From Streptomyces katrae (lineage in GTDB: Bacteria > Actinomycetota > Actinomycetes > Streptomycetales > Streptomycetaceae): a stretch of 64,000 nt of DNA. The notes under the pieces were generated by a model. It made no database searches. It saw nothing but the letters and a program-made list of their open reading frames with translations, and was not told the DNA's origin. Below, in pieces: positions 1-64,000 of this stretch. Numbering within the stretch: position 1 is the first letter of the stretch; each line of letters begins with the position of its first letter. Made by a program: the position numbers and the translations under genes. The stretch lies in the NCBI RefSeq assembly GCF_002028425.1, contig NZ_CP020042.1, positions 2,604,001 to 2,668,000 of the forward strand. Reading direction: 5' to 3'.

Positions 1-155
1 AGTTCGAGGTCGACGAGCCGGTCGAGCCCGTCGCGCACCTGAGCCTCGGTCATACCGAGCCGGACGCACAGATCGGCCACTCCCCCGGCCGGGTCCGCGA
101 GCATCCCCCGGTAAACGGCCTCCACGTGCGTGTCCAGCCCCAGCGCTTCCAGCAT
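1..155 (-). CDS. LuxR-family transcriptional regulator, N-terminal fragment (runs off window)
   Basis: Only the first 51 codons are present; the gene continues past position 1. The start is the ATG at 155-153. The visible part begins MLEALGL, and the segment EAVYRGMLADPAGG followed by LGMTEAQVRDGLDRLV matches the TrmB-like winged-helix segment found at the N-terminus of many streptomycete LuxR-type regulators whose C-terminus carries the GerE/LuxR HTH. That C-terminal domain lies outside the window, so the family call is inference from the N-terminus. It is transcribed divergently from the secreted peptide gene at 430, with 274 bp and one long dyad between them. That arrangement suggests it controls, or responds to, the peptide. 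Confidence 0.7.
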   Translation of the reverse strand, partial: MLEALGLDTHVEAVYRGMLADPAGGVADLCVRLGMTEAQVRDGLDRLVDLE

Positions 156-240
156 CCGTGCCCCCCGGCTCCGATCCGTACCGCAGGACGACCGTCCGAC
201 GGCTCGACCGATCCTAAAGGTGTGCAGGTCAAAGGCCCCA

Positions 241-275
241 GGCGGCACCATGGTGTCAGTCACCTTGGTGCCACC
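241..275. promoter_or_regulatory. 35-bp interrupted dyad in the divergent regulator/peptide intergenic region
   Basis: Two 15-nt arms (241-255 and 261-275) match at 13 of 15 positions as an inverted repeat around a 5-nt centre; the arms contain GGCACCA and TGGTGCC. It lies 86 bp upstream of the regulator start and 155 bp upstream of the peptide start. There is no T-run on either side, so an operator is more likely than a terminator. Confidence 0.55.
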
Positions 276-429
276 CCGGACCCCTTCTGCGAGAGCTTCC
301 GGGCCAGCAGGATGGTGTTCACCGGGACGGCGGGGCACGGAGCCCCACCCCAGGCCAGGGCCGAAAGGCCGGACCGGTGCAGCGCGCCGACCACTGTTCC
401 AGCCAGCCGTTCTCGTACCGGGGGATCTC

Positions 430-630
430 ATGTCTCGCACCGCCCGCCTCGTCACCACCGCCGCCCTCACCGCCCTCCTCTCCGCCGCCGTGACCACCAC
501 GGCCACCGCCACGGAGCAGGGCCCGGGCGTCATCAGCTGGGACTCCGTGCGCGCCTCGGCCCCGGCCACGGCGAAGGTCATCAGCTGGGACTCGGCGCCC
601 CTGGACAAGAAGGTCATCAGCTGGGACTGA
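430..630 (+). CDS. Small secreted peptide precursor with three VISWD repeats
   Basis: A 66-residue product. Residues 1-27 form a typical Sec signal: Arg at residues 3 and 6, then an Ala/Leu/Thr-rich hydrophobic core ending in ATA, a plausible signal peptidase site. The predicted mature part of about 39 residues contains GVISWDS, KVISWDS and, at the very C-terminus, KVISWD followed by the stop. Spacers between repeats are 10 and 6 residues, and the last two repeats are preceded by Lys or Lys-Lys. The ATG at 430 was chosen because a G-rich ribosome-binding site (GGGGA, 421-425) lies just upstream and the signal peptide begins there; the frame is open further upstream but lacks coding character. 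It is divergent from a LuxR/TrmB-like regulator and followed by a strong terminator. I do not recognise a described family. A multi-copy signalling peptide is an inference from architecture. Confidence 0.8.
   Translation: MSRTARLVTTAALTALLSAAVTTTATATEQGPGVISWDSVRASAPATAKVISWDSAPLDKKVISWD
529..627 (+). repeat. Three in-frame 15-17-nt direct repeats encoding VISWD
   Basis: Near-identical copies occupy 529-545, 577-593 and 613-627. The codons are the same in each copy (GTC ATC AGC TGG GAC). Identity at DNA level as well as protein level suggests recent internal duplication or gene conversion. Confidence 0.9.
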
Positions 631-652
631 CCTCCGTCCCCTCTCCGGCATC

Positions 653-680
653 CGAAGGCGGCCCCCCGGGGCCGCCTTCG
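653..680 (+). terminator. Hairpin terminator after the VISWD peptide gene
   Basis: A perfect 13-bp GC-rich stem (653-665 with 668-680) begins 22 bp after the stop codon. There is no U-tract, as is usual for streptomycete terminators. Confidence 0.7.
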
Positions 681-717
681 CCGCGTTGTGGCGCGCCCCA
701 CACCCCCGGAACGCAGA

Positions 718-751
718 AGTGCCCCGGCCCAGGAGTACTGGGCGGGGCACT
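718..751. terminator. Hairpin terminator left of the orphan tRNA fragment
   Basis: An inverted repeat pairs AGTGCCCC...CCCA (718-731) with TGGGCGGGGCACT (739-751) with one bulged G. It lies just 3' of the tRNA fragment on the minus strand and is probably the original terminator of the tRNA before the island inserted. Confidence 0.55.
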
Positions 752-801
752 GATGACGCCGACGGCACCAGCCGCAACGTTTCTGCGACACAGGCCTCGT
801 G

Positions 802-847
802 GTGGGGCGGGTGGGACTCGAACCCACGGCCGACGGATTATGAGTCC
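802..847. repeat. Left attachment-site repeat: orphan 3' half of a tRNA (46 bp)
   Basis: The 46 bp are identical to 18622-18667, the 3' half of the intact CAU-anticodon tRNA, including the anticodon arm. From 848 on, the sequence no longer matches a tRNA, so this copy is a fragment. A matching 9-mer (CGTTTCTGC) also sits about 15 bp outside both copies. This is the typical footprint of tyrosine-recombinase integration into a tRNA gene. Confidence 0.85.
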
Positions 848-1266
848 TCTCGGGATCTTGGCGGCCCTTGCGCACCAGTGCGAATTCTTGACGTTTCCCC
901 AGGTCAGACGACGTGCGGTGCGATTGACCGCTTCGGCCTTTGCCTGTCTGTTCCTGCCCTTGTGTCCCCTTGGCGTCCCCTTACGGTCCTCGCGCGGCCG
1001 CCCAGGCCGCCGAAGTTCGGGTAGTCCGCGGTCAGGGGCAGGCCCCAAACTCCCGAGCAGCGGATTCCGCTTCCAACGCGAAGAGGCTCCACCCCCGCAC
1101 TTTCGGGGTGGAGCCTCAAGGCCTGCTCGGCCTCCCGTTGCAGTCAGGACATCCCGGGGACCACTGACGCGCGGCGAACCCTGTGCACCCCCTTGCCGCG
1201 CTGTCGCGAACGGCTATTCGAAAGCCCTCGAGCGGCGCGAGCTGTAGGTGAGCGAGCCTCAGCTAC
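848..1266. other. Non-coding left arm of the island
   Basis: Between the left repeat and the end of the DUF499 gene I see no credible gene. Open frames here are long only because of high GC and read through the tRNA fragment. The stretch holds one clear terminator (1083-1117). No recombinase remnant is recognisable. Confidence 0.6.
1083..1117 (-). terminator. Terminator of the helicase-methylase-ATPase operon
   Basis: A perfect 13-bp stem (1083-1095 with 1105-1117) with a 9-nt loop lies about 150 bp beyond the stop codon of the last gene of the minus-strand operon. Confidence 0.7.
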
Positions 1267-4221
1267 CTAAAAATCGTCCTGCTCTGTTCGCGAACTTGAA
1301 CCAGGCACCTGCGATGCCTTGCCCAGCATGCCCTGCGTCTCCCCAGTGGCGGCCGAAATCGTGATCTGCAAGCCAACCATCTGAAGATCGTTCTGACTCG
1401 ACTTCGCGGGGTCGACGAGCGACGCCACTTCACGCAACAGGTGCCAGACCTGCTCCCGCTTCGCAGGGTCGGTCACCGACGAAAGAGGGATGCTGATGAC
1501 CGTGGTTTCGAACGACGGCTCGGTCACCCGGCCCGCCTGAACCGGAACAGTGACGGCAGGGCTTCCAGGGGCCGGCGAACCGCACTCACTAATTCGCTCG
1601 GGGGCCGCCGCGGAAGCAGCAGGACTACGAACAGTGTCAGCTTGCTCCCCGTTCCGTTGCTCCGGCGGTGCCAGGAGCAGCCGCGGCCGAAGCTGCTGCT
1701 GCAGAGTTGCAGATTGGATCTGCGCCGCGGTCGCAGGCCGAATCTCTACGCCGTCGCTGTCCGTGAGCATCCATTCATCGGAGGTGGCCAGCTTGAACAG
1801 CGCCAGACGCATCTCCTCGTCGGTTTGGATCAGCGGCCAAGTCGGATCGCTGTATGGGTGCGCGAACAGTTCCTTCGGGGTCAGGTCCCGCCCATACTGA
1901 CCCGACGTAATGAGCTGCGCCACATACTCGGCAGAGAGCTGGTTCGTCTGTACAGCCCGGCCGTCGGCTACCAGGGCAGCCCATACGTGACGGCCAGAGA
2001 GCGACGTCTGCGGCTCCGGCAGCGTCTTGTACTGCACTGCAAGCCCGCTGTCAGTCCGCAACACAAACGCGTAGTGCTGGAACGCCCAAGCGACAGCCTC
2101 ATCAAGCTTCCTACCCGCTTGATCACGGCGCTCGCGTGCTGCGTCTAGTTCTTCGCTGTCCTCGGCCAATTGAGCGACAACCTGATTCCAGGCTAGGTAG
2201 TCGCGGGCGAAAGCCTTAGCACGGTCCCGTCGCTGGGTGGTGGCCACAGCCATCACCATCGAGGCTGCGAAGGTGCTGGGCAAGCCTGGAGAAATTCCGT
2301 ACGCGACGTCGATGTCAGCGCGAGTTGCCTGGTCTCTGCCGTTGAGCAGCGTCCAACGACGCGGGTCGAGTACAACGAGCCTGGTCTGCTGAGAATCCAG
2401 TCCAGCAAACGCGGCGGCTGCAGAAGCTTCGTGCTCGGGACGAGCCAGCTTGTGAAGCGCCGTGAAGCTGTGCTTCTCCGCAAGTGCTTGCGCGCGCACC
2501 CACACCGTGTCGACTGACTCTTCGCCGCTGACCATCGACAGAGCATTCGCGTGGTACATGTTCAGCGTCTGCTTGATGGACAGATAGAAACGCTCAGGTC
2601 CCCTGCCTGGCCGACTCCGCTCAAGGGCCCCAAGCCCTCCCTCAGCCGGGCTCGCTACCAGGGCGTTGAATACCTCCTCGGCGGCGGAGTAGTCCACCCC
2701 AGGCCCCGCAACCGCGGCCAGCAGTTCGGCCTTGGTGGCCCCCCGGACTGCGCGAGGGCGGGGTACCAGGCTGTAAGCGAGGCAGGCAGTGCCCATCCGC
2801 AACGCAGGGACGGGCTGTCCGGCATCCACTCCACTGGCCTTCAGGGCAGCGTCGAGAACGAACGCCGTACCACCGCCGGCGCCAGTGTTGACAATGTCAG
2901 TGGTCGCTACAGCTCGGTAGCCCTGAATCGCACGATCATTCCCCGCAAGGACACCACTCGAGAGAAGTGCCTCCAGTGCGCTGGTGTGCAGCGGTATGTC
3001 GCCCACACCGATGAGGGCGGGAGCCCAGCGCCCCGCCTTGTGTTCGTCACTCCAGAAGAGGGCAGTGCGAGCAAAGATTGAGACAGTTGAACGCACCCGC
3101 TGGAAGGCTTGGACGACGGTCCACTCCTTGCTCACCAGGGCAAACAGATCCGGGTGGAACGGATATGTTTCTGTAACACGCTCCGACAGTCCAGCCAGCG
3201 TACGCTTACTTCCCAGCGGCGCGTATACCTGATCTTTCCACGCCCCCTTATGGCCGGCAGCCGTGAACGCGGAAGCTATGGAGACCGCGACATCATCAGT
3301 CTTAGCCTGAGTAAACAAGCGGCGACGAATGATCTGTGCAAAATCGGACGGTTCGGTTACCGTTACCGTCTCCCCGTTCCGCTGCAGACGCGGACTGAGG
3401 TAATCGCGAAAAGCCACGGCTGCGGGATGATAGCCACTCTGGTCTTCCTCGCTCTTAATCATGACGAGCACAAGAGCAACGCCAGCCTGGTCATCCACGG
3501 CGTCAGTCAGCGCATTCAGAAATGCTTGCTCGCCCGGCATTCCACCGATGGCGCTCTCGTCGGTGAGCGCCATCGCGTAGTCCATGAGTTCGTCTACGAG
3601 AACCAGAACTGGGCGATCAACCTCAGCAAACGCGGCCTGCAAAGTCGCCTTATTCGCACCCAGACCACTGTAATGCTGATAACGGTCCATCCTGTTCGGG
3701 CTATCCGCGAACAGGAGCCAGATAAAGCGGCCGAAGAGATCCGTAGCGGGACCGAAACGAGGATCCGTCTTGCCGGGCGACATTCCATCGCACGTCAAAA
3801 TGACCGGAAGCACTCGCGACAGGTCAACGGCGTGCTGTCCTGTGCCCGCTTCTGCACTCACCGCCAGCCCCAGTTCGGAAGCAAAGAACGCGTCCGGGCG
3901 ACTGATCATGTGCCAGATCCCCACCAGAGCATGGCTCTTACCTCCACCCATCCCCTGGTCGAGGTGGAAGCACGCCTGGGCATCGAGATGGCTCACACCG
4001 AGCCGGCGGGCTACACGACCGAGGAACCCGACGAGTTTTGGCGTCGGCTGAGTGATGTCCGTGTAATAGCCGCAATCTGCATACGGAACAGGCACGGTCT
4101 GGTAAACCGCTTTGGCAAGGCTCATCTGAAGCTCGCCCACTGATCCTTCGGTCTGGCGAACTTCATCCCTCAGCGTCAGAACGTCAGCCCAGTGAGCGAC
4201 GGGAGGTGTGGTAGCGGTCAC
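1267..4221 (-). CDS. DUF499-family ATPase of an Hma-like defence operon
   Basis: A 984-residue protein starting at the GTG 4221-4219, preceded by AGGAG with 5-nt spacing. A Walker A variant GMGGGKS lies at residues 90-96 and a hydrophobic Walker B (VLVLVDE) near 205-211, the arrangement of the DUF499 ATPases found in phage-defence loci. A Pro/Ala/Ser-rich linker follows around residues 840-880, then a C-terminal segment of about 80 residues. It is the last gene of a three-gene minus-strand operon and starts 8 bp after the DUF1156 methylase stop. Family knowledge: DUF499 ATPases co-occur with DUF1156 methylases and SNF2-type helicases, a combination catalogued as helicase-methylase-ATPase (Hma). 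A role in moving DNA or regulating the helicase is inference. Codon bias is weaker than in the chromosomal genes to the right, consistent with acquisition. Confidence 0.85.
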   Translation of the reverse strand: MTATTPPVAHWADVLTLRDEVRQTEGSVGELQMSLAKAVYQTVPVPYADCGYYTDITQPTPKLVGFLGRVARRLGVSHLDAQACFHLDQGMGGGKSHALVGIWHMISRPDAFFASELGLAVSAEAGTGQHAVDLSRVLPVILTCDGMSPGKTDPRFGPATDLFGRFIWLLFADSPNRMDRYQHYSGLGANKATLQAAFAEVDRPVLVLVDELMDYAMALTDESAIGGMPGEQAFLNALTDAVDDQAGVALVLVMIKSEEDQSGYHPAAVAFRDYLSPRLQRNGETVTVTEPSDFAQIIRRRLFTQAKTDDVAVSIASAFTAAGHKGAWKDQVYAPLGSKRTLAGLSERVTETYPFHPDLFALVSKEWTVVQAFQRVRSTVSIFARTALFWSDEHKAGRWAPALIGVGDIPLHTSALEALLSSGVLAGNDRAIQGYRAVATTDIVNTGAGGGTAFVLDAALKASGVDAGQPVPALRMGTACLAYSLVPRPRAVRGATKAELLAAVAGPGVDYSAAEEVFNALVASPAEGGLGALERSRPGRGPERFYLSIKQTLNMYHANALSMVSGEESVDTVWVRAQALAEKHSFTALHKLARPEHEASAAAAFAGLDSQQTRLVVLDPRRWTLLNGRDQATRADIDVAYGISPGLPSTFAASMVMAVATTQRRDRAKAFARDYLAWNQVVAQLAEDSEELDAARERRDQAGRKLDEAVAWAFQHYAFVLRTDSGLAVQYKTLPEPQTSLSGRHVWAALVADGRAVQTNQLSAEYVAQLITSGQYGRDLTPKELFAHPYSDPTWPLIQTDEEMRLALFKLATSDEWMLTDSDGVEIRPATAAQIQSATLQQQLRPRLLLAPPEQRNGEQADTVRSPAASAAAPERISECGSPAPGSPAVTVPVQAGRVTEPSFETTVISIPLSSVTDPAKREQVWHLLREVASLVDPAKSSQNDLQMVGLQITISAATGETQGMLGKASQVPGSSSRTEQDDF

Positions 4222-4229
4222 GTCATCTC

Positions 4230-7106
4230 CTAAAAGAGGCTGGTCTGGTTGCGAGGGTGCGGCACAGCGGCTGCTGCGGTGGGCGTGACAGCGGCAGACG
4301 CCTGCACAGTGCCGCGATTGCGTTTGATAGCGGCAAGGGCAACCGCAACGGGGTCCGAACCTGGAAGTTTGGCGGCGACCCAGTCCACGACCGCCCACAG
4401 ATGAGCGTCGGTGGGCGACAGCTCTGCGTCAGCGATGACCGCTGCAACTGCCTCAGTTCCTGACGACCACTGGGCCGCCATCGCACGGATCACCTCGTAC
4501 ACGCTCGATGAGGGTGCAACCTTCTCGGGGGCGTCATGGCGCAGCCTGTATCCCGCCTTGGTCTCCAGGAGGATCGGACCACGCAAATCCTCAAGGCGGA
4601 GATCATCCGACTGAGCGAAGAACCGAGCCTCCCCCTTCGGTACATCCGCGCGACCGTAGAGCTCGTGCCAGAAGACCGCCAGGCGCGTGTGCGGATCGAA
4701 CGTCTCCAAGGGCAGCTCATCCAGTCGTAGAGCGACTGCATCTCGAACTGCACGACGCGCCAGAGTCATGTAGTGCTCAAGCGGAACCTGCTCGCCGCTC
4801 GGGGTGATGACACGCTCATAGCGACCCACGATCGCGAGTGCCGCACCGTACGACGCCATGAGCTGGTCTTCCAGCGCAAGGCCGTCAGTGTCCCAACCAC
4901 GACAACGGGCCTTGACGTCAGCAACGACGTCCGCGTCCACCTGAGCGGCGATTCCGATCGGTCGGCGCCTGGGTGCGACACGTGCACCGATCGACACAGT
5001 GACGGAGATTGTGGCCACACCCGTGACCGCGGTTTCAGTCCTCGAAGGCCAAGAAGACGTTACGACGAACCCAGCATCTGTCAATGCGGAGAGCAATCTC
5101 TTCCACGCCTCCGGGTCCGAGTGGCCGAAGATCACCGTGAGATGCCCGTCAGGCTTGAGGACGCGTCGCGCCTCAGTGAACGACCTGGCCAGCATGGCCT
5201 CATAACGCTCTTCGCTCGACCTGTGGTCACCGGCCCCCTTGGCTCCCCGCCCCTTCACGATGATTTCTTCGGCCTTGTCCTGCAGCCCATCAGAGCCCTC
5301 TGCGCTGCCGTCGAAGAGTTCCGGCATCGCATTTCTCAAGGCGCGCTTGAACCACACATAGAAGAGATCTGACGAATCCGCGTAGGCGATCATGTCGTAA
5401 TACGGAGGGTCGCATACCAGGGCATCCACGGTGGCATCCCTGAATGGCAAGGCAACCGCCGACGCCCGACGAAATCGTCCTGGACGACCCGAGGCATGCG
5501 TCTCACCCAAGATCTTCTTCAGCGCATTCACAAGACTGGCAGAAACGGAGGACCACGTGCCGGGCCCCTCCCCAGGACCAGCTTCGAGGTAGTCGAACTG
5601 GTGCTTCACGACAGACTGCGACGAAAACATGTCAGCCGCCTGACAACGATTCTGAGCCGCACCGCTCCTATTTCCGTGAGACAAAAGACCGGCACCTCGA
5701 GTGCTTCGTCGAATCTGACGCATAATGTTGCTGGCGGCGTAACTCGCAAGTGCGGCAGCGTAGTCACTCGACACGATGGAAGCCAGATCACGATGGACGT
5801 CAGATATGACGCGCGCCGTAGTGGCAAACAGCACGGCTTGCCGGTCGTTCATCAACGATCCGTATGTCGAGTAGCCGTAGCCACTTCCACGTACGTTATC
5901 CTTGTTACCTTCCGGAATACTTTCATCGGGTACAGCACGATGTCCGTTGACTGGCGAAAGACTCGCAGGATCGGCGGAATCCGCAGCCGCGATTTCCTCG
6001 TCCCGTGGTACTCGAAAAATCTTCTGATTGCTGTCAGGATCAGTCTCACCTACAGCCAGCATTGCATCCCGATACTGACCAGCGAACCCCTTAGCCTTGA
6101 CAACGTCGAGTGTGTGCACGTGACCGCATGTCGAGAATGGGCAATGCGCCGACTTGCCCCGCTTTCCGTCTGGGGCTGTGAATGTTCCTTTCTGCGACGG
6201 CACTCCCTTGTGAATCTCAATCTTCCAAACGTCACCGTCGGCAAGAAGGCGCATCGCCTGCCCTTGGTCCCCAGTACGCCCATAGGGATGGCGCAGCGCC
6301 ATGGAGGCGAGCAGCGGGAAGCGCCGCCTGCAGCCGTCGCATGGAATCGTGACGGCCCAGAGATACGCCCACGGCAACGCTCCTCCGCGCGCCTGATTCC
6401 CCGGGTACAAGGCGGCCACCTCGGTTGCAACCCGTCGGCCGACTTCAGCCAGTACAGATCGCACATCGGTCAGCAGCCGCGGCTCTTCCACTGCGATCCC
6501 GTCGAGCGACAGAGTCTCCGAAGCCCAGTCGCCAGGAGCCTCGGCCGGACCATTCGGATCATGGCGCTTCTCATCACCGACCCCCGCATATGAGATCCGC
6601 GGCTCGTTGCTCCAATCACGCAATGGGTAATCGCCCAGCAGCTTGCCCGCCAAGGTAGCCACCGGCGAGAGGTCCGTACCGACAGCGGTTGCCCCAGCCC
6701 TTGCAGCCTCAAGCGGAATAATTCCGCGCCCCGAGAACATGTCGAGGACAACAGGCGGTTTGCTCGGATACTGGGCCGCCACTTGCTCCCGGAGCCTAGC
6801 CAACGCGCCAGCATCGCCGGACTTCACTGCGAGTTTGACGTCGGTCCGGTTCTGAGGTGTATCAGCTAGCAAAGCGCAGAGCACTGCTGCTCGTGCTTGA
6901 GCAATGGGCCTCGATGCGAACCAGGTAAACAGGGCTTTCTCGCTTCGCCCAGAACCTGCTGGAGTAGTGACGGCCAAGTCAACTTCGGCACAGGGAAACC
7001 AGGTGTCAATCATGCGTGCCGTCGTATCGGGGGCCGAATTCCCCTGCACCGACGATGCAGAACGGTCGATGCCCGTCGCTGAGTTCACGACAGATCCGGC
7101 TGTCAC
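4230..7106 (-). CDS. DUF1156-family DNA adenine methyltransferase
   Basis: A 958-residue protein from the GTG at 7106-7104. SAM-binding motif I (LDMFSGRGIIPLEAA) lies at about residues 121-135. The catalytic DPPYYD motif of N6-adenine/N4-cytosine amino-methylases lies near residue 560, followed by a helical segment and an RRVLKPDG motif. A possible zinc-binding pair (CDGC, then CPFSTC) sits between them. This is the DUF1156 layout, a methylase split by a long insertion. Its start overlaps the helicase stop by one base (TAGTG), and the ATPase starts 8 bp after its stop, so the three genes are translationally linked. The likely role is self-marking of host DNA or building a methylation-dependent defence complex. 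Target sequence and activity cannot be read from the sequence. Confidence 0.88.
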   Translation of the reverse strand: MTAGSVVNSATGIDRSASSVQGNSAPDTTARMIDTWFPCAEVDLAVTTPAGSGRSEKALFTWFASRPIAQARAAVLCALLADTPQNRTDVKLAVKSGDAGALARLREQVAAQYPSKPPVVLDMFSGRGIIPLEAARAGATAVGTDLSPVATLAGKLLGDYPLRDWSNEPRISYAGVGDEKRHDPNGPAEAPGDWASETLSLDGIAVEEPRLLTDVRSVLAEVGRRVATEVAALYPGNQARGGALPWAYLWAVTIPCDGCRRRFPLLASMALRHPYGRTGDQGQAMRLLADGDVWKIEIHKGVPSQKGTFTAPDGKRGKSAHCPFSTCGHVHTLDVVKAKGFAGQYRDAMLAVGETDPDSNQKIFRVPRDEEIAAADSADPASLSPVNGHRAVPDESIPEGNKDNVRGSGYGYSTYGSLMNDRQAVLFATTARVISDVHRDLASIVSSDYAAALASYAASNIMRQIRRSTRGAGLLSHGNRSGAAQNRCQAADMFSSQSVVKHQFDYLEAGPGEGPGTWSSVSASLVNALKKILGETHASGRPGRFRRASAVALPFRDATVDALVCDPPYYDMIAYADSSDLFYVWFKRALRNAMPELFDGSAEGSDGLQDKAEEIIVKGRGAKGAGDHRSSEERYEAMLARSFTEARRVLKPDGHLTVIFGHSDPEAWKRLLSALTDAGFVVTSSWPSRTETAVTGVATISVTVSIGARVAPRRRPIGIAAQVDADVVADVKARCRGWDTDGLALEDQLMASYGAALAIVGRYERVITPSGEQVPLEHYMTLARRAVRDAVALRLDELPLETFDPHTRLAVFWHELYGRADVPKGEARFFAQSDDLRLEDLRGPILLETKAGYRLRHDAPEKVAPSSSVYEVIRAMAAQWSSGTEAVAAVIADAELSPTDAHLWAVVDWVAAKLPGSDPVAVALAAIKRNRGTVQASAAVTPTAAAAVPHPRNQTSLF

Positions 7107-10100
7107 TACTGGTCTCCAATCAGTCTGTTGAGCTCAGAGAGCGGAATCTGGAAGCGTTCGACGCGCCGATGTCCGCTGAGAGCGGCAGCAGGATCCTGCT
7201 GCCGTAGGATGACGAATGGAGTAGCCGCGCAGTTGATGACTACGTAGAGCCAGTACGCATCTGTACGCTGCTGGGCCTGCGCCCACTCATTCTGTTCCAG
7301 CCAGACAGCCCTTAGAGGGCCGCTCTGCCCCTTCACCTCGATGAGCCGTTGCTCTCGGGTCACCCGGTGGCGGGCGTAAAGGTCATATCCCAAGCCAGAG
7401 CTCTGCCGGTCATCGACGTCGTAACCCAGACGTTCAAGCTCAGTGACGACAGTGGTGATTGCCACTTGTTCTGCGTCCGGGTCGTATCCCAACGTCTCGA
7501 CCCGCGCTCCGCCCGTCACACTCACCCAGCCGACAAGTCGTACAGAGCTAGCCGTAACGCCGGCAATGTCCTCGAGGACAGCCGCCCGCGACGACTTCGC
7601 CACGGCGAACTGCTCGAGCAGAGAACGCCGCTCGTCGAGCGGGCGGTCTGCGATCGACTCTTCGAACCGGTACTGGGTGGCATCCAGCTGAGAACGGGCG
7701 GCAGCTATCCAGGCCCGACGCTCGTCTACGAGGACTGCAACCTGGCTCCGCAGGGTTTCACGGGCTGCTTCATGCGCATCGTGGCGAACCGCAGGCGGTA
7801 GCGACTCAGTACCTCCCGCTGCCGGGTCCTCGGAGGCTGGTGCGCGCAACTTCATGAGAGAGTCCCACGCCACGGGTATCGCCTGCCCGAGGGAACACCG
7901 GATGAGCAACGGAGCCTTGCGAATGATCCTGGTACGGCCGTCGTGTACCTGGATGTCCGCATCAAACAGGGTCAGCACGTACGAAGTCAGCGAACCACTG
8001 TCGACCAGCGTCGATCCGCGGACCAGGTCCGCTTCGCCGAGGGCCAGCGCGTGTGCCACGAGCTCCTGAAAGGGCTCCTCAGTAGGACCGAGCACGATCA
8101 CGTCGTCGAGGCCAGTGGCGCCGTCGTTAATCGCCTGCCGTACGGAGTCACCGGCCGCAGCCACATAGGCGTGCCACATGCCACCCAAAGCCGTGGGTAA
8201 TGGTGCGAGGGCCGCAGCAACTTCCCGAATGCCCTTGGCGGGACCGGGCCCTACTCGCCAACGTTCGGTGCGGGCAATCTGCTCGACCATCGCTTCGACA
8301 ATGATCGGGTTGATGGCCTCAAGCCGGTCTGCTGCAAACCTCTCCAAGGCTTCGGAGACGTTGGCTGGGGTGGCCAAACTCCGCTCCTCGGCGACGAGCG
8401 CCTGGGCCGAAGCGATCAGTGTCTGCGTGTCAGGAACGACGACTTCTCGGCCCGCTTGAGCATCCAGCATTGCTTTGCCCCAGTCGAAGCCAGCGCGATC
8501 GGCCGTGGCATCCAGTAAGTCGTAGACCTTGCCTTCAAGAGATTTTCCTGCGTTCTCGAGGTTGGTCAGCATCACCTGCTGGACGCGCCCCTCCCTCGTG
8601 TGCGGAGCGACCAGGTGATAGACGTAAACAGGATTCTCTTGTCCGATTCGGTGCAGTCGGCCCATGCGCTGCTCAAGGCGGACCATGGACCAAGGCAGGT
8701 CCCAGTCAACCATCACGTAAGCGGACTGGAGGTCGATCCCCTCGCCGCCAGCATCGGTGGATACCAGGACTTGGAACTCACCTGCCAGAAAGTCCTCCTG
8801 CAGCGCATCGCGAGTTGTGTGGTCGACGGACCCCTCGAGGACGCGCGAGCTGAACCCCGCCTCCTCGAAGCGCGCCTGGAGCCATCGCGCAGTGTCAGAG
8901 AACTCGCTGAAGACCAGGAGCTGGCCCTCGCCTTGGCGAAGGCCATGGCGCTCCATTAACTGCATCAGATGAGACCACTTCGCTGGCGCTTGGGCGGCCT
9001 CTGCCCGAGTCACCGTTTCGAGGAGCGTTGCCACTTCGGACAGCTCTCGGGGCTTGTCTTTAGTTCGGGCGGCAACGAGGGCCGTCTCTGCCCGCGCCCA
9101 GGCCTCGTCGTCGTCCGCAGCAGCACCGAGGCCGTGCACCGTGATGAGTCCCTCCGGAGGAACCGGCTGGGTCCGCTCATGAGCAGCACCCATGAGGGAG
9201 GCCTGGCGACGACGCAATGTCGCGGCAACCGCGGACAGCGACGATGCAGCCCGCTTACCGTAGATCGAGCGTGCCAACGTGGCCGAGTCCACGTAGAACG
9301 TCTCCACATAGTCCATCACCGCGTCGTACACGGCTGACTCATATGGGTTGAGATCCACCGAAATTGTTTCGGAGAATCGCTGCTTGAACAGCTTCGACCC
9401 GTCATGTCCGACGAGGTCTTCCTTCATGCGACGCAAGAACGACAGCTTCGAGGGAACGAGCGCAGTCTCATAGTCGGTCTTGCGTGGATCCCACGGATAC
9501 AGCGTGGGATCAAGCAAGTTCATCAAACCGCGGAAGTAGTGCTCTTTGCCGCGATGTGGCGTGGCCGTCATTAGGAGCAAGTGGTGGGAGCAGTCGCCTA
9601 CTTGGCGTGCCGCGGCAAGAAACTGGCTCGTCGGCGTGAGGCGGTGGGCCTCATCGAAGATGGCGAGCGACCAGGAACTGTGTGATCCTGCCACCTTCCG
9701 GCGAACCTCACCATTGTGGGTGAAGAGGTCCAGCGAGACGAGCCATGTGTCGTAGCGAGGGTCCAGATCGGCCGGGTCTGCGGCTATCGCTGCCGTGATG
9801 CGCTTGGCCGTCACCCCGAAGAGACGCTGGAGGTCTCGCTCCCACTTCGTGACAAGGTGCGCAGGAACGATGATCACCGCTCGACCCTGGACAAGGCCGA
9901 CGCGGCGCCCCTCGGTTAGGTACATACCGGCCATGATGGTCTTGCCGGTCCCAGGCTCGTCTCCGAGCAGAAACCGGAGGCGCGGCTGGGTGAGCATGTG
10001 TCCATGCACAGCTTCATCCTGATGGGCGAAGGGCTTCAAGGGGCGAGTCGCCAGCACCGCGGAGCGGATGCGCGGAACAGCGTGCTGCATCCAGCGGCCC

Positions 10101-10324
10101 CATAAGCCAGTCAGCGCCCTGTCCGGGTCGCCACCCCGATCGTTGACGGGAACGAGACCAGCTACGAGTTGGGCAGTGGTCAACAGGATGCGCTGAGGGG
10201 CCCCAGCGGCATCAACCACGAACAGCTCAATAGTGCCGTCACCGGCGTGTTCGGCATCGCGCACGGTAACCAGTGCGCCGTCCACGCGTACCTGTCGGCC
10301 CTTCTCAGGTAATGCGACTGCCAT
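7106..10324 (-). CDS. SNF2-type helicase with C-terminal DUF3883 nuclease-like domain
   Basis: A 1072-residue protein and first gene of the operon. Walker A (GDEPGTGKT) is at residues 121-129, DEAH at about 224-227, TATPH soon after, then a helicase C domain with STDAGGEGIDLQ and the arginine-finger region QRMGRLHRIGQ. Residues from about 975 to 1065 resemble DUF3883: GLGYDL followed by LIEVKG, the D...E-x-K pattern of PD-(D/E)XK nucleases. Helicases of this type partner DUF1156 methylases and DUF499 ATPases in Hma-like systems; DISARM and BREX use related helicases but different partners. The ATG at 10324 gives the conserved N-terminus. A roughly 400-bp non-coding region upstream should hold the operon promoter. 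Confidence 0.88.
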   Translation of the reverse strand: MAVALPEKGRQVRVDGALVTVRDAEHAGDGTIELFVVDAAGAPQRILLTTAQLVAGLVPVNDRGGDPDRALTGLWGRWMQHAVPRIRSAVLATRPLKPFAHQDEAVHGHMLTQPRLRFLLGDEPGTGKTIMAGMYLTEGRRVGLVQGRAVIIVPAHLVTKWERDLQRLFGVTAKRITAAIAADPADLDPRYDTWLVSLDLFTHNGEVRRKVAGSHSSWSLAIFDEAHRLTPTSQFLAAARQVGDCSHHLLLMTATPHRGKEHYFRGLMNLLDPTLYPWDPRKTDYETALVPSKLSFLRRMKEDLVGHDGSKLFKQRFSETISVDLNPYESAVYDAVMDYVETFYVDSATLARSIYGKRAASSLSAVAATLRRRQASLMGAAHERTQPVPPEGLITVHGLGAAADDDEAWARAETALVAARTKDKPRELSEVATLLETVTRAEAAQAPAKWSHLMQLMERHGLRQGEGQLLVFSEFSDTARWLQARFEEAGFSSRVLEGSVDHTTRDALQEDFLAGEFQVLVSTDAGGEGIDLQSAYVMVDWDLPWSMVRLEQRMGRLHRIGQENPVYVYHLVAPHTREGRVQQVMLTNLENAGKSLEGKVYDLLDATADRAGFDWGKAMLDAQAGREVVVPDTQTLIASAQALVAEERSLATPANVSEALERFAADRLEAINPIIVEAMVEQIARTERWRVGPGPAKGIREVAAALAPLPTALGGMWHAYVAAAGDSVRQAINDGATGLDDVIVLGPTEEPFQELVAHALALGEADLVRGSTLVDSGSLTSYVLTLFDADIQVHDGRTRIIRKAPLLIRCSLGQAIPVAWDSLMKLRAPASEDPAAGGTESLPPAVRHDAHEAARETLRSQVAVLVDERRAWIAAARSQLDATQYRFEESIADRPLDERRSLLEQFAVAKSSRAAVLEDIAGVTASSVRLVGWVSVTGGARVETLGYDPDAEQVAITTVVTELERLGYDVDDRQSSGLGYDLYARHRVTREQRLIEVKGQSGPLRAVWLEQNEWAQAQQRTDAYWLYVVINCAATPFVILRQQDPAAALSGHRRVERFQIPLSELNRLIGDQ

Positions 10325-10727
10325 GGTCCCCCCAAGCCCCGTCCGAGTGTCAGGCCACCACGTTCAGCGGCCTATCCCCCACGACGAGCGCCCTGACCAG
10401 TGAGAGCCTAACGGCGAGTGCCCGGCTATGTACCTGTTCCGGTCAGGCTTGCTCTCAAGGATGTGGTGACTCGTCCCCATACTTCACAAATAAAGATCAC
10501 TCCGATGTGCGGTGCAACGGTTGCTCCGATGACACTCCCTCTGTGGAGGCGCCGTCGGGGCGGTGAACCGGAATCCGGTGGCACCCGCCCGGCATCCTCG
10601 CTTGCCAAGGCAAGCCAGCTGCAGCACCGTGGTCTGGATGCTTGCTCAGAATGCGCGCTGAGCCAGCGGCTCCGAGGTGAAGGTGGGGCTGCCATCGGCC
10701 GCCTACGGCGTCAGCCTCTGCCGATTG
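10325..10727. promoter_or_regulatory. Intergenic region: promoter side of the Hma-like operon and terminator of the Nudix gene
   Basis: No gene is seen. The stretch has an AT-richer patch around 10480-10510, where the minus-strand promoter of the helicase operon probably lies. It contains a 13-bp palindrome (10567-10579, ACCGGA/TCCGGT) and a 16-bp palindrome with 7-bp arms (10600-10615) that could end transcription from the XRE-Nudix operon. No exact -35/-10 pair could be assigned. Confidence 0.45.
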
Positions 10728-11210
10728 TCAGGTCCCCGTCGCCGGCAGCTCCCCCTGCTCCAGATAGGCAGTCAGGTCGGATGCTCGTGCGTGGATGGCG
10801 GCGGCAATTCGGCGCGCCAGGCGAGGGATGGTGAGCTCCGCTACCTGGTCGGCGTTGTGGAAGTCGTAGCCGCGGAGCTCGTCGGCTTGCAGTGCGATCT
10901 GTCGGCGGTCATCTGTGCTCAGGAAGCCGCCTTCGAAGAGGTAGAGGACCTTGTCTCCCTCTCCGGGGTTCGGTGCCCAGTCGACGACCAGTAGGCGGCC
11001 GATGTGCGGTGCGATGCCGAGTTCCTCCTGGACCTCGCGCACGCAGGCTTGCCGGGGCGACTCCCCCTCCTCGACGTAGCCCCCTGGGATATCTCGGTAG
11101 TCCTTGTAGGACGGCTCGACGAGGAGGACTCGATCGGCTTCGTCGAAGAAGAGAGCGCCGGCTGCCATGCGGGGGCGGGCCATCTTCGCTTCGTGCTCGT
11201 TCTCGCTCAC
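10728..11210 (-). CDS. Nudix hydrolase
   Basis: A 160-residue protein with a perfect Nudix box at residues 44-66: G44, five residues, E50, seven residues, then REVQEELGI. The family hydrolyses nucleoside diphosphates linked to another moiety; the substrate is not predictable here. It begins 10 bp after the XRE-TPR regulator stop on the same strand, so the two are an operon. A second Met at residue 10 (position 11183) is a possible alternative start. Nucleotide clean-up next to an operon of NDK, CYTH and HD enzymes is suggestive but unproven. Confidence 0.88.
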   Translation of the reverse strand: MSENEHEAKMARPRMAAGALFFDEADRVLLVEPSYKDYRDIPGGYVEEGESPRQACVREVQEELGIAPHIGRLLVVDWAPNPGEGDKVLYLFEGGFLSTDDRRQIALQADELRGYDFHNADQVAELTIPRLARRIAAAIHARASDLTAYLEQGELPATGT

Positions 11211-11220
11211 GGATCGGACT

Positions 11221-12453
11221 CTAGCTGCCCACGACGATGCCCAGCCTGCGGGCCAGGTCTGCGACGGGATGGGCAGGCCGGCCTCTGGTGCCGCGTATCC
11301 AGCCGATGACCAGTTCTCGGCTCAGGTAGTGGTGGCGTACCTGCTCGGGGGCGGCCTGTTCCGCTTCGAGTAGGACGGCCACGGCTTCGTCGGTGCGGTT
11401 CCAGGAGCTGAGCGCCCTTGCGACTTCGAGGCTGTGCCGTACGCGCCGCTCCACGGGCAGGGCGGTCGTGTCGATTCGTGAGCCCAGGTCCGCGGCGATC
11501 TGGATGTCGCCGAGTTCGCCGGCGGTGGCCACGCAGTGGATCGCCACGTTGGTCGGGCCGAAGGCCGTCCACATGTGATTGGCGTCGGCGCCGAGCCGTT
11601 GCGCGGTCTCGTTCGCCTCGCGGAGGAAGGTCTGCGTGGTCGCCCGGTCTTCTGCCCGTGCGGCGGCCATCGCGCCTGTGAGGAACAGCGTGCCGTACAC
11701 CGAGAGGTACTCATCGTTGGCGTTGCCGAGCTCGGGCTGCATGACGGCTGCCGCGTCGTTCACCAGCTGGACTGCGGCTTTGAAGCGTCCGGTGGCCAGG
11801 AGGCAGTGCGTGACCGCTCGGAAGAGCGATCCCGTGATTTCACTGCGGCCGCTGCGCTGCGCTGCTGCCAGACCGCGGTCGGCGGCGATCCACGCCAGCT
11901 CGGACTCTCCGACCTTGCCCAGCACCATGGCCGCCCCGTGGTAGGCGAGAGCGAGCAAGGCGTGGGCTTCCTCCGCCTCGCGCCCCGTGTAGGCGCGGGA
12001 CGCGGCGAGGGCATCAGCCAGGACAAGGGGGAGACGTCGGGTGGCGAAGCCGTACCGAGATGCCTGGTAGGCGTCGAGCACGTCGCTGACGTTGCCTCGG
12101 AGGTCCTGCAGATCGGGTGGTTCCTCGCCGCTGGCGACTCCGAGTAAAGGGGCGAGCTGCTTGTAGTCCATCAGCGTTTCGCGCAGCGCGGGAACCGTCC
12201 GGTGGCCGCTGTCGGCTGACCACTCCATGAGCGCCGGCTCGGCAAGCAGGTCTCCGAGCGAGACGTCGAGGGCTCCGGCGAGTGAGGTGATCACCGAGAG
12301 GCGATCGAGCTCGATTCGGTTGTTCTCCGCTTTGCTCAGCCAGTCCGTGGTACGGCCGACAAGGCCAGCCAGTACCTCTTGGGAGAGGCCACGTCGGCGC
12401 CGGTACCAGGCGACGCGCTCGCCGATGGTCAGGTTCTCTGTCATACCTCGCAT
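11221..12453 (-). CDS. XRE-family regulator with C-terminal TPR-like repeats
   Basis: A 410-residue protein. Residues 10-65 form a Cro/C1-type HTH (RRRRGLSQEVLAGLVGRTTDWLSKAE). The rest is all-helical, with TPR-like repeats such as AHALLALAYHGAAMVLGKVG and LAWIAADRGLAAAQRSG, a layout common in streptomycete regulators that sense a ligand or peptide through TPRs. The start is ATG 12453; ATG 12444 (MTENL) is equally possible because neither has an ideal ribosome-binding site. It is divergent from the plus-strand genes at 12656 onward, with a palindrome in the gap (12487-12503), and probably regulates both directions. Confidence 0.85.
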   Translation of the reverse strand: MRGMTENLTIGERVAWYRRRRGLSQEVLAGLVGRTTDWLSKAENNRIELDRLSVITSLAGALDVSLGDLLAEPALMEWSADSGHRTVPALRETLMDYKQLAPLLGVASGEEPPDLQDLRGNVSDVLDAYQASRYGFATRRLPLVLADALAASRAYTGREAEEAHALLALAYHGAAMVLGKVGESELAWIAADRGLAAAQRSGRSEITGSLFRAVTHCLLATGRFKAAVQLVNDAAAVMQPELGNANDEYLSVYGTLFLTGAMAAARAEDRATTQTFLREANETAQRLGADANHMWTAFGPTNVAIHCVATAGELGDIQIAADLGSRIDTTALPVERRVRHSLEVARALSSWNRTDEAVAVLLEAEQAAPEQVRHHYLSRELVIGWIRGTRGRPAHPVADLARRLGIVVGS

Positions 12454-12486
12454 GTCCTGATCATCACCTCGTGGCCGAAGTGAACC

Positions 12487-12503
12487 CCGGAAAGTTTTTC
12501 CGG
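12487..12503. promoter_or_regulatory. Palindrome between the XRE regulator and the plus-strand cassette
   Basis: CCGGAAA-GTT-TTTCCGG, perfect 7-bp arms, 34 bp upstream of the XRE gene start. A -10-like TACTGT follows at about 12524 on the plus strand. It is a plausible operator for the XRE protein and both divergent transcripts. Confidence 0.45.
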
Positions 12504-12655
12504 CGTGTCACCGGGCGTCCTGGCTACTGTCGCAGCAGACCGTGAACACCGCTGTGAGATGCGAACAACTCGTTCTGCATCGACTGGCATTGGCGAATGA
12601 TGCTCGTCCGTTCCGCCCGTCTTCTTCAGGCAGAGAGATCGGAGATGGCCCAGCC

Positions 12656-12937
12656 ATGACGCCCGCACCGCAAGATCCTGAAGGAGCGGTCCAGGCCGTA
12701 TCGCAGCGCCCCGTGACCGTCGAAGCCGCGGCCGGCTGGAGTTCACTGCCGGAGTGGCTCACGGTCCGCGCGCTCGTGATCGACACGGGCACCGGCCGCC
12801 GGGGTGAGGTGCAGCCGTGGCCCTACTACTCCGAGAGGCCGCCTACCAGTGCCTGGCTGCGGCCGGAAGGCGGCGGGAAGAAGTGGACGGCGCCGATCGA
12901 TGGCCTCCGGCCGGCCCACGGCGATCCGGCCGCGTGA
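12656..12937 (+). CDS. Small hypothetical protein (93 aa)
   Basis: The ATG at 12656 is preceded by GGAGA about 10 nt upstream. I do not recognise a domain. The protein is acidic and polar at the N-terminus, then has SSLPEWLTVRALVIDTGTGRRGEV, which looks like a short beta-strand-rich fold. It overlaps the next gene by 4 bp (GTGA), so the two are translationally coupled. It lies divergent from the XRE regulator, a position where streptomycetes often carry small unknown genes. Confidence 0.6.
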   Translation: MTPAPQDPEGAVQAVSQRPVTVEAAAGWSSLPEWLTVRALVIDTGTGRRGEVQPWPYYSERPPTSAWLRPEGGGKKWTAPIDGLRPAHGDPAA

Positions 12938-13140
12938 AGCCTCAGCAACTGTGGCAGCGGTTCGAGTGGGCAAGCGGGAACTGCTTCCGCTGCGAACGGC
13001 TTGATGTCGAGGTGACCGTCATCGGCTCCATCGTCGTGGGCGACGTCACGGCCGAGATCCACGCGTGCAAGAAGTGCGTTTTCCGCCTGGAGCAGCTGCA
13101 CTGGGTGCTCATCGGGCGGGAGTCTCGGCCACTTGGCTGA
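12934..13140 (+). CDS. Small zinc-ribbon-like protein (68 aa)
   Basis: Starts at the GTG that overlaps the preceding stop (GTGA, 12934-12937). It has two CxxC pairs, NCFRCE near residue 17 and ACKKC about 30 residues later, spaced as in small zinc ribbons. There is no signal peptide or membrane segment. The coupled 93-aa gene and the following NDK operon run in the same direction, 117 bp apart. No function can be assigned beyond probable zinc binding. Confidence 0.65.
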   Translation: MKPQQLWQRFEWASGNCFRCERLDVEVTVIGSIVVGDVTAEIHACKKCVFRLEQLHWVLIGRESRPLG

Positions 13141-13257
13141 TAACCCTTCTATCGGTCAAGTAACTGGCACAGAAGGGGGTTTCGGCGCCGGTAACCTCTG
13201 GCGGACGAGGCGCTGAGCGCCCGTCATATGGCTTGCCTGAGAGCTGAAAGGGAATCG

Positions 13258-13767
13258 ATGGCCCAGGATCAGGAAAACACCGTGGAGCGCACGCTCGTGC
13301 TCCTCAAGCCCGACGCGATGGTCCGCGGATTCAGCGGGAAGATCATCGCCCGCTTCGAGGACGCGTCGCTGAAGATCGTCGGCATCAAGATGAAGCAGAT
13401 GGACGCCGAGTTCACCCGGCGCCACTACTTCGACCTGGAGGAGCGGCTCGGCCCGGAGGTCTACAACCTCACCGCGACCTTCATGCAGCAGGGCCCGGTC
13501 ATCGCGCTCGTGCTGGAGGGCTTCGACGCCGTCGCGACGGTCCGGAAGATCGTCGGCAGCACGTACCCGAACGAGGCCCCCGCCGGCACCATCCGCGGCG
13601 ACTTCTCCCACTACAGCCGCGGCGCCAGCGCCGCCTCCGGGAAGGCCGTGGCGAACCTCGTCCACGCCTCGGGCAACAAGGAGGAGGCCGACATGGAGGT
13701 GGACCTCTGGTTCGACAAGGACGAGCTCCACGACTACCGCACCCTCGCGGAGATCTTCACGTACTGA
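13258..13767 (+). CDS. Nucleoside-diphosphate kinase-like protein
   Basis: A 169-residue protein with the NDK fold. It has TLVLLKPDA near the N-terminus (K17), TIRGDF (R113), and the active-site segment NLVHASGN with N133 and the phospho-accepting H136. The bacterial consensus is NxxHGSDS; here Gly-Ser-Asp is replaced by Ala-Ser-Gly-Asn, so it is a divergent, non-housekeeping paralogue with catalytic residues retained. The start at ATG 13258 is preceded by AAAGGGAA. The reaction would be phosphate transfer between NTPs and NDPs. It opens a plus-strand operon with a CYTH protein and an HD phosphohydrolase, suggesting nucleotide synthesis or signalling. It is the only NDK in this window. Confidence 0.85.
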   Translation: MAQDQENTVERTLVLLKPDAMVRGFSGKIIARFEDASLKIVGIKMKQMDAEFTRRHYFDLEERLGPEVYNLTATFMQQGPVIALVLEGFDAVATVRKIVGSTYPNEAPAGTIRGDFSHYSRGASAASGKAVANLVHASGNKEEADMEVDLWFDKDELHDYRTLAEIFTY

Positions 13768-13841
13768 GCCCGGACCGATGTCACCTATCGGCTGTCGACG
13801 CGTTGAACACCACCAGGCACCACCGTAGGAGAGAAGGCATC

Positions 13842-14141
13842 ATGACCAACCCGACCCGCGTCGCCTCCGTAGCCGAGCTGGAGAACGTCTTCCAGCAGGA
13901 GCTGGCCACCGACCTCTGGGCCGCGGCGGAGACCGCCTTCGCTCTCGCCACCCGCAGCCGTGACATCGGCGACTGGGCCAAGTCCCGCGAGTGGGCCAAG
14001 CAGTGCCTGACGCTGCTGGCCGGCTTCCCGGACGAGACGGAGGGCGACGTCGCAACCAAGCGGGTGTCCGTCGGCGGCGTCCCGCTGCCGAACTACCTGC
14101 ACGAGGGCGTCGTACGCGACCGCTTCGGCGACCTCGACTGA
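13842..14141 (+). CDS. Hypothetical protein (99 aa)
   Basis: The ATG at 13842 follows a good ribosome-binding site (GGAGAG). Mostly helical, with RVASVAELENVFQQELATDLWAAAETAFALATRSRDIGDW and then a short C-terminal segment with GGVPLPNYLHEGVV. No recognised domain, no signal peptide, no membrane segment. It sits between the NDK-like and CYTH genes, 74 bp after the first, and is likely co-transcribed. It may be a small partner protein; no function can be supported. Confidence 0.7.
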   Translation: MTNPTRVASVAELENVFQQELATDLWAAAETAFALATRSRDIGDWAKSREWAKQCLTLLAGFPDETEGDVATKRVSVGGVPLPNYLHEGVVRDRFGDLD

Positions 14142-14289
14142 CGTACAACCACGGCGGCGGTGCGGCACGCGGCCGCGGACCGCACCCCGCCGTTCGCTGA
14201 TCAACCACACATCGCATCCAACTGAGCCATCCCCATGCATGGCCTGGCTCGGGCGAATCACCCATGCCCGATTCCGGAAGGGAGCCCCT

Positions 14290-14880
14290 GTGGCCATCGA
14301 GATCGAGATGCGCGCCCGGTTCGACAAGGACGCCTACGACCAGCTCATCGACCGCCTCACGGCGGAGGCCGAGGACCTCGGCTGCGACGACAAGAATATC
14401 TTCTTCTACGTGCTCCCGGACCAGCTGCTGAAGGTCACCGACAACGTGGCCGCCGGCTCGGCGAAGGTCACGCTCAAGGCCAGCAAGATCGGCCAGGGCG
14501 CCGCGTTCCCCGAAACGGAGATCGCCATCGGCCGCGAGGACGTGCCGGCCGCGGTACGGATCTTCAACGCCCTCGGCTTTGAAGGCACCATGCACCAAGC
14601 GTTCAACCAGCGACACAACTTCCGCTTCCGCGGCGTCGAAATCGCCGTGAAGTGGAGCGAGGCCTGGGGCCACCACGCCGAGTTCGAGGTGCTCCTGGAC
14701 GAGGCCGCCGGTGCCACGGCGCAGGAGGAGGCCGCCGCCCGCATCCGCAACGTCGCCGACGAGCTCGGCGTACGCCTGATGACCGAGCAGGAGCTCGCCG
14801 ACTTCACGGCCGCCTTCGAGGCCGCGGAGCAGGAGCGCAAGGACAGGGACGCGGCCACCGTCGCCGCGCCCGCCCGCTAG
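14290..14880 (+). CDS. CYTH-domain protein (class IV adenylate cyclase / triphosphatase superfamily)
   Basis: A 196-residue protein from GTG 14290, chosen because GGAAGGGAG lies just upstream and the conserved domain starts immediately. It begins with EIEMR, the ExExK-type motif of the CYTH tunnel fold with Arg for Lys. It then has alternating basic and acidic strands (LKVTD, KVTLKAS, ETEIAI), then VEIAVKWSEAWGHHAEFEV, the counterpart of the glycine and E-x-E near the end of CyaB-like proteins. Family members bind triphosphates with divalent metal and act as triphosphatases or cyclases; which applies is not visible. The last 40 residues form a charged helix. It is followed 38 bp later by an HD phosphohydrolase, an interesting synthesis/hydrolysis pairing. 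Confidence 0.75.
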   Translation: MAIEIEMRARFDKDAYDQLIDRLTAEAEDLGCDDKNIFFYVLPDQLLKVTDNVAAGSAKVTLKASKIGQGAAFPETEIAIGREDVPAAVRIFNALGFEGTMHQAFNQRHNFRFRGVEIAVKWSEAWGHHAEFEVLLDEAAGATAQEEAAARIRNVADELGVRLMTEQELADFTAAFEAAEQERKDRDAATVAAPAR

Positions 14881-14918
14881 CCATCCGCTTCGTAGACCAC
14901 CACGAGGAGGTGGGCCCG

Positions 14919-15689
14919 ATGAGCACGACCTCGCCGGCTGGCAGGCTGGTCGAGCTGGCTGCACGCAAGCAGCTCCCGCACCACCAGTACACCGATCCCG
15001 CCACCGTCCGCTGGATCACCGTCAACCGGCCGGACTTCCCCGACGGCCCGCCTCCTCCCACCCTCCGGCCGCATCCACAGGGGCTCGTGACGCGCGCGGC
15101 CATCCCCGGCGACTGGCTGGCCGAGGCCAAATGCCATGACTCCCTCCACGGCGTCAGGCACGCCATGCGGACCGCCGCCCTGGCGGCTCTCCTGGCCGAG
15201 GCCAGGGGGCTCAGCGACAACGACACCGCCACTCTCGTCCTGGCCGCGGCGGTCCATGACTGCCGCCGCCTCCACGACAAGGACGACCGCGGCCACGGCG
15301 CCCGGGCAGCCATCTGGCTCACTGGCAACGCCGACACCGTCTGGAGCCACTTCGGGCTCACCCCTACACCAAGCCGCATCGCCGCTGCCGGCACGGCCGT
15401 CCGCCTCCACGACGTGCCGTATGAGCACTTCTCCCCGGACGACCACACAGACCACAGACGCGCCGAGACGATCAGCGATCTGCTGAAGGCCGCCGACGCT
15501 CTGGACCGCTACCGGTTGCCCAAGCTCACCTGGTGGCCTGACCCCGCCCAGGTTCGCTGCGAGGCGTTCGACGACTTACGCGCCACCGCCTTCGAGCTCG
15601 TCATCCGCTCCGAGTCGGCGTGGCTGGCGGGGGCGAGCAGCGCGGACGCCGTGTTCACCGGGCTGGCTCAGCTGGAGCTGATCAGCTGA
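14919..15689 (+). CDS. HD-domain phosphohydrolase
   Basis: A 256-residue protein from ATG 14919, with GAGGAGG upstream. The HD signature is complete: H81 (SLHGVRHAMR), H113-D114 (AAAVHDC), and an Asp in LLKAADALDRYR near residue 195. HD proteins cleave phosphoester or phosphoanhydride bonds, often in nucleotides. Its stop overlaps the next start by one base (TGATG), so it is translationally coupled to the 463-aa protein. The overall sequence does not match dGTPase or RelA/SpoT. A substrate made by the neighbouring CYTH or NDK-like enzyme is a reasonable inference. Confidence 0.82.
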   Translation: MSTTSPAGRLVELAARKQLPHHQYTDPATVRWITVNRPDFPDGPPPPTLRPHPQGLVTRAAIPGDWLAEAKCHDSLHGVRHAMRTAALAALLAEARGLSDNDTATLVLAAAVHDCRRLHDKDDRGHGARAAIWLTGNADTVWSHFGLTPTPSRIAAAGTAVRLHDVPYEHFSPDDHTDHRRAETISDLLKAADALDRYRLPKLTWWPDPAQVRCEAFDDLRATAFELVIRSESAWLAGASSADAVFTGLAQLELIS

Positions 15690-17080
15690 TGGACTTCCTC
15701 GACGCCTACGAGCAGTGGGCCGACGCCCACGCGTTCTTCGACACCACGCTCATCCCGAGCCCCGCCGACGTCCAGGATCCGCTCGCGGGCCAGATCGCGG
15801 CGTGGGAGGATCGCTTGGCCTTTACCCCCAACGGCCGGCTGCTTCGGGACAACGCCCTCTTCCGCGCGCTGAGCGGGGACGGCAAACTCCACCTCCTCCA
15901 CGTCACGCACGCCCTGGAGCAGATCAGCAAGCACGGCACGCTCTACCCCTCCGGTGGCTGCCTGGTCGGCAGCGTCTACTGCGCGCCCCTCACAGCAACC
16001 GAGCGCGGCTTCCACATGCACAACCTCGGCGAGTACATCCTGACCAAGGAAGCCCCTGCCTTCGCCGCCAAGGCCAACGCCTCGGGGCGGACGCCCACGC
16101 CGCTGATCTTCGAAGTGACTCTCCCGTCGCAGGCGTACCGGGGGCTGGCCGGCGTGGACTACCTCCGCCTCGGCTCGATCCACCTCCAGATCTACAGCCG
16201 CCTGGAGTACCTGCTCTCCAAGACTGAACGCCACCAGCTGCGCGAGACCATCGTCAGCCGGATCAAGAACTCCACAGCCTTCCTCGCCCTGGCGGCTGCC
16301 GTCGCCTACCAGGGCGCGATCGTCCAGTCCGATAGGTTTCTGCGGCTGCTGGACGAGACGATCCCCCGCCTGCCGATCCTCGGCTATGTGTACTTCGAGG
16401 CTCTGGCCGAGTACCTGATGCTGCACTCCGCCACCCCTGGTACGCGCGAGCGGGCCGAGCGCGGCGAGTTCGACAACTGGCTCTACAAAGAGATGCTGTT
16501 CGCGTCCTTCCCGGACATGGCGGGCAAGTTCGACCTGGCCAAGTTCCGGCCGTCGCCCGCTGACCTGGCCACGCTCCTCGCCCGCATCGACCCGGGCATC
16601 GACGTGCGCCACGCCCGTAGCTACCTGACCGAGCGGATCAGCCACCTCGTCGCGGTCCGCCTCTTCACGCCCGGGCAGGTACCCGAAGCCTGGCACCGCA
16701 CCCGCTGGGAGTTCGACAGCCTCTCCACCCAGCTCGGGCCACTCCTCGGCCACCTCATCCACCGCGAGCTGCGCACCTTCGGCCGGTACCCGGACTTCTA
16801 CTTCTACTTCGACCAGCACAAGGCGCTGCAGGCGTGGAACTACTGGAACCACATGGACATCATCACGCCCTTCAACGGGACCGTCCCGAAGGGCGAGATC
16901 GGTATCAACCCCGCGTACCCCGACCTGGCGTACCGGGTCTGGCGAGCTGAGCAGGACGACAGCGGCCACCTCCAGCCCGCCGAGGAGCTCAATCTGACCA
17001 TCGCCCCGCGCCTGGTCGACATCAAGTACACGCTCATGCGCAACAACCAGTGGACCGCCTCGGCCGCTGGCACCGCCTGA
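15689..17080 (+). CDS. Conserved hypothetical protein, possibly ADP-ribosyltransferase-like N-terminus
   Basis: A 463-residue protein starting at the ATG of the TGATG overlap with the HD gene. I do not recognise the family with certainty. Residues about 68-90 read LLHVTHALEQISKHGTLYPS, which resembles the opening strand-helix of ART-fold enzymes such as DarT or KptA (His-x-Thr, then a helix and Gly). The next part has PLIFEVTLP and RLGSIHLQIY. The C-terminal half is helix-rich with aromatic clusters (YPDFYFYFDQHKALQAWNYWNH). There is no signal peptide or membrane segment. It is the largest gene of the cassette and the best candidate for an effector. The ART resemblance is pattern recognition only. 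Confidence 0.7.
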   Translation: MDFLDAYEQWADAHAFFDTTLIPSPADVQDPLAGQIAAWEDRLAFTPNGRLLRDNALFRALSGDGKLHLLHVTHALEQISKHGTLYPSGGCLVGSVYCAPLTATERGFHMHNLGEYILTKEAPAFAAKANASGRTPTPLIFEVTLPSQAYRGLAGVDYLRLGSIHLQIYSRLEYLLSKTERHQLRETIVSRIKNSTAFLALAAAVAYQGAIVQSDRFLRLLDETIPRLPILGYVYFEALAEYLMLHSATPGTRERAERGEFDNWLYKEMLFASFPDMAGKFDLAKFRPSPADLATLLARIDPGIDVRHARSYLTERISHLVAVRLFTPGQVPEAWHRTRWEFDSLSTQLGPLLGHLIHRELRTFGRYPDFYFYFDQHKALQAWNYWNHMDIITPFNGTVPKGEIGINPAYPDLAYRVWRAEQDDSGHLQPAEELNLTIAPRLVDIKYTLMRNNQWTASAAGTA

Positions 17081-17100
17081 TGCGAGAGGACACCGCTCCG

Positions 17101-17844
17101 ATGAACGCCCACCGCACGAACGGCACCTCCATCGACCACCTCGGCGAGCAGATCACCACGCTCCTCGCCGACCCCGCGACCACACACGGCCTGGCCCGGA
17201 CGCTCCGGGCCGCGGCCAAGGAGATCGAGCTCAGCCGGTACCACAGGGTCAGCCAGAGGGCCTTTCCCAGCGGCCGGATCGACACGGCCCCGAAGAACGT
17301 CCAGGTCGGCGGCGGCGCCCACCGTATCGACGGCTTCTTCAACATCGATGCCGTACCGCCGGCCGACCTGCTGTGGGACGTCCGCGAAGGGCTGCCGCTC
17401 CAGGACAGCACGGTGGAGGTGCTGTTCTCCGAGCACTTCCTCGAGCACATCGACTACCCGACCTCTGCCAAGCACTACGCCCGCGAGACTCACCGCGTCC
17501 TCGCCTCCGGCGGGCGGCTCATCACCGGCGTCCCGGACGCATCGTTCGTCCTCGGCCCGTACCCCGCCAGGCCCGAGCAGGCCGAGGAGATGATCGACCG
17601 CTGGTACGCCAAGCGGAACTGCCGCCAGGACATCAATACCTATCTCGACCTGATCAACTACGTCTTCCGCGACCAGGACGACCACCCCACGTACACCCCG
17701 CACCTCTGGGCCTACGACCTCGACAAGCTCTGCCAGCTGTTCACGGAGGCGGGCTTCAAGACCGTCGAGCCGTGGCCGTTCGACGCCGCCATGGCCAACC
17801 CGAAGCGCGAATGGGCCAGCGTCTACGTGGTCGCGACTAGGTGA
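17101..17844 (+). CDS. SAM-dependent methyltransferase (class I)
   Basis: A 247-residue protein. The N-terminal 60 residues are helical. The methyltransferase core then has VQVGGGAHRIDGFFNID (degenerate motif I), a DLLWDVREGLPL strand, and SEHFLEHID followed by RVLASGGRLI, the pattern of Methyltransf_11-type predicted methylases. The start at ATG 17101 has AGAGGA 10 nt upstream; ATG 17080, overlapping the preceding stop as TGATG, is an alternative that adds seven residues. Last gene of the NDK-CYTH-HD operon. The methyl acceptor is unknown; there are no DNA-methylase (DPPY) motifs. Confidence 0.78.
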   Translation: MNAHRTNGTSIDHLGEQITTLLADPATTHGLARTLRAAAKEIELSRYHRVSQRAFPSGRIDTAPKNVQVGGGAHRIDGFFNIDAVPPADLLWDVREGLPLQDSTVEVLFSEHFLEHIDYPTSAKHYARETHRVLASGGRLITGVPDASFVLGPYPARPEQAEEMIDRWYAKRNCRQDINTYLDLINYVFRDQDDHPTYTPHLWAYDLDKLCQLFTEAGFKTVEPWPFDAAMANPKREWASVYVVATR

Positions 17845-17931
17845 CCTGCGCCGCGGCCAGTCCAGGCCACCTGGTCACCCTCGGGATGGAACCGAGAAGA
17901 AGAGGAGCGTTCAAGGTCCCCAGTGTGGGCG

Positions 17932-18305
17932 CTACGCGGCGCAGACTTCGTGGCGTACGTGGAGCGGCCGGTACGGAGCGGAGGGACGACCCGTAGCCGC
18001 CACTCGCGCCGCGAGTTCCGCAATCAGTTGCCGGTCAGCTGGCGCTGCTCGACCGGCCGGGTGAGGCCTGCGGCAACGGCCTGGCGGTTGGCTCGAATTT
18101 CGACCATGTAGGCGACTGCTTCGTCAGCATCTGCCTTCCGGACGAGGTCGATGTGCCGTTGGAGAAGCTCGGCGCGACGTGAAGGCCAGGCGCTGAGGAT
18201 GTCGGCCGGTTCCACCGATCGGTACTGCGCGGTGCGGTCGCCCTTGCTGCTCGTAGAAGCGGTCCACGGCGCGAAGCTGCCCGATCGCGCCGCCCCGCCC
18301 CACAC
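17932..18305 (-). pseudogene. Degenerate, apparently frameshifted coding remnant
   Basis: One minus-strand frame ending at 18024 contains a plausible protein segment, EPADILSAWPSRRAELL then ADEAVAYMVEIRANRQAV, with good codon bias. After about 18030 the protein-like signal shifts to another frame (IAELAARVAATGRPSAPYRP) that stops at 17934-17932. Upstream of 18260 the signal is also lost to another frame. This looks like an old gene with frameshifts. No family recognised. Confidence 0.3.
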
Positions 18306-18336
18306 CGGACCTGCGAGCGGACCTACGGCATTGCCG

Positions 18337-18355
18337 ACGGCCCCGTCGGGGCCGT
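18337..18355 (+). terminator. Hairpin followed by a short T-run in the right arm
   Basis: ACGGCCCC-GTC-GGGGCCGT followed by TTTCC on the plus strand. It could end the NDK-CYTH-HD transcript, although it lies about 490 bp past the last gene. Confidence 0.4.
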
Positions 18356-18621
18356 TTCCAGTACGGGCCGTTTCCCGTGTTGGCTGCGCGGACGCCAGGG
18401 TGTTTCGGCGAGCTCCAGGCTGTGATCACCCACACAACCGGCACACACCAAGACGACGCTTACACAACATGCGACAAAACAGACACGCGCGCGGCCCCGC
18501 TGTGGCCCCGCAGCGGCTTTGGAACGCGAAAGACGGCCCCGGAGGGCCGCCAGGATCACCGAAGTGACTCGCGCCGCCAGCAAAGATGCTGGTCAGATCG
18601 TTTCTGCACACCTGGTGTGCA

Positions 18622-18667
18622 GTGGGGCGGGTGGGACTCGAACCCACGGCCGACGGATTATGAGTCC
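18622..18667. repeat. Right attachment-site repeat within the intact tRNA
   Basis: Identical over 46 bp to 802-847. Together the pair defines a 17.8-kb insertion whose right end restores a functional tRNA 3' half. Confidence 0.85.
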
Positions 18668-18696
18668 GCTGCTCTAACCGGCTGAGCTACCGCCCC
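18623..18696 (-). tRNA. tRNA with CAU anticodon (elongator Met or Ile2)
   Basis: A 74-nt cloverleaf on the minus strand. The 7-bp acceptor stem GGGGCGG/CCGCCCC is followed by A as discriminator, with D-arm AGCTCAGCCGGTTAGAGC, anticodon loop CTCATAA and T-arm GGTTCGAGTCCC. CAU in a GACTCATAATC context fits either elongator tRNA-Met or lysidine-modified tRNA-Ile2, and I cannot separate these by eye. It is the integration target of the island. Confidence 0.9.
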
Positions 18697-18840
18697 TTCA
18701 CGGCGTGGCGCGTACATGTGTGCGCGCCGTCTGCCGCAGCATAGCCGCTCATACGATCTCCTGCTCCGGTTGCCTCGCATGATCGGCTTCGCATGTTCAG
18801 AGAGACCGCGCTGGAAGCTGCCCGGTTCCAGGTCCGGGGC

Positions 18841-18869
18841 AAAAAGAAAGAGGACCCGACCGGGTCCTC
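18841..18869 (-). terminator. Intrinsic terminator of the tRNA-Asn pair
   Basis: A perfect 9-bp stem (18850-18858 with 18861-18869), followed on the minus strand by TTTCTTTTT. This classic Rho-independent form is rare in this GC-rich genome. Confidence 0.75.
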
Positions 18870-18881
18870 CATCCCTTCCTG

Positions 18882-18954
18882 CTCCCCCGACTGGACTCGA
18901 ACCAGTAACCTGCCGGTTAACAGCCGGCTGCTCTGCCAATTGAGCTACAGGGGA
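18882..18954 (-). tRNA. tRNA-Asn (GUU), copy 1
   Basis: A 73-nt cloverleaf. Acceptor stem TCCCCTG pairs with CGGGGGA (one G-U), discriminator G, anticodon loop CTGTTAA (GUU), T-arm GGTTCGAGTCC. It is identical along its whole length to the second copy, only 5 nt upstream in transcription order. Confidence 0.95.
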
Positions 18955-18959
18955 CCGCG

Positions 18960-19032
18960 CTCCCCCGACTGGACTCGAACCAGTAACCTGCCGGTTAACA
19001 GCCGGCTGCTCTGCCAATTGAGCTACAGGGGA
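18960..19032 (-). tRNA. tRNA-Asn (GUU), copy 2
   Basis: Identical to copy 1 over 73 nt. The 5-nt spacer (18955-18959) implies a single transcript carrying both, ending at the terminator near 18850. Confidence 0.95.
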
Positions 19033-19178
19033 TTGCTGCGGTGCCACGAACAGCCCACCTCCGGCCTTGCCGGGGGGCGAGCGCCCGTTGCGAGTCATAG
19101 ATTAGCGCAAGCAGGGGGGTGCTCCGCCAATCGGTATCGCCAGCCGGCCGGGCACCGACACGACGAAGGGTGGCAGGC

Positions 19179-19478
19179 ATGCGGTACAAGGTCACGTTCC
19201 TCGCCGGGGTGGCCGTCGGCTACGTGGTGGGAACGGCCGCGGGGCGCGAGCGGTACGAGGGGATGAAGAAGTCCGCGCGGCGGATCGCGCAGAACCCGGT
19301 GGTGCGCAACGCCGCCGAGACGGCGGGGCAGAGCGGGCGGGCGTTCGCCGGGAAGGCCTTCGCCGCCGTCGGCGACAAGGTCGGCGGCGCGCTGCCGGCC
19401 TCCGTGGCGCGGCGGGTGCCGGGGCTGCGGGAGCGGGGGCAGGGGTACGAGGACGAGTGGGGGACCAGCAACACCTGA
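19179..19478 (+). CDS. YtxH-like small membrane-associated protein
   Basis: A 99-residue protein from ATG 19179, with GGCAGG/GAAGGG upstream. Residues 1-22 form a glycine-zipper membrane helix (FLAGVAVGYVVGTAAGRERYE), the hallmark of YtxH-like proteins. The remainder is a basic amphipathic helix region and a short acidic tail. Usually a peripheral or single-pass membrane protein of unknown or stress-related role. First chromosomal gene right of the tRNA cluster, 40 bp upstream of an FGGY kinase in the same direction. Confidence 0.8.
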   Translation: MRYKVTFLAGVAVGYVVGTAAGRERYEGMKKSARRIAQNPVVRNAAETAGQSGRAFAGKAFAAVGDKVGGALPASVARRVPGLRERGQGYEDEWGTSNT

Positions 19479-19518
19479 CCCTCCTGGGAGGGCCGTCCGG
19501 TGGGGCAGAATTCTCCGC

Positions 19519-20955
19519 ATGGGGATAGTCGCCGGGCTGGACAGCTCTTCCACCTTCACTCGCATCGTCGTCTGTGACACGGACACGGGCGCCGTACTGC
19601 GCCAGGGCTACGCACCCCATCCGCAGTCCGTCGGCGAGACGGTCCCCCACGAGACCGACCCGCAGGCCTGGCTGCTCTCCCTGGGCGAGGCGGCCGGCGG
19701 CGGGCTGCTGGAGGGCGTCCAGGCCATCGGGGTCTCCGCGCGGCGCGGCCTGCTGGCACTGGACGCACAGGGCGGGCTGGTCCGGCCCGCCCTGGTCGGC
19801 AACGACCGGCGCGGGCAGGTCGCCGCGGCCGAACTGGTCGAGGCGCTCGGCGGCAAGGCCGCCTGGACGGCGGCCGTGGGCTCGGTCCCGCACCCCGCGC
19901 AGCCGATCGTGAAGCTCGCCTGGCTGGCCCGTACCGACCCGGAGGCCGCGCGCCGGGTGGCGGTGCTGCTCTCCCCGCACGACTGGCTGGTCTGGCAGCT
20001 GCTGGGCCGGCCCGCCCGGCGCACCACCGACCGGGCGGGCGCCTCCGGGACGGGGTACTGGTCGGCGGCCACCGGCTCCTACCGCCCCGACCTGGTCGAG
20101 CTGGCGCTCGGGCACCAGGCGCTGCTGCCCGAGGTGCTCGGTCCGAGCGACGCCGCCGGGATGACCCCGGAAGGGCTGCTGATCTCCGCCGGGACCGGGG
20201 AGACCACGGCCGCCGTGCTCGGGCTGGGCCTGGGTCCCGGGGACGCGGTGGTCTCGCTGGGCGCCTCCGGTTCGGTGATGGCCGTGCACCACGAGGCCCT
20301 GGTGGAGCCGGGCGGCCTGATCACCTCCCTGGCCGACGCGGCCGGCATGCACCTGCCGGTGGTGAACACCTCCAACGCCGTACGGCCCCTGCGCGGCACC
20401 GCCGACATGCTGGGCACCGACCTGGAGGGGCTGAGCGCACTCGCGCTGAAGTCGACGCCGGGTGCACACGGGCTCGTACTCCTGCCGTACCTGGAGGGAG
20501 AGCGCACGCCGCACCTGCCGCACTCCGCCGGGACCCTGTCGGGGCTGCGCCGGGACTCGATGAAGCCGGAGCACCTGGCCCGGGCCGCGTTCGAGGGGAT
20601 GCTGTGCGGGCTGGTGGACGCCCTGGACGTGCTGCGGCACCGGGGGGTCGGCATCCGGCGGGTGTTCCTGCTGGGCGCGGCCGCCGAGCTGCCCGCCGTA
20701 CAGGCCGCCGCTCCGGGGCTGTTCGGGACGCAGGTCGTGGTGCCCGCACCGGCGGACTACGCGGCGCTGGGCGCGGCCCGGCAGGCGGCGTGGGCGCTGG
20801 GGGTGCAGCAGGGCACGCTCGCCCCGCACACGCCTCCGCTGTGGCCGGCCCCGGCCGCGCAGGTCTTCGAGCCGGGCGAGGAGTTCGCCGCCTGGCAGGC
20901 GGTGCGCCAGCAGTACGTGACGACGCGGGAGCAGCTGCACCCGGGGGCCTTCTGA
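19519..20955 (+). CDS. FGGY-family carbohydrate kinase (xylulokinase-like)
   Basis: A 478-residue protein. The N-terminal ATPase core begins with VAGLDSSSTFTRIVV (phosphate-1 loop). TDRAGASGTGYWS in the middle marks the sugar-binding catalytic region, and the C-terminal half has SLGASGSVMAV (second phosphate loop) and LLPYLEGERTPHLP, typical of the FGGY family. It phosphorylates a sugar or sugar alcohol with ATP; D-xylulose is the nearest family assignment but no transporter or isomerase neighbour confirms it. Normal length for the family. Confidence 0.85.
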   Translation: MGIVAGLDSSSTFTRIVVCDTDTGAVLRQGYAPHPQSVGETVPHETDPQAWLLSLGEAAGGGLLEGVQAIGVSARRGLLALDAQGGLVRPALVGNDRRGQVAAAELVEALGGKAAWTAAVGSVPHPAQPIVKLAWLARTDPEAARRVAVLLSPHDWLVWQLLGRPARRTTDRAGASGTGYWSAATGSYRPDLVELALGHQALLPEVLGPSDAAGMTPEGLLISAGTGETTAAVLGLGLGPGDAVVSLGASGSVMAVHHEALVEPGGLITSLADAAGMHLPVVNTSNAVRPLRGTADMLGTDLEGLSALALKSTPGAHGLVLLPYLEGERTPHLPHSAGTLSGLRRDSMKPEHLARAAFEGMLCGLVDALDVLRHRGVGIRRVFLLGAAAELPAVQAAAPGLFGTQVVVPAPADYAALGAARQAAWALGVQQGTLAPHTPPLWPAPAAQVFEPGEEFAAWQAVRQQYVTTREQLHPGAF

Positions 20956-21140
20956 GCTGCGTGACAGGGCTCACGCCCGGTCCGCAACCCCTAGCGCCCC
21001 CTGCTTCCGGCGGGAACGGGACCTTGGCACGAAGTGGCCTACTCCTTTTGTCCCGGCTTTGCGAAAAGAGGTAGGGATCAAGCCTCCGCTTGACACAAGA
21101 TGGAGTGAACCCCCTCGATCATGCCTACCGGAGCCTACGC

Positions 21141-22874
21141 GTGCTCATACGACTTCTGCGAACGTACCTGCGTCCGCACCGGAAACCCATCGCCGCACTG
21201 GTACTGCTGCAACTCCTGCAGACCAGTGCGAGCCTCTACCTGCCCACGCTCAACGCCGACATCATCGACAACGGTGTCGTCAAGGGCGACACCGGTTACA
21301 TCCTGCGCTCCGGCGCGCTGATGCTCGGTGTCTCGCTCGTCCAGCTCGTCTGCAACGTCGGCGCCGTCTACTTCGGCGCACGGACCTCGGCCGCGCTCGG
21401 CCGCGACATCCGCGCCGCCGTCTTCGACCGGGTGCAGAGCTTCTCCGCCCGCGAGGTGGGCCAGTTCGGCGCCCCGTCGCTGATCACCCGTACGACCAAC
21501 GACGTCCAGCAGGTGCAGATGCTGGCGCTGCTGACCTTCACGCTGATGGCCTCGGCGCCGATCATGTGCATCGGCGGCATCGCCATGGCGCTCTCCCTGG
21601 ACGTGAAGCTGTCGGGCGTGCTGCTCGCCGTGGTCCCGGTGCTGGGCATCTCGGTCGGCGCGATCGTCTGGAGGACGCGTCCGCTGTTCCGCCGGATGCA
21701 GGTCCGCCTCGACGTGGTCAACCGGGTGCTGCGCGAGCAGATCACCGGCAACCGCGTGATCCGCGCCTTCGTCCGCGACGGCTACGAGGAGGAGCGCTTC
21801 CGCGGCGCGAACTCCGAACTGACCGGCGTCTCGCTGGCCTCGGGCAAGCTGCTCGCCCTGATGTTCCCCGTCGTCATGCTGGTCATGAACGTCTCCAGCG
21901 TGGCGGTCATCTGGTTCGGCGCGATGCGCGTGGACAGCCAGGGGATGGAAATCGGCCAGGTAACGGCCTTCCTGGCCTACCTGATGCAGATCGTGATGGC
22001 CGTGATGATGGCCACCTTCATGTTCATGATGGTGCCCCGCGCCGAGGTCTGTGCCGAGCGCATCCAGGAGGTCCTGGACACCGAGTCCAGCGTGGTCCCT
22101 CCCTCGGACCCGGTGCGCACGGTGTCCCTGCGCGGGCAGCTGGAGCTGCGCGGCGCGGACTTCCACTATCCGGGCGCCGAGGCGCCGGTGCTGCGCGGGG
22201 TGGACCTGGTGGCCCGCCCCGGCGAGACCACGGCGGTGATCGGCTCCACCGGCAGCGGCAAGTCCACGCTGCTGGGGCTGGTGCCGCGGCTGTTCGACGC
22301 GACCGGCGGCACGGTGCTCGTCGACGGCGAGGACGTGCGCCGACTGGACCCGCAGCTGCTGGCCCGGACGGTCGGCATGGTCCCGCAGAAGCCGTACCTG
22401 TTCTCCGGGACCGTCGCCTCCAACCTGCGCTACGGGCGCCCGGACGCGACGGACGAGGAGCTGTGGCAGGCCCTGGAGGTGGCCCAGGCCAAGGAGTTCG
22501 TCTCCGCGCTGGAGGGAGGCCTGGAGGCGCCCATCACCCAGGGCGGCACGAACGTCTCCGGCGGCCAGCGCCAGCGTCTGGCGATCGCCCGCACGCTCGT
22601 GCAGCGCCCGGAGATCTACCTGTTCGACGACTCCTTCTCGGCCCTGGACTACGCGACGGACGCGGCGCTGCGCGCGGCGCTGGCGCGGGAGACGGAGGAG
22701 GCGACGGTGGTCATCGTCGCCCAGCGGGTCTCCACGATCCGCGACGCCGACCGGATCATCGTCCTCGACGAGGGCCAGGTGGTCGGCGAGGGCCGCCACC
22801 ACGAGCTGATGGCCGGCAACGAGACCTACCGGGAGATCGTGCTCTCCCAGCTGACGGAGGCGGAGGCCGCATGA
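21141..22874 (+). CDS. ABC exporter, permease-ATPase fusion (first half of heterodimer)
   Basis: A 577-residue half transporter. Six membrane helices span roughly residues 20-310, then an ATPase domain with Walker A IGSTGSGKST, Q-loop MVPQKP, signature NVSGGQRQR and Walker B IYLFDD. The usual catalytic Glu after Walker B is Asp here (DDSFSALD), so this may be the degenerate-site subunit of a heterodimer. The GTG at 21141 with GGAG upstream was preferred because it gives LIRLLRTYLRPHRKP, the normal N-terminus; a TTG further upstream lies within a TTGACA element. Its stop overlaps the next gene by 4 bp (ATGA). Substrate unknown. Confidence 0.88.
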   Translation: MLIRLLRTYLRPHRKPIAALVLLQLLQTSASLYLPTLNADIIDNGVVKGDTGYILRSGALMLGVSLVQLVCNVGAVYFGARTSAALGRDIRAAVFDRVQSFSAREVGQFGAPSLITRTTNDVQQVQMLALLTFTLMASAPIMCIGGIAMALSLDVKLSGVLLAVVPVLGISVGAIVWRTRPLFRRMQVRLDVVNRVLREQITGNRVIRAFVRDGYEEERFRGANSELTGVSLASGKLLALMFPVVMLVMNVSSVAVIWFGAMRVDSQGMEIGQVTAFLAYLMQIVMAVMMATFMFMMVPRAEVCAERIQEVLDTESSVVPPSDPVRTVSLRGQLELRGADFHYPGAEAPVLRGVDLVARPGETTAVIGSTGSGKSTLLGLVPRLFDATGGTVLVDGEDVRRLDPQLLARTVGMVPQKPYLFSGTVASNLRYGRPDATDEELWQALEVAQAKEFVSALEGGLEAPITQGGTNVSGGQRQRLAIARTLVQRPEIYLFDDSFSALDYATDAALRAALARETEEATVVIVAQRVSTIRDADRIIVLDEGQVVGEGRHHELMAGNETYREIVLSQLTEAEAA

Positions 22875-24793
22875 GCGGGCCCGGAGGACGGATGATGATG
22901 GGCTCGCCCCAGAGGTCCCTGGACTTCAAGGGGTCGGGCAAACGCCTGCTGGCACAGCTGGCGCAGGAGAAGGCGAAGCTGTGGGGCATGGTCGCGGCCG
23001 TGGTCGGCAGCGTCGGCTGTTCCGTGGTCGGTCCGAAGATCCTCGGCGAGGCCACGGACCTGGTGTTCGCGGGCATCGTCGGCCGGGAGATGCCGGAGGG
23101 CCTGACCAAGGAGCAGGCGCTGGAGGGGCTGCGGTCCCAGGGGCACGGCGGCGTGGCGGACATGCTGGCCAGCACCGACTTCACGCCGGGCAAGGGCATC
23201 GACTTCGGTGCCGTCGGGGTCGTGGCGCTGTGGGCGCTGGCGGTCTTCGTGCTGGCGTCCCTGCTGATGCTGGTCGCGACGCGGCTGTCGAACCGGGTGC
23301 AGAACGGCACCGTGTACCGGATGCGCGAGGAGCTCCAGGCCAAGCTGTCGCGGCTGCCGCTGTCGTACTTCGACCAGCAGAAGCGCGGCGAGGTGCTCAG
23401 CCGGGCGACGAACGACATCGACAACATCGGGCAGACGCTCCAGCAGACGCTGGGTCAGCTGATGAACTCGCTGCTGACGATCGTCGGCGTGCTGGCGATG
23501 ATGTTCTGGATCTCGCCGCTGCTGGCGCTGGTCGCGCTGGCGACCGTGCCGCTGGCCATGGTGGTCGCGGCTAAGATCGGCAAGAAGTCGCAGCCGCAGT
23601 TCGTGGCGCAGTGGAAGAGCACCGGCACGCTGAACGCCCACATCGAGGAGATGTACTCCGGCCACGCGCTGGTGAAGGTCTTCGGTCGGCAGAAGGAGTC
23701 GGCGGAGGTCTTCGCCGAGCACAACGAGGAGCTGTACCGGGCCTCGTTCAAGGCGCAGCTGGTCAGCGGCATCATGCAGCCGGTGATGTTCTTCGTCTCG
23801 AACATCAACTACGTGCTGGTGGCCGTCGTCGGCGGGCTGCGGGTGGCCTCGGGCACCCTGTCGATCGGTGACGTGCAGGCGTTCATCCAGTACTCGCGCC
23901 AGTTCTCGATGCCGCTGACGCAGGTGGCGTCGATGGCGAACCTGGTGCAGTCCGGCGTCGCCTCGGCGGAGCGGGTGTACGAGCTGATGGACGCGCCCGA
24001 GCAGGAGCCGGACGTGGAGGTTCCGGAGCGTCCGGAGGAGCTGCGCGGGCAGGTCGTCCTGGACAAGGTGGCCTTCCGCTACGAGCCGGACAAGCCGCTC
24101 ATCGAGAACCTGTCGCTGCGGGTGGAGCCGGGTCAGACGGTCGCGATCGTCGGCCCGACGGGCGCGGGCAAGACCACGCTGGTCAACCTGTTGATGCGGT
24201 TCTACGAGGTCACCGGTGGCGAGATCGCCCTCGACGGGGTGGACATCGCCAAGATGACCCGCGAGCAGCTGCGTTCCGGGATCGGCATGGTCCTCCAGGA
24301 CACCTGGCTGTTCGGCGGGACCATCGCGGAGAACATCGCCTACGGTGCCTCGCGGGAGGTCACGCGTGCCGAGATCGAGGAGGCCGCGCGGGCGGCCCAC
24401 GCGGACCGGTTCGTCCGTACGCTGCCCGACGGCTACGACACGGTGCTCGACGACGAGGGCGCGGGCGTCAGCGCGGGCGAGAAGCAGCTGATCACCATCG
24501 CCCGGGCGTTCCTGTCGGACCCGGTGATCCTGGTCCTCGACGAGGCGACGAGCTCGGTGGACACCCGTACCGAGGTGCTGATCCAGAAGGCGATGGCGCG
24601 CCTGGCGCACGGCCGTACGTCGTTCGTGATCGCGCACCGGCTCTCCACGATCCGGGATGCCGACGTGATCCTGGTCATGGAGAACGGCTCGATCGTGGAG
24701 CAGGGCTCGCACGAGGAGCTGCTGGCCGCGGAGGGCGCGTACGCGCGGCTGTACGCGGCGCAGTTCGCGCAGGCGGTCGCCGAGGTCGACTGA
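22871..24793 (+). CDS. ABC exporter, permease-ATPase fusion (second half of heterodimer)
   Basis: A 640-residue half transporter coupled to the preceding subunit through ATGA. It has a longer cytosolic N-terminus and an extracytoplasmic insert of about 50 residues between the first two helices. The ATPase domain has Walker A VGPTGAGKTT, a modified signature GVSAGEKQL (consensus LSGGQ) and Walker B VILVLDEATSSVD with the catalytic Glu, then the H-loop IAHRLST. The pair resembles LmrCD/TM287-288-type multidrug exporters, where only one ATP site is fully active. In S. coelicolor a similar pair lies next to hrdA, as here. Confidence 0.9.
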   Translation: MSGPGGRMMMGSPQRSLDFKGSGKRLLAQLAQEKAKLWGMVAAVVGSVGCSVVGPKILGEATDLVFAGIVGREMPEGLTKEQALEGLRSQGHGGVADMLASTDFTPGKGIDFGAVGVVALWALAVFVLASLLMLVATRLSNRVQNGTVYRMREELQAKLSRLPLSYFDQQKRGEVLSRATNDIDNIGQTLQQTLGQLMNSLLTIVGVLAMMFWISPLLALVALATVPLAMVVAAKIGKKSQPQFVAQWKSTGTLNAHIEEMYSGHALVKVFGRQKESAEVFAEHNEELYRASFKAQLVSGIMQPVMFFVSNINYVLVAVVGGLRVASGTLSIGDVQAFIQYSRQFSMPLTQVASMANLVQSGVASAERVYELMDAPEQEPDVEVPERPEELRGQVVLDKVAFRYEPDKPLIENLSLRVEPGQTVAIVGPTGAGKTTLVNLLMRFYEVTGGEIALDGVDIAKMTREQLRSGIGMVLQDTWLFGGTIAENIAYGASREVTRAEIEEAARAAHADRFVRTLPDGYDTVLDDEGAGVSAGEKQLITIARAFLSDPVILVLDEATSSVDTRTEVLIQKAMARLAHGRTSFVIAHRLSTIRDADVILVMENGSIVEQGSHEELLAAEGAYARLYAAQFAQAVAEVD

Positions 24794-24814
24794 CCCGGGT
24801 GCGCGCGAGCGGGT

Positions 24815-24838
24815 GGGGGCGTCCTTCGGGGCGCCCCC
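24815..24838. terminator. Bidirectional terminator between the ABC genes and hrdA
   Basis: A 10-bp stem (one G-U) closed by a TTCG tetraloop, in the 63-bp gap between two converging genes. Confidence 0.75.
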
Positions 24839-24856
24839 TTCCCGTTCGCGGGGCGG

Positions 24857-26032
24857 TCAGTCGAGGTAGCCGCGCAGCTGGTCCGCGAAGGCGTGGTCGC
24901 GGAGCTTGGCGAGGGTCTTGGACTCGATCTGGCGGATCCGCTCCCGGGTGACGCCGAAGATCCGGCCGATCTCCTCCAGGGTGCGGGGGCGGCCGTCGGC
25001 GAGCCCGTAGCGCAGCTGGACGACCTTGCGTTCGCGTTCGCCGAGGGTCGACAGGACGGCCTCGAGGTGTTCGCGCAGCAGGAAGAAGGCGGCGGACTCC
25101 ATGGGGGAGGCGGCGTCGCCGTCCTCGATGAGGTCGCCGAGCGCGACGTCCTCCTCCTCGCCGACGGGGGCGTGCAGGGAGACCGGTTCCTGGGCGAGGC
25201 GCAGCACTTCCAGGACGCGTTCGGGGGTCAGTTCCAGGTGGAGGGCGACCTCTTCGGCGGTGGGTTCGTAGCCGCGTTCCTGGAGCATGCGGCGCTGGAC
25301 GCGGACGACGCGGTTGATGAGCTCGACGACGTGGACGGGGACGCGGATGGTACGGGCCTGGTCGGCGAGGGCCCGTGACATCGCCTGGCGGATCCACCAG
25401 GTGGCGTAGGTGGAGAACTTGTAGCCACGGGCGTAGTCGAACTTCTCGACGGCCCGGATCAGTCCGAGGTTGCCCTCCTGGACGAGGTCGAGCATGGTCA
25501 GGCCGCGGCCCACGTAGCGTTTGGCGACGGAGACGACGAGGCGCAGGTTGGACTCGATGAGCCGGCGTTTGGCCATGCGGCCCATGACGACGAGTTTGTC
25601 GAGGTCGACGGCGAGCTGGGAGTCGAGGTCGGTGGCGCCCGCGAGCCGCTCCTCGGCGAAGAGTCCCGCTTCCACGCGCCGGGCGAGTTCGACCTCCTCG
25701 GCGGCGGTGAGGAGCGGGATCCTGCCTATCTCGCGCAGGTACTGGCGGAAGAGGTCGGCGGAGGGGCCGCCCGCGGCCGGGCCGGCGGGGCCGCGGCCGG
25801 GCTGCGGGGGCGGCTGCTCGATGAGTTCGAACACCTCGGGTTCTTCGTCCCCGTCGCGCTCGGCGGCTTCGCGTGCGGCGGCGTCTGCGGTCTCGTCCAC
25901 GGCCTCGGCCTCGGCCTCTGCGGTTGCGACTTCACCGGCGTGGAAGGAGCTGCCGGCGGGGTGGCTCACGTTCACGGTCAGGGTCCGGGTCTGCACGGGG
26001 GCGACCTCCAGGGGCTCCGAGGACGGTGGCAC
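24857..26032 (-). CDS. hrdA: RNA polymerase principal-like sigma factor HrdA
   Basis: A 391-residue group 2 sigma-70. The first 85 residues are a variable acidic extension. Region 1.2 ([29 protein letters not shown]) follows, then region 2 ([29 protein letters not shown] and [18 protein letters not shown]), region 3, and a complete region 4 HTH ([20 protein letters not shown]). The length and the neighbouring twin ABC genes match HrdA of S. coelicolor rather than HrdB, HrdC or HrdD. The start is the GTG at 26032 preceded by GAGG. HrdA is non-essential; its regulon is poorly defined. It would direct transcription from promoters close to the housekeeping consensus. Confidence 0.78.
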
Positions 26033-26202
26033 CGCACCTCAGTGTGGGGTACGGCACATCGCTGCCACGAGGGGCGTGCGGGCACTTTCTGAGCCCGCTG
26101 CGTGACCGGATGGTTACCCCCCGGCGGCAACCCCGATGCGGATCGGACTCATGTCCGAGACGATCGGGGGCCGCCCGTGCCGGGCCCGTGCAGGGCGTCC
26201 CG

Positions 26203-26877
26203 TCAGGCCATCCAGAAGAAGACGGCCGTCATCCGCTTGTCCTCCAGGGTGGTGCCCCAGTACCCGGTGGCGCTGTGGATCAGGTTGGCGGAGTAGAGCA
26301 GGAGGCGGTTGTAGCGGTGGGGGACGCGGAGGTCCTCGGTGAAGGAGTCCTCGGGGACGAAGCGGGTGCCGAGGGCGTCGACGAGGTTGTTGTGCGGGGC
26401 GAGGACCTGGTTGCCGCCGAGGACCCCGCCGGGGAGGCTCTGGCGGTAGAAGCTGGTGCCGCAGTCCTTGGGGATGCCGGGGGTCAGGTAGAGCACGGCG
26501 GCGTAGCGGCACACGGTGCGGGAGTCGGTGTGCGGGCGGGACTCGCACTCCCCCTCGCCGACGACCTGGACGCAGTTGTGGTTGAAGGTGCCGGCTCCGG
26601 CGGGGTCCTCGGCCCAGATCCGCTTCGCCCCGGTGGCCTGCCGCACCAGCTTCTCCACGTGGGCGAGTTCGGCCGGTTCCAGGGCGGGCATGGCGCGCAG
26701 CCCGGGCCAGGGCTCGGGCTTGTGCGGGGCGCCCTGGACCCAGTCGCCCTTGGCGAGGCAGCGTTCCCGTACGGCGTCGGCGTCGGGCAGTACGTCGTCC
26801 AGCACCCAGTAGTCGCGGCCGCGGGTGGGCTTGCGGTAGGGCAGCACGGGGAGGGTGTTCGAGGGTCGAGGTGACAT
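26203..26877 (-). CDS. DUF6445-like protein, probable 2-oxoglutarate/Fe(II)-type dioxygenase fold
   Basis: A 224-residue protein from ATG 26877. FNHNCVQVVGEGECESRPHTDSRTVCRYAAVLYL contains an HxD pair, and a distant His occurs in ANLIHSATGYWG, the metal triad pattern of cupin-like 2OG-dependent oxygenases. This agrees with the DUF6445 family, which I name from memory. The N-terminus (YRKPTRGRDYWVLDDVLPDADAVRE) is typical of that family. It has no membrane segment. It lies downstream of nasA on the same strand with a 95-bp gap, so co-transcription is possible; substrate unknown. Confidence 0.65.
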   Translation of the reverse strand: MSPRPSNTLPVLPYRKPTRGRDYWVLDDVLPDADAVRERCLAKGDWVQGAPHKPEPWPGLRAMPALEPAELAHVEKLVRQATGAKRIWAEDPAGAGTFNHNCVQVVGEGECESRPHTDSRTVCRYAAVLYLTPGIPKDCGTSFYRQSLPGGVLGGNQVLAPHNNLVDALGTRFVPEDSFTEDLRVPHRYNRLLLYSANLIHSATGYWGTTLEDKRMTAVFFWMA

Positions 26878-26972
26878 GCGCGGAACGCTAGTTGGGGGAG
26901 CTGTGAGGCTCCCCAAAGCGGGCCCCAAGAGTGCGGCAAGAGGCGGCAAGAGATGGTCCGCCGGGGAGGTGG

Positions 26973-29054
26973 TCAGGCGAGCTCCACGCGGACCGCGCAG
27001 ACCTTGAACTCCGGCATCCGGGAGACGGGGTCCAGGGCGGGGTTGGTGAGGGTGTTGGCGCGGCCCTCCCCGTACCAGTGGAAGGGCATGAACACGGTGT
27101 CCGCCCTGATGGCGTCGGTGATCCGGGCCGGGGCCACCGCCCGTCCGCGCCGCGAGGTGACGGCCAGCGGGGCGCCGTCGGCCACCCCGAGGCGGGCGGC
27201 GAGGCGGGGGTGGAGCTCCACGAACGGGCCGGGGGCGGCCTCGTTGAGCTCGGGCACGCGGCGGGTCTGTGCCCCGGACTGGTACTGGGCGACGACCCGG
27301 CCGGTGGTGAGCAGCAGCGGGTACTCGGCGTCGGGGGTCTCGGCGGCCTCGCGGTGGGCTACGGGGGCGAAGCGGGCCCGGCCGTCCTCGGTGGCGAACC
27401 GGTCCAGGAAGAGCCGGGGCGTGCCCGGGGAGCCTTCGGGGCAGGGCCAGAAGACGCCCTGTTCGGCGGCGATGCGGTCGTAGGTGATGCCGGAGTAGTC
27501 GGCGGGGCCGCCCTCGGAGGCTCGGCGCAGTTCCGCGAAGACCTCCTCGGGGTCGGTGGGGAAGGCCTTCTCCAGGCCGAGGCGGGCGGCGAGCCCGTGC
27601 AGGACCTCCAGGTCGCTGCGGACGCCGGGCGGCGGGGTGAGCGCCCGGCGGCGCAGCAGGACGCGGCCTTCCAGGTTGGTGGTGGTGCCGCTCTCCTCGG
27701 CCCACTGGGTGACGGGCAGGACCACGTCGGCGAGGGCGGCGGTCTCGGAGAGGACCACGTCGGCGACGGCGAGGAAGTCCAGGGAGCGCACGCGTTCCTC
27801 GACGTGGGCGGCGCCGGGTGCGGAGACGAGGGGGTTGGAGCCCATGAGCAGGAGGGCCTTGACGTCGCCGCCGAGGGCGTCGAGGAGTTCGTACGCGCTG
27901 CGGCCGGGGCCGGGCAGGGTCTCGGGGTCGACGCCCCAGACCCGGGCGACGTGTTCCCGGGCGGCGGGGTCGGTCAGCTTGCGGTAGCCGGGGAGCTGGT
28001 CGGCCTTCTGGCCGTGCTCGCGGCCGCCCTGGCCGTTGCCCTGGCCGGTGAGGCAGCCGTAGCCGGAGAGGGGGCGGCCGGCCCGTCCGGTGGCCAGGCA
28101 CAGGTTGATCCACGCGCCGACGGTGTCGGTGCCCTTGGCCTGCTGTTCGGGGCCGCGGGCGGTGAGCACCATGGCGGATTCGGGGGCGCAGAACAGCTCG
28201 ACGGCCCGGCGCAGGCGGGGGACCGGGACGCCGGTGATCCGCTCGACGAGCTCGGGCCAGTGGGCCATGGCGGCGGCCCGGGCGTCCTCCCAGCCGGTGG
28301 TGCGGGCGGCGATGAACTCCGTGTCGGTGCGGCCCTCGGCGACGACGAGGTGCAGCAGGCCGAGGGCCAGGGCGAGGTCGGTGCCGGGGCGGGGGGCCAG
28401 GTGGAGGTCGGCCAGTTCGGCGGTGCGGGTGCGGCGGGGGTCGACGACGACGAGGGTGCCGCCGGCCTCCTTGAGTTCGGTGAGGTAGCGCAGGGCGGGG
28501 GGCATGGTCTCGGCCGGGTTGGAGCCGACGAGGATCACGCAGCCGGTGCGCGGGATGTCCTCCAGGGGGAAGGGCAGTCCGCGGTCCAGGCCGAAGGCGC
28601 GCTGGTGGGCGGCGGCGGCCGAGGACATGCAGAAGCGGCCGTTGTAGTCGATCTGGGAGGTGCCGAGGGCGATGCGGGCGAACTTGCCGAGGGCGTAGGC
28701 CTTTTCGTTGGTGAGCCCGCCGCCGCCGAAGACGCCGACGGCGTCGGGGCCGTGCGTGCGGCGGGTGCGGGCGAGGCCGGCGGCCACGGTGTCGAGGGCC
28801 TGGTCCCAGGTGGCCGGCACGAGGGGGCCGCCGGGGCGGGTGCGGACCAGCGGCTCGGTGAGGCGCACCCGGGAGGAGAGCACGGCGGGGGCGGTGCGGC
28901 CCTTGCCGCAGAGGGCTCCGCGGTTGACCGGGAAGTCGGCCCGCTCCTCGACCGTGACGCCGCCGTCGCCGTCCGGCTGGGGGCGGAGGTTCATGCCGCA
29001 CTGGAGGGCGCAGTACGGGCAGTGGGTGGCGGTGACTCCCTGGGTGCTGTGCAT
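26973..29054 (-). CDS. nasA: Assimilatory nitrate reductase catalytic subunit
   Basis: A 693-residue molybdopterin oxidoreductase. The N-terminal motif CPYCALQCG plus a later CGKG binds a [4Fe-4S] cluster. The long Mo-bisMGD domain includes GSNPAETMPPALRY and GSNPLVSAPG, and the molydopterin dinucleotide-binding C-terminus has LLTTGRVVAQYQSGAQTRR. No Tat signal, so it is cytoplasmic as expected for an assimilatory enzyme reducing nitrate to nitrite. Formate dehydrogenase alpha is the alternative, but the nearby siroheme and nirBD genes and the GlnR-like box favour nitrate. Divided from nirBD by about 13 kb of unrelated genes. Confidence 0.85.
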   Translation of the reverse strand: MHSTQGVTATHCPYCALQCGMNLRPQPDGDGGVTVEERADFPVNRGALCGKGRTAPAVLSSRVRLTEPLVRTRPGGPLVPATWDQALDTVAAGLARTRRTHGPDAVGVFGGGGLTNEKAYALGKFARIALGTSQIDYNGRFCMSSAAAAHQRAFGLDRGLPFPLEDIPRTGCVILVGSNPAETMPPALRYLTELKEAGGTLVVVDPRRTRTAELADLHLAPRPGTDLALALGLLHLVVAEGRTDTEFIAARTTGWEDARAAAMAHWPELVERITGVPVPRLRRAVELFCAPESAMVLTARGPEQQAKGTDTVGAWINLCLATGRAGRPLSGYGCLTGQGNGQGGREHGQKADQLPGYRKLTDPAAREHVARVWGVDPETLPGPGRSAYELLDALGGDVKALLLMGSNPLVSAPGAAHVEERVRSLDFLAVADVVLSETAALADVVLPVTQWAEESGTTTNLEGRVLLRRRALTPPPGVRSDLEVLHGLAARLGLEKAFPTDPEEVFAELRRASEGGPADYSGITYDRIAAEQGVFWPCPEGSPGTPRLFLDRFATEDGRARFAPVAHREAAETPDAEYPLLLTTGRVVAQYQSGAQTRRVPELNEAAPGPFVELHPRLAARLGVADGAPLAVTSRRGRAVAPARITDAIRADTVFMPFHWYGEGRANTLTNPALDPVSRMPEFKVCAVRVELA

Positions 29055-29077
29055 ACGGGTCAGGGTGCGGGCGGGGT

Positions 29078-29104
29078 GTTACGGCGGGCGCCCGGCCGCG
29101 TTAC
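29078..29104 (-). promoter_or_regulatory. GlnR-like box upstream of nasA
   Basis: On the minus strand two GTAAC half sites occur exactly 22 nt apart, the a-site periodicity of the GlnR consensus (gTnAC-N6-GaAAC-N6-gTnAC). The b-site between them is poor (GGGCG). It ends 23 bp before the start codon. Confidence 0.5.
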
Positions 29105-29253
29105 GGCCGGGGGTGCGGGGGCTCAGCGCGGGCGGACGGCGCCGGTGAGACCCCGCGGCCGGGGCTGGAGGGTGCTCTCCCCGCCCCGCCCTTTCGCCGT
29201 CTCTCCCCCAGCTACCGCTGGGAGGTGCCCCAGGGGCTCCGCCCCGGACCCCG

Positions 29254-29303
29254 CGCCTCAAACGCCGGCGGGGCTGGAATCAGCCCCGCCGGCGTTTGAG
29301 GCG
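29254..29303. terminator. Large 23-bp perfect hairpin
   Basis: Arms 29254-29276 and 29281-29303 are perfectly complementary around a GAAT loop. It lies between the nasA promoter region and the end of the DUF218 gene (29424, minus strand), so it probably terminates that gene. The GCCGGCGGGGCTG core is a common streptomycete intergenic hairpin. The rest of 29105-29423 shows no gene. Confidence 0.75.
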
Positions 29304-29423
29304 GAAACGGGGAAGGGGCGCGGCGGGGAGACGGCTCCGCGCAGCGGCACCCGTACCCCGGGCCCGGCTACTGGCCCGTCCGGTGCTTCACCGTCAGGCC
29401 AGCCGTCCAGCCGGATCGCGGCG

Positions 29424-30095
29424 TCAGTCTGCCAGAGCCCCCAGGGCCCGCGACACCCCTTCCTCCTTCGGGCCGAGGAAGTGCGGCGGCGGCTCGAAGA
29501 CGGCGTCGACGGCGGCCTTGCCGGCCGCGAAGACCTCGCGGGCGCCGCCGTAGTACCAGGTGGCGTCGTGCGCGTTGTCGACACCGACCCCGTAGGAGTC
29601 CACGCCCGCGGCCCGGCACAGCGTGACGGCCCGGTGGATGTGGAAGCTCTGGCTGACGAGCACCGCCCGGCGCACGCCGAAGATCTCCCGGGCCCGTACG
29701 CAGCTGTCCCAGGTGTCGAAGCCGGCGAAGTCGCTGACGATCCGCCCGTCGGGCACCCCGTGCCGGGTGAGGTAGGCGCGCATCGCGTCGGGCTCGTCGT
29801 ACTCGGTGCGGCTGTTGTCCCCGGTGACCAGGACGGCCTTCACCTTCCCCGCCCGGTACAGCTCGACGGCCGCGTCCAGGCGGGCCGCGAGGTACGGGGT
29901 GGGCCGGCCGTCCCACAGCCCGGCCCCGAAGACGACGGCCACCCCGGCCGCGGGCGCCTGCGCGGTGGTGCGCAGCCGGCCTGCGGCGGTGGCGTGGGTC
30001 CAGGTGGAGGGCAGCAGGGCCAGCACGCACAGGGCCATCACGGCCTGCACCGCCCGCCGCCGGGCCCGTACGGTGCCGAGGCGCGGTCGGCGCAT
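29424..30095 (-). CDS. DUF218 (SanA/YdcF-like) membrane-anchored protein
   Basis: A 223-residue protein. One N-terminal membrane helix (residues about 15-38, AVQAVMALCVLALLP) anchors a DUF218 domain. It shows VVFGAGLWDGRPTPYLAARLD, VLVTGDNS, then GFDTWDSCVRAREIFG and SQSFHIHRAV, the conserved strands and polar residues of the SanA/YdcF fold. E. coli SanA affects the envelope barrier; the biochemical activity is not settled. It ends near the large hairpin at 29254-29303 and is transcribed away from the chelatase gene. Confidence 0.85.
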   Translation of the reverse strand: MRRPRLGTVRARRRAVQAVMALCVLALLPSTWTHATAAGRLRTTAQAPAAGVAVVFGAGLWDGRPTPYLAARLDAAVELYRAGKVKAVLVTGDNSRTEYDEPDAMRAYLTRHGVPDGRIVSDFAGFDTWDSCVRAREIFGVRRAVLVSQSFHIHRAVTLCRAAGVDSYGVGVDNAHDATWYYGGAREVFAAGKAAVDAVFEPPPHFLGPKEEGVSRALGALAD

Positions 30096-30260
30096 GGCGA
30101 TTCCCCCTGGTGGTCGTGGTGGTGCCGCCCCCGGCGGCTCCTACGGGGTCAGGACGGCCGGGACCGCCGGAACGGTTCCCCGGCCCAGCTGTGAGCACCC
30201 GGCGAACACCCGTCACCGCCGCGCAACGCCCACGCAATCTGCGGCCCGCAGGATCGGTCC

Positions 30261-30557
30261 ATGACGGAGCCGGTGCACCCTCCCGAAAGCCAGTCCTCCC
30301 CCTCGCCCTCCCCCTCCCTCCCCTTCGGCGGCGCGGCCGAGCTGCTGACCCGGATCACCCACCAGCTCGGCGCCCAGCTGAGCGGAGTGCGCCCCCCGCG
30401 CGCCCGGCCCCACGGAGCCCCCTCATGCACCCCACCCTCGTCGCCGTGGCCCACGGCAGCCGCGACCCACGTGCCGCGCTCACCGTCCTCGCCCTCCTCG
30501 AACGGGTCCGCGAGCTCCGCCCGCGCCTCGACGTCCGGCTCGGGCACATCGAGCTGA
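30261..30557 (+). CDS. Small hypothetical protein overlapping the chelatase gene
   Basis: The frame from ATG 30261 has convincing GC3 codon usage up to about 30400 (GGAAELLTRITHQLGAQLSGVRP), after which it overlaps the chelatase gene by 133 bp and loses protein-like character. The N-terminal half could encode a short helical protein that is conserved upstream of such chelatases; the long overlap suggests that the natural stop has been lost or that the C-terminal half is incidental. Function unknown. Confidence 0.4.
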   Translation: MTEPVHPPESQSSPSPSPSLPFGGAAELLTRITHQLGAQLSGVRPPRARPHGAPSCTPPSSPWPTAAATHVPRSPSSPSSNGSASSARASTSGSGTSS

Positions 30558-31135
30558 ACCGGCCGCTGCTCGCCGACACCCTCGCGGACGCCACCGGTGC
30601 GGTCGTCCTCGTACCGCTGCTGCTCGGGCGCGGGACCCACGTCAAGCGTGACCTCCCCGCCGCCGCAGCCCGCGCCGGGCACCTGCGGATACGGGTCGCG
30701 GCCCCGCTCGGGCCGCACCCGCTGCTGGTGGAGGCCCTGGCCGAAAGGCTCCTGCAGGCCGGCTGGCAGCCCGGCACCGCCGTGGTCCTGGCCTCCGCCG
30801 GTTCCCTCGACCCCGACTGCGCCGCCGACTCCCGCCGCACGGCCGCGCTGCTCTCGGAACGCCTCGACGGGGTGCCCGTGACCCCGGCGTACGCCTCGGC
30901 GGCCGCGCCGGCCGTCCCGGACGCCGTACGGGCGCTCGTGGCGCGGGGCCACCGGGTGGCGGTGGCCTCGTACTTCACCGCCCCCGGCCGCTTCGCCGCC
31001 GCGAGCGCCGCCGCCGCACCGGGCCCGGCCGCCGCACCCCTGGGCGCCCACCCGGCCCTGGCCCGGCTGGTCCTCCACCGTTACGACCAGGCCCTGGCCC
31101 GCCCCGCGCACCAGCGGGAACCGGCCACTGCCTGA
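30425..31135 (+). CDS. Sirohydrochlorin chelatase / CbiX-family protein
   Basis: A 236-residue protein from ATG 30425. VAVAHGSRDPRA at the N-terminus carries the metal-binding His of CbiX/SirB chelatases. RPLLADTL and LVPLLLGRGTHVKRDLP match the second conserved block with another His. A duplicated C-terminal half contains VASYFTAPGRFA. It would insert Fe(II) into sirohydrochlorin, giving the siroheme that NirB (43037) needs, or Co for cobalamin. Position between nasA and nirBD supports the siroheme role. Confidence 0.85.
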   Translation: MHPTLVAVAHGSRDPRAALTVLALLERVRELRPRLDVRLGHIELNRPLLADTLADATGAVVLVPLLLGRGTHVKRDLPAAAARAGHLRIRVAAPLGPHPLLVEALAERLLQAGWQPGTAVVLASAGSLDPDCAADSRRTAALLSERLDGVPVTPAYASAAAPAVPDAVRALVARGHRVAVASYFTAPGRFAAASAAAAPGPAAAPLGAHPALARLVLHRYDQALARPAHQREPATA

Positions 31136-31192
31136 AGACCGGACGGGACCGGATTGCTCGGATTGTCGGTGTCTCCGGTTACCGTCTGATAT

Positions 31193-32509
31193 ATGGAAGG
31201 CACCGCGCAGAACCCCGCGTACGACTCCTACGACCCCGCCGCCACCGAGCGGTGGGCCGCCGAGCCCGACAAGAGGCCCGGGCGGACCGCCTTCCAGCGC
31301 GACCGCGCCCGGGTGCTGCATTCGGCCGCGCTGCGCCGCCTCGCCGGGAAGACCCAGGTGGTCACCCCGGGCACCCGCTCGTACGACTGGGACGCGAGCC
31401 CCCGTACCCGGCTGACGCACTCCCTGGAGTGCGCGCAGGTCGGCCGGGAGCTCGGCGCGGCCCTCGGCTGCGATCCCGACCTGGTCGAGGCGGCCTGCCT
31501 GTCGCACGACATGGGGCACCCGCCGTTCGGGCACAACGGCGAGGAGGCGCTCAACGAGTTCGCCAAGGACTGCGGCGGCTTCGAGGGCAACGCCCAGTCG
31601 CTGCGCCTGCTGACCCGGCTGGAGCCCAAGCGGTTCGTGCCCGGTCCGGCGACGGGCGAGCCGGTGAGCGTCGGACTCAATCTGACCCGGGCCTGTCTGG
31701 ACGCCGCCACCAAGTACCCCTGGGCGCGCGGCGGGCACCCCACCGACCCCGACTCGGTGAAGTTCGGCGCCTACGAGGACGACCTGCCGGTCTTCGCCTG
31801 GCTGCGGCGCGGCGCGCCCGCCGACCGCAAGTGCTTCGAGGCCCAGGTGATGGACTGGTCGGACGACGTCGCCTACTCGGTCCACGACTTCGAGGACGGG
31901 CTGCACGCCGGGCACCTCGACCCCAACCTGCTGTTCGCCGAACCGGAACGGGCCGCGATCTGGCGGGTCGCCATCGGCCGGTACGTGCCCGCCGACACCG
32001 AGCCGGAGGAACTGCGCGAGGCGCTGGACCGGCTGATGGAGGAGGAGTGGTGGCCGCACGGGTACGACGGCTCGGCCGTGGCGCAGGCCCGGCTCAAGGA
32101 CGCCACCAGCCAGCTGATCGGCCGGTTCTGCCTGGCCGCCGAGACCGCCACCCGTGAGGCGTACGGCGGCGGCCCGCTGACCCGGTACGCGGCGGAGCTG
32201 GTGGTCCCGCGCCGGGCGCGCAACGAGTGCGCCGTCCTGAAGGCGGTCGCCGACCTGTACGTGATGCAGCGCGACGAGCAGGAGCGGCTGCGGGCCGACC
32301 AGCGCATCGTCCTGGCCGAACTCGCCGAGGCGCTCAGCGCCCGCGCGCCCGAGGGACTCGACCCCCAGTTCCGGGCGATCTTCGACGCGGCGCCGGACGA
32401 CAAGGCCCGCAAGCGGGCGGTCATCGACCAGATCGCGTGCCTCACCGATGCTTCGGCCCGGTCCCTGCACGCACGCCTCACCCGGCGCGGACGGCGCGCC
32501 GAGGGGTGA
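31193..32509 (+). CDS. dgt: Deoxyguanosinetriphosphate triphosphohydrolase-like protein
   Basis: A 438-residue HD-superfamily enzyme. [10 protein letters not shown] and [17 protein letters not shown] are followed by the HD core [21 protein letters not shown] and a [16 protein letters not shown] segment supplying the last metal-binding Asp. This is the dNTPase family that cleaves dGTP (and other dNTPs) to the nucleoside and tripolyphosphate. It lies in the conserved dgt-ferredoxin reductase-dnaG order of streptomycetes. ATG 31193 follows a short leader; length is normal for the type 2 subfamily. Confidence 0.92.
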
Positions 32510-32602
32510 GCCGATCGGGCCATTCCCCCTTCACGGGGCAGGCTCGGTGCGGGACGCTCGCATGTGGCCGCACATGGCGGAGAGGTTATGAGGAGGCATC
32601 AG

Positions 32603-33877
32603 GTGGTCGACGCACACCAGACGTTCATCATCGTCGGCGCGGGGCTGGCCGGGGCGAAGGCCGCCGAAACGCTGAGGTCGGAGGGGTTCACCGGCCGCGT
32701 GATCCTGATCGGCGACGAGCGCGACCATCCCTACGAACGGCCCCCGCTGTCCAAGGGCTACCTGCTGGGCAAGGAGGAACGCGACAGCGTCTTCGTGCAC
32801 GAGCCGTCCTGGTATGCGGGCGCCGACATCGAGCTGCACCTGGGGCAGCCCGCGGTGCACCTGGACCGCGGGGCGAAGACGGTCCGGCTGGGTGACGGCA
32901 CCCTGCTGCACTACGACAAGCTGCTGCTGGCGACCGGCGCCGAGCCGCGCCGCCTGGACATCCCGGGCACCGGCCTGGCCGGGGTGCACCACCTGCGCCG
33001 GCTCGCCCACGCCGACCTGCTGCGCAAGGCGCTGACCTCCCTGGGCCGCGACAACGGCCACCTGCTGATCGCCGGCGCGGGCTGGATCGGCCTGGAGGTG
33101 GCGGCCGCGGCCCGCACCTACGGCGCCGAGGTGACCGTGGTCGAACCGCTGCCCACCCCGCTGCACGCGGTGCTCGGACCGGAGATCGGCCAGTTCTTCG
33201 CGGACCTGCACACCGGGCACGGGGTGCGCTTCCACTTCGGGGCCATGCTGACGGAGATCGTCGGCCAGGACGGGATGGTGCTGGCCGCCCGCACCGACGA
33301 CGGCGAGGAGCACCCGGCGCACGCCGTGCTCGCCGCGATCGGCGCGGCGCCGCGCACCGCGCTCGCGGAGACCTCCGGGCTGGCCCTGGTGGACCGGGAG
33401 CACGGCGGCGGCATCGCCGTGGACGCCTCGCTGCGCACCTCCGACCCGGACGTCTTCGCCGTCGGCGACGTGGCCGCCGCCCAGCACCCGGGGCTGGGCA
33501 CCCGGGTGCGGGTGGAGCACTGGGCCAACGCCCTCAACGGGGGCCCGGCCGCCGCGCGTGCGATGCTGGGGCAGGAGGTCTCGTACGAGCGGGTGCCGTA
33601 CTTCTTCTCCGACCAGTACGACGTGGGCCTGGAGTACTCGGGGTACGCCCCGGCGGGCAGCTACGACCAGGTGCTGGTGCGCGGAGACGCGGGCAAGCGC
33701 GAGTTCATCGCGTTCTGGCTCTCCGGCGGCCGGGTGCTGGCGGGGATGAACGTGAACGTGTGGGACGTCACCGAGCACATCCAGAACCTGATCCGGTCGA
33801 AGGCGCCGGTGGACCGCGAGAAGCTGGCGGACCCTTCCGTTCCGCTTGACTCCCTGGTCCCGGCCCAGGGGGCCTGA
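32603..33877 (+). CDS. FAD-dependent ferredoxin reductase
   Basis: A 424-residue flavoprotein. FAD Rossmann motif FIIVGAGLAGAKAAE at the N-terminus, YERPPLSKGYL near residue 40, a second dinucleotide motif for NAD(P)H at LLIAGAGWIGLEVAAAA, and the FAD-binding ASLRTSDPDVFAVGDVA. The C-terminal domain matches rhodocoxin/BphA4-type ferredoxin reductases. The start is GTG 32603 because a perfect AGGAGG lies 6 nt upstream; ATG 32588 would add five residues. It would reduce ferredoxins for monooxygenases; no ferredoxin gene is adjacent. Confidence 0.88.
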   Translation: MVDAHQTFIIVGAGLAGAKAAETLRSEGFTGRVILIGDERDHPYERPPLSKGYLLGKEERDSVFVHEPSWYAGADIELHLGQPAVHLDRGAKTVRLGDGTLLHYDKLLLATGAEPRRLDIPGTGLAGVHHLRRLAHADLLRKALTSLGRDNGHLLIAGAGWIGLEVAAAARTYGAEVTVVEPLPTPLHAVLGPEIGQFFADLHTGHGVRFHFGAMLTEIVGQDGMVLAARTDDGEEHPAHAVLAAIGAAPRTALAETSGLALVDREHGGGIAVDASLRTSDPDVFAVGDVAAAQHPGLGTRVRVEHWANALNGGPAAARAMLGQEVSYERVPYFFSDQYDVGLEYSGYAPAGSYDQVLVRGDAGKREFIAFWLSGGRVLAGMNVNVWDVTEHIQNLIRSKAPVDREKLADPSVPLDSLVPAQGA

Positions 33878-33911
33878 CGGGTTTGCCGCCGTCCCACCGT
33901 AGAATTCTCGG

Positions 33912-35816
33912 GTGGCAGGACGGATCAACGACGACGACGTGAAGGCGGTACGGGACGCGGTCCCGATCGACGCCGTGGTCTCCGAGTACCTCCAGCTGCG
34001 CAACGCGGGCGGCGGCAACCTCAAGGGCCTGTGCCCCTTCCACGACGAGAAGTCCCCGTCCTTCCAGGTCAGCCCGAGCAAGGGGCTCTACCACTGCTTC
34101 GGCTGCCAGGCCGGCGGGGACACCCTCGACTTCATCATGAAGATCGACCACCTCTCGTTCTCGGAGGCGGTCGAGCGGCTGGCCGGCCAGGCCGGCATCA
34201 CCCTGCGCTACGAGGAGGGCGGCTACACCGCCGGCACCAGCGGCCGCGGGGAGCGGATCCGCCTGGTCGAGGCGCACAAGGCCGCCGCCCTCTTCTACGC
34301 CGACCAGCTCGGCGGCGCCGAGGCCGAGATCGCCCGGCGCTTCCTGGCGGAGCGCGGCTTCGACCAGGCGGCGGCCGAGCACTTCGGGGTGGGCTACAGC
34401 CCGGCCGGCTGGGACCACCTGACCCGGTTCCTGCGCGGGCGTGGCTTCAGCGACAAGGAGCTGATCCTCTCGGGCCTGGCCCAGGACAGCCGCAGCGGCA
34501 AGCCGATCGACCGCTTCCGCGGCCGGCTGATGTGGCCGATCCGGGACATCAGCGGCGAGGTGGTCGGCTTCGGAGCGCGCAAGCTGCGCGAGGACGACAA
34601 CGGCCCGAAGTACCTGAACACCCCCGAGACGCCGATCTACAAGAAGTCCCAGGTCCTCTACGGGATCGACCTGGCGAAGAAGGAGATCGCGAAGACCTCC
34701 CGGGCCGTGGTCGTCGAGGGCTACACCGATGTGATGGCCTGCCACCTGGCCGGGGTCACCACCGCCATCGCCACCTGTGGCACGGCCTTCGGCGGGGAGC
34801 ACATCAAGATCCTGCGCCGGCTGCTGATGGACAACGCGACCGCCGAGGTGATCTTCACCTTCGACGGTGACGCGGCCGGGCAGAAGGCGGCGCTGCGGGC
34901 CTTCGAGGACGACCAGAAGTTCGCGGCGGAGACCTCGATCGCGATCACCCCGGGCGGGATGGACCCCTGCGACCTGCGCCTCGCGCAGGGCGACGCGGCC
35001 GTCTCCGGGCTGGTGGAGTCCCGCACTCCGCTGTTCGAGTTCGCGCTGCGCCACATCGTGTCCCGGCACAACCTGGAGAACCCGGCGGGACGGGCGGCCG
35101 CCCTGGACGAGGCCGCTCCCGTCGTGGCCGGGATCAAGAACATCGCGATCCAGCACGAGTCGGCGGTGCAGCTGGCGGGCATGCTGGGCATCCGCGACGA
35201 GCAGTTCGTCGTCAAGCGGGTCGCGCAGCAGGCCCGCTGGGCGCGCGAGCGCGGCCAGCAGCCGGACCGGCGGCAGCCCGCCCGCCGCTACGAGGAGGCC
35301 CCGGCCGCCGCACCGGCCCCGGCGCAGCCGGGCGGCCCGGCCCTGAACCTGCGCAGCCCGGCGCACCGGACGGAGCGGGAGCTGCTCAAGCTGGCGCTCC
35401 AGCGCCCGGCCCTGGTCTCCCCCGCCTTCGACGCGTACGGGTCGGACGAGTTCACGGCCCCGCCCTACGCGGCGGTCCGCCAGGCCATCCAGGACGCGGG
35501 CGGCGCCGCCCAGGGCACGGAGGACTACCTGGCCCGGGTGCGGGAGGCGGCCCCGAACGACACGGTGCGCGCGCTGGTGACGGAGCTGGCGGTGGAGGCC
35601 ATCCACGCGAAGACGGTGGACGAGGTCTACGCGGGGGTCCAGCTGGTGCAGGTCCGCCTGCGGGCGGTGGACCGCCGGGTCCACGAGATCCAGGGCCAGA
35701 TGGCCCGCCTCGGCCCGCAGGCCCCGCCGGAACAGCATGCGGCGGTCCAGCAGGAACTGTGGGTCCTCCAGCAGTACGGCCAACGCCTGCGCAACCGGGG
35801 CGCGGAGGGTCTGTAG
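33912..35816 (+). CDS. dnaG: DNA primase
   Basis: A 634-residue protein from GTG 33912. CHC2 zinc finger with C41, H44, C62 and C65 (CPFH...CFGC), the RNA polymerase domain, then TOPRIM with VVVEGYTDVMA and FDGDAAGQKAA. An Arg/Gln/Pro-rich linker follows at about residues 440-480, then the C-terminal helicase-binding domain. It synthesises RNA primers at the replication fork together with DnaB. The neighbours dgt and the reductase are conserved. It faces the GGCT gene, with 12 bp between stops. Confidence 0.97.
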   Translation: MAGRINDDDVKAVRDAVPIDAVVSEYLQLRNAGGGNLKGLCPFHDEKSPSFQVSPSKGLYHCFGCQAGGDTLDFIMKIDHLSFSEAVERLAGQAGITLRYEEGGYTAGTSGRGERIRLVEAHKAAALFYADQLGGAEAEIARRFLAERGFDQAAAEHFGVGYSPAGWDHLTRFLRGRGFSDKELILSGLAQDSRSGKPIDRFRGRLMWPIRDISGEVVGFGARKLREDDNGPKYLNTPETPIYKKSQVLYGIDLAKKEIAKTSRAVVVEGYTDVMACHLAGVTTAIATCGTAFGGEHIKILRRLLMDNATAEVIFTFDGDAAGQKAALRAFEDDQKFAAETSIAITPGGMDPCDLRLAQGDAAVSGLVESRTPLFEFALRHIVSRHNLENPAGRAAALDEAAPVVAGIKNIAIQHESAVQLAGMLGIRDEQFVVKRVAQQARWARERGQQPDRRQPARRYEEAPAAAPAPAQPGGPALNLRSPAHRTERELLKLALQRPALVSPAFDAYGSDEFTAPPYAAVRQAIQDAGGAAQGTEDYLARVREAAPNDTVRALVTELAVEAIHAKTVDEVYAGVQLVQVRLRAVDRRVHEIQGQMARLGPQAPPEQHAAVQQELWVLQQYGQRLRNRGAEGL

Positions 35817-35828
35817 CGGGCGGCGGGG

Positions 35829-36284
35829 CTATTCAGAGCTCCGCCGGCGTTCGAGCCAGTCCCCCGACCGGATCTCGGTCCCCGACCGCGCGAGCCGGAG
35901 GGCCAGCGGCGCGGCCGCCAGGTACACCCACGCCAGGACCCGGGTGCCATCGGGCCGGAGGGCCTCGCGCGCGACCCGGTCGTAGAGGTTCCGCGGGCTG
36001 CCCGGCCCCACGTACTCCTCCAGCAGGTCGAGCGCTCCCAGCAGCTCCGCGTACGCGTCCGCCGCCGGGGTGATCAGCTCACCGGCTATCACCGAGCCGG
36101 CCCGCTCCACCGCGTACGGATAGCCGGGCCCCTCGTACAGCACCGCCCCCGGCAGCCGGGCCGGCTCCTCGGCGGCGGTGCGGCCGCGCAGGAACAGCCG
36201 GTGGTTGGCCTCGCCGGGCCGCAGCGTCCCGTAGACGAAGAGCGGCAGGACGCCGCCGGATCCCGGCCGGTCGACCGATGTCAC
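35829..36284 (-). CDS. Gamma-glutamylcyclotransferase-like (AIG2/GGCT) protein
   Basis: A 151-residue protein. It begins with LFVYGTLRPGEANH, the conserved dinucleotide-like loop of the GGCT fold. YAELLGALDLLEEYVG contains the catalytic-type Glu region, and VYLAAAP closes the barrel. Family members cyclise gamma-glutamyl compounds; many actinobacterial ones are uncharacterised. It converges with dnaG. Confidence 0.85.
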   Translation of the reverse strand: MTSVDRPGSGGVLPLFVYGTLRPGEANHRLFLRGRTAAEEPARLPGAVLYEGPGYPYAVERAGSVIAGELITPAADAYAELLGALDLLEEYVGPGSPRNLYDRVAREALRPDGTRVLAWVYLAAAPLALRLARSGTEIRSGDWLERRRSSE

Positions 36285-36452
36285 GAGCCCCTCCTTCGGC
36301 TACGCCGGACCTGCCCGGCCCGGGCCGAAAGGCCCGTCTTTCCCGTGCACCCCCACCGTACGCACCGCTGTTACACAATCTCCCGGTCGCTGTGACGGTC
36401 GCCGATTACTGTCCGATTCATCCCTTTTCCTCACCCCCATGGTTCCCTTCCC

Positions 36453-37154
36453 ATGTCGCGATCACCCCGCCGTCTCCCCCTCGCCGCCCTGCTGCTGTGC
36501 GCCGCCGCACCGGCCGCCGGGGGCTGCGCCGCGCCCGGCGGGCTGGCCGCCGGGGAGCCCGTGGCCCCGGCGTCGGCGCAGCCCCAGCCGCAGGCCCTGT
36601 GGCCGGCCTGGGCCGACGACTCCCCGAAGTCCCCGGGGGCGGCGACCGGCACCCGGCAGCCCCCGCCGGCGCCGCTGGCGGACGCGCCCGAGGCGGGCCC
36701 CGAGGGGCTGACGGCGGTGAAGGCGGCCGAGATCGTCAAGGCGGACCCGCGGATGCGGCTGTTCGCGGACAAGGGGACGATCAGCGCCCCCGGCCGGTCC
36801 GGTATCCGCCCGCCCGTCTACCTGGATCTGACGGGGGACGGCCACAAGGAACTGATCGTCGCGGCCGACACCGAGACCGGCCGCACGGCGCTGAGCGTGT
36901 ACATCGCCCGGGGAAATCGGATCGTGCCCGTCCTGTTCACCCTCGGCCGGCGGATGGCCGCCGAGTCCCTGGGCCCGGACCTGCTGATCCGCACCGCCCC
37001 CGACGACGGCTCGGAGCAGGCCGTCCGCTACCACTGGGACGGAGAACGGATGACCGTGGTCAACGAGGAGCGGCGCTACAACAAGACCCTCCCGGGCCCG
37101 GACCCCGCCGGGTCCGCACCCGCGGCGGACCGCCGCTCCGGGGGACCCCGGTGA
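36453..37154 (+). CDS. Secreted lipoprotein preceding a histidine kinase
   Basis: A 233-residue protein. Signal peptide with Arg-rich start (SRSPRRLP), hydrophobic core and lipobox AGGC, so Cys-25 would be lipidated. A Pro/Ala-rich linker follows, then a domain with VYLDLTGDGHKELIVAADTE, an FG-GAP-like Asp-rich strand pair. The last bases overlap the histidine-kinase start (GTGA, 4 bp), so the two are coupled. It resembles CseA in arrangement, an envelope lipoprotein modulating a kinase, but without clear sequence evidence. Confidence 0.85.
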   Translation: MSRSPRRLPLAALLLCAAAPAAGGCAAPGGLAAGEPVAPASAQPQPQALWPAWADDSPKSPGAATGTRQPPPAPLADAPEAGPEGLTAVKAAEIVKADPRMRLFADKGTISAPGRSGIRPPVYLDLTGDGHKELIVAADTETGRTALSVYIARGNRIVPVLFTLGRRMAAESLGPDLLIRTAPDDGSEQAVRYHWDGERMTVVNEERRYNKTLPGPDPAGSAPAADRRSGGPR

Positions 37155-38440
37155 AGCGCCTGCCGGCCCGCTGCCGGCGGCTGCTGCGGGCCCTCGGGCT
37201 GCGCTGGAAGATCGCCGCGCTGCTGGCGGCCGGCTGTTCGCTGGTCGCGGTCACCATCGGGGTCCTGATCTACGAGGCCCGGGTGCGCCAGGTCTCCGAC
37301 GCGGCCCGCAAGGGCGCGACCGAGCAGCTGGTCCGCGTACGGCAGGTCTACGAGCTGACGGGCCGCCTCGACTACGACAAGGTCGGCGAGGCCGACGCCC
37401 GGATCGACTGCCCCCAGGTGCCGCAGGAGCTGCGCGCGGCGGCCCTGGACGGCCGCCGGACCACCTACCTCGACCTGTCCGGCGCGGATCCGGCGGTGTG
37501 GGCGGCGCGTCCGGTGGGCAGCGGGCACGTGCTGTCGGTGCGGCGCTCGCTGGCCGAGGAGCGGGCCGAGCTGGAGGAGCTGGACGCCCAGCTGCTCGCC
37601 TCCGGGACGGGGGTGGTGGCGCTGGCGGCGGTCGGCGGGGCGCTGCTGGCGAGCCGGCTGAGCAAGGACCTGCGGGCGGCGGCCGAGACGGCCCGGCGGA
37701 TCAGCGCGGGCGACCTGGACGCCCGGATCGGCCCGTCCGGGGCTCCGGGCAGCCGTGACGAGGTGGCCGAACTGTCCTCGGCGGTCGACACGATGGCGGC
37801 GAGCCTCCAGCGGCGGCTGGAGGCGGAGCAGCGGTTCACGGCGGACGTGGCGCACGAGCTGCGGACCCCGCTGGCGGGACTGCACACGGCGGCCGAGCTG
37901 CTTCCGGCGGGGCGGCCGACGGAGCTGGTACGGGACCGGGTGGCGGCGCTGCGCGCGCTGACGGAGGACCTGCTGGAGGTGGCCCGGCTGGACGGCGACC
38001 GGGAGGAGGCCCGGCTGGAGGCACGGCCGCTGGGTCCGCTGGTGGTCTCGATCGCTCGGCGGTCGGGGGTGGCGGCGGAGGTGTCGGGTGCCGGGGAGCC
38101 GGGGGAGGGCGGCGGCTCATGGGTGCGTACCGATGCCCGGCGGCTGGAGCGGATCCTGACGAACCTGCTGGTCAACGCCCAGCGGCACGGGCAGGGCCGG
38201 ATCGCGGTGACGGTGTCCGGGACCTCGGTGACCGTCCGGGACCGGGGGCCGGGCTTCCCGGAGAGCCTGCTGCGGGAGGGGCCGCAGCGGTTCATGACCG
38301 GCGCGGCCGAGCGGGGCCAGGGCACGGGGCTGGGGCTGACGATCACCTTCGGGCAGGCCCAGGTGATCGGTGCCGGGGTGCGCCTGTGGAACCCGGCCGA
38401 CGGGGGCGCGGCGGCGACGGTGACCCTGCCGGAGGCCTGA
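37151..38440 (+). CDS. Membrane sensor histidine kinase
   Basis: A 429-residue protein from GTG 37151. Two membrane helices (about residues 15-35 and 145-165) flank an extracellular sensor of about 110 residues. A HAMP domain (RRISAGDLDARIG), the H-box FTADVAHELRTPLAGL with the phospho-accepting His, an N-box (LTNLLVNAQRHG) and G-boxes (DRGPGFPE, GTGLGLTI) follow, all complete. No response regulator lies on either side; upstream is its coupled lipoprotein, downstream a secreted protein. The cognate regulator must be elsewhere. Confidence 0.9.
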   Translation: MKRLPARCRRLLRALGLRWKIAALLAAGCSLVAVTIGVLIYEARVRQVSDAARKGATEQLVRVRQVYELTGRLDYDKVGEADARIDCPQVPQELRAAALDGRRTTYLDLSGADPAVWAARPVGSGHVLSVRRSLAEERAELEELDAQLLASGTGVVALAAVGGALLASRLSKDLRAAAETARRISAGDLDARIGPSGAPGSRDEVAELSSAVDTMAASLQRRLEAEQRFTADVAHELRTPLAGLHTAAELLPAGRPTELVRDRVAALRALTEDLLEVARLDGDREEARLEARPLGPLVVSIARRSGVAAEVSGAGEPGEGGGSWVRTDARRLERILTNLLVNAQRHGQGRIAVTVSGTSVTVRDRGPGFPESLLREGPQRFMTGAAERGQGTGLGLTITFGQAQVIGAGVRLWNPADGGAAATVTLPEA

Positions 38441-38618
38441 GGGGGGCGGGTTTCACCCGGACGGGGTGGGGGTGCACGGATGGCCGCGCAGGGCCTCTGA
38501 CGTGGGCGGATTCCCTTCCCGAAGGCGCCCGGAGCAGGATCTGACAGGGGGTCAGCAGGCGGCTTCGGGGCGGCCCGGTTTTCCTCGAGACACGACCCCG
38601 TGTCCCCTGGAGTGACCC

Positions 38619-39161
38619 ATGCGCCGCAGGACCGCCCACGCGCTGACCGCCGCCGCGCTGACCGCCGTCGCCTTCGCCGGCCCGGTCGCGGGAGCGGTGG
38701 CCGCCGCGGACCTCGGCATGCCCCCCTTCGCACCCGGGGACTTCGCCGTGCTGGAGGTCTGGCCGAAGTCCGCCGTACCGGGCACCACGGTCACCGTGAA
38801 CACCAAGGCCTGCGGCTCGGGCAGCCATGCCGAGGGCGACGCCACCACCGTGGGCGGCGGCCGGTTCAAGCTGACCCCGGGCACCCACAAGGAGGTCGTG
38901 GCGGGCCAGTTCCAGGTCGCCCGCGACATCCGGCCCGGGAAGTACGGCATCGGCGCCACCTGCGCCGACGGCAAGTTCGCCACCGGCGACCTGGTCGTCA
39001 CCGAGCACGGCCCCCAGGGGCACGTGCGCACCGGGGTGGGCGGTGGCACCTCCACCACCACCGACCCGGCCAAGATCACGGCGGGAGCGGCAGTGCTGGC
39101 CGCGGCCGCCGTCGGCGGTACCTGGCTCCTGCGTCGCCGGGCGAGCGGCACGCGGAGCTGA
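38619..39161 (+). CDS. Secreted, membrane-anchored protein
   Basis: A 180-residue protein. Signal peptide (RRRTAHALTAAALTAVAFAGPVAGAVAAA), then a small extracellular beta domain (residues about 40-130) containing two Cys (KACGSGS and IGATCADGK) that could form a disulfide. A Thr/Gly-rich stretch, a C-terminal membrane helix (ITAGAAVLAAAAVGGTWLL) and Arg-rich tail end the protein. The tail is of sortase-substrate layout but no LPxTG-like motif is visible. The sortase gene follows 132 bp later. Confidence 0.8.
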   Translation: MRRRTAHALTAAALTAVAFAGPVAGAVAAADLGMPPFAPGDFAVLEVWPKSAVPGTTVTVNTKACGSGSHAEGDATTVGGGRFKLTPGTHKEVVAGQFQVARDIRPGKYGIGATCADGKFATGDLVVTEHGPQGHVRTGVGGGTSTTTDPAKITAGAAVLAAAAVGGTWLLRRRASGTRS

Positions 39162-39293
39162 CGGGCGCCCACCGCGGCCGAGGCCGCGGTCCGACCGGTA
39201 TCGCCCCCCGTCGCCCGCCCCGCGAGGTCCCCCCCGTTCGCGGGGCCGGGCGACGGCCACTCCTGTCAACGGCGAGGCAAGGGGGTACGAGGC

Positions 39294-40100
39294 ATGGCCG
39301 GCTTCCCGGGCTTCCGGTGCCTCCGCGTCCTCCGGGCCGTGGGCCCCGGGCGGCGCCACCGCCCCGGCTCCGGCACGGCCCCGGCCGGCGACCCGGGTAC
39401 GGAATCCCGCCCCGCCGCCGGCCACGGCCCCGGCCGCAGCCACGGCGGAGGCCACGACCGCGGCCATGACATGCGCCCCGGCCGGCCGGGGCGGCGCGGG
39501 CAGGCCGGTCTGGTGGCCCTGGCCGCCTGCGTCGGCGTATGGCTCGTCACCAGCGGCTCCGGCGAGACCGTCCGGCCGCCGTTGCCCTCCCCCGCCGACG
39601 CCCTGAGCGCGCAGGCCCTCTACCCCGGGAGCATCGACCCGCTGCCCGGCTCCGCGCCGACCCGGATCCGGATCCCGTCCATCCATGTGGACGCCCCGCT
39701 CACGGGGCTCGGCCTGGAACACGACGGCAGCCTGGAGGTGCCGCCCCCCGCCCGCGGCGACCTCGCGGGCTGGTACCGGGACGGCATCACCCCGGGCGCG
39801 ACGGGCACCGCCGTGATCGCGGGCCACGTGGACAACGCGAGCGGCCCGGCGGTCTTCTACCACCTGGGCGCCCTGCACCGGGGCGCCGCGATCGAGGTCG
39901 CCCGCACGGACGGGCGCACGGCGGTGTTCACCGTCCACGCGGTCGAGGTCTACGACGCGAAGTCCTTCCCGGACCGCCGCGTGTACGGGCCGTCGCCGCG
40001 CGCCGAGCTGCGCGTGATCACCTGTGGCGGCGGCTTCTCCCCGCGCACCGGCTACCAGGGCAACGTGGTCGTCTTCGCCCATCTCACCGGGACCTACTGA
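39294..40100 (+). CDS. Class F sortase
   Basis: A 268-residue protein. The start could be ATG 39294 (GAGGC just upstream) or an internal Met near 39471. A His/Gly-rich cytosolic head of about 60 residues precedes one membrane helix (QAGLVALAACVGVWLV). The sortase core has the catalytic His in VIAGHVDN, Cys in VITCGGGF and Arg in SPRTGYQGNVVVFA, the class F signature for actinobacteria. It would anchor secreted proteins to the cell wall; the preceding gene is the natural partner. Confidence 0.88.
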   Translation: MAGFPGFRCLRVLRAVGPGRRHRPGSGTAPAGDPGTESRPAAGHGPGRSHGGGHDRGHDMRPGRPGRRGQAGLVALAACVGVWLVTSGSGETVRPPLPSPADALSAQALYPGSIDPLPGSAPTRIRIPSIHVDAPLTGLGLEHDGSLEVPPPARGDLAGWYRDGITPGATGTAVIAGHVDNASGPAVFYHLGALHRGAAIEVARTDGRTAVFTVHAVEVYDAKSFPDRRVYGPSPRAELRVITCGGGFSPRTGYQGNVVVFAHLTGTY

Positions 40101-40144
40101 AACCGGGCACCCCGCCGCCCCGACCAAGATCATCAAGTTGCAGA

Positions 40145-40744
40145 ATGACCCGTATGTCGATAACGAACACGCCCAGGACAGCCACGCTCGACGACGCCGC
40201 GGACATCAGCCGCAGCCTGGCCCGCGCCTTCGCCGACGACCCGATGATGTGCTGGTTCTTCCCCGACGAGAGCACGCGCGAGGAGGGCATGGCCCGGTAC
40301 TTCGCGACGCTCCACACCCGGCACTACGGCCGCCACGGCGTGTGCGAGCGCACGGACCTGGCCGCGTCCTTCTGGGTGGCACCGGGCGGCCGCGCCCTTC
40401 CCGACGACGAGACCCTGGACGAGCTCGCCACCGTGCTCGGCGACCGGGCGGGGGTGTTCCGGGAGGGCATCGTGTCCGCGGCCGAGCACGCGCCCCCGGA
40501 GGAGCACTGGTACCTGGCGGTGCTCGGCGCCGACCCGGCCGGCCAGGGCCAGGGGCACGGGGCGGCGCTGCTGCGCTCGGGGCTGGCCCAGGCCGACGCG
40601 GCGGGCCTGCCCGTGTACCTGGAGTCCTCCAAGGAGTCCAACGTGCCCTTCTACGAGCACTTCGGCTTCACGGTGCTCGGCGAGGCCCAGCTGCCCGGCG
40701 GCGGTCCGACCCTCTGGGTGATGCGCCGCGCCCCGCGCGCCTGA
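40145..40744 (+). CDS. GNAT-family N-acetyltransferase
   Basis: A 199-residue protein. The acetyl-CoA binding segment LGADPAGQGQGHGAALLRSGL contains the Q/RxxGxG/A motif, followed by VYLESSKESNVPFYEHFGF, the typical end of the fold. The start is ATG 40145; ATG 40154 (MSITNT) is possible since neither has a clear ribosome-binding site. Substrate unknown. Confidence 0.85.
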   Translation: MTRMSITNTPRTATLDDAADISRSLARAFADDPMMCWFFPDESTREEGMARYFATLHTRHYGRHGVCERTDLAASFWVAPGGRALPDDETLDELATVLGDRAGVFREGIVSAAEHAPPEEHWYLAVLGADPAGQGQGHGAALLRSGLAQADAAGLPVYLESSKESNVPFYEHFGFTVLGEAQLPGGGPTLWVMRRAPRA

Positions 40745-40783
40745 CGCACCGGCGGGCGCGCGGCCCCGGGGTCCCGCGCCCGC

Positions 40784-41560
40784 TCAGCCCCACTGCTCCA
40801 GACCGAGCTTGACGACCAGCGCGCCGACCACGGTCAGCAGCACGCCGCGGACGAACCCGCTGCCCTTGCTGAGCGCCATCCGGGCGCCGACCATGCCCCC
40901 GGCCAGGTTGAACACGGCCATCAGCGCGGCCAGCTGCCAGAACACCATCCCCTGGTAGGCGAACATCGCCAGCGCCCCGGCGTTGGTGCAGCAGTTGACG
41001 ATCTTCGCGGTGGCGGAGGCGGTGACCAGGTCGAGGTGGAGCAGGGCGGTGAGGGCCAGCACCAGGAAGGTTCCGGTGCCGGGGCCGATGAGGCCGTCGT
41101 AGAAACCGATGCCCAGGCCGGCGAGGGCGATGGTGAGCAGGACCCGCTTGCGCGAGACGGGCGAGGTGGAGGGGGCGGCGCCGAAGCCCGGCTTGAAGAT
41201 CACGACGGCGGCGACCACCACGAGCACGCCCATGATGAGCGGCCGCATCGTGTCCTTGCTGATCCCGCCGGCCAGGGCGGCCCCGCCCACCGAACCGGCG
41301 AGCGCGGCCAGCCCGATCCGGACGGCGAGCTTCACGTCCACCGGGGTCTTGCGCACGTAGGTGACGGCCGCCCCGGCCGTCCCGACGATGGCCACCGCCT
41401 TGTTGGTCCCGAGGACGGTGGCGGGCTGGGCGTGCGGGAGGCCGAGCAGGAGCGCGGGCAGGAGCAGCAGTCCGCCGCCGCCCACCACCGCGTCGATCCA
41501 GCCGGCCGCCGCGGCGGCCGCGCACAGCACGATGATCATGGTCGTTGATATGTCAGGCAC
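40784..41560 (-). CDS. TSUP-family (TauE/SafE) membrane transporter
   Basis: A 258-residue protein from GTG 41560 with about eight membrane helices. It shows AGWIDAVVGGGGLLLLPALL at the N-terminus, the glycine-rich signature repeated at GLGIGFYDGLIGPGTGTFLV, and ASATAKIVNCCTNAGALA, all typical of the family. TSUP proteins move sulfite, sulfonates or related anions. It is divergent from the nir operon, so an anion such as nitrite or sulfite is conceivable, but no sequence feature fixes the substrate. Confidence 0.88.
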   Translation of the reverse strand: MPDISTTMIIVLCAAAAAAGWIDAVVGGGGLLLLPALLLGLPHAQPATVLGTNKAVAIVGTAGAAVTYVRKTPVDVKLAVRIGLAALAGSVGGAALAGGISKDTMRPLIMGVLVVVAAVVIFKPGFGAAPSTSPVSRKRVLLTIALAGLGIGFYDGLIGPGTGTFLVLALTALLHLDLVTASATAKIVNCCTNAGALAMFAYQGMVFWQLAALMAVFNLAGGMVGARMALSKGSGFVRGVLLTVVGALVVKLGLEQWG

Positions 41561-41643
41561 GGTCCCGACCCTAGGGAGCGGATCCGTGCCGGTCCCATCG
41601 ATCCGGGGAAAGTTGCGCGAAGCTTGAGGTTCACGGGCCGCGG

Positions 41644-41678
41644 CCGCCCGCCGCCCGCCGCCCGCCGCCCGCCGCCGG
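41644..41678. repeat. Short tandem repeat, unit CCGCCCG
   Basis: Four perfect 7-bp copies (41644-41671) plus a degenerate fifth, in the TSUP/nir intergenic region. A likely slippage-prone tract. Confidence 0.85.
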
Positions 41679-41727
41679 AAGCCTCACCGGCCGCCGTGGC
41701 GGGCGCTGAGGGCGGCGTTCCGTCCGG

Positions 41728-41754
41728 GTAACAGGAGCGATGCCGCGGGGAAAC
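41728..41754 (+). promoter_or_regulatory. GlnR-like box upstream of the nir operon
   Basis: GTAAC-N6-GATGC-N6-GAAAC, the 5-6-5-6-5 geometry of GlnR sites, ending 22 bp before the ATG at 41777. The outer half sites are good, the middle one is weak. Confidence 0.5.
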
Positions 41755-41776
41755 AGCCGCCCCGCACGCTCGTTCC

Positions 41777-43036
41777 ATGACCTCGAAGCAGCGTGTGGTG
41801 GTGATCGGCGGCGGCCTGGCCGGCCTGCGGCTCGCCGCGCGGCTGGGACCGGCCGCCGCCGTCACCGTCCTCGGCGAGGAGTCCCACGCCCCCTACAACC
41901 GGGTCCTGCTCGCGGAGGTGCTGGCCGGGCGGTACGCCCCCGAGGTGGCCGCGCTGCCGGCCTCCGGGCCGGTGCTGCGGCGGGGGGTGCGGGCGGTACG
42001 GATCGACCGTGACGTGCGCCGGGTGCACTGCGACGACGGCACAGCCCCGGAGTACGACGTCCTCGTGCTGGCGACCGGCTCGAACCCGGTGCTGCCGCCG
42101 CTGCGCGGGCTGTTCCCGCCTAACGGCGGGGAACTCCCGGCCGGGGTGCACGCGTTCCGCACCATGGACGACTGCCTCGCCCTGGACGCGGCCGTACGTC
42201 CGGGCGTGCGCGCGGTGGTGATCGGCGGCGGCCTCCTGGGCGTCTCCGCGGCCCGTGCGCTGGCCGCGCGGGGTGCGCAGGTGGTCGTGGCCCAGCAGGC
42301 GCAGCGGCTGATGGAGCGGCAGCTCGACGCCGACGCCTCGGCGCTGCTGCGGGAGCACCTCGCGGGGCTGGGCGTGGAGATCCACACCGAGTGCCGCGTC
42401 AGGGGCCTGACCACCACCGGGGAGCCGCTGCGCGGCGCTTCCGCCCCGCCCGGCCGGGTCCACCGCCGGGTGACGGGGGTCGAACTCGCGGACGGCTACC
42501 GCCTGGCGGCCGACCTCGTCGTCCTCGCCTGCGGCGTCCGCCCCCGCACCGGACTGGCCCGGGCGGCCGGCCTGGAGGTCCGCAAGGGCGTCCTGGTCGA
42601 CGACCGGCTGCGCACCAGCGACCCGTACGTCCACGCCATCGGCGACTGCGCCGAGCACGCCGGCCGGCTCTACGGCCTGGCCGGGCCGGCCCTGGAGCAG
42701 GCCGACGCCCTGGCCGCCACCCTCTCCGGCTCCCCCACCGACTACACCGGCACCCGCGCCCTGACCCGGCTCACCCTCGGCGGCGCCGGCCGCCCGCTCG
42801 ACCTCGCCGCCTTCGGCGACCCCACCCCGCTGCCCGGCGACGACGTGGTCCGCCTCGCCGACGCCACCCGCCGCACCTACCGCAAGGTCGTCCTGCGCGG
42901 CGACCGGCTCGTCGGCGGGGTCCTGCTCGGCGAGCTCTCCACCGTGGGGGCCCTGGCCCGCACCTGGGAGGGCGACGAGTCCCTGGACGCACCGCACGAC
43001 ACGTTCCACCTGCTCACCGACGACGGAGGCCACTGA
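41777..43036 (+). CDS. FAD-dependent nitrite-reductase-associated oxidoreductase
   Basis: A 419-residue flavoprotein. FAD motif VVVIGGGLAGLRLAA, LATGSNPVLPPLRG, second dinucleotide motif VVIGGGLLGVSAA, then LRTSDPYVHAIGDCAEH. The sequence closely parallels the N-terminal reductase half of NirB, which follows immediately (1-codon gap), so it may be an NAD(P)H reductase feeding nitrate reductase NasA or NirB. First gene of the operon, preceded by a GlnR-like box. Confidence 0.85.
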   Translation: MTSKQRVVVIGGGLAGLRLAARLGPAAAVTVLGEESHAPYNRVLLAEVLAGRYAPEVAALPASGPVLRRGVRAVRIDRDVRRVHCDDGTAPEYDVLVLATGSNPVLPPLRGLFPPNGGELPAGVHAFRTMDDCLALDAAVRPGVRAVVIGGGLLGVSAARALAARGAQVVVAQQAQRLMERQLDADASALLREHLAGLGVEIHTECRVRGLTTTGEPLRGASAPPGRVHRRVTGVELADGYRLAADLVVLACGVRPRTGLARAAGLEVRKGVLVDDRLRTSDPYVHAIGDCAEHAGRLYGLAGPALEQADALAATLSGSPTDYTGTRALTRLTLGGAGRPLDLAAFGDPTPLPGDDVVRLADATRRTYRKVVLRGDRLVGGVLLGELSTVGALARTWEGDESLDAPHDTFHLLTDDGGH

Positions 43037-45562
43037 ATGACCGAGCCCCAGCCCGCGATCGTGCTCATCGGGCACGGCATGGTCGGCCAGCGCTACCTGG
43101 AGGCGCTCGCCGAACGCGGGGCCACCGCCACCCACCGGGTGACCGTGCTCTGCGAGGAGCCCCGGCCCGCCTACGACCGGGTACACCTCACCTCGTACTT
43201 CTCCGGCAGCAGCCCCGAGGAGCTTTCGCTCACCCCGGCCGGCTTCATGGCGGAGCACGGCATCGAGCTGCACCTGGGCGACCCCGCCGAGTCCGTCGAC
43301 CGCGAGGCCCGTACGGTGACCTCCCGCTCCGGGCGCGTCTTCCCGTACGACGTGCTGGTCCTGGCCACCGGCAGCTACCCGTTCGTCCCGCCCGTCCCCG
43401 GCAAGGACGCCCCCGGCTGCTTCGTCTACCGCACCATCGAGGACCTGCTCGCCATCGAGGAGTACGCCGAGGGCCGCACGACCGGCGCCGTCGTCGGCGG
43501 CGGCCTGCTCGGGCTGGAGGCGGCCGGCGCCCTGCAGGGCCTCGGACTGTCCACGCACATCGTGGAGTTCGCGCCCCGGCTGATGCCCGTCCAGGTGGAC
43601 GAGGGCGGCGGCGCGGCGCTGCTGCGGACCATCGAGGAGATGGGCCTGGCCGTGCACACGGGCGTCGGCACCCAGGCGGTGCTGACCGGCGAGGACGGCT
43701 CCGTCACCGGGATGAGCCTGTCGGACGGATCGTCCCTCGACACCGAGCTCGTCGTCTTCTCCGCCGGGGTCCGCCCCCGTGACCAGCTCGCCCGTGACTG
43801 CGGCCTGGCCGTCGGCGAGCGCGGCGGCGTCACCGTCGACGCCCGCTGCCGCACCTCCGACCCCCGGGTGTACGCGATCGGCGAGTGCGCGCAGGCCGTC
43901 GACGGCCGGGTCTACGGCCTGGTCGCGCCCGGCTACGAGATGGCCGAGACCGCCGCCGAGGACCTGCTGGGACGCGAGCGGGAGTTCACCGGCGCCGACC
44001 TGTCCACCAAACTGAAGCTGCTCGGCGTGGACGTGGCCTCCTTCGGCGACGCGCACGGCGCGGCCGAGGGCAGCCTGGACGTGGTCTGGTCCGACTCCCG
44101 CTCCGGGGTCTACAAGAAGCTCGTCATGTCCGCCGAGGGCGTCCTGCTCGGCGGGGTCCTGGTCGGCGACGCCGACGCCTACGGGCTGCTGCGCCCGCTC
44201 ACCGGCAGCGTCCCGCCGGTCGCCCCCGAGCAGCTGGTGCTGCCCGCCGGGCTCGGCCCCGCCACGCAGCTGGGGCCGTCCGCGCTGCCCGACACGGCGG
44301 TGATCTGCTCCTGCCACAACGTCACCAAGAAGGCCATCACCGCCTGCTCCACCCTGCCCGAGGTCAAGAAGTGCACCAAGGCCGGGACGGGCTGCGGGGG
44401 CTGCCTCAAGGTCATCGGGCAGCTGCTGCCGCCCGCCGCCGACCCGGGGCTGTGCGGCTGCTTCCCGTACACCCGGGCCGAGCTGTACGAGATCGTCCGC
44501 ACCCGGCGCCTCGCCTCGTACCGGGAGCTCCTGGACGGGCACGGCCGGCCGGAGGCCAGGGGAGGCGAGGGCTGCGAGGTCTGCAAGCCCGCCGTCGGCT
44601 CCATCATCGCCTCGCTCGCCCCCGCCGTGGGCGCCAGCGGCTACGTCCTCGACGGGGAGCAGGCCGCCCTCCAGGACACCAACGACCACTTCCTGGCGAA
44701 CCTCCAGCGCAACGGCTCGTACTCGGTCGTCCCGCGCATCCCGGGCGGCGAGATCACCCCGGAGAAGCTGATCGTGATCGGCGAGGTGGCGCGCGACTTC
44801 GGCCTGTACACGAAGATCACCGGCGGTCAGCGCATCGACCTGTTCGGGGCGCGCGTGGACCAGCTGCCCGCGATCTGGGCCCGGCTGGTCGACGCCGGCT
44901 TCGAGTCCGGGCACGCGTACGGCAAGGCCCTGCGGACGGTGAAGTCCTGCGTGGGGCAGACCTGGTGCCGCTACGGGGTCCAGGACAGCGTGCGGATGGC
45001 CATCGACCTGGAGCTGCGCTACCGGGGCCTGCGCGCCCCGCACAAGCTGAAGTCGGCGGTGTCCGGCTGCGCCCGCGAGTGCGCGGAGGCGCAGAGCAAG
45101 GACTTCGGGGTCATCGCGACGGCCAACGGCTGGAACCTCTACGTCGGCGGCAACGGCGGGGCCGTCCCGCGCCACGCCGACCTCCTCGCGCAGGACCTCT
45201 CCGACGCCGAACTGGTGCGCCTCATCGACCGGTTCCTGATGTTCTACATCCGCACCGCCGACCGGCTGGAGCGCACCTCCGCGTGGCTGGAGCGGCTGGA
45301 GGGGGGCCTGGAGCACCTGCGGGACGTGGTGGTGCACGACTCGCTGGGGCTGTGCGCGGAGCTGGAGTCGCTGATGGCCGAGCACGTGGCGCACTACCGC
45401 GACGAGTGGGCCGAGACCCTGCGGGACCCGGACCGGCTGCGGCGGTTCGTGTCCTTCGTGAACGCGCCCGGCGCCCCCGACCCGACCGTGCGGTTCGTCC
45501 CCGAACGCGGCCAGGTCAAGCCCGACCTGGCCGTCCTGACCCTTGGAGGTCCCGTCCGATGA
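43037..45562 (+). CDS. nirB: Nitrite reductase (NAD(P)H) large subunit
   Basis: An 841-residue protein. FAD domain (LIGHGMVGQRYLEAL) and NAD(P)H domain (VGGGLLGLEAAGAL), then a BFD-like [2Fe-2S] segment CSCHNVTKKAI with CGGCLK. The C-terminal siroheme/[4Fe-4S] sulfite/nitrite reductase domain follows, with VKSCVGQTWCRYG and SGCARECAEAQSKDFGV. It reduces nitrite to ammonium with six electrons in the cytoplasm. Coupled to nirD by a 4-bp overlap (ATGA). Confidence 0.95.
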   Translation: MTEPQPAIVLIGHGMVGQRYLEALAERGATATHRVTVLCEEPRPAYDRVHLTSYFSGSSPEELSLTPAGFMAEHGIELHLGDPAESVDREARTVTSRSGRVFPYDVLVLATGSYPFVPPVPGKDAPGCFVYRTIEDLLAIEEYAEGRTTGAVVGGGLLGLEAAGALQGLGLSTHIVEFAPRLMPVQVDEGGGAALLRTIEEMGLAVHTGVGTQAVLTGEDGSVTGMSLSDGSSLDTELVVFSAGVRPRDQLARDCGLAVGERGGVTVDARCRTSDPRVYAIGECAQAVDGRVYGLVAPGYEMAETAAEDLLGREREFTGADLSTKLKLLGVDVASFGDAHGAAEGSLDVVWSDSRSGVYKKLVMSAEGVLLGGVLVGDADAYGLLRPLTGSVPPVAPEQLVLPAGLGPATQLGPSALPDTAVICSCHNVTKKAITACSTLPEVKKCTKAGTGCGGCLKVIGQLLPPAADPGLCGCFPYTRAELYEIVRTRRLASYRELLDGHGRPEARGGEGCEVCKPAVGSIIASLAPAVGASGYVLDGEQAALQDTNDHFLANLQRNGSYSVVPRIPGGEITPEKLIVIGEVARDFGLYTKITGGQRIDLFGARVDQLPAIWARLVDAGFESGHAYGKALRTVKSCVGQTWCRYGVQDSVRMAIDLELRYRGLRAPHKLKSAVSGCARECAEAQSKDFGVIATANGWNLYVGGNGGAVPRHADLLAQDLSDAELVRLIDRFLMFYIRTADRLERTSAWLERLEGGLEHLRDVVVHDSLGLCAELESLMAEHVAHYRDEWAETLRDPDRLRRFVSFVNAPGAPDPTVRFVPERGQVKPDLAVLTLGGPVR

Positions 45563-45891
45563 CCGTGGAACTGCGGGTGGCCGAAGGCTGGCTGACGGTG
45601 TGCGAGCTGTCCTCACTCACCCCCGGGCGCGGGGTGGCGGCCCTGCTCCCGGACGGGAACCAGGCCGCGGTGTTCGTCGACCGCGCGGGGCGCCCGTACG
45701 CGATCGGCAACCAGGACCCCTTCACCGGCGCGCAGGTGCTCTCGCGCGGGCTGGTGGGCTGGTCGGCGGGCCGGCCGTTCGTGGCCTCGCCGCTGCTGAA
45801 GCAGCGCTTCGACCTGGAGTCGGGGCGCTGCCTGGACGACGAGGAGGTGGCGGTCCGGACCTACCCGGTGCGGACCGCCGCGACCTCGTGA
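45559..45891 (+). CDS. nirD: Nitrite reductase small subunit
   Basis: A 110-residue Rieske-like fold protein, translationally coupled to nirB. It has AVFVDRAGRPYAIGNQDPFTGAQVLSRG, typical of NirD, where the Rieske cysteines are replaced (no CxH pair), so it has no iron-sulfur cluster. It completes the NirBD complex. Last gene of the operon; the next gene is convergent after 9 bp. Confidence 0.93.
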   Translation: MTVELRVAEGWLTVCELSSLTPGRGVAALLPDGNQAAVFVDRAGRPYAIGNQDPFTGAQVLSRGLVGWSAGRPFVASPLLKQRFDLESGRCLDDEEVAVRTYPVRTAATS

Positions 45892-45900
45892 GGCGGAGGG

Positions 45901-46308
45901 TCAGCCCTGGACCACGGACGGGTCCATCCACATGATCTCCCAGGTGTGGCCGTCGAGGTCGTCGAAGGCCCGGCCGTACATGACGCCGTGGTCCTGGGCG
46001 GGGCGGGGCTCGGTGGCCCCGGCGCCCAGCGCCGCGTCGACCAGCTCGTCGACCGCGTCGCGGCTCGCGGCGCTGAGACAGAGCAGCACCTCGGAGGTGG
46101 TCCGCGCGTCCGCGATGGCCTTGTGGGTGAAGTCCTTGTAGCGGCCGTGGGTCAGGAACATCGCGGCGATGGTGTCGGTGATGGGCATCGCGGCGCAGTT
46201 CTCGTCGGTGAACTGGGCGTTGAAGGAGTAGCCGAGCTTGCCCCAGAACGCCTTGGTGGCCTCCAGGTCGCTGACGGGCAGGTTGACGAAGATCATGGTG
46301 GAGGACAT
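45901..46308 (-). CDS. VOC-family (glyoxalase-like) protein
   Basis: A 135-residue protein from ATG 46308. MIFVNLPVSDLEATKAFWGKLGY opens the first beta-alpha-beta-beta-beta module and RAFDDLDGHTWEIMWMDP closes the second. The extended frame upstream lacks protein-like character. VOC proteins bind metal or small hydrophobic ligands; this PhnB-like subgroup is mostly uncharacterised. No obvious partner. Confidence 0.85.
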   Translation of the reverse strand: MSSTMIFVNLPVSDLEATKAFWGKLGYSFNAQFTDENCAAMPITDTIAAMFLTHGRYKDFTHKAIADARTTSEVLLCLSAASRDAVDELVDAALGAGATEPRPAQDHGVMYGRAFDDLDGHTWEIMWMDPSVVQG

Positions 46309-46470
46309 CCCGGTGTCTCTTCTCTCCGCTGGGGCGGGCCGCGCGGTGCGCGCGCTCCGTTCGTTGCTGTCGAGAGGTAGACCGGGGGCGGCGCGGGAAC
46401 TCATCGCCGCGCGCGGGGATTTCTTCGATTTTTCTCTGCGGAGCACGAAACCGCAGGTCAGGGTCGGTGC

Positions 46471-46500
46471 CTGGGCGGCGGTCGGTGGACCGCCGCCCAG
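46471..46500 (-). terminator. Terminator of the DUF5937 regulator gene
   Basis: A perfect 13-bp stem (46471-46483 with 46488-46500) with a GGTG loop, 14 bp beyond the stop codon at 46514. Confidence 0.75.
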
Positions 46501-46513
46501 GTGAACCGATCCT

Positions 46514-47542
46514 TCAGGAGACCACCGCGCCGCCCTTGAGGAGGGCCGCGCCCAGCGGGGTCACCGTGTGCAGGACCGCGTTGCCGTGGCGCAGGGTGGT
46601 CACCAGGCCCGCCTCGCGCATCACGCAGGCGTGCTGGCTCGCCGAGGCCAGGGAGACCCCGGCGCGGCGGGCCAGTTCGCTGGTGGTGGCCCCGTCCCCG
46701 ATGGCGCGCAGCACCACCGAGCGGGTGTGGCCCACCAGCTTGCCCAGGGTGCGCTGGCGCTGCTCCTCGGCCGGCCGGGCGTACTCCCCGCCGGCTCCGG
46801 CGCCGGCCAGCTGGGCGGCGGCCGGGTAGACCAGCACGGGCGGCAGCTGCGGGTCGTGGAGGGTCACCGCGGTGCGCCGGCAGAAGAACGACGGCTGGAG
46901 CAGCAGCCCGCGCCCCCGCAGCCGTACGTCCCGGTCCACCGGGTACTCGCACTCCAGCACCGGCGCCCGCCAGCGCAGCATCGGCGGCAGGGAGGCCAGC
47001 AGCTCGTCCGCGCCCCCGTCGAGGAGGGCGCGCCCGCGTGCGGCCCGCTCGGCCTCGATCTGGGCCTGGATGTGCGTCCAGTACGGTTCCACGGCCGCAC
47101 GGTGGTAGCCGCGCAGCTCGGCCAGCAGCCGGGGCAGGTACTTGGTGCCGCCGTCCATGAACTCCCGCAGCCGGGCCGGCGGCGGGGTCCCGAAGGCCGC
47201 GCCGAAGCCCGCGGCGGCGCCCGCGCCCACGAGGGAGAGCTCGTGGCGCAGCCGGTCCCCGGGGAGCCCGCGCAGGGCGTCGAGGCCGACGTCCCACCCG
47301 TACTGGCCCTCGGAGGGGGTCAGGAAATCGGGGAAATAGCCGCGAGCCGGTATGAGTGCGCTCAGCAGCCTTGTTTCACCATTCAACCGGCTCCGGGCTT
47401 CCGTACGCCATTCGCCGAACAGCCGGGCGTCACGCCGGTCTCTTAAGCGATGAAAACTAAGAATCGTTTCCCACAACGCATCGGGACGCCCTGCCATCCG
47501 TACGCGTGCCAGGTCCACTCCAGTGAAATGGATACGCAGCAC
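46514..47542 (-). CDS. DUF5937 / ArsR-like winged-helix regulator
   Basis: A 342-residue protein from GTG 47542, with GGGGG just upstream. The N-terminal 250 residues (LRIHFTGVDLARVRMAGRPDALWETILSFHRL) match the DUF5937 family. The C-terminus is an ArsR-type winged helix (HTRSVVLRAIGDGATTSELARRAGVSLASASQHACVMREAGLV). Such proteins are streptomycete regulators of unknown ligand. The nearest upstream gene is ppdK, 410 bp away on the same strand, separated by two hairpins, so it is probably transcribed alone. Confidence 0.82.
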   Translation of the reverse strand: MLRIHFTGVDLARVRMAGRPDALWETILSFHRLRDRRDARLFGEWRTEARSRLNGETRLLSALIPARGYFPDFLTPSEGQYGWDVGLDALRGLPGDRLRHELSLVGAGAAAGFGAAFGTPPPARLREFMDGGTKYLPRLLAELRGYHRAAVEPYWTHIQAQIEAERAARGRALLDGGADELLASLPPMLRWRAPVLECEYPVDRDVRLRGRGLLLQPSFFCRRTAVTLHDPQLPPVLVYPAAAQLAGAGAGGEYARPAEEQRQRTLGKLVGHTRSVVLRAIGDGATTSELARRAGVSLASASQHACVMREAGLVTTLRHGNAVLHTVTPLGAALLKGGAVVS

Positions 47543-47952
47543 CGAACCCCCACCTGTGCAACCGCAATCCCCCCGCCCCATGAGTATGCATGCCGTCACA
47601 CGTGGTCACCACGCCCTTTCGGCCACAGTTGAAACCCCTTTCGGCAGGGGCGTGACAAGCGAAATCCTGTACTCCGCCAGGCACACTCCGGCGCGACCGA
47701 AACGCTCCGTGAAGGCCGTGGGGGGCTTTGCGGGGCCTGGCGGTCGGTCGCACCGGGAAGCGCCGACGTGCCTGGCGGATAGGCGGCAGGCGGCGGACGG
47801 GTGGGGATCCGTCCGCCGCCTGGCGCCGTAATGACTTCGTTGAATATTCGCGAAACCCGGCCGGGCGAGGCGCAGGGGGCTTCCGAATAGATGGAAGCGC
47901 CCGCCCCCGGCAGTCAGGGAACCGGGGGCGGGCGCTGTCGGGGGAGCCGGGC
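47543..47952. other. Intergenic region between ppdK and the DUF5937 gene
   Basis: No gene. It holds the ppdK terminator (47896-47936) and a second 14-bp perfect inverted repeat (47787-47800 with 47809-47822, loop GTGGGGAT). The second may be another terminator or an operator. A short AT-richer patch (47830-47855) sits between them. Confidence 0.6.
47896..47936 (-). terminator. Terminator of ppdK
   Basis: A perfect 15-bp stem (47896-47910 with 47922-47936) and an 11-nt loop, 17 bp past the ppdK stop. Confidence 0.8.
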
Positions 47953-50661
<2,709 letters not shown>

Positions 50662-50892
50662 GGGTCTCGACTCCTCGAGGACTCGGGTGGCTGCCCTGAC
50701 GGCCAGGAACATACCCAGATCGAAGGCTTATCGGTACGTCCACTTGGCGGTCATGGGGCCGTAACCACCCGTGCGCCACCGTATCGAAAGTAACCGGTCG
50801 GTAATGAGAACCTACCCACAGGGTTCACATCCCGAAGGTGGAGAGGCCCAGAACGGCTTGATCACGCTCGGATGAGCGATCATCGATACATT

Positions 50893-50913
50893 TGCGTTCA
50901 AGTCTTGAACGCA
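50893..50913. promoter_or_regulatory. 21-bp perfect palindrome upstream of ppdK
   Basis: TGCGTTCAAG-T-CTTGAACGCA, 10-bp arms with a single central base. Length and symmetry fit a dimeric regulator site; no match to boxes I know (LexA, GlnR, Zur). Confidence 0.5.
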
Positions 50914-50914
50914 C

Positions 50915-50941
50915 AAAGGGTGGCACCCAGTGCCACCCTTT
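50915..50941 (-). terminator. Terminator of the dihydrouridine synthase gene
   Basis: A perfect 12-bp stem (50915-50926 with 50930-50941), reading into TTTG on the minus strand. Confidence 0.75.
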
Positions 50942-51027
50942 GGAAGTCTTACCCGTGACGTGCGCGCTCATCTGAGCGAAACCTCTCCCATGCGTGGCGT
51001 ATATCACGCGCCGCGCAGGGCGATTTG

Positions 51028-52170
51028 TCAGCCTCCGGACGTGTCCAGCTCCGCGTCCTCGCTCACACCGGCGCAGTCGTACGGATCCTTCAGCCAGCCG
51101 TCCGGCAGGACAACCCGGTTGTTTCCGGACGTCCGGCCGCGCGGGCCGTCCGCGCTCTCGGGCCACGCCTGGTCCAGGTCGAGCTCGCTCAGATGAGCGT
51201 CCAGTTCGGCCAGGGAGGAGACGACCGCCAGCTTCCCGCGCATCTCCGAGCCCACGGAGAACCCCTTGAGGTACCAGGCGACGTGCTTACGGAAGTCGAT
51301 CACCCCGCGCGCCTCGTCCCCGATCCACTCCCCCAGCAGCTGCGCGTGGCGCAGCATGGTGCGCTTGACCTCGCGCAGCGTGGGCCTGTGGAAGTCCTCG
51401 GGGCGCCCCTCGAAGGCCGCCACCAGGTCGTTGAAGAGCCACGGGCGGCCCAGGCAGCCGCGCCCCACGACCACGCCGTCGCAGCCGGTCTCGCGGACCA
51501 TGCGCAGGGCGTCCTCGGCGCACCAGATGTCGCCGTTGCCGAGCACCGGGATCTCCGGGACGTGCTCCTTGAGGCGGGCGATGGCCTCCCAGTCGGCGGT
51601 GCCGCCGTAGTGCTGGGCGGTGGTGCGGCCGTGCAGGGCGATGGCGGTGACCCCCTCCTCGACGGCGATCCGGCCGGCGTCGAGGTAGGTGAGGTGGTCG
51701 TCGTCGATGCCCTTGCGCATCTTCATGGTCACCGGCAGGTCGCCGGCGCCCGCGACGGCCTCGCGGAGGATGGCGCGCAGCAGGTGCCGCTTGTAGGGCA
51801 GGGCCGAGCCGCCGCCCTTGCGCGTGACCTTGGGGACCGGGCAGCCGAAGTTGAGGTCGATGTGGTCGGCGCGGTCCTCCTCGACGATCATGCGGACCGC
51901 CTTGCCGACCGTCACGGGGTCCACCCCGTACAGCTGAATCGACCGCGGCTTTTCGGTCGCGTCGAAGTGGATCAGCTGCATGGTCTTCTCGTTGCGCTCG
52001 ACCAGGGCGCGGGTCGTGATCATCTCGCTCACGAACAGCCCCTTGCCGCCCGAGAACTCGCGGCAGAGGGTCCGGAAGGGGGCGTTGGTGATGCCGGCCA
52101 TCGGCGCGAGCACCACCGGGGGCTGCACGGTGTGCGGGCCGATCGCGAGGGGGGCGGGAAGCGTGGTCAT
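51028..52170 (-). CDS. dusB: tRNA-dihydrouridine synthase
   Basis: A 380-residue TIM-barrel flavoprotein. VVLAPMAGITNAPFRTLC binds FMN, LNFGCPVPKVTRKGGGSAL supplies the catalytic Cys, and VTIKM-like MKMRKGIDDDHL plus VLGNGDIW and VGRGCLGRPW complete the pattern. It reduces uridines in the D-loop of tRNAs with NAD(P)H. The C-terminal extension of about 50 residues is typical of actinobacterial members. Divergent from an MFS gene. Confidence 0.93.
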   Translation of the reverse strand: MTTLPAPLAIGPHTVQPPVVLAPMAGITNAPFRTLCREFSGGKGLFVSEMITTRALVERNEKTMQLIHFDATEKPRSIQLYGVDPVTVGKAVRMIVEEDRADHIDLNFGCPVPKVTRKGGGSALPYKRHLLRAILREAVAGAGDLPVTMKMRKGIDDDHLTYLDAGRIAVEEGVTAIALHGRTTAQHYGGTADWEAIARLKEHVPEIPVLGNGDIWCAEDALRMVRETGCDGVVVGRGCLGRPWLFNDLVAAFEGRPEDFHRPTLREVKRTMLRHAQLLGEWIGDEARGVIDFRKHVAWYLKGFSVGSEMRGKLAVVSSLAELDAHLSELDLDQAWPESADGPRGRTSGNNRVVLPDGWLKDPYDCAGVSEDAELDTSGG

Positions 52171-52221
52171 CCCCCCATTGTCCCGCAGCGCCGTTCCCTA
52201 CTTATTCGTACGCTCGGCGGT

Positions 52222-53754
52222 ATGCATCACATGAGTGGCGTGGATCACCGGAGCCGTCGGCACCGCCTGCTCGTCCTGGGCATCTGCTGCATGAGCCTGC
52301 TGATCGTCAGCCTGGACAACACCGTCCTGAACGTGGCCCTGCCGGCGATGCGCCGCGAGTTCGACGCGTCGGTCTCGGGGATGCAGTGGACGATCGACGC
52401 CTACACCCTGGTCATCGCCTCGCTGCTGATACTGGCCGGGGCCACGGCGGACCGGATCGGGCGGCGGAAGGTCTTCGCCTGGGGGCTGGTGCTGTTCACG
52501 GCGGGATCGGTGCTGTGCTCCCTGGCGCCCGGGCTGCACTGGCTGATCGTCTTCCGGATGGTCCAGGCCGTCGGCGGGGCCATGCTCAACCCCGTCGCCA
52601 TGTCGATCATCACCAACACCTTCACCGACCCGAAGGAGCGCGCCCGCGCCATCGGCGTCTGGGGCGCGGTGGTCGGCATCTCCATGGCCGCCGGACCGCT
52701 GATCGGCGGGCTGCTGGTGGACTCGGTGGGCTGGCGGTCGATCTTCTGGGTCAACCTGCCCGTCGGGCTGGCCGCCCTGGCGCTGACCCTGCGGTTCGTG
52801 CCGGAGTCCCGCTCCGAGCGGCCGCGGCGGCCGGACCCGGTGGGGCAGCTCCTCGTCGTGGTGCTGCTGGGCGGGGTGACCTACGCGATCATCGAGGCGC
52901 CGGCCGAGGGCTGGAACTCCCCGCCGATCCTGGCGTGCGCGCTGGGGGCCGCGGCCGCGCTGGGCGGGCTGCTGTTCTACGAGTCCCGGCGCAAGGACCC
53001 GCTGATCGACCCCCGGTTCTTCCGCAGCGCCCCGTTCAGCGGGGCGACCGTGATCGCGGTGAGCACCTTCGCCTCGCTCTCCGGGTTCCTCTTCCTGACC
53101 ACCCTCTACCTCCAGGAGGTGCGGGGGCTGAACGCGCTGGACGCGGGGCTGCACATGCTGCCGATGGCCGCGATGGCCTTCCTGTGCGCGCCGGTCTCCG
53201 GGCGGCTGGTGGCCAGCCACGGGCCGCGGCCCTCGCTGCTGGTGTCGGGGGTGGCCATGGGCGCGAGCGGGCTGCTGTTCGCGGCGTTCTCGGCGGAGGC
53301 CTCCACTCCGCTGATGTTCACCGGGTACGTCCTCTTCGGCATCGGCTTCGGCCTGGTCAACGCCCCGATCACCAATACGGCGCTGTCCGGGATGCCGCGT
53401 TCCCAGGCGGGGGTGGCGGCCGCGGTGGCCTCCACCAGCCGGCAGACCGGCGGGGCGCTGGGCGTGGCGGTGATAGGGGCGGTGCTGGCGGCCGGGACCT
53501 CGGGCGGCGCCGACTTCGCGACGGCGACCCGGCCCGCGTGGTGGATCATCACCGGCTGCGCGCTCGTGGTGCTGGTCGTCGGGGCCCTCACCACCGGCCC
53601 GTGGGCCCATGCCACCGCGCTGCGGACGGCGCGGGCCCTGGAGCCGTCGCCCTCCACCCCCTCCGCTCCCCCCTCTCCCCCGCCGGGGCAGGCGCCGGGC
53701 CCCCGGATGGACGGCGGGCTGCCCCCGGCTCCCGGTCCGGCTCCGGCGGGCTGA
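52222..53754 (+). CDS. DHA2-family MFS exporter (EmrB/QacA type)
   Basis: A 510-residue protein with 14 predicted membrane helices. It begins with MSLLIVSLDNTVLNVALPAMRREF (motif D1 region), then LAGATADRIGRRKVF (motif A), IFRMVQAVGGAML (motif B) and GISMAAGPLIGGLL (motif C, antiporter signature). A Pro/Ser-rich cytosolic tail of about 45 residues ends the protein. It exports drugs by proton antiport; specificity is unknown. ATG 52222 and ATG 52231 are alternative starts. Confidence 0.92.
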   Translation: MHHMSGVDHRSRRHRLLVLGICCMSLLIVSLDNTVLNVALPAMRREFDASVSGMQWTIDAYTLVIASLLILAGATADRIGRRKVFAWGLVLFTAGSVLCSLAPGLHWLIVFRMVQAVGGAMLNPVAMSIITNTFTDPKERARAIGVWGAVVGISMAAGPLIGGLLVDSVGWRSIFWVNLPVGLAALALTLRFVPESRSERPRRPDPVGQLLVVVLLGGVTYAIIEAPAEGWNSPPILACALGAAAALGGLLFYESRRKDPLIDPRFFRSAPFSGATVIAVSTFASLSGFLFLTTLYLQEVRGLNALDAGLHMLPMAAMAFLCAPVSGRLVASHGPRPSLLVSGVAMGASGLLFAAFSAEASTPLMFTGYVLFGIGFGLVNAPITNTALSGMPRSQAGVAAAVASTSRQTGGALGVAVIGAVLAAGTSGGADFATATRPAWWIITGCALVVLVVGALTTGPWAHATALRTARALEPSPSTPSAPPSPPPGQAPGPRMDGGLPPAPGPAPAG

Positions 53755-53816
53755 GCCGCCGCCCGCGGGGCGCCCTTGACCTGTGCACCGTTCCGCACCC
53801 CGGTCAGCCCATCGGG

Positions 53817-53838
53817 TGACAGATATTGAAATCTGTCA
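53817..53838. promoter_or_regulatory. TetR-type operator upstream of the aldo/keto reductase
   Basis: TGACAGAT-N6-ATCTGTCA, perfect 8-bp arms, 22 bp before the ATG at 53861. The TetR regulator two genes on is the obvious ligand-controlled repressor. Confidence 0.65.
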
Positions 53839-53860
53839 TCGGTCATGCCATTCTCATTCC

Positions 53861-54961
53861 ATGACCACGAACGAGAACACCTCCGCATCCGTCTCCGCAT
53901 CCGACTCCGCATCCGACTCCGCGTTCACCGCCGCGACCGCCCGCCGGCTCGGGGCCACCGGCCCGTCCGTCTTCCCCCTGGGGCTGGGCTGCATGGGCAT
54001 GTCCGCCCTCTACGGCGAGGCCGACCGGGCCGAGTCCATCGCCACGATCCACGCCTTCCTGGAAGCGGCCCCCGAGGGCATGAACACGCTCCTGGACACC
54101 GGCGACTTCTACGGCATGGGCCACAACGAGCTGCTGATCAACGAGGCCCTGCGCACCGCCCCGGCCGCCGCCCGCGAGCAGGCGCTGACCAGCGTCAAGT
54201 TCGGCGCCCTGCGGACCGTCGAGGGCGGGTTCACCGGGTACGACGGGCGGCCCGCGGCCGTGAAGAACTTCCTGGCCTACTCGCTCCAGCGGCTCGGCCG
54301 GGACCACATCGACGTCTACCGGATCGCCCGCGTCGACCCCGACGTCCCGATCGAGGAGACCGTCGGCGCCATCGCCGAGGCCGTGCAGGCGGGGCACGTG
54401 AGGCACATCGGGCTCTCCGAGGTCGGCGCGGACACCCTGCGCCGGGCCGCAGCGGTGGCCCCGATCTCGGACCTTCAGATCGAGTACTCGCTGATCTCCC
54501 GCGGCATCGAGGACCGGATCCTGCCGACGGCCCGCGAGCTCGGCATAGGCGTGACGGCCTACGGGGTGCTGTCGCGCGGCCTGATCAGCGGACACTTCAG
54601 CCGTGACCGCGCCCTCGCGCCCGGCGACTTCCGCGGGATGAGCCCCCGCTTCCAGGGCGAGAACCTGGCGCGCAACCTCGACCTGGTCGAGGCCCTGCGC
54701 AAGGTCGCCGGGGAGAAGGGCGTGAGCGTCGCCCAGATCGCGATCGCCTGGGTGCTCGCCCAGGGTCCGCTCCGCGGCGTCGACATCGTGCCCCTGGTGG
54801 GCGCCCGCCGCCGGGACCGGCTGACCGAGGCCCTGGGTGCGCTGCGGATAGAGCTGACCGACGCCGACCTGGCCGCGATCGAGGCGGCGGTGCCGGCCGG
54901 GGCCGCGTCCGGCGACCGGTACCCGGCCGCGCAGATGGCCCACCTCGACAGCGAGCACTGA
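53861..54961 (+). CDS. Aldo/keto reductase
   Basis: A 366-residue protein from ATG 53861. After a Ser/Ala-rich start, GLGCMGMSALYG and NTLLDTGDFYGMGHNE carry the catalytic Asp and Tyr. The active-site Lys lies in TSVKFGALR. Then SLQRLGRDHIDVYRI and the barrel end VPLVGARRRDRLTEAL. The usual catalytic His of HxD is replaced (YRIARVDPDV), a variation seen in some AKR subfamilies. It reduces an aldehyde or ketone with NADPH. Followed 20 bp later by a TetR regulator, both behind a palindromic operator. Confidence 0.9.
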   Translation: MTTNENTSASVSASDSASDSAFTAATARRLGATGPSVFPLGLGCMGMSALYGEADRAESIATIHAFLEAAPEGMNTLLDTGDFYGMGHNELLINEALRTAPAAAREQALTSVKFGALRTVEGGFTGYDGRPAAVKNFLAYSLQRLGRDHIDVYRIARVDPDVPIEETVGAIAEAVQAGHVRHIGLSEVGADTLRRAAAVAPISDLQIEYSLISRGIEDRILPTARELGIGVTAYGVLSRGLISGHFSRDRALAPGDFRGMSPRFQGENLARNLDLVEALRKVAGEKGVSVAQIAIAWVLAQGPLRGVDIVPLVGARRRDRLTEALGALRIELTDADLAAIEAAVPAGAASGDRYPAAQMAHLDSEH

Positions 54962-54981
54962 GCTGGCGGTACGGTCGACCC

Positions 54982-55575
54982 ATGCCTTCCGCTTCAGCCG
55001 AGCCCCTGACCCCCGAGCGCATCCTCGAGACCACCGAGGAAGTGCTGCGCCGCTTCGGCCCGACCAAGGCCACCGTGGTGGACGTGGCGCGCGCCCTGGG
55101 CGTCAGCCACGGCAGCGTCTACCGGCACTTCCCCTCGAAGGCGGCGCTACGGGAGGCCGTGACCGACCGCTGGCTCGCCAAGAGCGTGGTCATGCTGGAG
55201 GGAATCGCCTCGGCGCCGGGCGAGGCGGCCCCCTCCAAGCTGGAGTCCTGGCTGGAGGCCCTGTTCGAGGCCAAGCGCCACAAGGCGGGCGACGACCCGG
55301 AGCTCTTCGCGACCTACACGGTGCTGCTGGCCGAGAACAGCGGGGTGGTCGACGCCCACCTCACGGAGCTGATCAACCAGCTGACCCGGATCATCGCCGA
55401 GGGCGTCGCCGCCGGCACCCTGGCCGCGCCCGACGTGCCGGCCGCCGCGCGCGCCGTCTTCGACGCCACCGGCCGCTTCCATGATCCCCAGTACGTGGCG
55501 GAGTGGCTCTCCCCCACGATCACGGCGGAGTTCGAGGCCGTCGTCGGGCTGGTCATCAGGGGCCTGCGCGCCTGA
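54982..55575 (+). CDS. TetR-family transcriptional regulator
   Basis: A 197-residue protein. The N-terminal HTH is TVVDVARALGVSHGSVYRHFPSKAALREAV; the C-terminal helical domain resembles the TetR_C family with LESWLEALFEAKRHKAGDDPELF. It probably represses its own operon with the aldo/keto reductase through the site at 53817-53838. Inducer unknown. Confidence 0.92.
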   Translation: MPSASAEPLTPERILETTEEVLRRFGPTKATVVDVARALGVSHGSVYRHFPSKAALREAVTDRWLAKSVVMLEGIASAPGEAAPSKLESWLEALFEAKRHKAGDDPELFATYTVLLAENSGVVDAHLTELINQLTRIIAEGVAAGTLAAPDVPAAARAVFDATGRFHDPQYVAEWLSPTITAEFEAVVGLVIRGLRA

Positions 55576-55715
55576 ACTGGCGCGACTGCGCACCCCGTTG
55601 TGCGGAATAAGACCCTCCGCACAGCTTGGTGATCATTTTGAGCCGTATCGACTTGTACATGTCACTGACAGTTCTTTACGGTCCCCCTACCGCACTACAC
55701 GTTCCAGGGGGAACC

Positions 55716-56423
55716 TTGTCCACGGCAGCAGTACAGCCCTCACCTCCCGCACGCTCCGGCGGAGCCGCCGCCATCGGCTTGATCCTGACGATCGCGCTCA
55801 GCATCGTCGCGCCGATCGTCACCTACAACACGCTCGTCGACGACCACGGGTGGAGCGAGGCCTCGGCCCTGCTCGTCAGTGGCGCCTGGCCGGTCCTCGA
55901 CAGCGCCATCATGGTGGCCTGGCGGCGCAAGCTGGACGAGTTCGCCATGGTCACCCTGGTGTTCCTGGCGATCACGGCCGCCGTCTCCCTCATCGGCACC
56001 CACTCCACCCGGGCCCTGCTGGTCAAGGACTCCGCCGTCACCGGGCTGTTCGGGCTGCTGTGCCTGGCCACGCTGCTGGCGCCGCGTCCGCTGATGTTCT
56101 ACTTCGGCCGGAAGTTCGGCACGGACGGCACCCCGGCGGGCGTGGCGTACTACAACAACCTGTGGCGGTTCGAGGGCTTCCGCAACGCCCAGCGCCGCAT
56201 GACCCTCGTCTGGGGCGTGGTCTCCCTGATCGAGGCGGCCGTCCGGATCGTCCTGTCGTGCGTCCTGGACACCTCCACCATGGTGACCATCAGCCCGTTC
56301 ATGATCTACGGCACGCTCGGCGGCCTGGCCCTGTGGACCGTCGGCTTCGTCAAGCGCACCAAGGCGGAGGGCGAGAAGCGCGCCGCCGCCGCGGCCGCCC
56401 CGGCCGGGGGCGCCGCGGCCTGA
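55716..56423 (+). CDS. VC0807-type multi-pass membrane protein
   Basis: A 235-residue protein with about six hydrophobic segments, among them IGLILTIALSIVAPIVTYNTL and LVKDSAVTGLFGLLCLATLL. YYNNLWRFEGFRNAQRRMTLVWG is the pattern of the VC0807/intracellular-septation-like family. The TTG at 55716 follows AGGGGGAA and is the best start; ATG 55659 is an upstream alternative in frame. Unknown function. Ends at a strong terminator. Confidence 0.78.
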   Translation: MSTAAVQPSPPARSGGAAAIGLILTIALSIVAPIVTYNTLVDDHGWSEASALLVSGAWPVLDSAIMVAWRRKLDEFAMVTLVFLAITAAVSLIGTHSTRALLVKDSAVTGLFGLLCLATLLAPRPLMFYFGRKFGTDGTPAGVAYYNNLWRFEGFRNAQRRMTLVWGVVSLIEAAVRIVLSCVLDTSTMVTISPFMIYGTLGGLALWTVGFVKRTKAEGEKRAAAAAAPAGGAAA

Positions 56424-56438
56424 CGGCCGCACCCGCGA

Positions 56439-56487
56439 AAAGACCGGTGGCCCGGTGCGCGATCCGCGCACCGGGCCACCGGTCTTT
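56439..56487. terminator. Bidirectional terminator, 23-bp perfect stem
   Basis: Arms 56439-56461 and 56465-56487 around an ATC loop, between the converging membrane-protein gene and glyS. Starts AAAG and ends CTTT, giving a short T-run on both strands. Confidence 0.85.
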
Positions 56488-56497
56488 CGCAGGCGTC

Positions 56498-57880
56498 CTA
56501 GCAGCCCAGCAGACGGCTGCCGAGGTAGGCCTGGATCTGGTCCAGGGAGACGCGCTCCTGCTTCATCGTGTCGCGCTCGCGCACGGTCACCGCGTTGTCT
56601 TCCAGGGTGTCGAAGTCGACGGTGACGCAGAACGGCGTACCGATCTCGTCCTGGCGGCGGTAGCGGCGGCCGATGGCGCCCGCGTCGTCGAACTCGATGT
56701 TCCAGTTCTTGCGCAGGTCGGCGGCCAGGCCCTTGGCCTTCGGCGACAGCTGCGCGTTGCGGGACAGCGGCAGGACGGCGACCTTGACCGGGGCCAGGCG
56801 CGGGTCGAAGCGCATCACGGTGCGCTTCTCCATGGCGCCCTTGGCGTTCGGGGCCTCGTCCTCGACGTACGCGTCGATCATGAAGGCGAACATGGCGCGG
56901 TTGACACCGGCCGCCGGCTCGATGACGTACGGGGTGTACTTCTCCTTCGACTCCTGGTCGAAGTAGACGAGGTCCTGGCCGGAGGCGGCGGAGTGGGCCT
57001 TGAGGTCGTAGTCCGTACGGTTGGCGACGCCCTCGAGCTCGGAGAACTCACTGCCACCGAAGTTGAAGCGGTACTCGATGTCGGCGGTGCGCTTCGAGTA
57101 GTGGGACAGCTTCTCCTTCGGGTGCTCGTACCAGCGCATGTTCTCCTCGCGCATGCCCAGGCCGCGGTACCAGTTCCACCGCTCCTGCATCCAGTACTCC
57201 TGCCACTGCTCGTCCTCGCCCGGCTTGACGAAGAACTCCATCTCCATCTGCTCGAACTCGCGCGTGCGGAAGATGAAGTTGCCCGGAGTGATCTCGTTGC
57301 GGAAGGACTTGCCCATCTGCGCGATGCCGAACGGCGGCTTCTTGCGCGAAGAGGTCTGCACGAGGGCGAAGTTGGTGAAGATGCCCTGGGCGGTCTCGGG
57401 GCGCAGGTACGCCTTGGAGCCGGTGTCCTGGGTCGGGCCGAGGTGGGTCTCCAGCATGCCGGAGAACTGCTTCGGCTCGGTGAACTGGCCCTTCACACCG
57501 CAGTGGGGGCAGTTGATGTCGGCCAGGCCGTTCTCGGGGAGGCGGCCGTGCTTGGCCTCGTAGGCCTCTTCCAGGTGGTCCGCGCGGTGACGCTTGTGAC
57601 AGGCGGTGCACTCGGTCAGCGGGTCCGAGAAGGTCGCGACGTGACCGGAGGCCACCCAGACCTCGGGGGCCAGGATCACGGAGGAGTCGATGCCGACGAT
57701 GTCCTCACGCCCGGTGACCATGGCCTTCCACCACTGGCGCTTGATGTTCTCCTTGAGCTCGACACCCAGCGGACCGTAGTCCCAGGCAGCCCTGGAGCCG
57801 CCGTAGATCTCACTGCACGGGTAAACGAAGCCACGGCGCTTGCTCAGGCTGACGATGGTTTCGATCTTGTCGGCGGCCAC
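56498..57880 (-). CDS. glyS: Glycyl-tRNA synthetase
   Basis: A 460-residue single-chain (alpha2-type) class II synthetase. The N-terminus [24 protein letters not shown] precedes [20 protein letters not shown] zinc-binding insert has CTACHKRH with CPHC. Motif 2 is [25 protein letters not shown], motif 3 [14 protein letters not shown], and the C-terminal anticodon domain has [20 protein letters not shown]. Ligates glycine to tRNA-Gly. Divergent from the zinc uptake operon. Confidence 0.97.
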
Positions 57881-57999
57881 GGTGCTCTCTTCATTACGAG
57901 GACGAACGGCGAAGGCTTTAGGTTACCGGCGCCCGCACCCTCCACTTCAAGTCGGTACCCCCCTTCCAGCATGCTCCTCCGGGCCCTTCACCTGGCTTT

Positions 58000-58029
58000 T
58001 TGACAACGGTTTCCATCTTTGATGAAAAT
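58000..58029 (+). promoter_or_regulatory. Candidate leaderless promoter of znuACB
   Basis: TTGACA at 58000-58005, an 18-bp spacer, and GAAAAT at 58024-58029. Transcription would begin at or next to the A of the znuA ATG (58037), which agrees with the lack of a ribosome-binding site. Confidence 0.5.
58001..58015. promoter_or_regulatory. Zur-like box 1
   Basis: TGACAACGGTTTCCA, 11 of 15 matches to the streptomycete Zur consensus TGAAAATGATTTTCA as I recall it. Overlaps the -35 element. Confidence 0.5.
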
Positions 58030-58037
58030 GGATGTCA
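58023..58037. promoter_or_regulatory. Zur-like box 2
   Basis: TGAAAATGGATGTCA, 12 of 15 matches to the same consensus, 22 bp after box 1. Covers the -10 element and the first base of the start codon, ideal for repression. Confidence 0.6.
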
Positions 58038-59014
58038 TGAACGTACGACGCCTCATACCCACCGCCGCGCTCGCCGGTGCCGTCGCCCTCGCCGGCGCGG
58101 CCCTCACCGCCTGCTCCGGGGCCAGTGCCGCGGGCACGGACAAGGACGGCAAGCTCGGCGTGACGGCGTCGTTCTACCCCCTGCAGTTCCTCGCCGAGCA
58201 GATAGGCGGGGACCACGTGAAGGTCTCCACCCTGACCAAGCCGGGCGTCGAACCGCACGACCTGGAGATCACACCCAAGCAGACGGCGCAGCTCGCCGAC
58301 TCGGACGTGGTCCTCTACCTCAAGGGCCTCCAGCCCGCCGTGGACAAGGCGGTCGCCCAGTCCGGCGTGAAGAACACCGTCGACGCGGCCACGCTCACCA
58401 AGCTGGAGACCCACTCCGCCTCCGGCCACGAGGACCACGACCACGCCGTCGAGGGCGAGCCCGAGGGCGCCCACCACGACCACGGCGAGTCCGGAGAGGA
58501 CCCCCACGTCTGGCTCGACCCGGTCAAGTACGCCGAGATCGCCAAGGGCTTCGGCGCCTCCCTGGAGAAGACCGACCCCGGCCACGCGGCGGACTACCGC
58601 AAGAACACCGACGCACTGCTGGCCAAACTGGCCGCGCTGGACACCGAGTTCAAGGACGGCCTGAAGAACCCGGCCTCCAGGACCTTCATCACCACCCATT
58701 CCGCTTTCGGCTACCTCGCCGAGCGCTACGGCCTCGACCAGGAGGGCATCTCCGGCGTCGACCCCGAGTCCGAGCCCAGCCCGGCCCGGATGAAGGAACT
58801 CCAGGCCGTGGCGAAGAAGGACAATGTCACGACCGTGTTCTTCGAGACCCTGGCCAGCGACAAGACCGCCAAGAGCCTCGCCCGGGACACGGGCCTGACG
58901 ACGGACGTGCTCGACCCCCTGGAGGGCATCACGGCCGCGTCGCAGGGCGCCGACTACTTCGAGGTCATGCGGTCCAACCTGAAGAACCTCCAGAAGGCAC
59001 TCGGAAGCAAGTGA
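58037..59014 (+). CDS. znuA: Zinc ABC transporter, substrate-binding lipoprotein
   Basis: A 325-residue protein from ATG 58037. Lipoprotein signal (VRRLIPTAALAGAVALAGAALTAC) with lipobox LTAC. Typical cluster A-I solute-binding motifs GVEPHDLEITPKQ and DPHVWLDPVKYAEI follow, plus THSAFGYLAERYGL, and a His/Asp/Glu-rich loop (GHEDHDHAVEG...HHDHGE) that buffers zinc. It delivers Zn(II) to ZnuB. Opens the znuACB-zur set, with two Zur-like boxes at its promoter. Confidence 0.93.
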   Translation: MNVRRLIPTAALAGAVALAGAALTACSGASAAGTDKDGKLGVTASFYPLQFLAEQIGGDHVKVSTLTKPGVEPHDLEITPKQTAQLADSDVVLYLKGLQPAVDKAVAQSGVKNTVDAATLTKLETHSASGHEDHDHAVEGEPEGAHHDHGESGEDPHVWLDPVKYAEIAKGFGASLEKTDPGHAADYRKNTDALLAKLAALDTEFKDGLKNPASRTFITTHSAFGYLAERYGLDQEGISGVDPESEPSPARMKELQAVAKKDNVTTVFFETLASDKTAKSLARDTGLTTDVLDPLEGITAASQGADYFEVMRSNLKNLQKALGSK

Positions 59015-59043
59015 TGACAGCAGCAGCAACGGAGGCGCGAGCC

Positions 59044-59835
59044 ATGCAGTCCACGTCGCGGGAACCCGAGGACCAGCCCGTCATATCCCTGCGCGGGGCC
59101 ACCGCCTCGCTCGGCTCGCGCCCCGTGCTGCGCGGGATCGACCTGACCGTGCGCCGCGGCGAGGTCGTCGCGCTGCTCGGCGCCAACGGCTCCGGCAAGT
59201 CCACCGCCGTACGCGCCGTCGTCGGCCAGGTGCCGCTCACCGCCGGCACCCTGTCCCTCTTCGGCACCGAGTTCCGGCGCTTCCGCCAGTGGTCGCGCAT
59301 CGGGTACGTCCCCCAGCGCACCACCGCCGCCAGCGGCGTCCCGGCCACCGTCCGCGAGGTCGTCTCCGCCGGCCGGCTCGCCCGCTCCCGCTTCGGGATC
59401 CTGCGCAAGGCCGACAAGGCGGCCGTCGAGGGCGCCCTGGCGCTGGTCGACATGGAGGAGTACGCCGACGCCTCGGTCAACGCCCTCTCCGGCGGACAGC
59501 ACCAGCGCGTGCTCATCGCCAGGGCGCTGGCCGTCGAGCCCGAGCTGCTGATCATGGACGAACCGATGGCGGGCGTGGACCTCGGCAACCAGGGAGTCCT
59601 CGCGAACGCCGTACGGCAGCAGGTGGCGGCCGGCACGACCGTCCTGCTCGTCCTGCACGAGCTGGGCCCGCTGGAGCCGCTGATCGACCGGGCCGTGGTC
59701 CTGCGCGACGGCTGCGTCACCCACGACGGCCCGCCGCCGGAGGCCGTGGGCCAGCACGCCCTGCCCGGCCACGACCACGTACACCCCCACGCGGCGCACG
59801 ACGCCGAGCCCCTGCGGACGGGACTGCTGAGCTGA
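59044..59835 (+). CDS. znuC: Zinc ABC transporter, ATPase
   Basis: A 263-residue ATPase from ATG 59044, selected because GGAGG lies 8 nt upstream; ATG 59014 in a TGATG overlap with znuA would add ten residues. Walker A GANGSGKST, Q-loop VPQRTT, signature ALSGGQHQR, Walker B LLIMDEP, H-loop VLHE. The C-terminus is His-rich (GHDHVHPHAAH), unusual for an ATPase but seen in zinc transporters. Confidence 0.92.
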   Translation: MQSTSREPEDQPVISLRGATASLGSRPVLRGIDLTVRRGEVVALLGANGSGKSTAVRAVVGQVPLTAGTLSLFGTEFRRFRQWSRIGYVPQRTTAASGVPATVREVVSAGRLARSRFGILRKADKAAVEGALALVDMEEYADASVNALSGGQHQRVLIARALAVEPELLIMDEPMAGVDLGNQGVLANAVRQQVAAGTTVLLVLHELGPLEPLIDRAVVLRDGCVTHDGPPPEAVGQHALPGHDHVHPHAAHDAEPLRTGLLS

Positions 59836-60698
59836 TGGACCTCCTGAACTACGCCTTCATGCAGCGGGCGCTGATCGCCGCCGCTCTGGTCGGCATCACC
59901 GCGCCCGCGATCGGCACCTATCTCGTCCAGCGCCGCCAGGCGGTCATGGGCGACGGCCTGGGCCACGTCGCGATGACCGGCGTCGCGCTCGGCTTCGTCC
60001 TCCAGGCCAGCCCGGTGTGGACGGCCACCCTCGTGGCGGTCGCCGGCGCCGTCGGCATGGAGCTGATCCGCTCCCGCGGCAAGACCAGCGGGGACGTCGC
60101 CCTGTCGATGCTGTTCTACGGCGGCCTCGCCGGCGGCGTGATGATCATCAACGTCGGCGGCGGCTCCACGACCAACCTGCTCAGCGCCATGTTCGGCTCG
60201 ATCACCACGGTCGCCCCGGAGGACGTCACCGCGATGGCGATCCTCGCGGCGTTCGTGCTCGCCGTCACCATCGGCATGCGCCGCCAGCTGTTCGCCGTCT
60301 GCCAGGACGAGGAGTTCGCCCGGGTCACCGGCCTGCCGGTGCGCGCGCTGAACCTGCTGATCGCCGTCACCGCCGCCGTCACCGTCACGGTCGCCATGCG
60401 CATAGTCGGCCTGCTGCTGGTCAGCGCCATGATGGTGATTCCCGTCGCGGCCGCCCAGCGGCTCACCCGCGGTTTCGCCGCCACGCTCGGCCTGGCCGTG
60501 GCCATCAGCCTCACCGTCTCGCTGACCGGTACGGCCGCCACGTACTACATCGACGCGCCGTCGGGCGCCACGATCGTGCTGCTCGCGATCGGCGTCTTCA
60601 TGGCGATGACGGCCCTGTCCGCTCCGCTGGCCAGGCGCCGTGCGAAGGCCGCCAGGGCCGCCGAGGAGGTCTGCACCCGGGACGACGTGAAGGTCTAG
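59835..60698 (+). CDS. znuB: Zinc ABC transporter, permease
   Basis: A 287-residue membrane protein with about eight helices, coupled to znuC by TGATG. It starts MDLLNYAFMQRALIAAALVGITAP and contains VMGDGLGHVAMTGVALGF and AVCQDEEFARVTGLPVRALN, conserved in ABC-3 (ZnuB/MntB) permeases. Channel for zinc across the membrane. Confidence 0.93.
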   Translation: MDLLNYAFMQRALIAAALVGITAPAIGTYLVQRRQAVMGDGLGHVAMTGVALGFVLQASPVWTATLVAVAGAVGMELIRSRGKTSGDVALSMLFYGGLAGGVMIINVGGGSTTNLLSAMFGSITTVAPEDVTAMAILAAFVLAVTIGMRRQLFAVCQDEEFARVTGLPVRALNLLIAVTAAVTVTVAMRIVGLLLVSAMMVIPVAAAQRLTRGFAATLGLAVAISLTVSLTGTAATYYIDAPSGATIVLLAIGVFMAMTALSAPLARRRAKAARAAEEVCTRDDVKV

Positions 60699-60749
60699 GA
60701 GGACCGGCCGCCTGGCACAATGAGGCGAGGCCGAAACGAGGAGGAACCG

Positions 60750-61178
60750 GTGGCGACTGCGCCTGGCGAGACGAATACCGCGCCAGTACGAGGACGATCC
60801 ACCCGGCAGCGGGCCGCCGTGGCGGCGGCGCTGGACGAGGTGGACGAGTTCCGCAGTGCCCAGGAGCTGCACGACATGCTCAAGCACCGCGGCGATTCCG
60901 TGGGCCTGACCACCGTGTACCGCACCCTCCAGTCCCTGGCGGACGCCGGCGAGGTGGACGTGCTGCGCACCAGCGACGGTGAGTCCGTCTACCGCCGCTG
61001 CTCCACGGGCGATCACCACCACCACCTGGTCTGCCGCAAGTGCGGCAAGGCCGTCGAGGTGGAGGGGCCGGCGGTGGAGAAGTGGGCGGAGTCCATCGCG
61101 GCCGAGCACGGCTTCGTGAACGTGGCCCACACCGTCGAGATCTTCGGCACCTGCGCGGACTGCGCGGCCGCCGGCTAG
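60750..61178 (+). CDS. zur: Zinc uptake regulator, Fur family
   Basis: A 142-residue protein from GTG 60750, with GAGGAGGAA upstream. Winged HTH (AQELHDMLKHRGDSVGLTTVYRTLQSLADAGEVDV), the HHHHLVCRKCGK metal-binding segment and the second Cys pair FGTCADCA. With zinc bound it would repress znuACB through the boxes at 58001-58037. It sits 51 bp after znuB and is followed by a strong terminator. Confidence 0.93.
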   Translation: MATAPGETNTAPVRGRSTRQRAAVAAALDEVDEFRSAQELHDMLKHRGDSVGLTTVYRTLQSLADAGEVDVLRTSDGESVYRRCSTGDHHHHLVCRKCGKAVEVEGPAVEKWAESIAAEHGFVNVAHTVEIFGTCADCAAAG

Positions 61179-61232
61179 TCCGAAAGGGTCGGATTCCGGT
61201 CGAACACCGGTCGGGATCCGGTCGATGTCACA

Positions 61233-61273
61233 CGCCTGCGCCGCCGGCCCCTCGGGGGCCGGCGGCGCAGGCG
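61233..61273 (+). terminator. Terminator between zur and uppS
   Basis: A perfect 19-bp GC stem with a TCG loop, between the converging zur and uppS genes; serves both. Confidence 0.85.
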
Positions 61274-61282
61274 CGTCCGGGG

Positions 61283-62104
61283 TCAGCTCTCGGAGCCCTC
61301 GGGCTGGTTCGGGACCGCGCCGCCGAAGCGGCGGTCGCGCTTGGCGTACTCCAGGCAGGCGTCCCACAGGTGGATCCGGTCGAAGTCCGGCCACAGGACG
61401 TCCTGGAAGACCATCTCCGCGTAGGCGCTCTGCCAGATCAGGTAGTTGGACGTGCGCTGCTCGCCGCTGGGGCGCAGGAACAGGTCCACGTCCGGCATGT
61501 CCGGGTAGTAGAGGTACTTGGCGAGGGTCTTCTCGGTGACCTTCGACGGGTCGAGCCGGCCCGCCTTCACGTCCTCGGCGAGGGCCTGCGCGGCGTCGGC
61601 GATCTCGGCGCGGCCGCCGTAGTTCATGCAGAAGTACAGGGTCAGCTTGTCGTTGCCCTTGGTCTGCTCCTGGGCGACCTGGAGCTCCTTGGCCACGGAC
61701 TTCCACAGCTTGGGCATGCGGCCCACCCAGCGCACCCGGATGCCGAGCGCGTCGAGCTGGTCGCGGGTCTTGCGGATGAAGTCGCGGTTGAAGTTCATCA
61801 GGAAGCGCACCTCGTCGGGCGAGCGCTTCCAGTTCTCGGTGGAGAAGGCGTACAGCGAGATGTTCTTGACGCCCATCTCGATCGCGCCCTGGAGGACGTC
61901 GAGGACGCGCTCGGCGCCGACCTTGTGGCCCTCGGTGCGCGGCAGGCCCCGCTCCTTGGCCCAGCGGCCGTTGCCGTCCATCACGATCGCGACGTGCTCC
62001 GGGACCAGCTCGCCCGGGATCTTCGGCGGGCGGGCGCCGGTCGGGTGCGGTTCGGGGGTCGCGTACTCACGGCGGGAGAGTCCCAGGAATCCGCGTACTG
62101 CCAT
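61283..62104 (-). CDS. uppS: Isoprenyl transferase (undecaprenyl diphosphate synthase)
   Basis: A 273-residue cis-prenyltransferase. [20 protein letters not shown] contains the catalytic Asp and P-loop-like region, then [17 protein letters not shown] and [21 protein letters not shown]. It builds the polyprenyl carrier for peptidoglycan from IPP. It starts 23 bp after the recO stop, so recO-uppS is probably one transcript. Confidence 0.95.
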
Positions 62105-62127
62105 GGCGCTTCGGTCTCCGATCTCGG

Positions 62128-62874
62128 TTACTTCTCTACGTAACGCAGGGAACGCAGCCCGCGTTCCAGATGCCAGTGCAGATAGGCGGAGACGAGTCCG
62201 CTCCCCTCGCGCACGTGCCGCGGCTGGGCCGCGTCGGCCGTCGGCCAGTCCCCCGTCAGCAGGGCGCTGAGCAGGCCGATGGCCTCAGCAGATGGTACGA
62301 CGCTTCCGGGGACCCGGCAGTCGCCGCATATGACCCCGCCCGCGGCGACGGAGAAGTGCCGGTTGGGGCCGTGGATGCCGCATTTCGCGCAGTCCTCGAA
62401 GCTGGGCGCGTAGCCGTTGACGGCCAGGGAGCGCAGCAGGAAGGCGTCGAGGATCAGGTGCGGTTCGTGCTCGCCGCGGGAGAGCGTGCGCAGGGCGCCG
62501 ACCAGCAGCAGGTACTGCTGCACGGCGGGCTCGCCCTCGTTCTCGGTGAAGCGTTCGGCCGTCTCCAGCATCGCGGTGCCTGCGGTGTAGCGGGCGTAGT
62601 CGGTGACGATGCCGTTGCCGTAGGGGGCGATGATCTCGGTCTGGGTGCACAGCGGCAGGCTGCGGCCGACCAGCTCGCTGCCCCGGGCGAAGAACTGCAC
62701 GTCGGCGTGGGAGAAAGGTTCCAGCCGGGCGCCGAACTTGGACTTCGTGCGCCGTACCCCGCGGGCGACGGCCCGGACGCGGCCGTGGCCGCGGGTGAGC
62801 AGCGTGATGATGCGGTCCGCCTCGCCCAGCTTCTGGGTGCGCAGCACGATGCCGTCGTCGCGGAACAGACTCAT
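62128..62874 (-). CDS. recO: DNA repair protein RecO
   Basis: A 248-residue protein. N-terminal OB fold ([26 protein letters not shown]), a helical domain, and a zinc site CAKCGIHGP with ICGDC. It loads RecA on SSB-coated single-stranded DNA with RecR. Upstream partner of uppS, as in other streptomycetes. Confidence 0.94.
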
Positions 62875-62907
62875 GCGCCCATTGTCCCCTGTGCGCGGAC
62901 GGCGCCG

Positions 62908-62940
62908 GCCCCCGTCCGGGAACGGTGTCCGGACGGGGGC
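62908..62940 (-). terminator. Terminator of the nucleobase permease gene
   Basis: A perfect 12-bp stem (62908-62919 with 62929-62940) with a 9-nt loop, in the 98-bp gap before recO. Confidence 0.75.
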
Positions 62941-62972
62941 GGCACCCCTTGGGAGGGTCTGCGGGGAGACGG

Positions 62973-64000
62973 TCAGGCGGCGGGGGCTCCCGCCTGGTCG
63001 GTCTCCTCTTCCTTCACGGAGCCGTCCTCGGCGACGTCGGCCTTGGCGACGGCCTTCACGGGTTCGGGCTTCACGGGTTCGGGCTTGGCTGCGTCGTCCT
63101 GAGCAGCGTCGCCCTGAGCAGCGCCGTCCGGAGCGGCCTCCTCCAGAGCGGCCTCCTCCTGGTCGGCCTCGGGCTTCGCGGCCTCGGGCTTCGCGGCGTC
63201 CGTCTTCGCGGAGCCGGCCTTCTCGGCCGACGCCGGGGCGGCGGCCGGCTGGGCGGGGACCGCCGCGTGGCCGGTCAGGGTCTGCGACAGCGCTTCGGCC
63301 AGGGCCTCGACCTCCGGGGCGGCGTTCCGCGCGCCGTCCTCGGCCAGGCCGTTGAAGACCAGGTTGAGGACGATGGCGGCGGTGGCACCGAGGGTCACAC
63401 CGCTGTTGAGGAGCGAGGACAGGTCCGCGCTCATGTGCTTCTCGAAGTACGCCGGGACCGTGGCCGGGAAGAGCGCGAAGGCCACCGAGACGCCGACGAT
63501 CAGGGCGTTCTTCTCCTCCTTGAGGTCCACCTTGGCCAGGGTCTGGATACCGGCGAGGGCGACCATGCCGAACATCACGGTGGCGGCACCGCCGAGGACG
63601 CCCGGGGGGACGGACGCGACGATCGCGGCGGCCTTGGGGATCAGACCGAGGACGATCATGAAGACGCCGGCGGCCACGACCACGAAGCGGCTCTTGACCT
63701 TGGTCATCCGCACCAGGCCGACGTTCTCGGCGAAGGCGACGTACGGGAAGGAGTTGAGGATGCCGCCGAGGGCGGTGGCGGCGCCGTCGGCGCGCAGGGC
63801 GCGGGCGACGGTCTCGCTGTCGACCTCCTTGCCGACGATGTCGCCGACGGCGTACGTGTCACCGGTGGTCTCGACCATGGTGATCAGCATGACGATCAGC
63901 ATGAGGAGGATCGGGAACCATTCGAACTTCGGGGCGCCGAAGTGGAAGGGGGTGGTGACGCCGATCCAGTCGGACCTGCCCACGTCGCCGAACTTGGCGT
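62973..64000 (-). CDS. NCS2-family nucleobase permease, C-terminal part (runs off window)
   Basis: 342 codons are visible and the reading frame stays open at the right edge, so the start lies outside. Membrane segments include ILLMLIVMLITMVETTGDTYAVGDIVG, where ETTGDT is the substrate-binding signature of uracil/xanthine permeases, and a second motif NSFPYVAFAENVGLVRMT. The family imports uracil, xanthine or uric acid by cation symport. After the last helix (TLGATAAIVLNLVFNG) comes a tail of about 120 residues rich in Ala, Glu, Lys and Pro with KPEA and KPEP repeats, which is not part of the family domain. Confidence 0.9.
   Translation of the reverse strand, partial: AKFGDVGRSDWIGVTTPFHFGAPKFEWFPILLMLIVMLITMVETTGDTYAVGDIVGKEVDSETVARALRADGAATALGGILNSFPYVAFAENVGLVRMTKVKSRFVVVAAGVFMIVLGLIPKAAAIVASVPPGVLGGAATVMFGMVALAGIQTLAKVDLKEEKNALIVGVSVAFALFPATVPAYFEKHMSADLSSLLNSGVTLGATAAIVLNLVFNGLAEDGARNAAPEVEALAEALSQTLTGHAAVPAQPAAAPASAEKAGSAKTDAAKPEAAKPEADQEEAALEEAAPDGAAQGDAAQDDAAKPEPVKPEPVKAVAKADVAEDGSVKEEETDQAGAPAA

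Follow-up and report, generated by a model that had tools for sequence, protein, structure and literature searches.

A precursor with repeated WD-ending motifs beside a TrmB-LuxR fusion regulator: a candidate peptide-signalling system in Streptomyces

Signalling in Streptomyces is best known through small molecules such as the gamma-butyrolactones. The locus described here raises the question of whether a short, repeated, gene-encoded peptide could be a signal read by the regulator beside it. The window analysed is a stretch of 64,000 nucleotides from Streptomyces katrae (contig NZ_CP020042.1, positions 2,604,001 to 2,668,000). A preliminary description had placed in it a 66-residue precursor with a Sec signal, in which VISWD occurs three times and the final copy forms the C-terminus; it was described as facing a LuxR-family regulator across a gap holding a long dyad. 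Direct reading of the sequence confirmed the precursor, and the divergent regulator (from 155, minus strand) and the dyad (244-272) were also found. The features are as follows.

1..155, minus strand: N-terminal part of R, a TrmB-LuxR fusion regulator (continues to G000:C1:2603169; the same as L009:9169-10155, minus strand, 328 aa)
244..272, no strand: 29-bp dyad, putative operator of R (one of two genome sites at three or fewer mismatches; reversed-pattern control, none)
282..287, plus strand: CCCTTC between the dyad and the 307..326 element, found by eye (CCCTTCC in many relatives), possibly part of the promoter
307..326, plus strand: GCAGGATGGTGTTCACCGGG element, promoter or second operator, 63 nt from the dyad start
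430..630, plus strand: P, 66-aa precursor with three VISWD copies (N-terminus judged by hydrophobicity, not SignalP)
529..543, plus strand: VISWD copy 1 of P
577..591, plus strand: VISWD copy 2 of P
613..627, plus strand: VISWD copy 3 of P, C-terminal

The ORF of P runs from an ATG at 430 to a stop codon at 628-630 and encodes MSRTARLVTTAALTALLSAAVTTTATATEQGPG-VISWD-SVRASAPATAK-VISWD-SAPLDKK-VISWD, the third copy abutting the stop codon. By eye, the three copies are identical in DNA. The N-terminus, read directly from the sequence, is basic and then hydrophobic, and this hydrophobicity and charge, rather than a SignalP call, mark P as a putative Sec propeptide beside a regulator. Searches with Pfam and NCBIfam returned VanX and CU044_5270 matches far under the cut-off; these were taken as signal-peptide noise. 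The locus as observed is real, and so is the gene family of P.

The ORF of R starts at 155 on the minus strand and leaves the window leftwards, with a whole length of 328 aa. A GerE/LuxR domain lies at its C-terminus (28.8 bits against a Pfam cut-off of 23.5). In the Pfam scan, PF01978 (TrmB) was listed not for R itself but for its paralogue in the same genome at L010, which is 68% identical; at a distance of about 2.7 kb, this paralogue too has a peptide, in which GIGWD occurs twice. A structure model of the S. lavendulae regulator (L063), 88% identical to R (pLDDT 83, pTM 0.59), found as its best PDB matches TrmBL2 (Foldseek E-value 5.2e-10), TrmB and PLD-like proteins, with the TrmB sugar-binding domain structure 2f5t among the matches by title; whole-chain superposition on TrmBL2 was poor (TM 0.35 by query length). 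A profile of the same regulator matched a NarL HTH (8.1e-8) and, over residues 11-254, TrmBL2 (5box, 1.9e-4). The TrmB-type combination of a winged HTH and a PLD-like sensor was therefore recognised through PF01978 in the L010 paralogue and through the L063 model. Tetratricopeptide repeats (TPR) were absent from the listed Pfam matches and structure-model matches, which comprised HTH, PLD-like domain and GerE instead. In the model, the middle domain lies between two DNA-binding domains and is a possible ligand-binding domain, as a cytoplasmic receptor needs; a WD peptide would be the ligand of R.

To place this pair in a family, a profile of three regulators from the same genome was used, giving 38 loci in named genomes of Streptomyces, Kitasatospora, Streptacidiphilus, Streptantibioticus and Actinophytocola. 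A comparable xxWD precursor (WE in one case) accompanies the regulator at 35 of the 38, that at L081 being degenerate and that at L100 short and weak. The precursor is divergent from R in 19 of these 35, with the stop of P 424-562 bp from the start of R, and lies downstream of R or several kb away in the remainder. The proposal that repeated xISWD-like ORFs would recur near LuxR regulators with a TrmB-like N-terminus, with a conserved motif and divergent spacers, was thus borne out; spacers between motif copies range from 0 to 31 residues, and the precursor tails comprise VIGWD, VISWD, AIGWD, GIGWD, GFGWD, SIGWD, SINWD, GAGWD, NLNWD, NWAWD, TWAWD, SWGWD, SWAWD and FIWD. The accompanying expectation that homologues would keep both repeat and regulator holds in part: 28 of 40 precursors carry multiple copies and the rest do not, and no secreted WD peptide was found in the stretch around the regulator at L090, L091 and L093. 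At L090 a short WD-ending ORF, rather than a secreted P, precedes a gene resembling that for S, a small partner protein described below.

A repeat detector found at least two identical xxW[DE] copies near the regulator in 24 of the 38 loci and a WD C-terminus in 30. In window positions 1001-64000 it found none, and the distal flanks of the 38 loci (134,263 bases) yielded a single match, which is another copy of the family (L083). A repeated WD precursor near the regulator is more than chance. Among 150 genomes of the genus, including this one, clear matches to P (E at most 5e-9) occurred in four, the other three carrying VIGWD three times (two genomes) or five times (one); weaker true members, such as a precursor with two SINWD copies in G039, were mixed with chance matches. 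In the S. katrae genome, P lies within 1.5 kb at only two of 20 stretches around R-like matches, the L010 peptide being farther away. At L081:5251-5513 R has beside it a P that is degenerate (AISWE) and an S split between two frames, and another contig of that genome (L144) has an apparently intact P-S pair with DGIIWD twice.

The motif copies were then compared within and between precursors. The three variable residues are 98% identical within precursors (97 copy pairs) and 45% identical between them (741 precursor pairs), close relatives inflating the pair counts. Left out of this set of 40 were L090, L093, the ORF at 11087 in L078 and the duplicate of the window peptide in L009. The peptides of the window, L068, L081 and L144 were entered manually, and for L085 the reading was begun anew from its own ATG. 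Codon differences between copies, counted only in precursors with stored coordinates, were 52 synonymous against 5 nonsynonymous (93 copy pairs, window P excluded). Three GIGWD copies adjoin one another directly in the L078 precursor (GIGWDGIGWDGIGWD); a complete unit can thus consist of five residues. Internal copies are frequently followed by A-P-A at +2 to +4, and the copies are not at the very end in L075, L087 and L092. The suggestion that Lys or Lys-Lys before the motif directs processing did not survive as a family rule and was rejected, since Lys stands at -1 in only 4 of 94 copies.

Motif class follows the tree of R, with 7 changes against a shuffled mean of 21.2 and none of 200 shuffles as low; the classes were grouped by hand (AISWE with VI[GS]WD, GFIWD with GIGWD, three rows classless), and the clustering is partly shared descent because R and P are linked. 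A comparison for regulator residues that might track S versus G in the motif gave 16 columns in which the window R differs from all nine VIGWD regulators, and in two of them (24 and 242) L068, the other VISWD lineage, agrees with the window. Column 242 (P versus S), the sole one of the two within the sensor domain, may be taken as a lead only.

The dyad in the R-P gap, GGCACCATGGTG-TCAGT-CACCTTGGTGCC, belongs to a family pattern upstream of P in which a dyad near GGCACCAAGGTGCC-n-GGCACCTTGGTGCC is followed by a GCAGGATGGTGnTCACCGG element. Of 40 regions upstream of P, 15 contain both elements and 25 lack the pair; the distance between the two is 63 nt in 12 regions, 64 nt in one and 71 nt in two. 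At three or fewer mismatches the dyad pattern is found at only two places in the S. katrae genome (8.06 Mb, three contigs), the window and C1:4423317-4423345, 1.8 Mb apart, and its reversed control at none. Among 24 genomes of related loci, 15 contain a match and nine none, with one reversed-control match overall. At this threshold no dyad was found at the L010 GIGWD locus, and the dyad of the S. lavendulae R-P gap, which has one extra base, was missed by the pattern. No WD peptide lies within 1.5 kb of the dyad at five of 20 loci read (L107, L114, L121, L122 and L124). The L107 site (G170:C48:5111-5139) has zero mismatches, so other targets or chance sites may exist; L107 and L124, whose dyads are near-perfect, may be additional targets of R.

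The second dyad of S. katrae precedes a 26-aa ORF ending in VISWD, followed by S (about 92 aa) and a secreted CHAP protein. In S. lavendulae CCM 3239, whose P near R has five VIGWD copies, the single dyad match precedes a 21-aa ORF ending in VIGWD and S; G038 likewise has VIGWD five times in P and VIGWD at a distant S with the dyad. The dyad is shared by the R-P gap and the distant VISWD ORF, and the motif matches at both loci in three genomes. All four S. katrae VISWD copies, at loci 1.8 Mb apart, differ from the VIGWD relatives at the same residue, and G to S is the likely direction because the nearest regulators go with VIGWD. As a comparison of sequences, this joint change at unlinked loci is the best evidence that the motif would be read by one shared partner; it amounts to one G-to-S event seen across three genomes, and an end-motif pattern, matching in 4 of 392 genomes of the genus, gave no further case of co-variation. 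The distant WD-ending ORFs (21-26 aa) have no signal peptide and are therefore not Sec-exported; a coupling role is possible for them.

S occurs in 24 of 25 genomes, in 28 copies, of which 25 follow a WD-ending ORF (24 starting 3-7 nt past its stop and one 17 nt), and in 28 of the 38 named loci, a number that includes L081, where S is broken, and L093, where it is weak. P and S are coupled across loci; the window P has no S behind it, and the S. katrae copies of S were found at the distant dyad and at L010. A profile search detected S in 13 of 61 genomes of the genus and a single-sequence search in 6 of 61 relatives including other genera, so the system is accessory. W29 and H40 of S are invariant in both alignments, and neither Pfam nor NCBIfam matched it at the limits used.

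Given the observed gene anatomy, cross-locus conservation and domain make-up of R, we consider it probable that this is a peptide pheromone system, in which P would leave the cell, be cut down to some five residues and re-enter it to be read by R. The window locus would be one half of a two-locus signalling system. P would be made as a precursor, exported by the Sec route and cut outside the cell into several copies of a short WD-ending peptide, which would be VISWD here and VIGWD, GIGWD, SINWD, SWGWD and others elsewhere. The peptide would be taken up again, an oligopeptide permease being the obvious candidate, and would bind the PLD-like middle domain of cytoplasmic R. R would sit on the GGCACC...GGTGCC dyad upstream of P, probably activating P in positive feedback and probably also the unlinked operon of short VISWD ORF, S and secreted CHAP cell-wall hydrolase.

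The output of such a system can be sought in the linked genes. Eighteen secreted-type wall proteins, forming one cluster, lie on the P strand behind P in 11 of the 38 loci, a count from a home-made gene caller that may be low. Three of them were domain-scanned and contain CHAP, Rpf-type transglycosylase and NlpC/P60 domains with FG-GAP repeats; the others were assigned by eye. As a CHAP protein also stands behind the distant dyad of S. katrae, cell-wall remodelling is the likely output. The same linkage, with the signal-peptide-like N-terminus and the several copies, would suit a P that is itself a secreted effector, such as a small antimicrobial, surface-active or wall-associated peptide or a hydrolase cofactor, made in multiple copies for dosage and merely controlled by R. 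We regard this as unlikely, since the joint change of the motif took place at unlinked loci that share the dyad, with ORFs lacking a signal peptide among those changed, and variation between species with near identity within a precursor fits a receptor-matched ligand.

It is more doubtful still that P is the precursor of a RiPP, ribosomally made, enzyme-modified and with several cores. Repeated cores with variable spacers do occur in some RiPPs, and S could be read as a small conserved partner. However, R, S and the wall proteins are the only protein clusters (assigned mostly by eye) to recur in more than four of the 38 loci. Among genes called with the home-made caller, some of them domain-scanned, no cluster of modification enzymes near the precursor exceeds that number, which makes a RiPP improbable. 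The N-terminus of P resembles a Sec signal, and S was modelled (pLDDT 95) as a beta-alpha-beta-beta-alpha-beta ferredoxin-like fold that gave only generic ferredoxin-like matches in the PDB, the best with E 0.0092.

Just as improbable is a reading in which the WD-ending ORF that precedes S serves chiefly for translational coupling: TGGGAC close to its stop would help S to start, and the repeats of P would be by-products. The spacing of 3-7 nt in 24 of 28 copies of S and the distant ORFs without signal peptide speak for it; the window P, however, has three copies with no S behind it, internal copies cannot help S, coupling does not need the V, I and S/G residues, and the synonymous excess of 52 to 5 also argues against it. 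That R and P are neighbours without a functional link, R sensing a sugar or lipid as TrmB does, is very improbable despite the 2f5t match and the lack of P within 1.5 kb of most R-like genes of S. katrae, given the R-P pairing in 35 of 38 loci across several genera in varying orientation and distance and the same dyad in the R-P gap and before the distant VISWD ORF.

The pheromone reading invites comparison with known systems. By the model matches, R resembles archaeal TrmB and TrmBL2 in its winged HTH, linker helix and PLD-like sensor domain, but has an extra C-terminal LuxR/NarL-type HTH and pairs with a secreted peptide. Gamma-butyrolactones are small molecules, whereas the R-P signal would be a gene-encoded peptide, and the gamma-butyrolactone receptor is not known to be related to R. 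In the accessible part of a review of actinobacterial quorum sensing, gamma-butyrolactones of the A-factor type are, like the proposed peptide, diffusible signals controlling Streptomyces genes, cyclic or modified peptides are described in actinobacteria generally, and nothing like the R-P system appears (PMC4748050). Tandem-copy precursors, noted in the preliminary description as well known in fungi, occur in bacteria too: the available portions of two sources describe tandemly duplicated Phr propeptides in Bacillota (PMC11343458, PMC10075063). With Rap-Phr and other RRNPP systems, as these excerpts present them, the R-P locus shares a short Sec-type propeptide beside a presumed receptor gene, identical peptide copies of which one is C-terminal, a short mature unit and a presumed cytoplasmic receptor. 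RRNPP/RRNPPA receptors are defined there by tetratricopeptide repeats (PMC10075063), and membership of R was rejected, no TPR being among its listed matches. The R-P system further differs in a receptor built of TrmB/PLD and LuxR HTH parts, a WD-ending motif, a coupled S and an Actinomycetota host, and its processing and uptake are what we infer. No report of the WD-peptide/R family was found in the open-access PMC literature.

S-like genes elsewhere follow secreted ORFs with the tails CAGCWS, CTSCW, CANCIL, GFGWGVVGK, DLTWG, SLTWGS, HGLIWD and NAQWG. Small secreted ORFs with Trp- or Cys-rich tails also stand beside S-like genes or relatives of R at L152-L159, L166, L174 and L180-L183, their tails including DLTWG, CTSCW, CANCIL, DLGWQ, TTGWQ and DGFGW three times. 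With less assurance than for the signalling role of the locus itself, we incline to the view that these belong to an undescribed class of peptide quorum sensing in which TrmB-LuxR fusions are receptors of gene-encoded Trp-tailed peptides with S as a ferredoxin-like helper. Such a class would extend beyond the WD family, and actinomycetes would hold many private peptide channels. If so, growth, wall remodelling and perhaps antibiotic clusters in Streptomyces would come under a new level of control, in which a transcription factor directly reads a peptide that is encoded by a gene and apparently unmodified. TrmB-LuxR fusions would gain a function, as would the small family S, which has no Pfam or NCBIfam match. 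Since the motif can be read from genomes, ligand and regulator could be paired by sequence in many species.

Several observations concern the surroundings of the pair. A direct repeat of about 130 bp (84%) lies on both sides of it, at window 671-796 and G000:C1:2602925-2603063 (L002), an arrangement suggestive of insertion or duplication of the pair as a cassette, which might account for the lack of S at this locus. The 49 bp at window positions 802-850 are found again, at 98%, at 18622-18670 within a tRNA-Met (18622-18696, minus strand); the two copies resemble att sites bounding an integrated element of about 17.8 kb. Left of the window, L009:4261-8847 encodes an MFS transporter, a phosphopantetheinyl transferase, a thioesterase-like protein (by eye) and a dehydrogenase, which we take to resemble crotonyl-CoA reductase; it is the probable edge of a polyketide cluster adjoining R. 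In the SWGWD/SWAWD group (L096-L099), a 267-aa protein recurs at all four loci about 2-5 kb downstream of R, behind P, as do an AMP-binding-like protein (just under the cut-off) and a class I/II aminotransferase; these may be enzymes that make another small signal or product. The S. katrae genome also contains partial matches to R at G000:C3:4431-5000 and G000:C1:3782043-3782548, the second with an internal TAG stop, which are perhaps remnants of further copies. A phage search gave three weak partial matches, and the regulator matched in 80 plasmid records. Eight loci from these records were read, all on linear plasmids: a secreted Trp-motif ORF is present in five, in one case with GIGWD three times and in another with DGFGW three times, and an S-like gene, by eye, in six.
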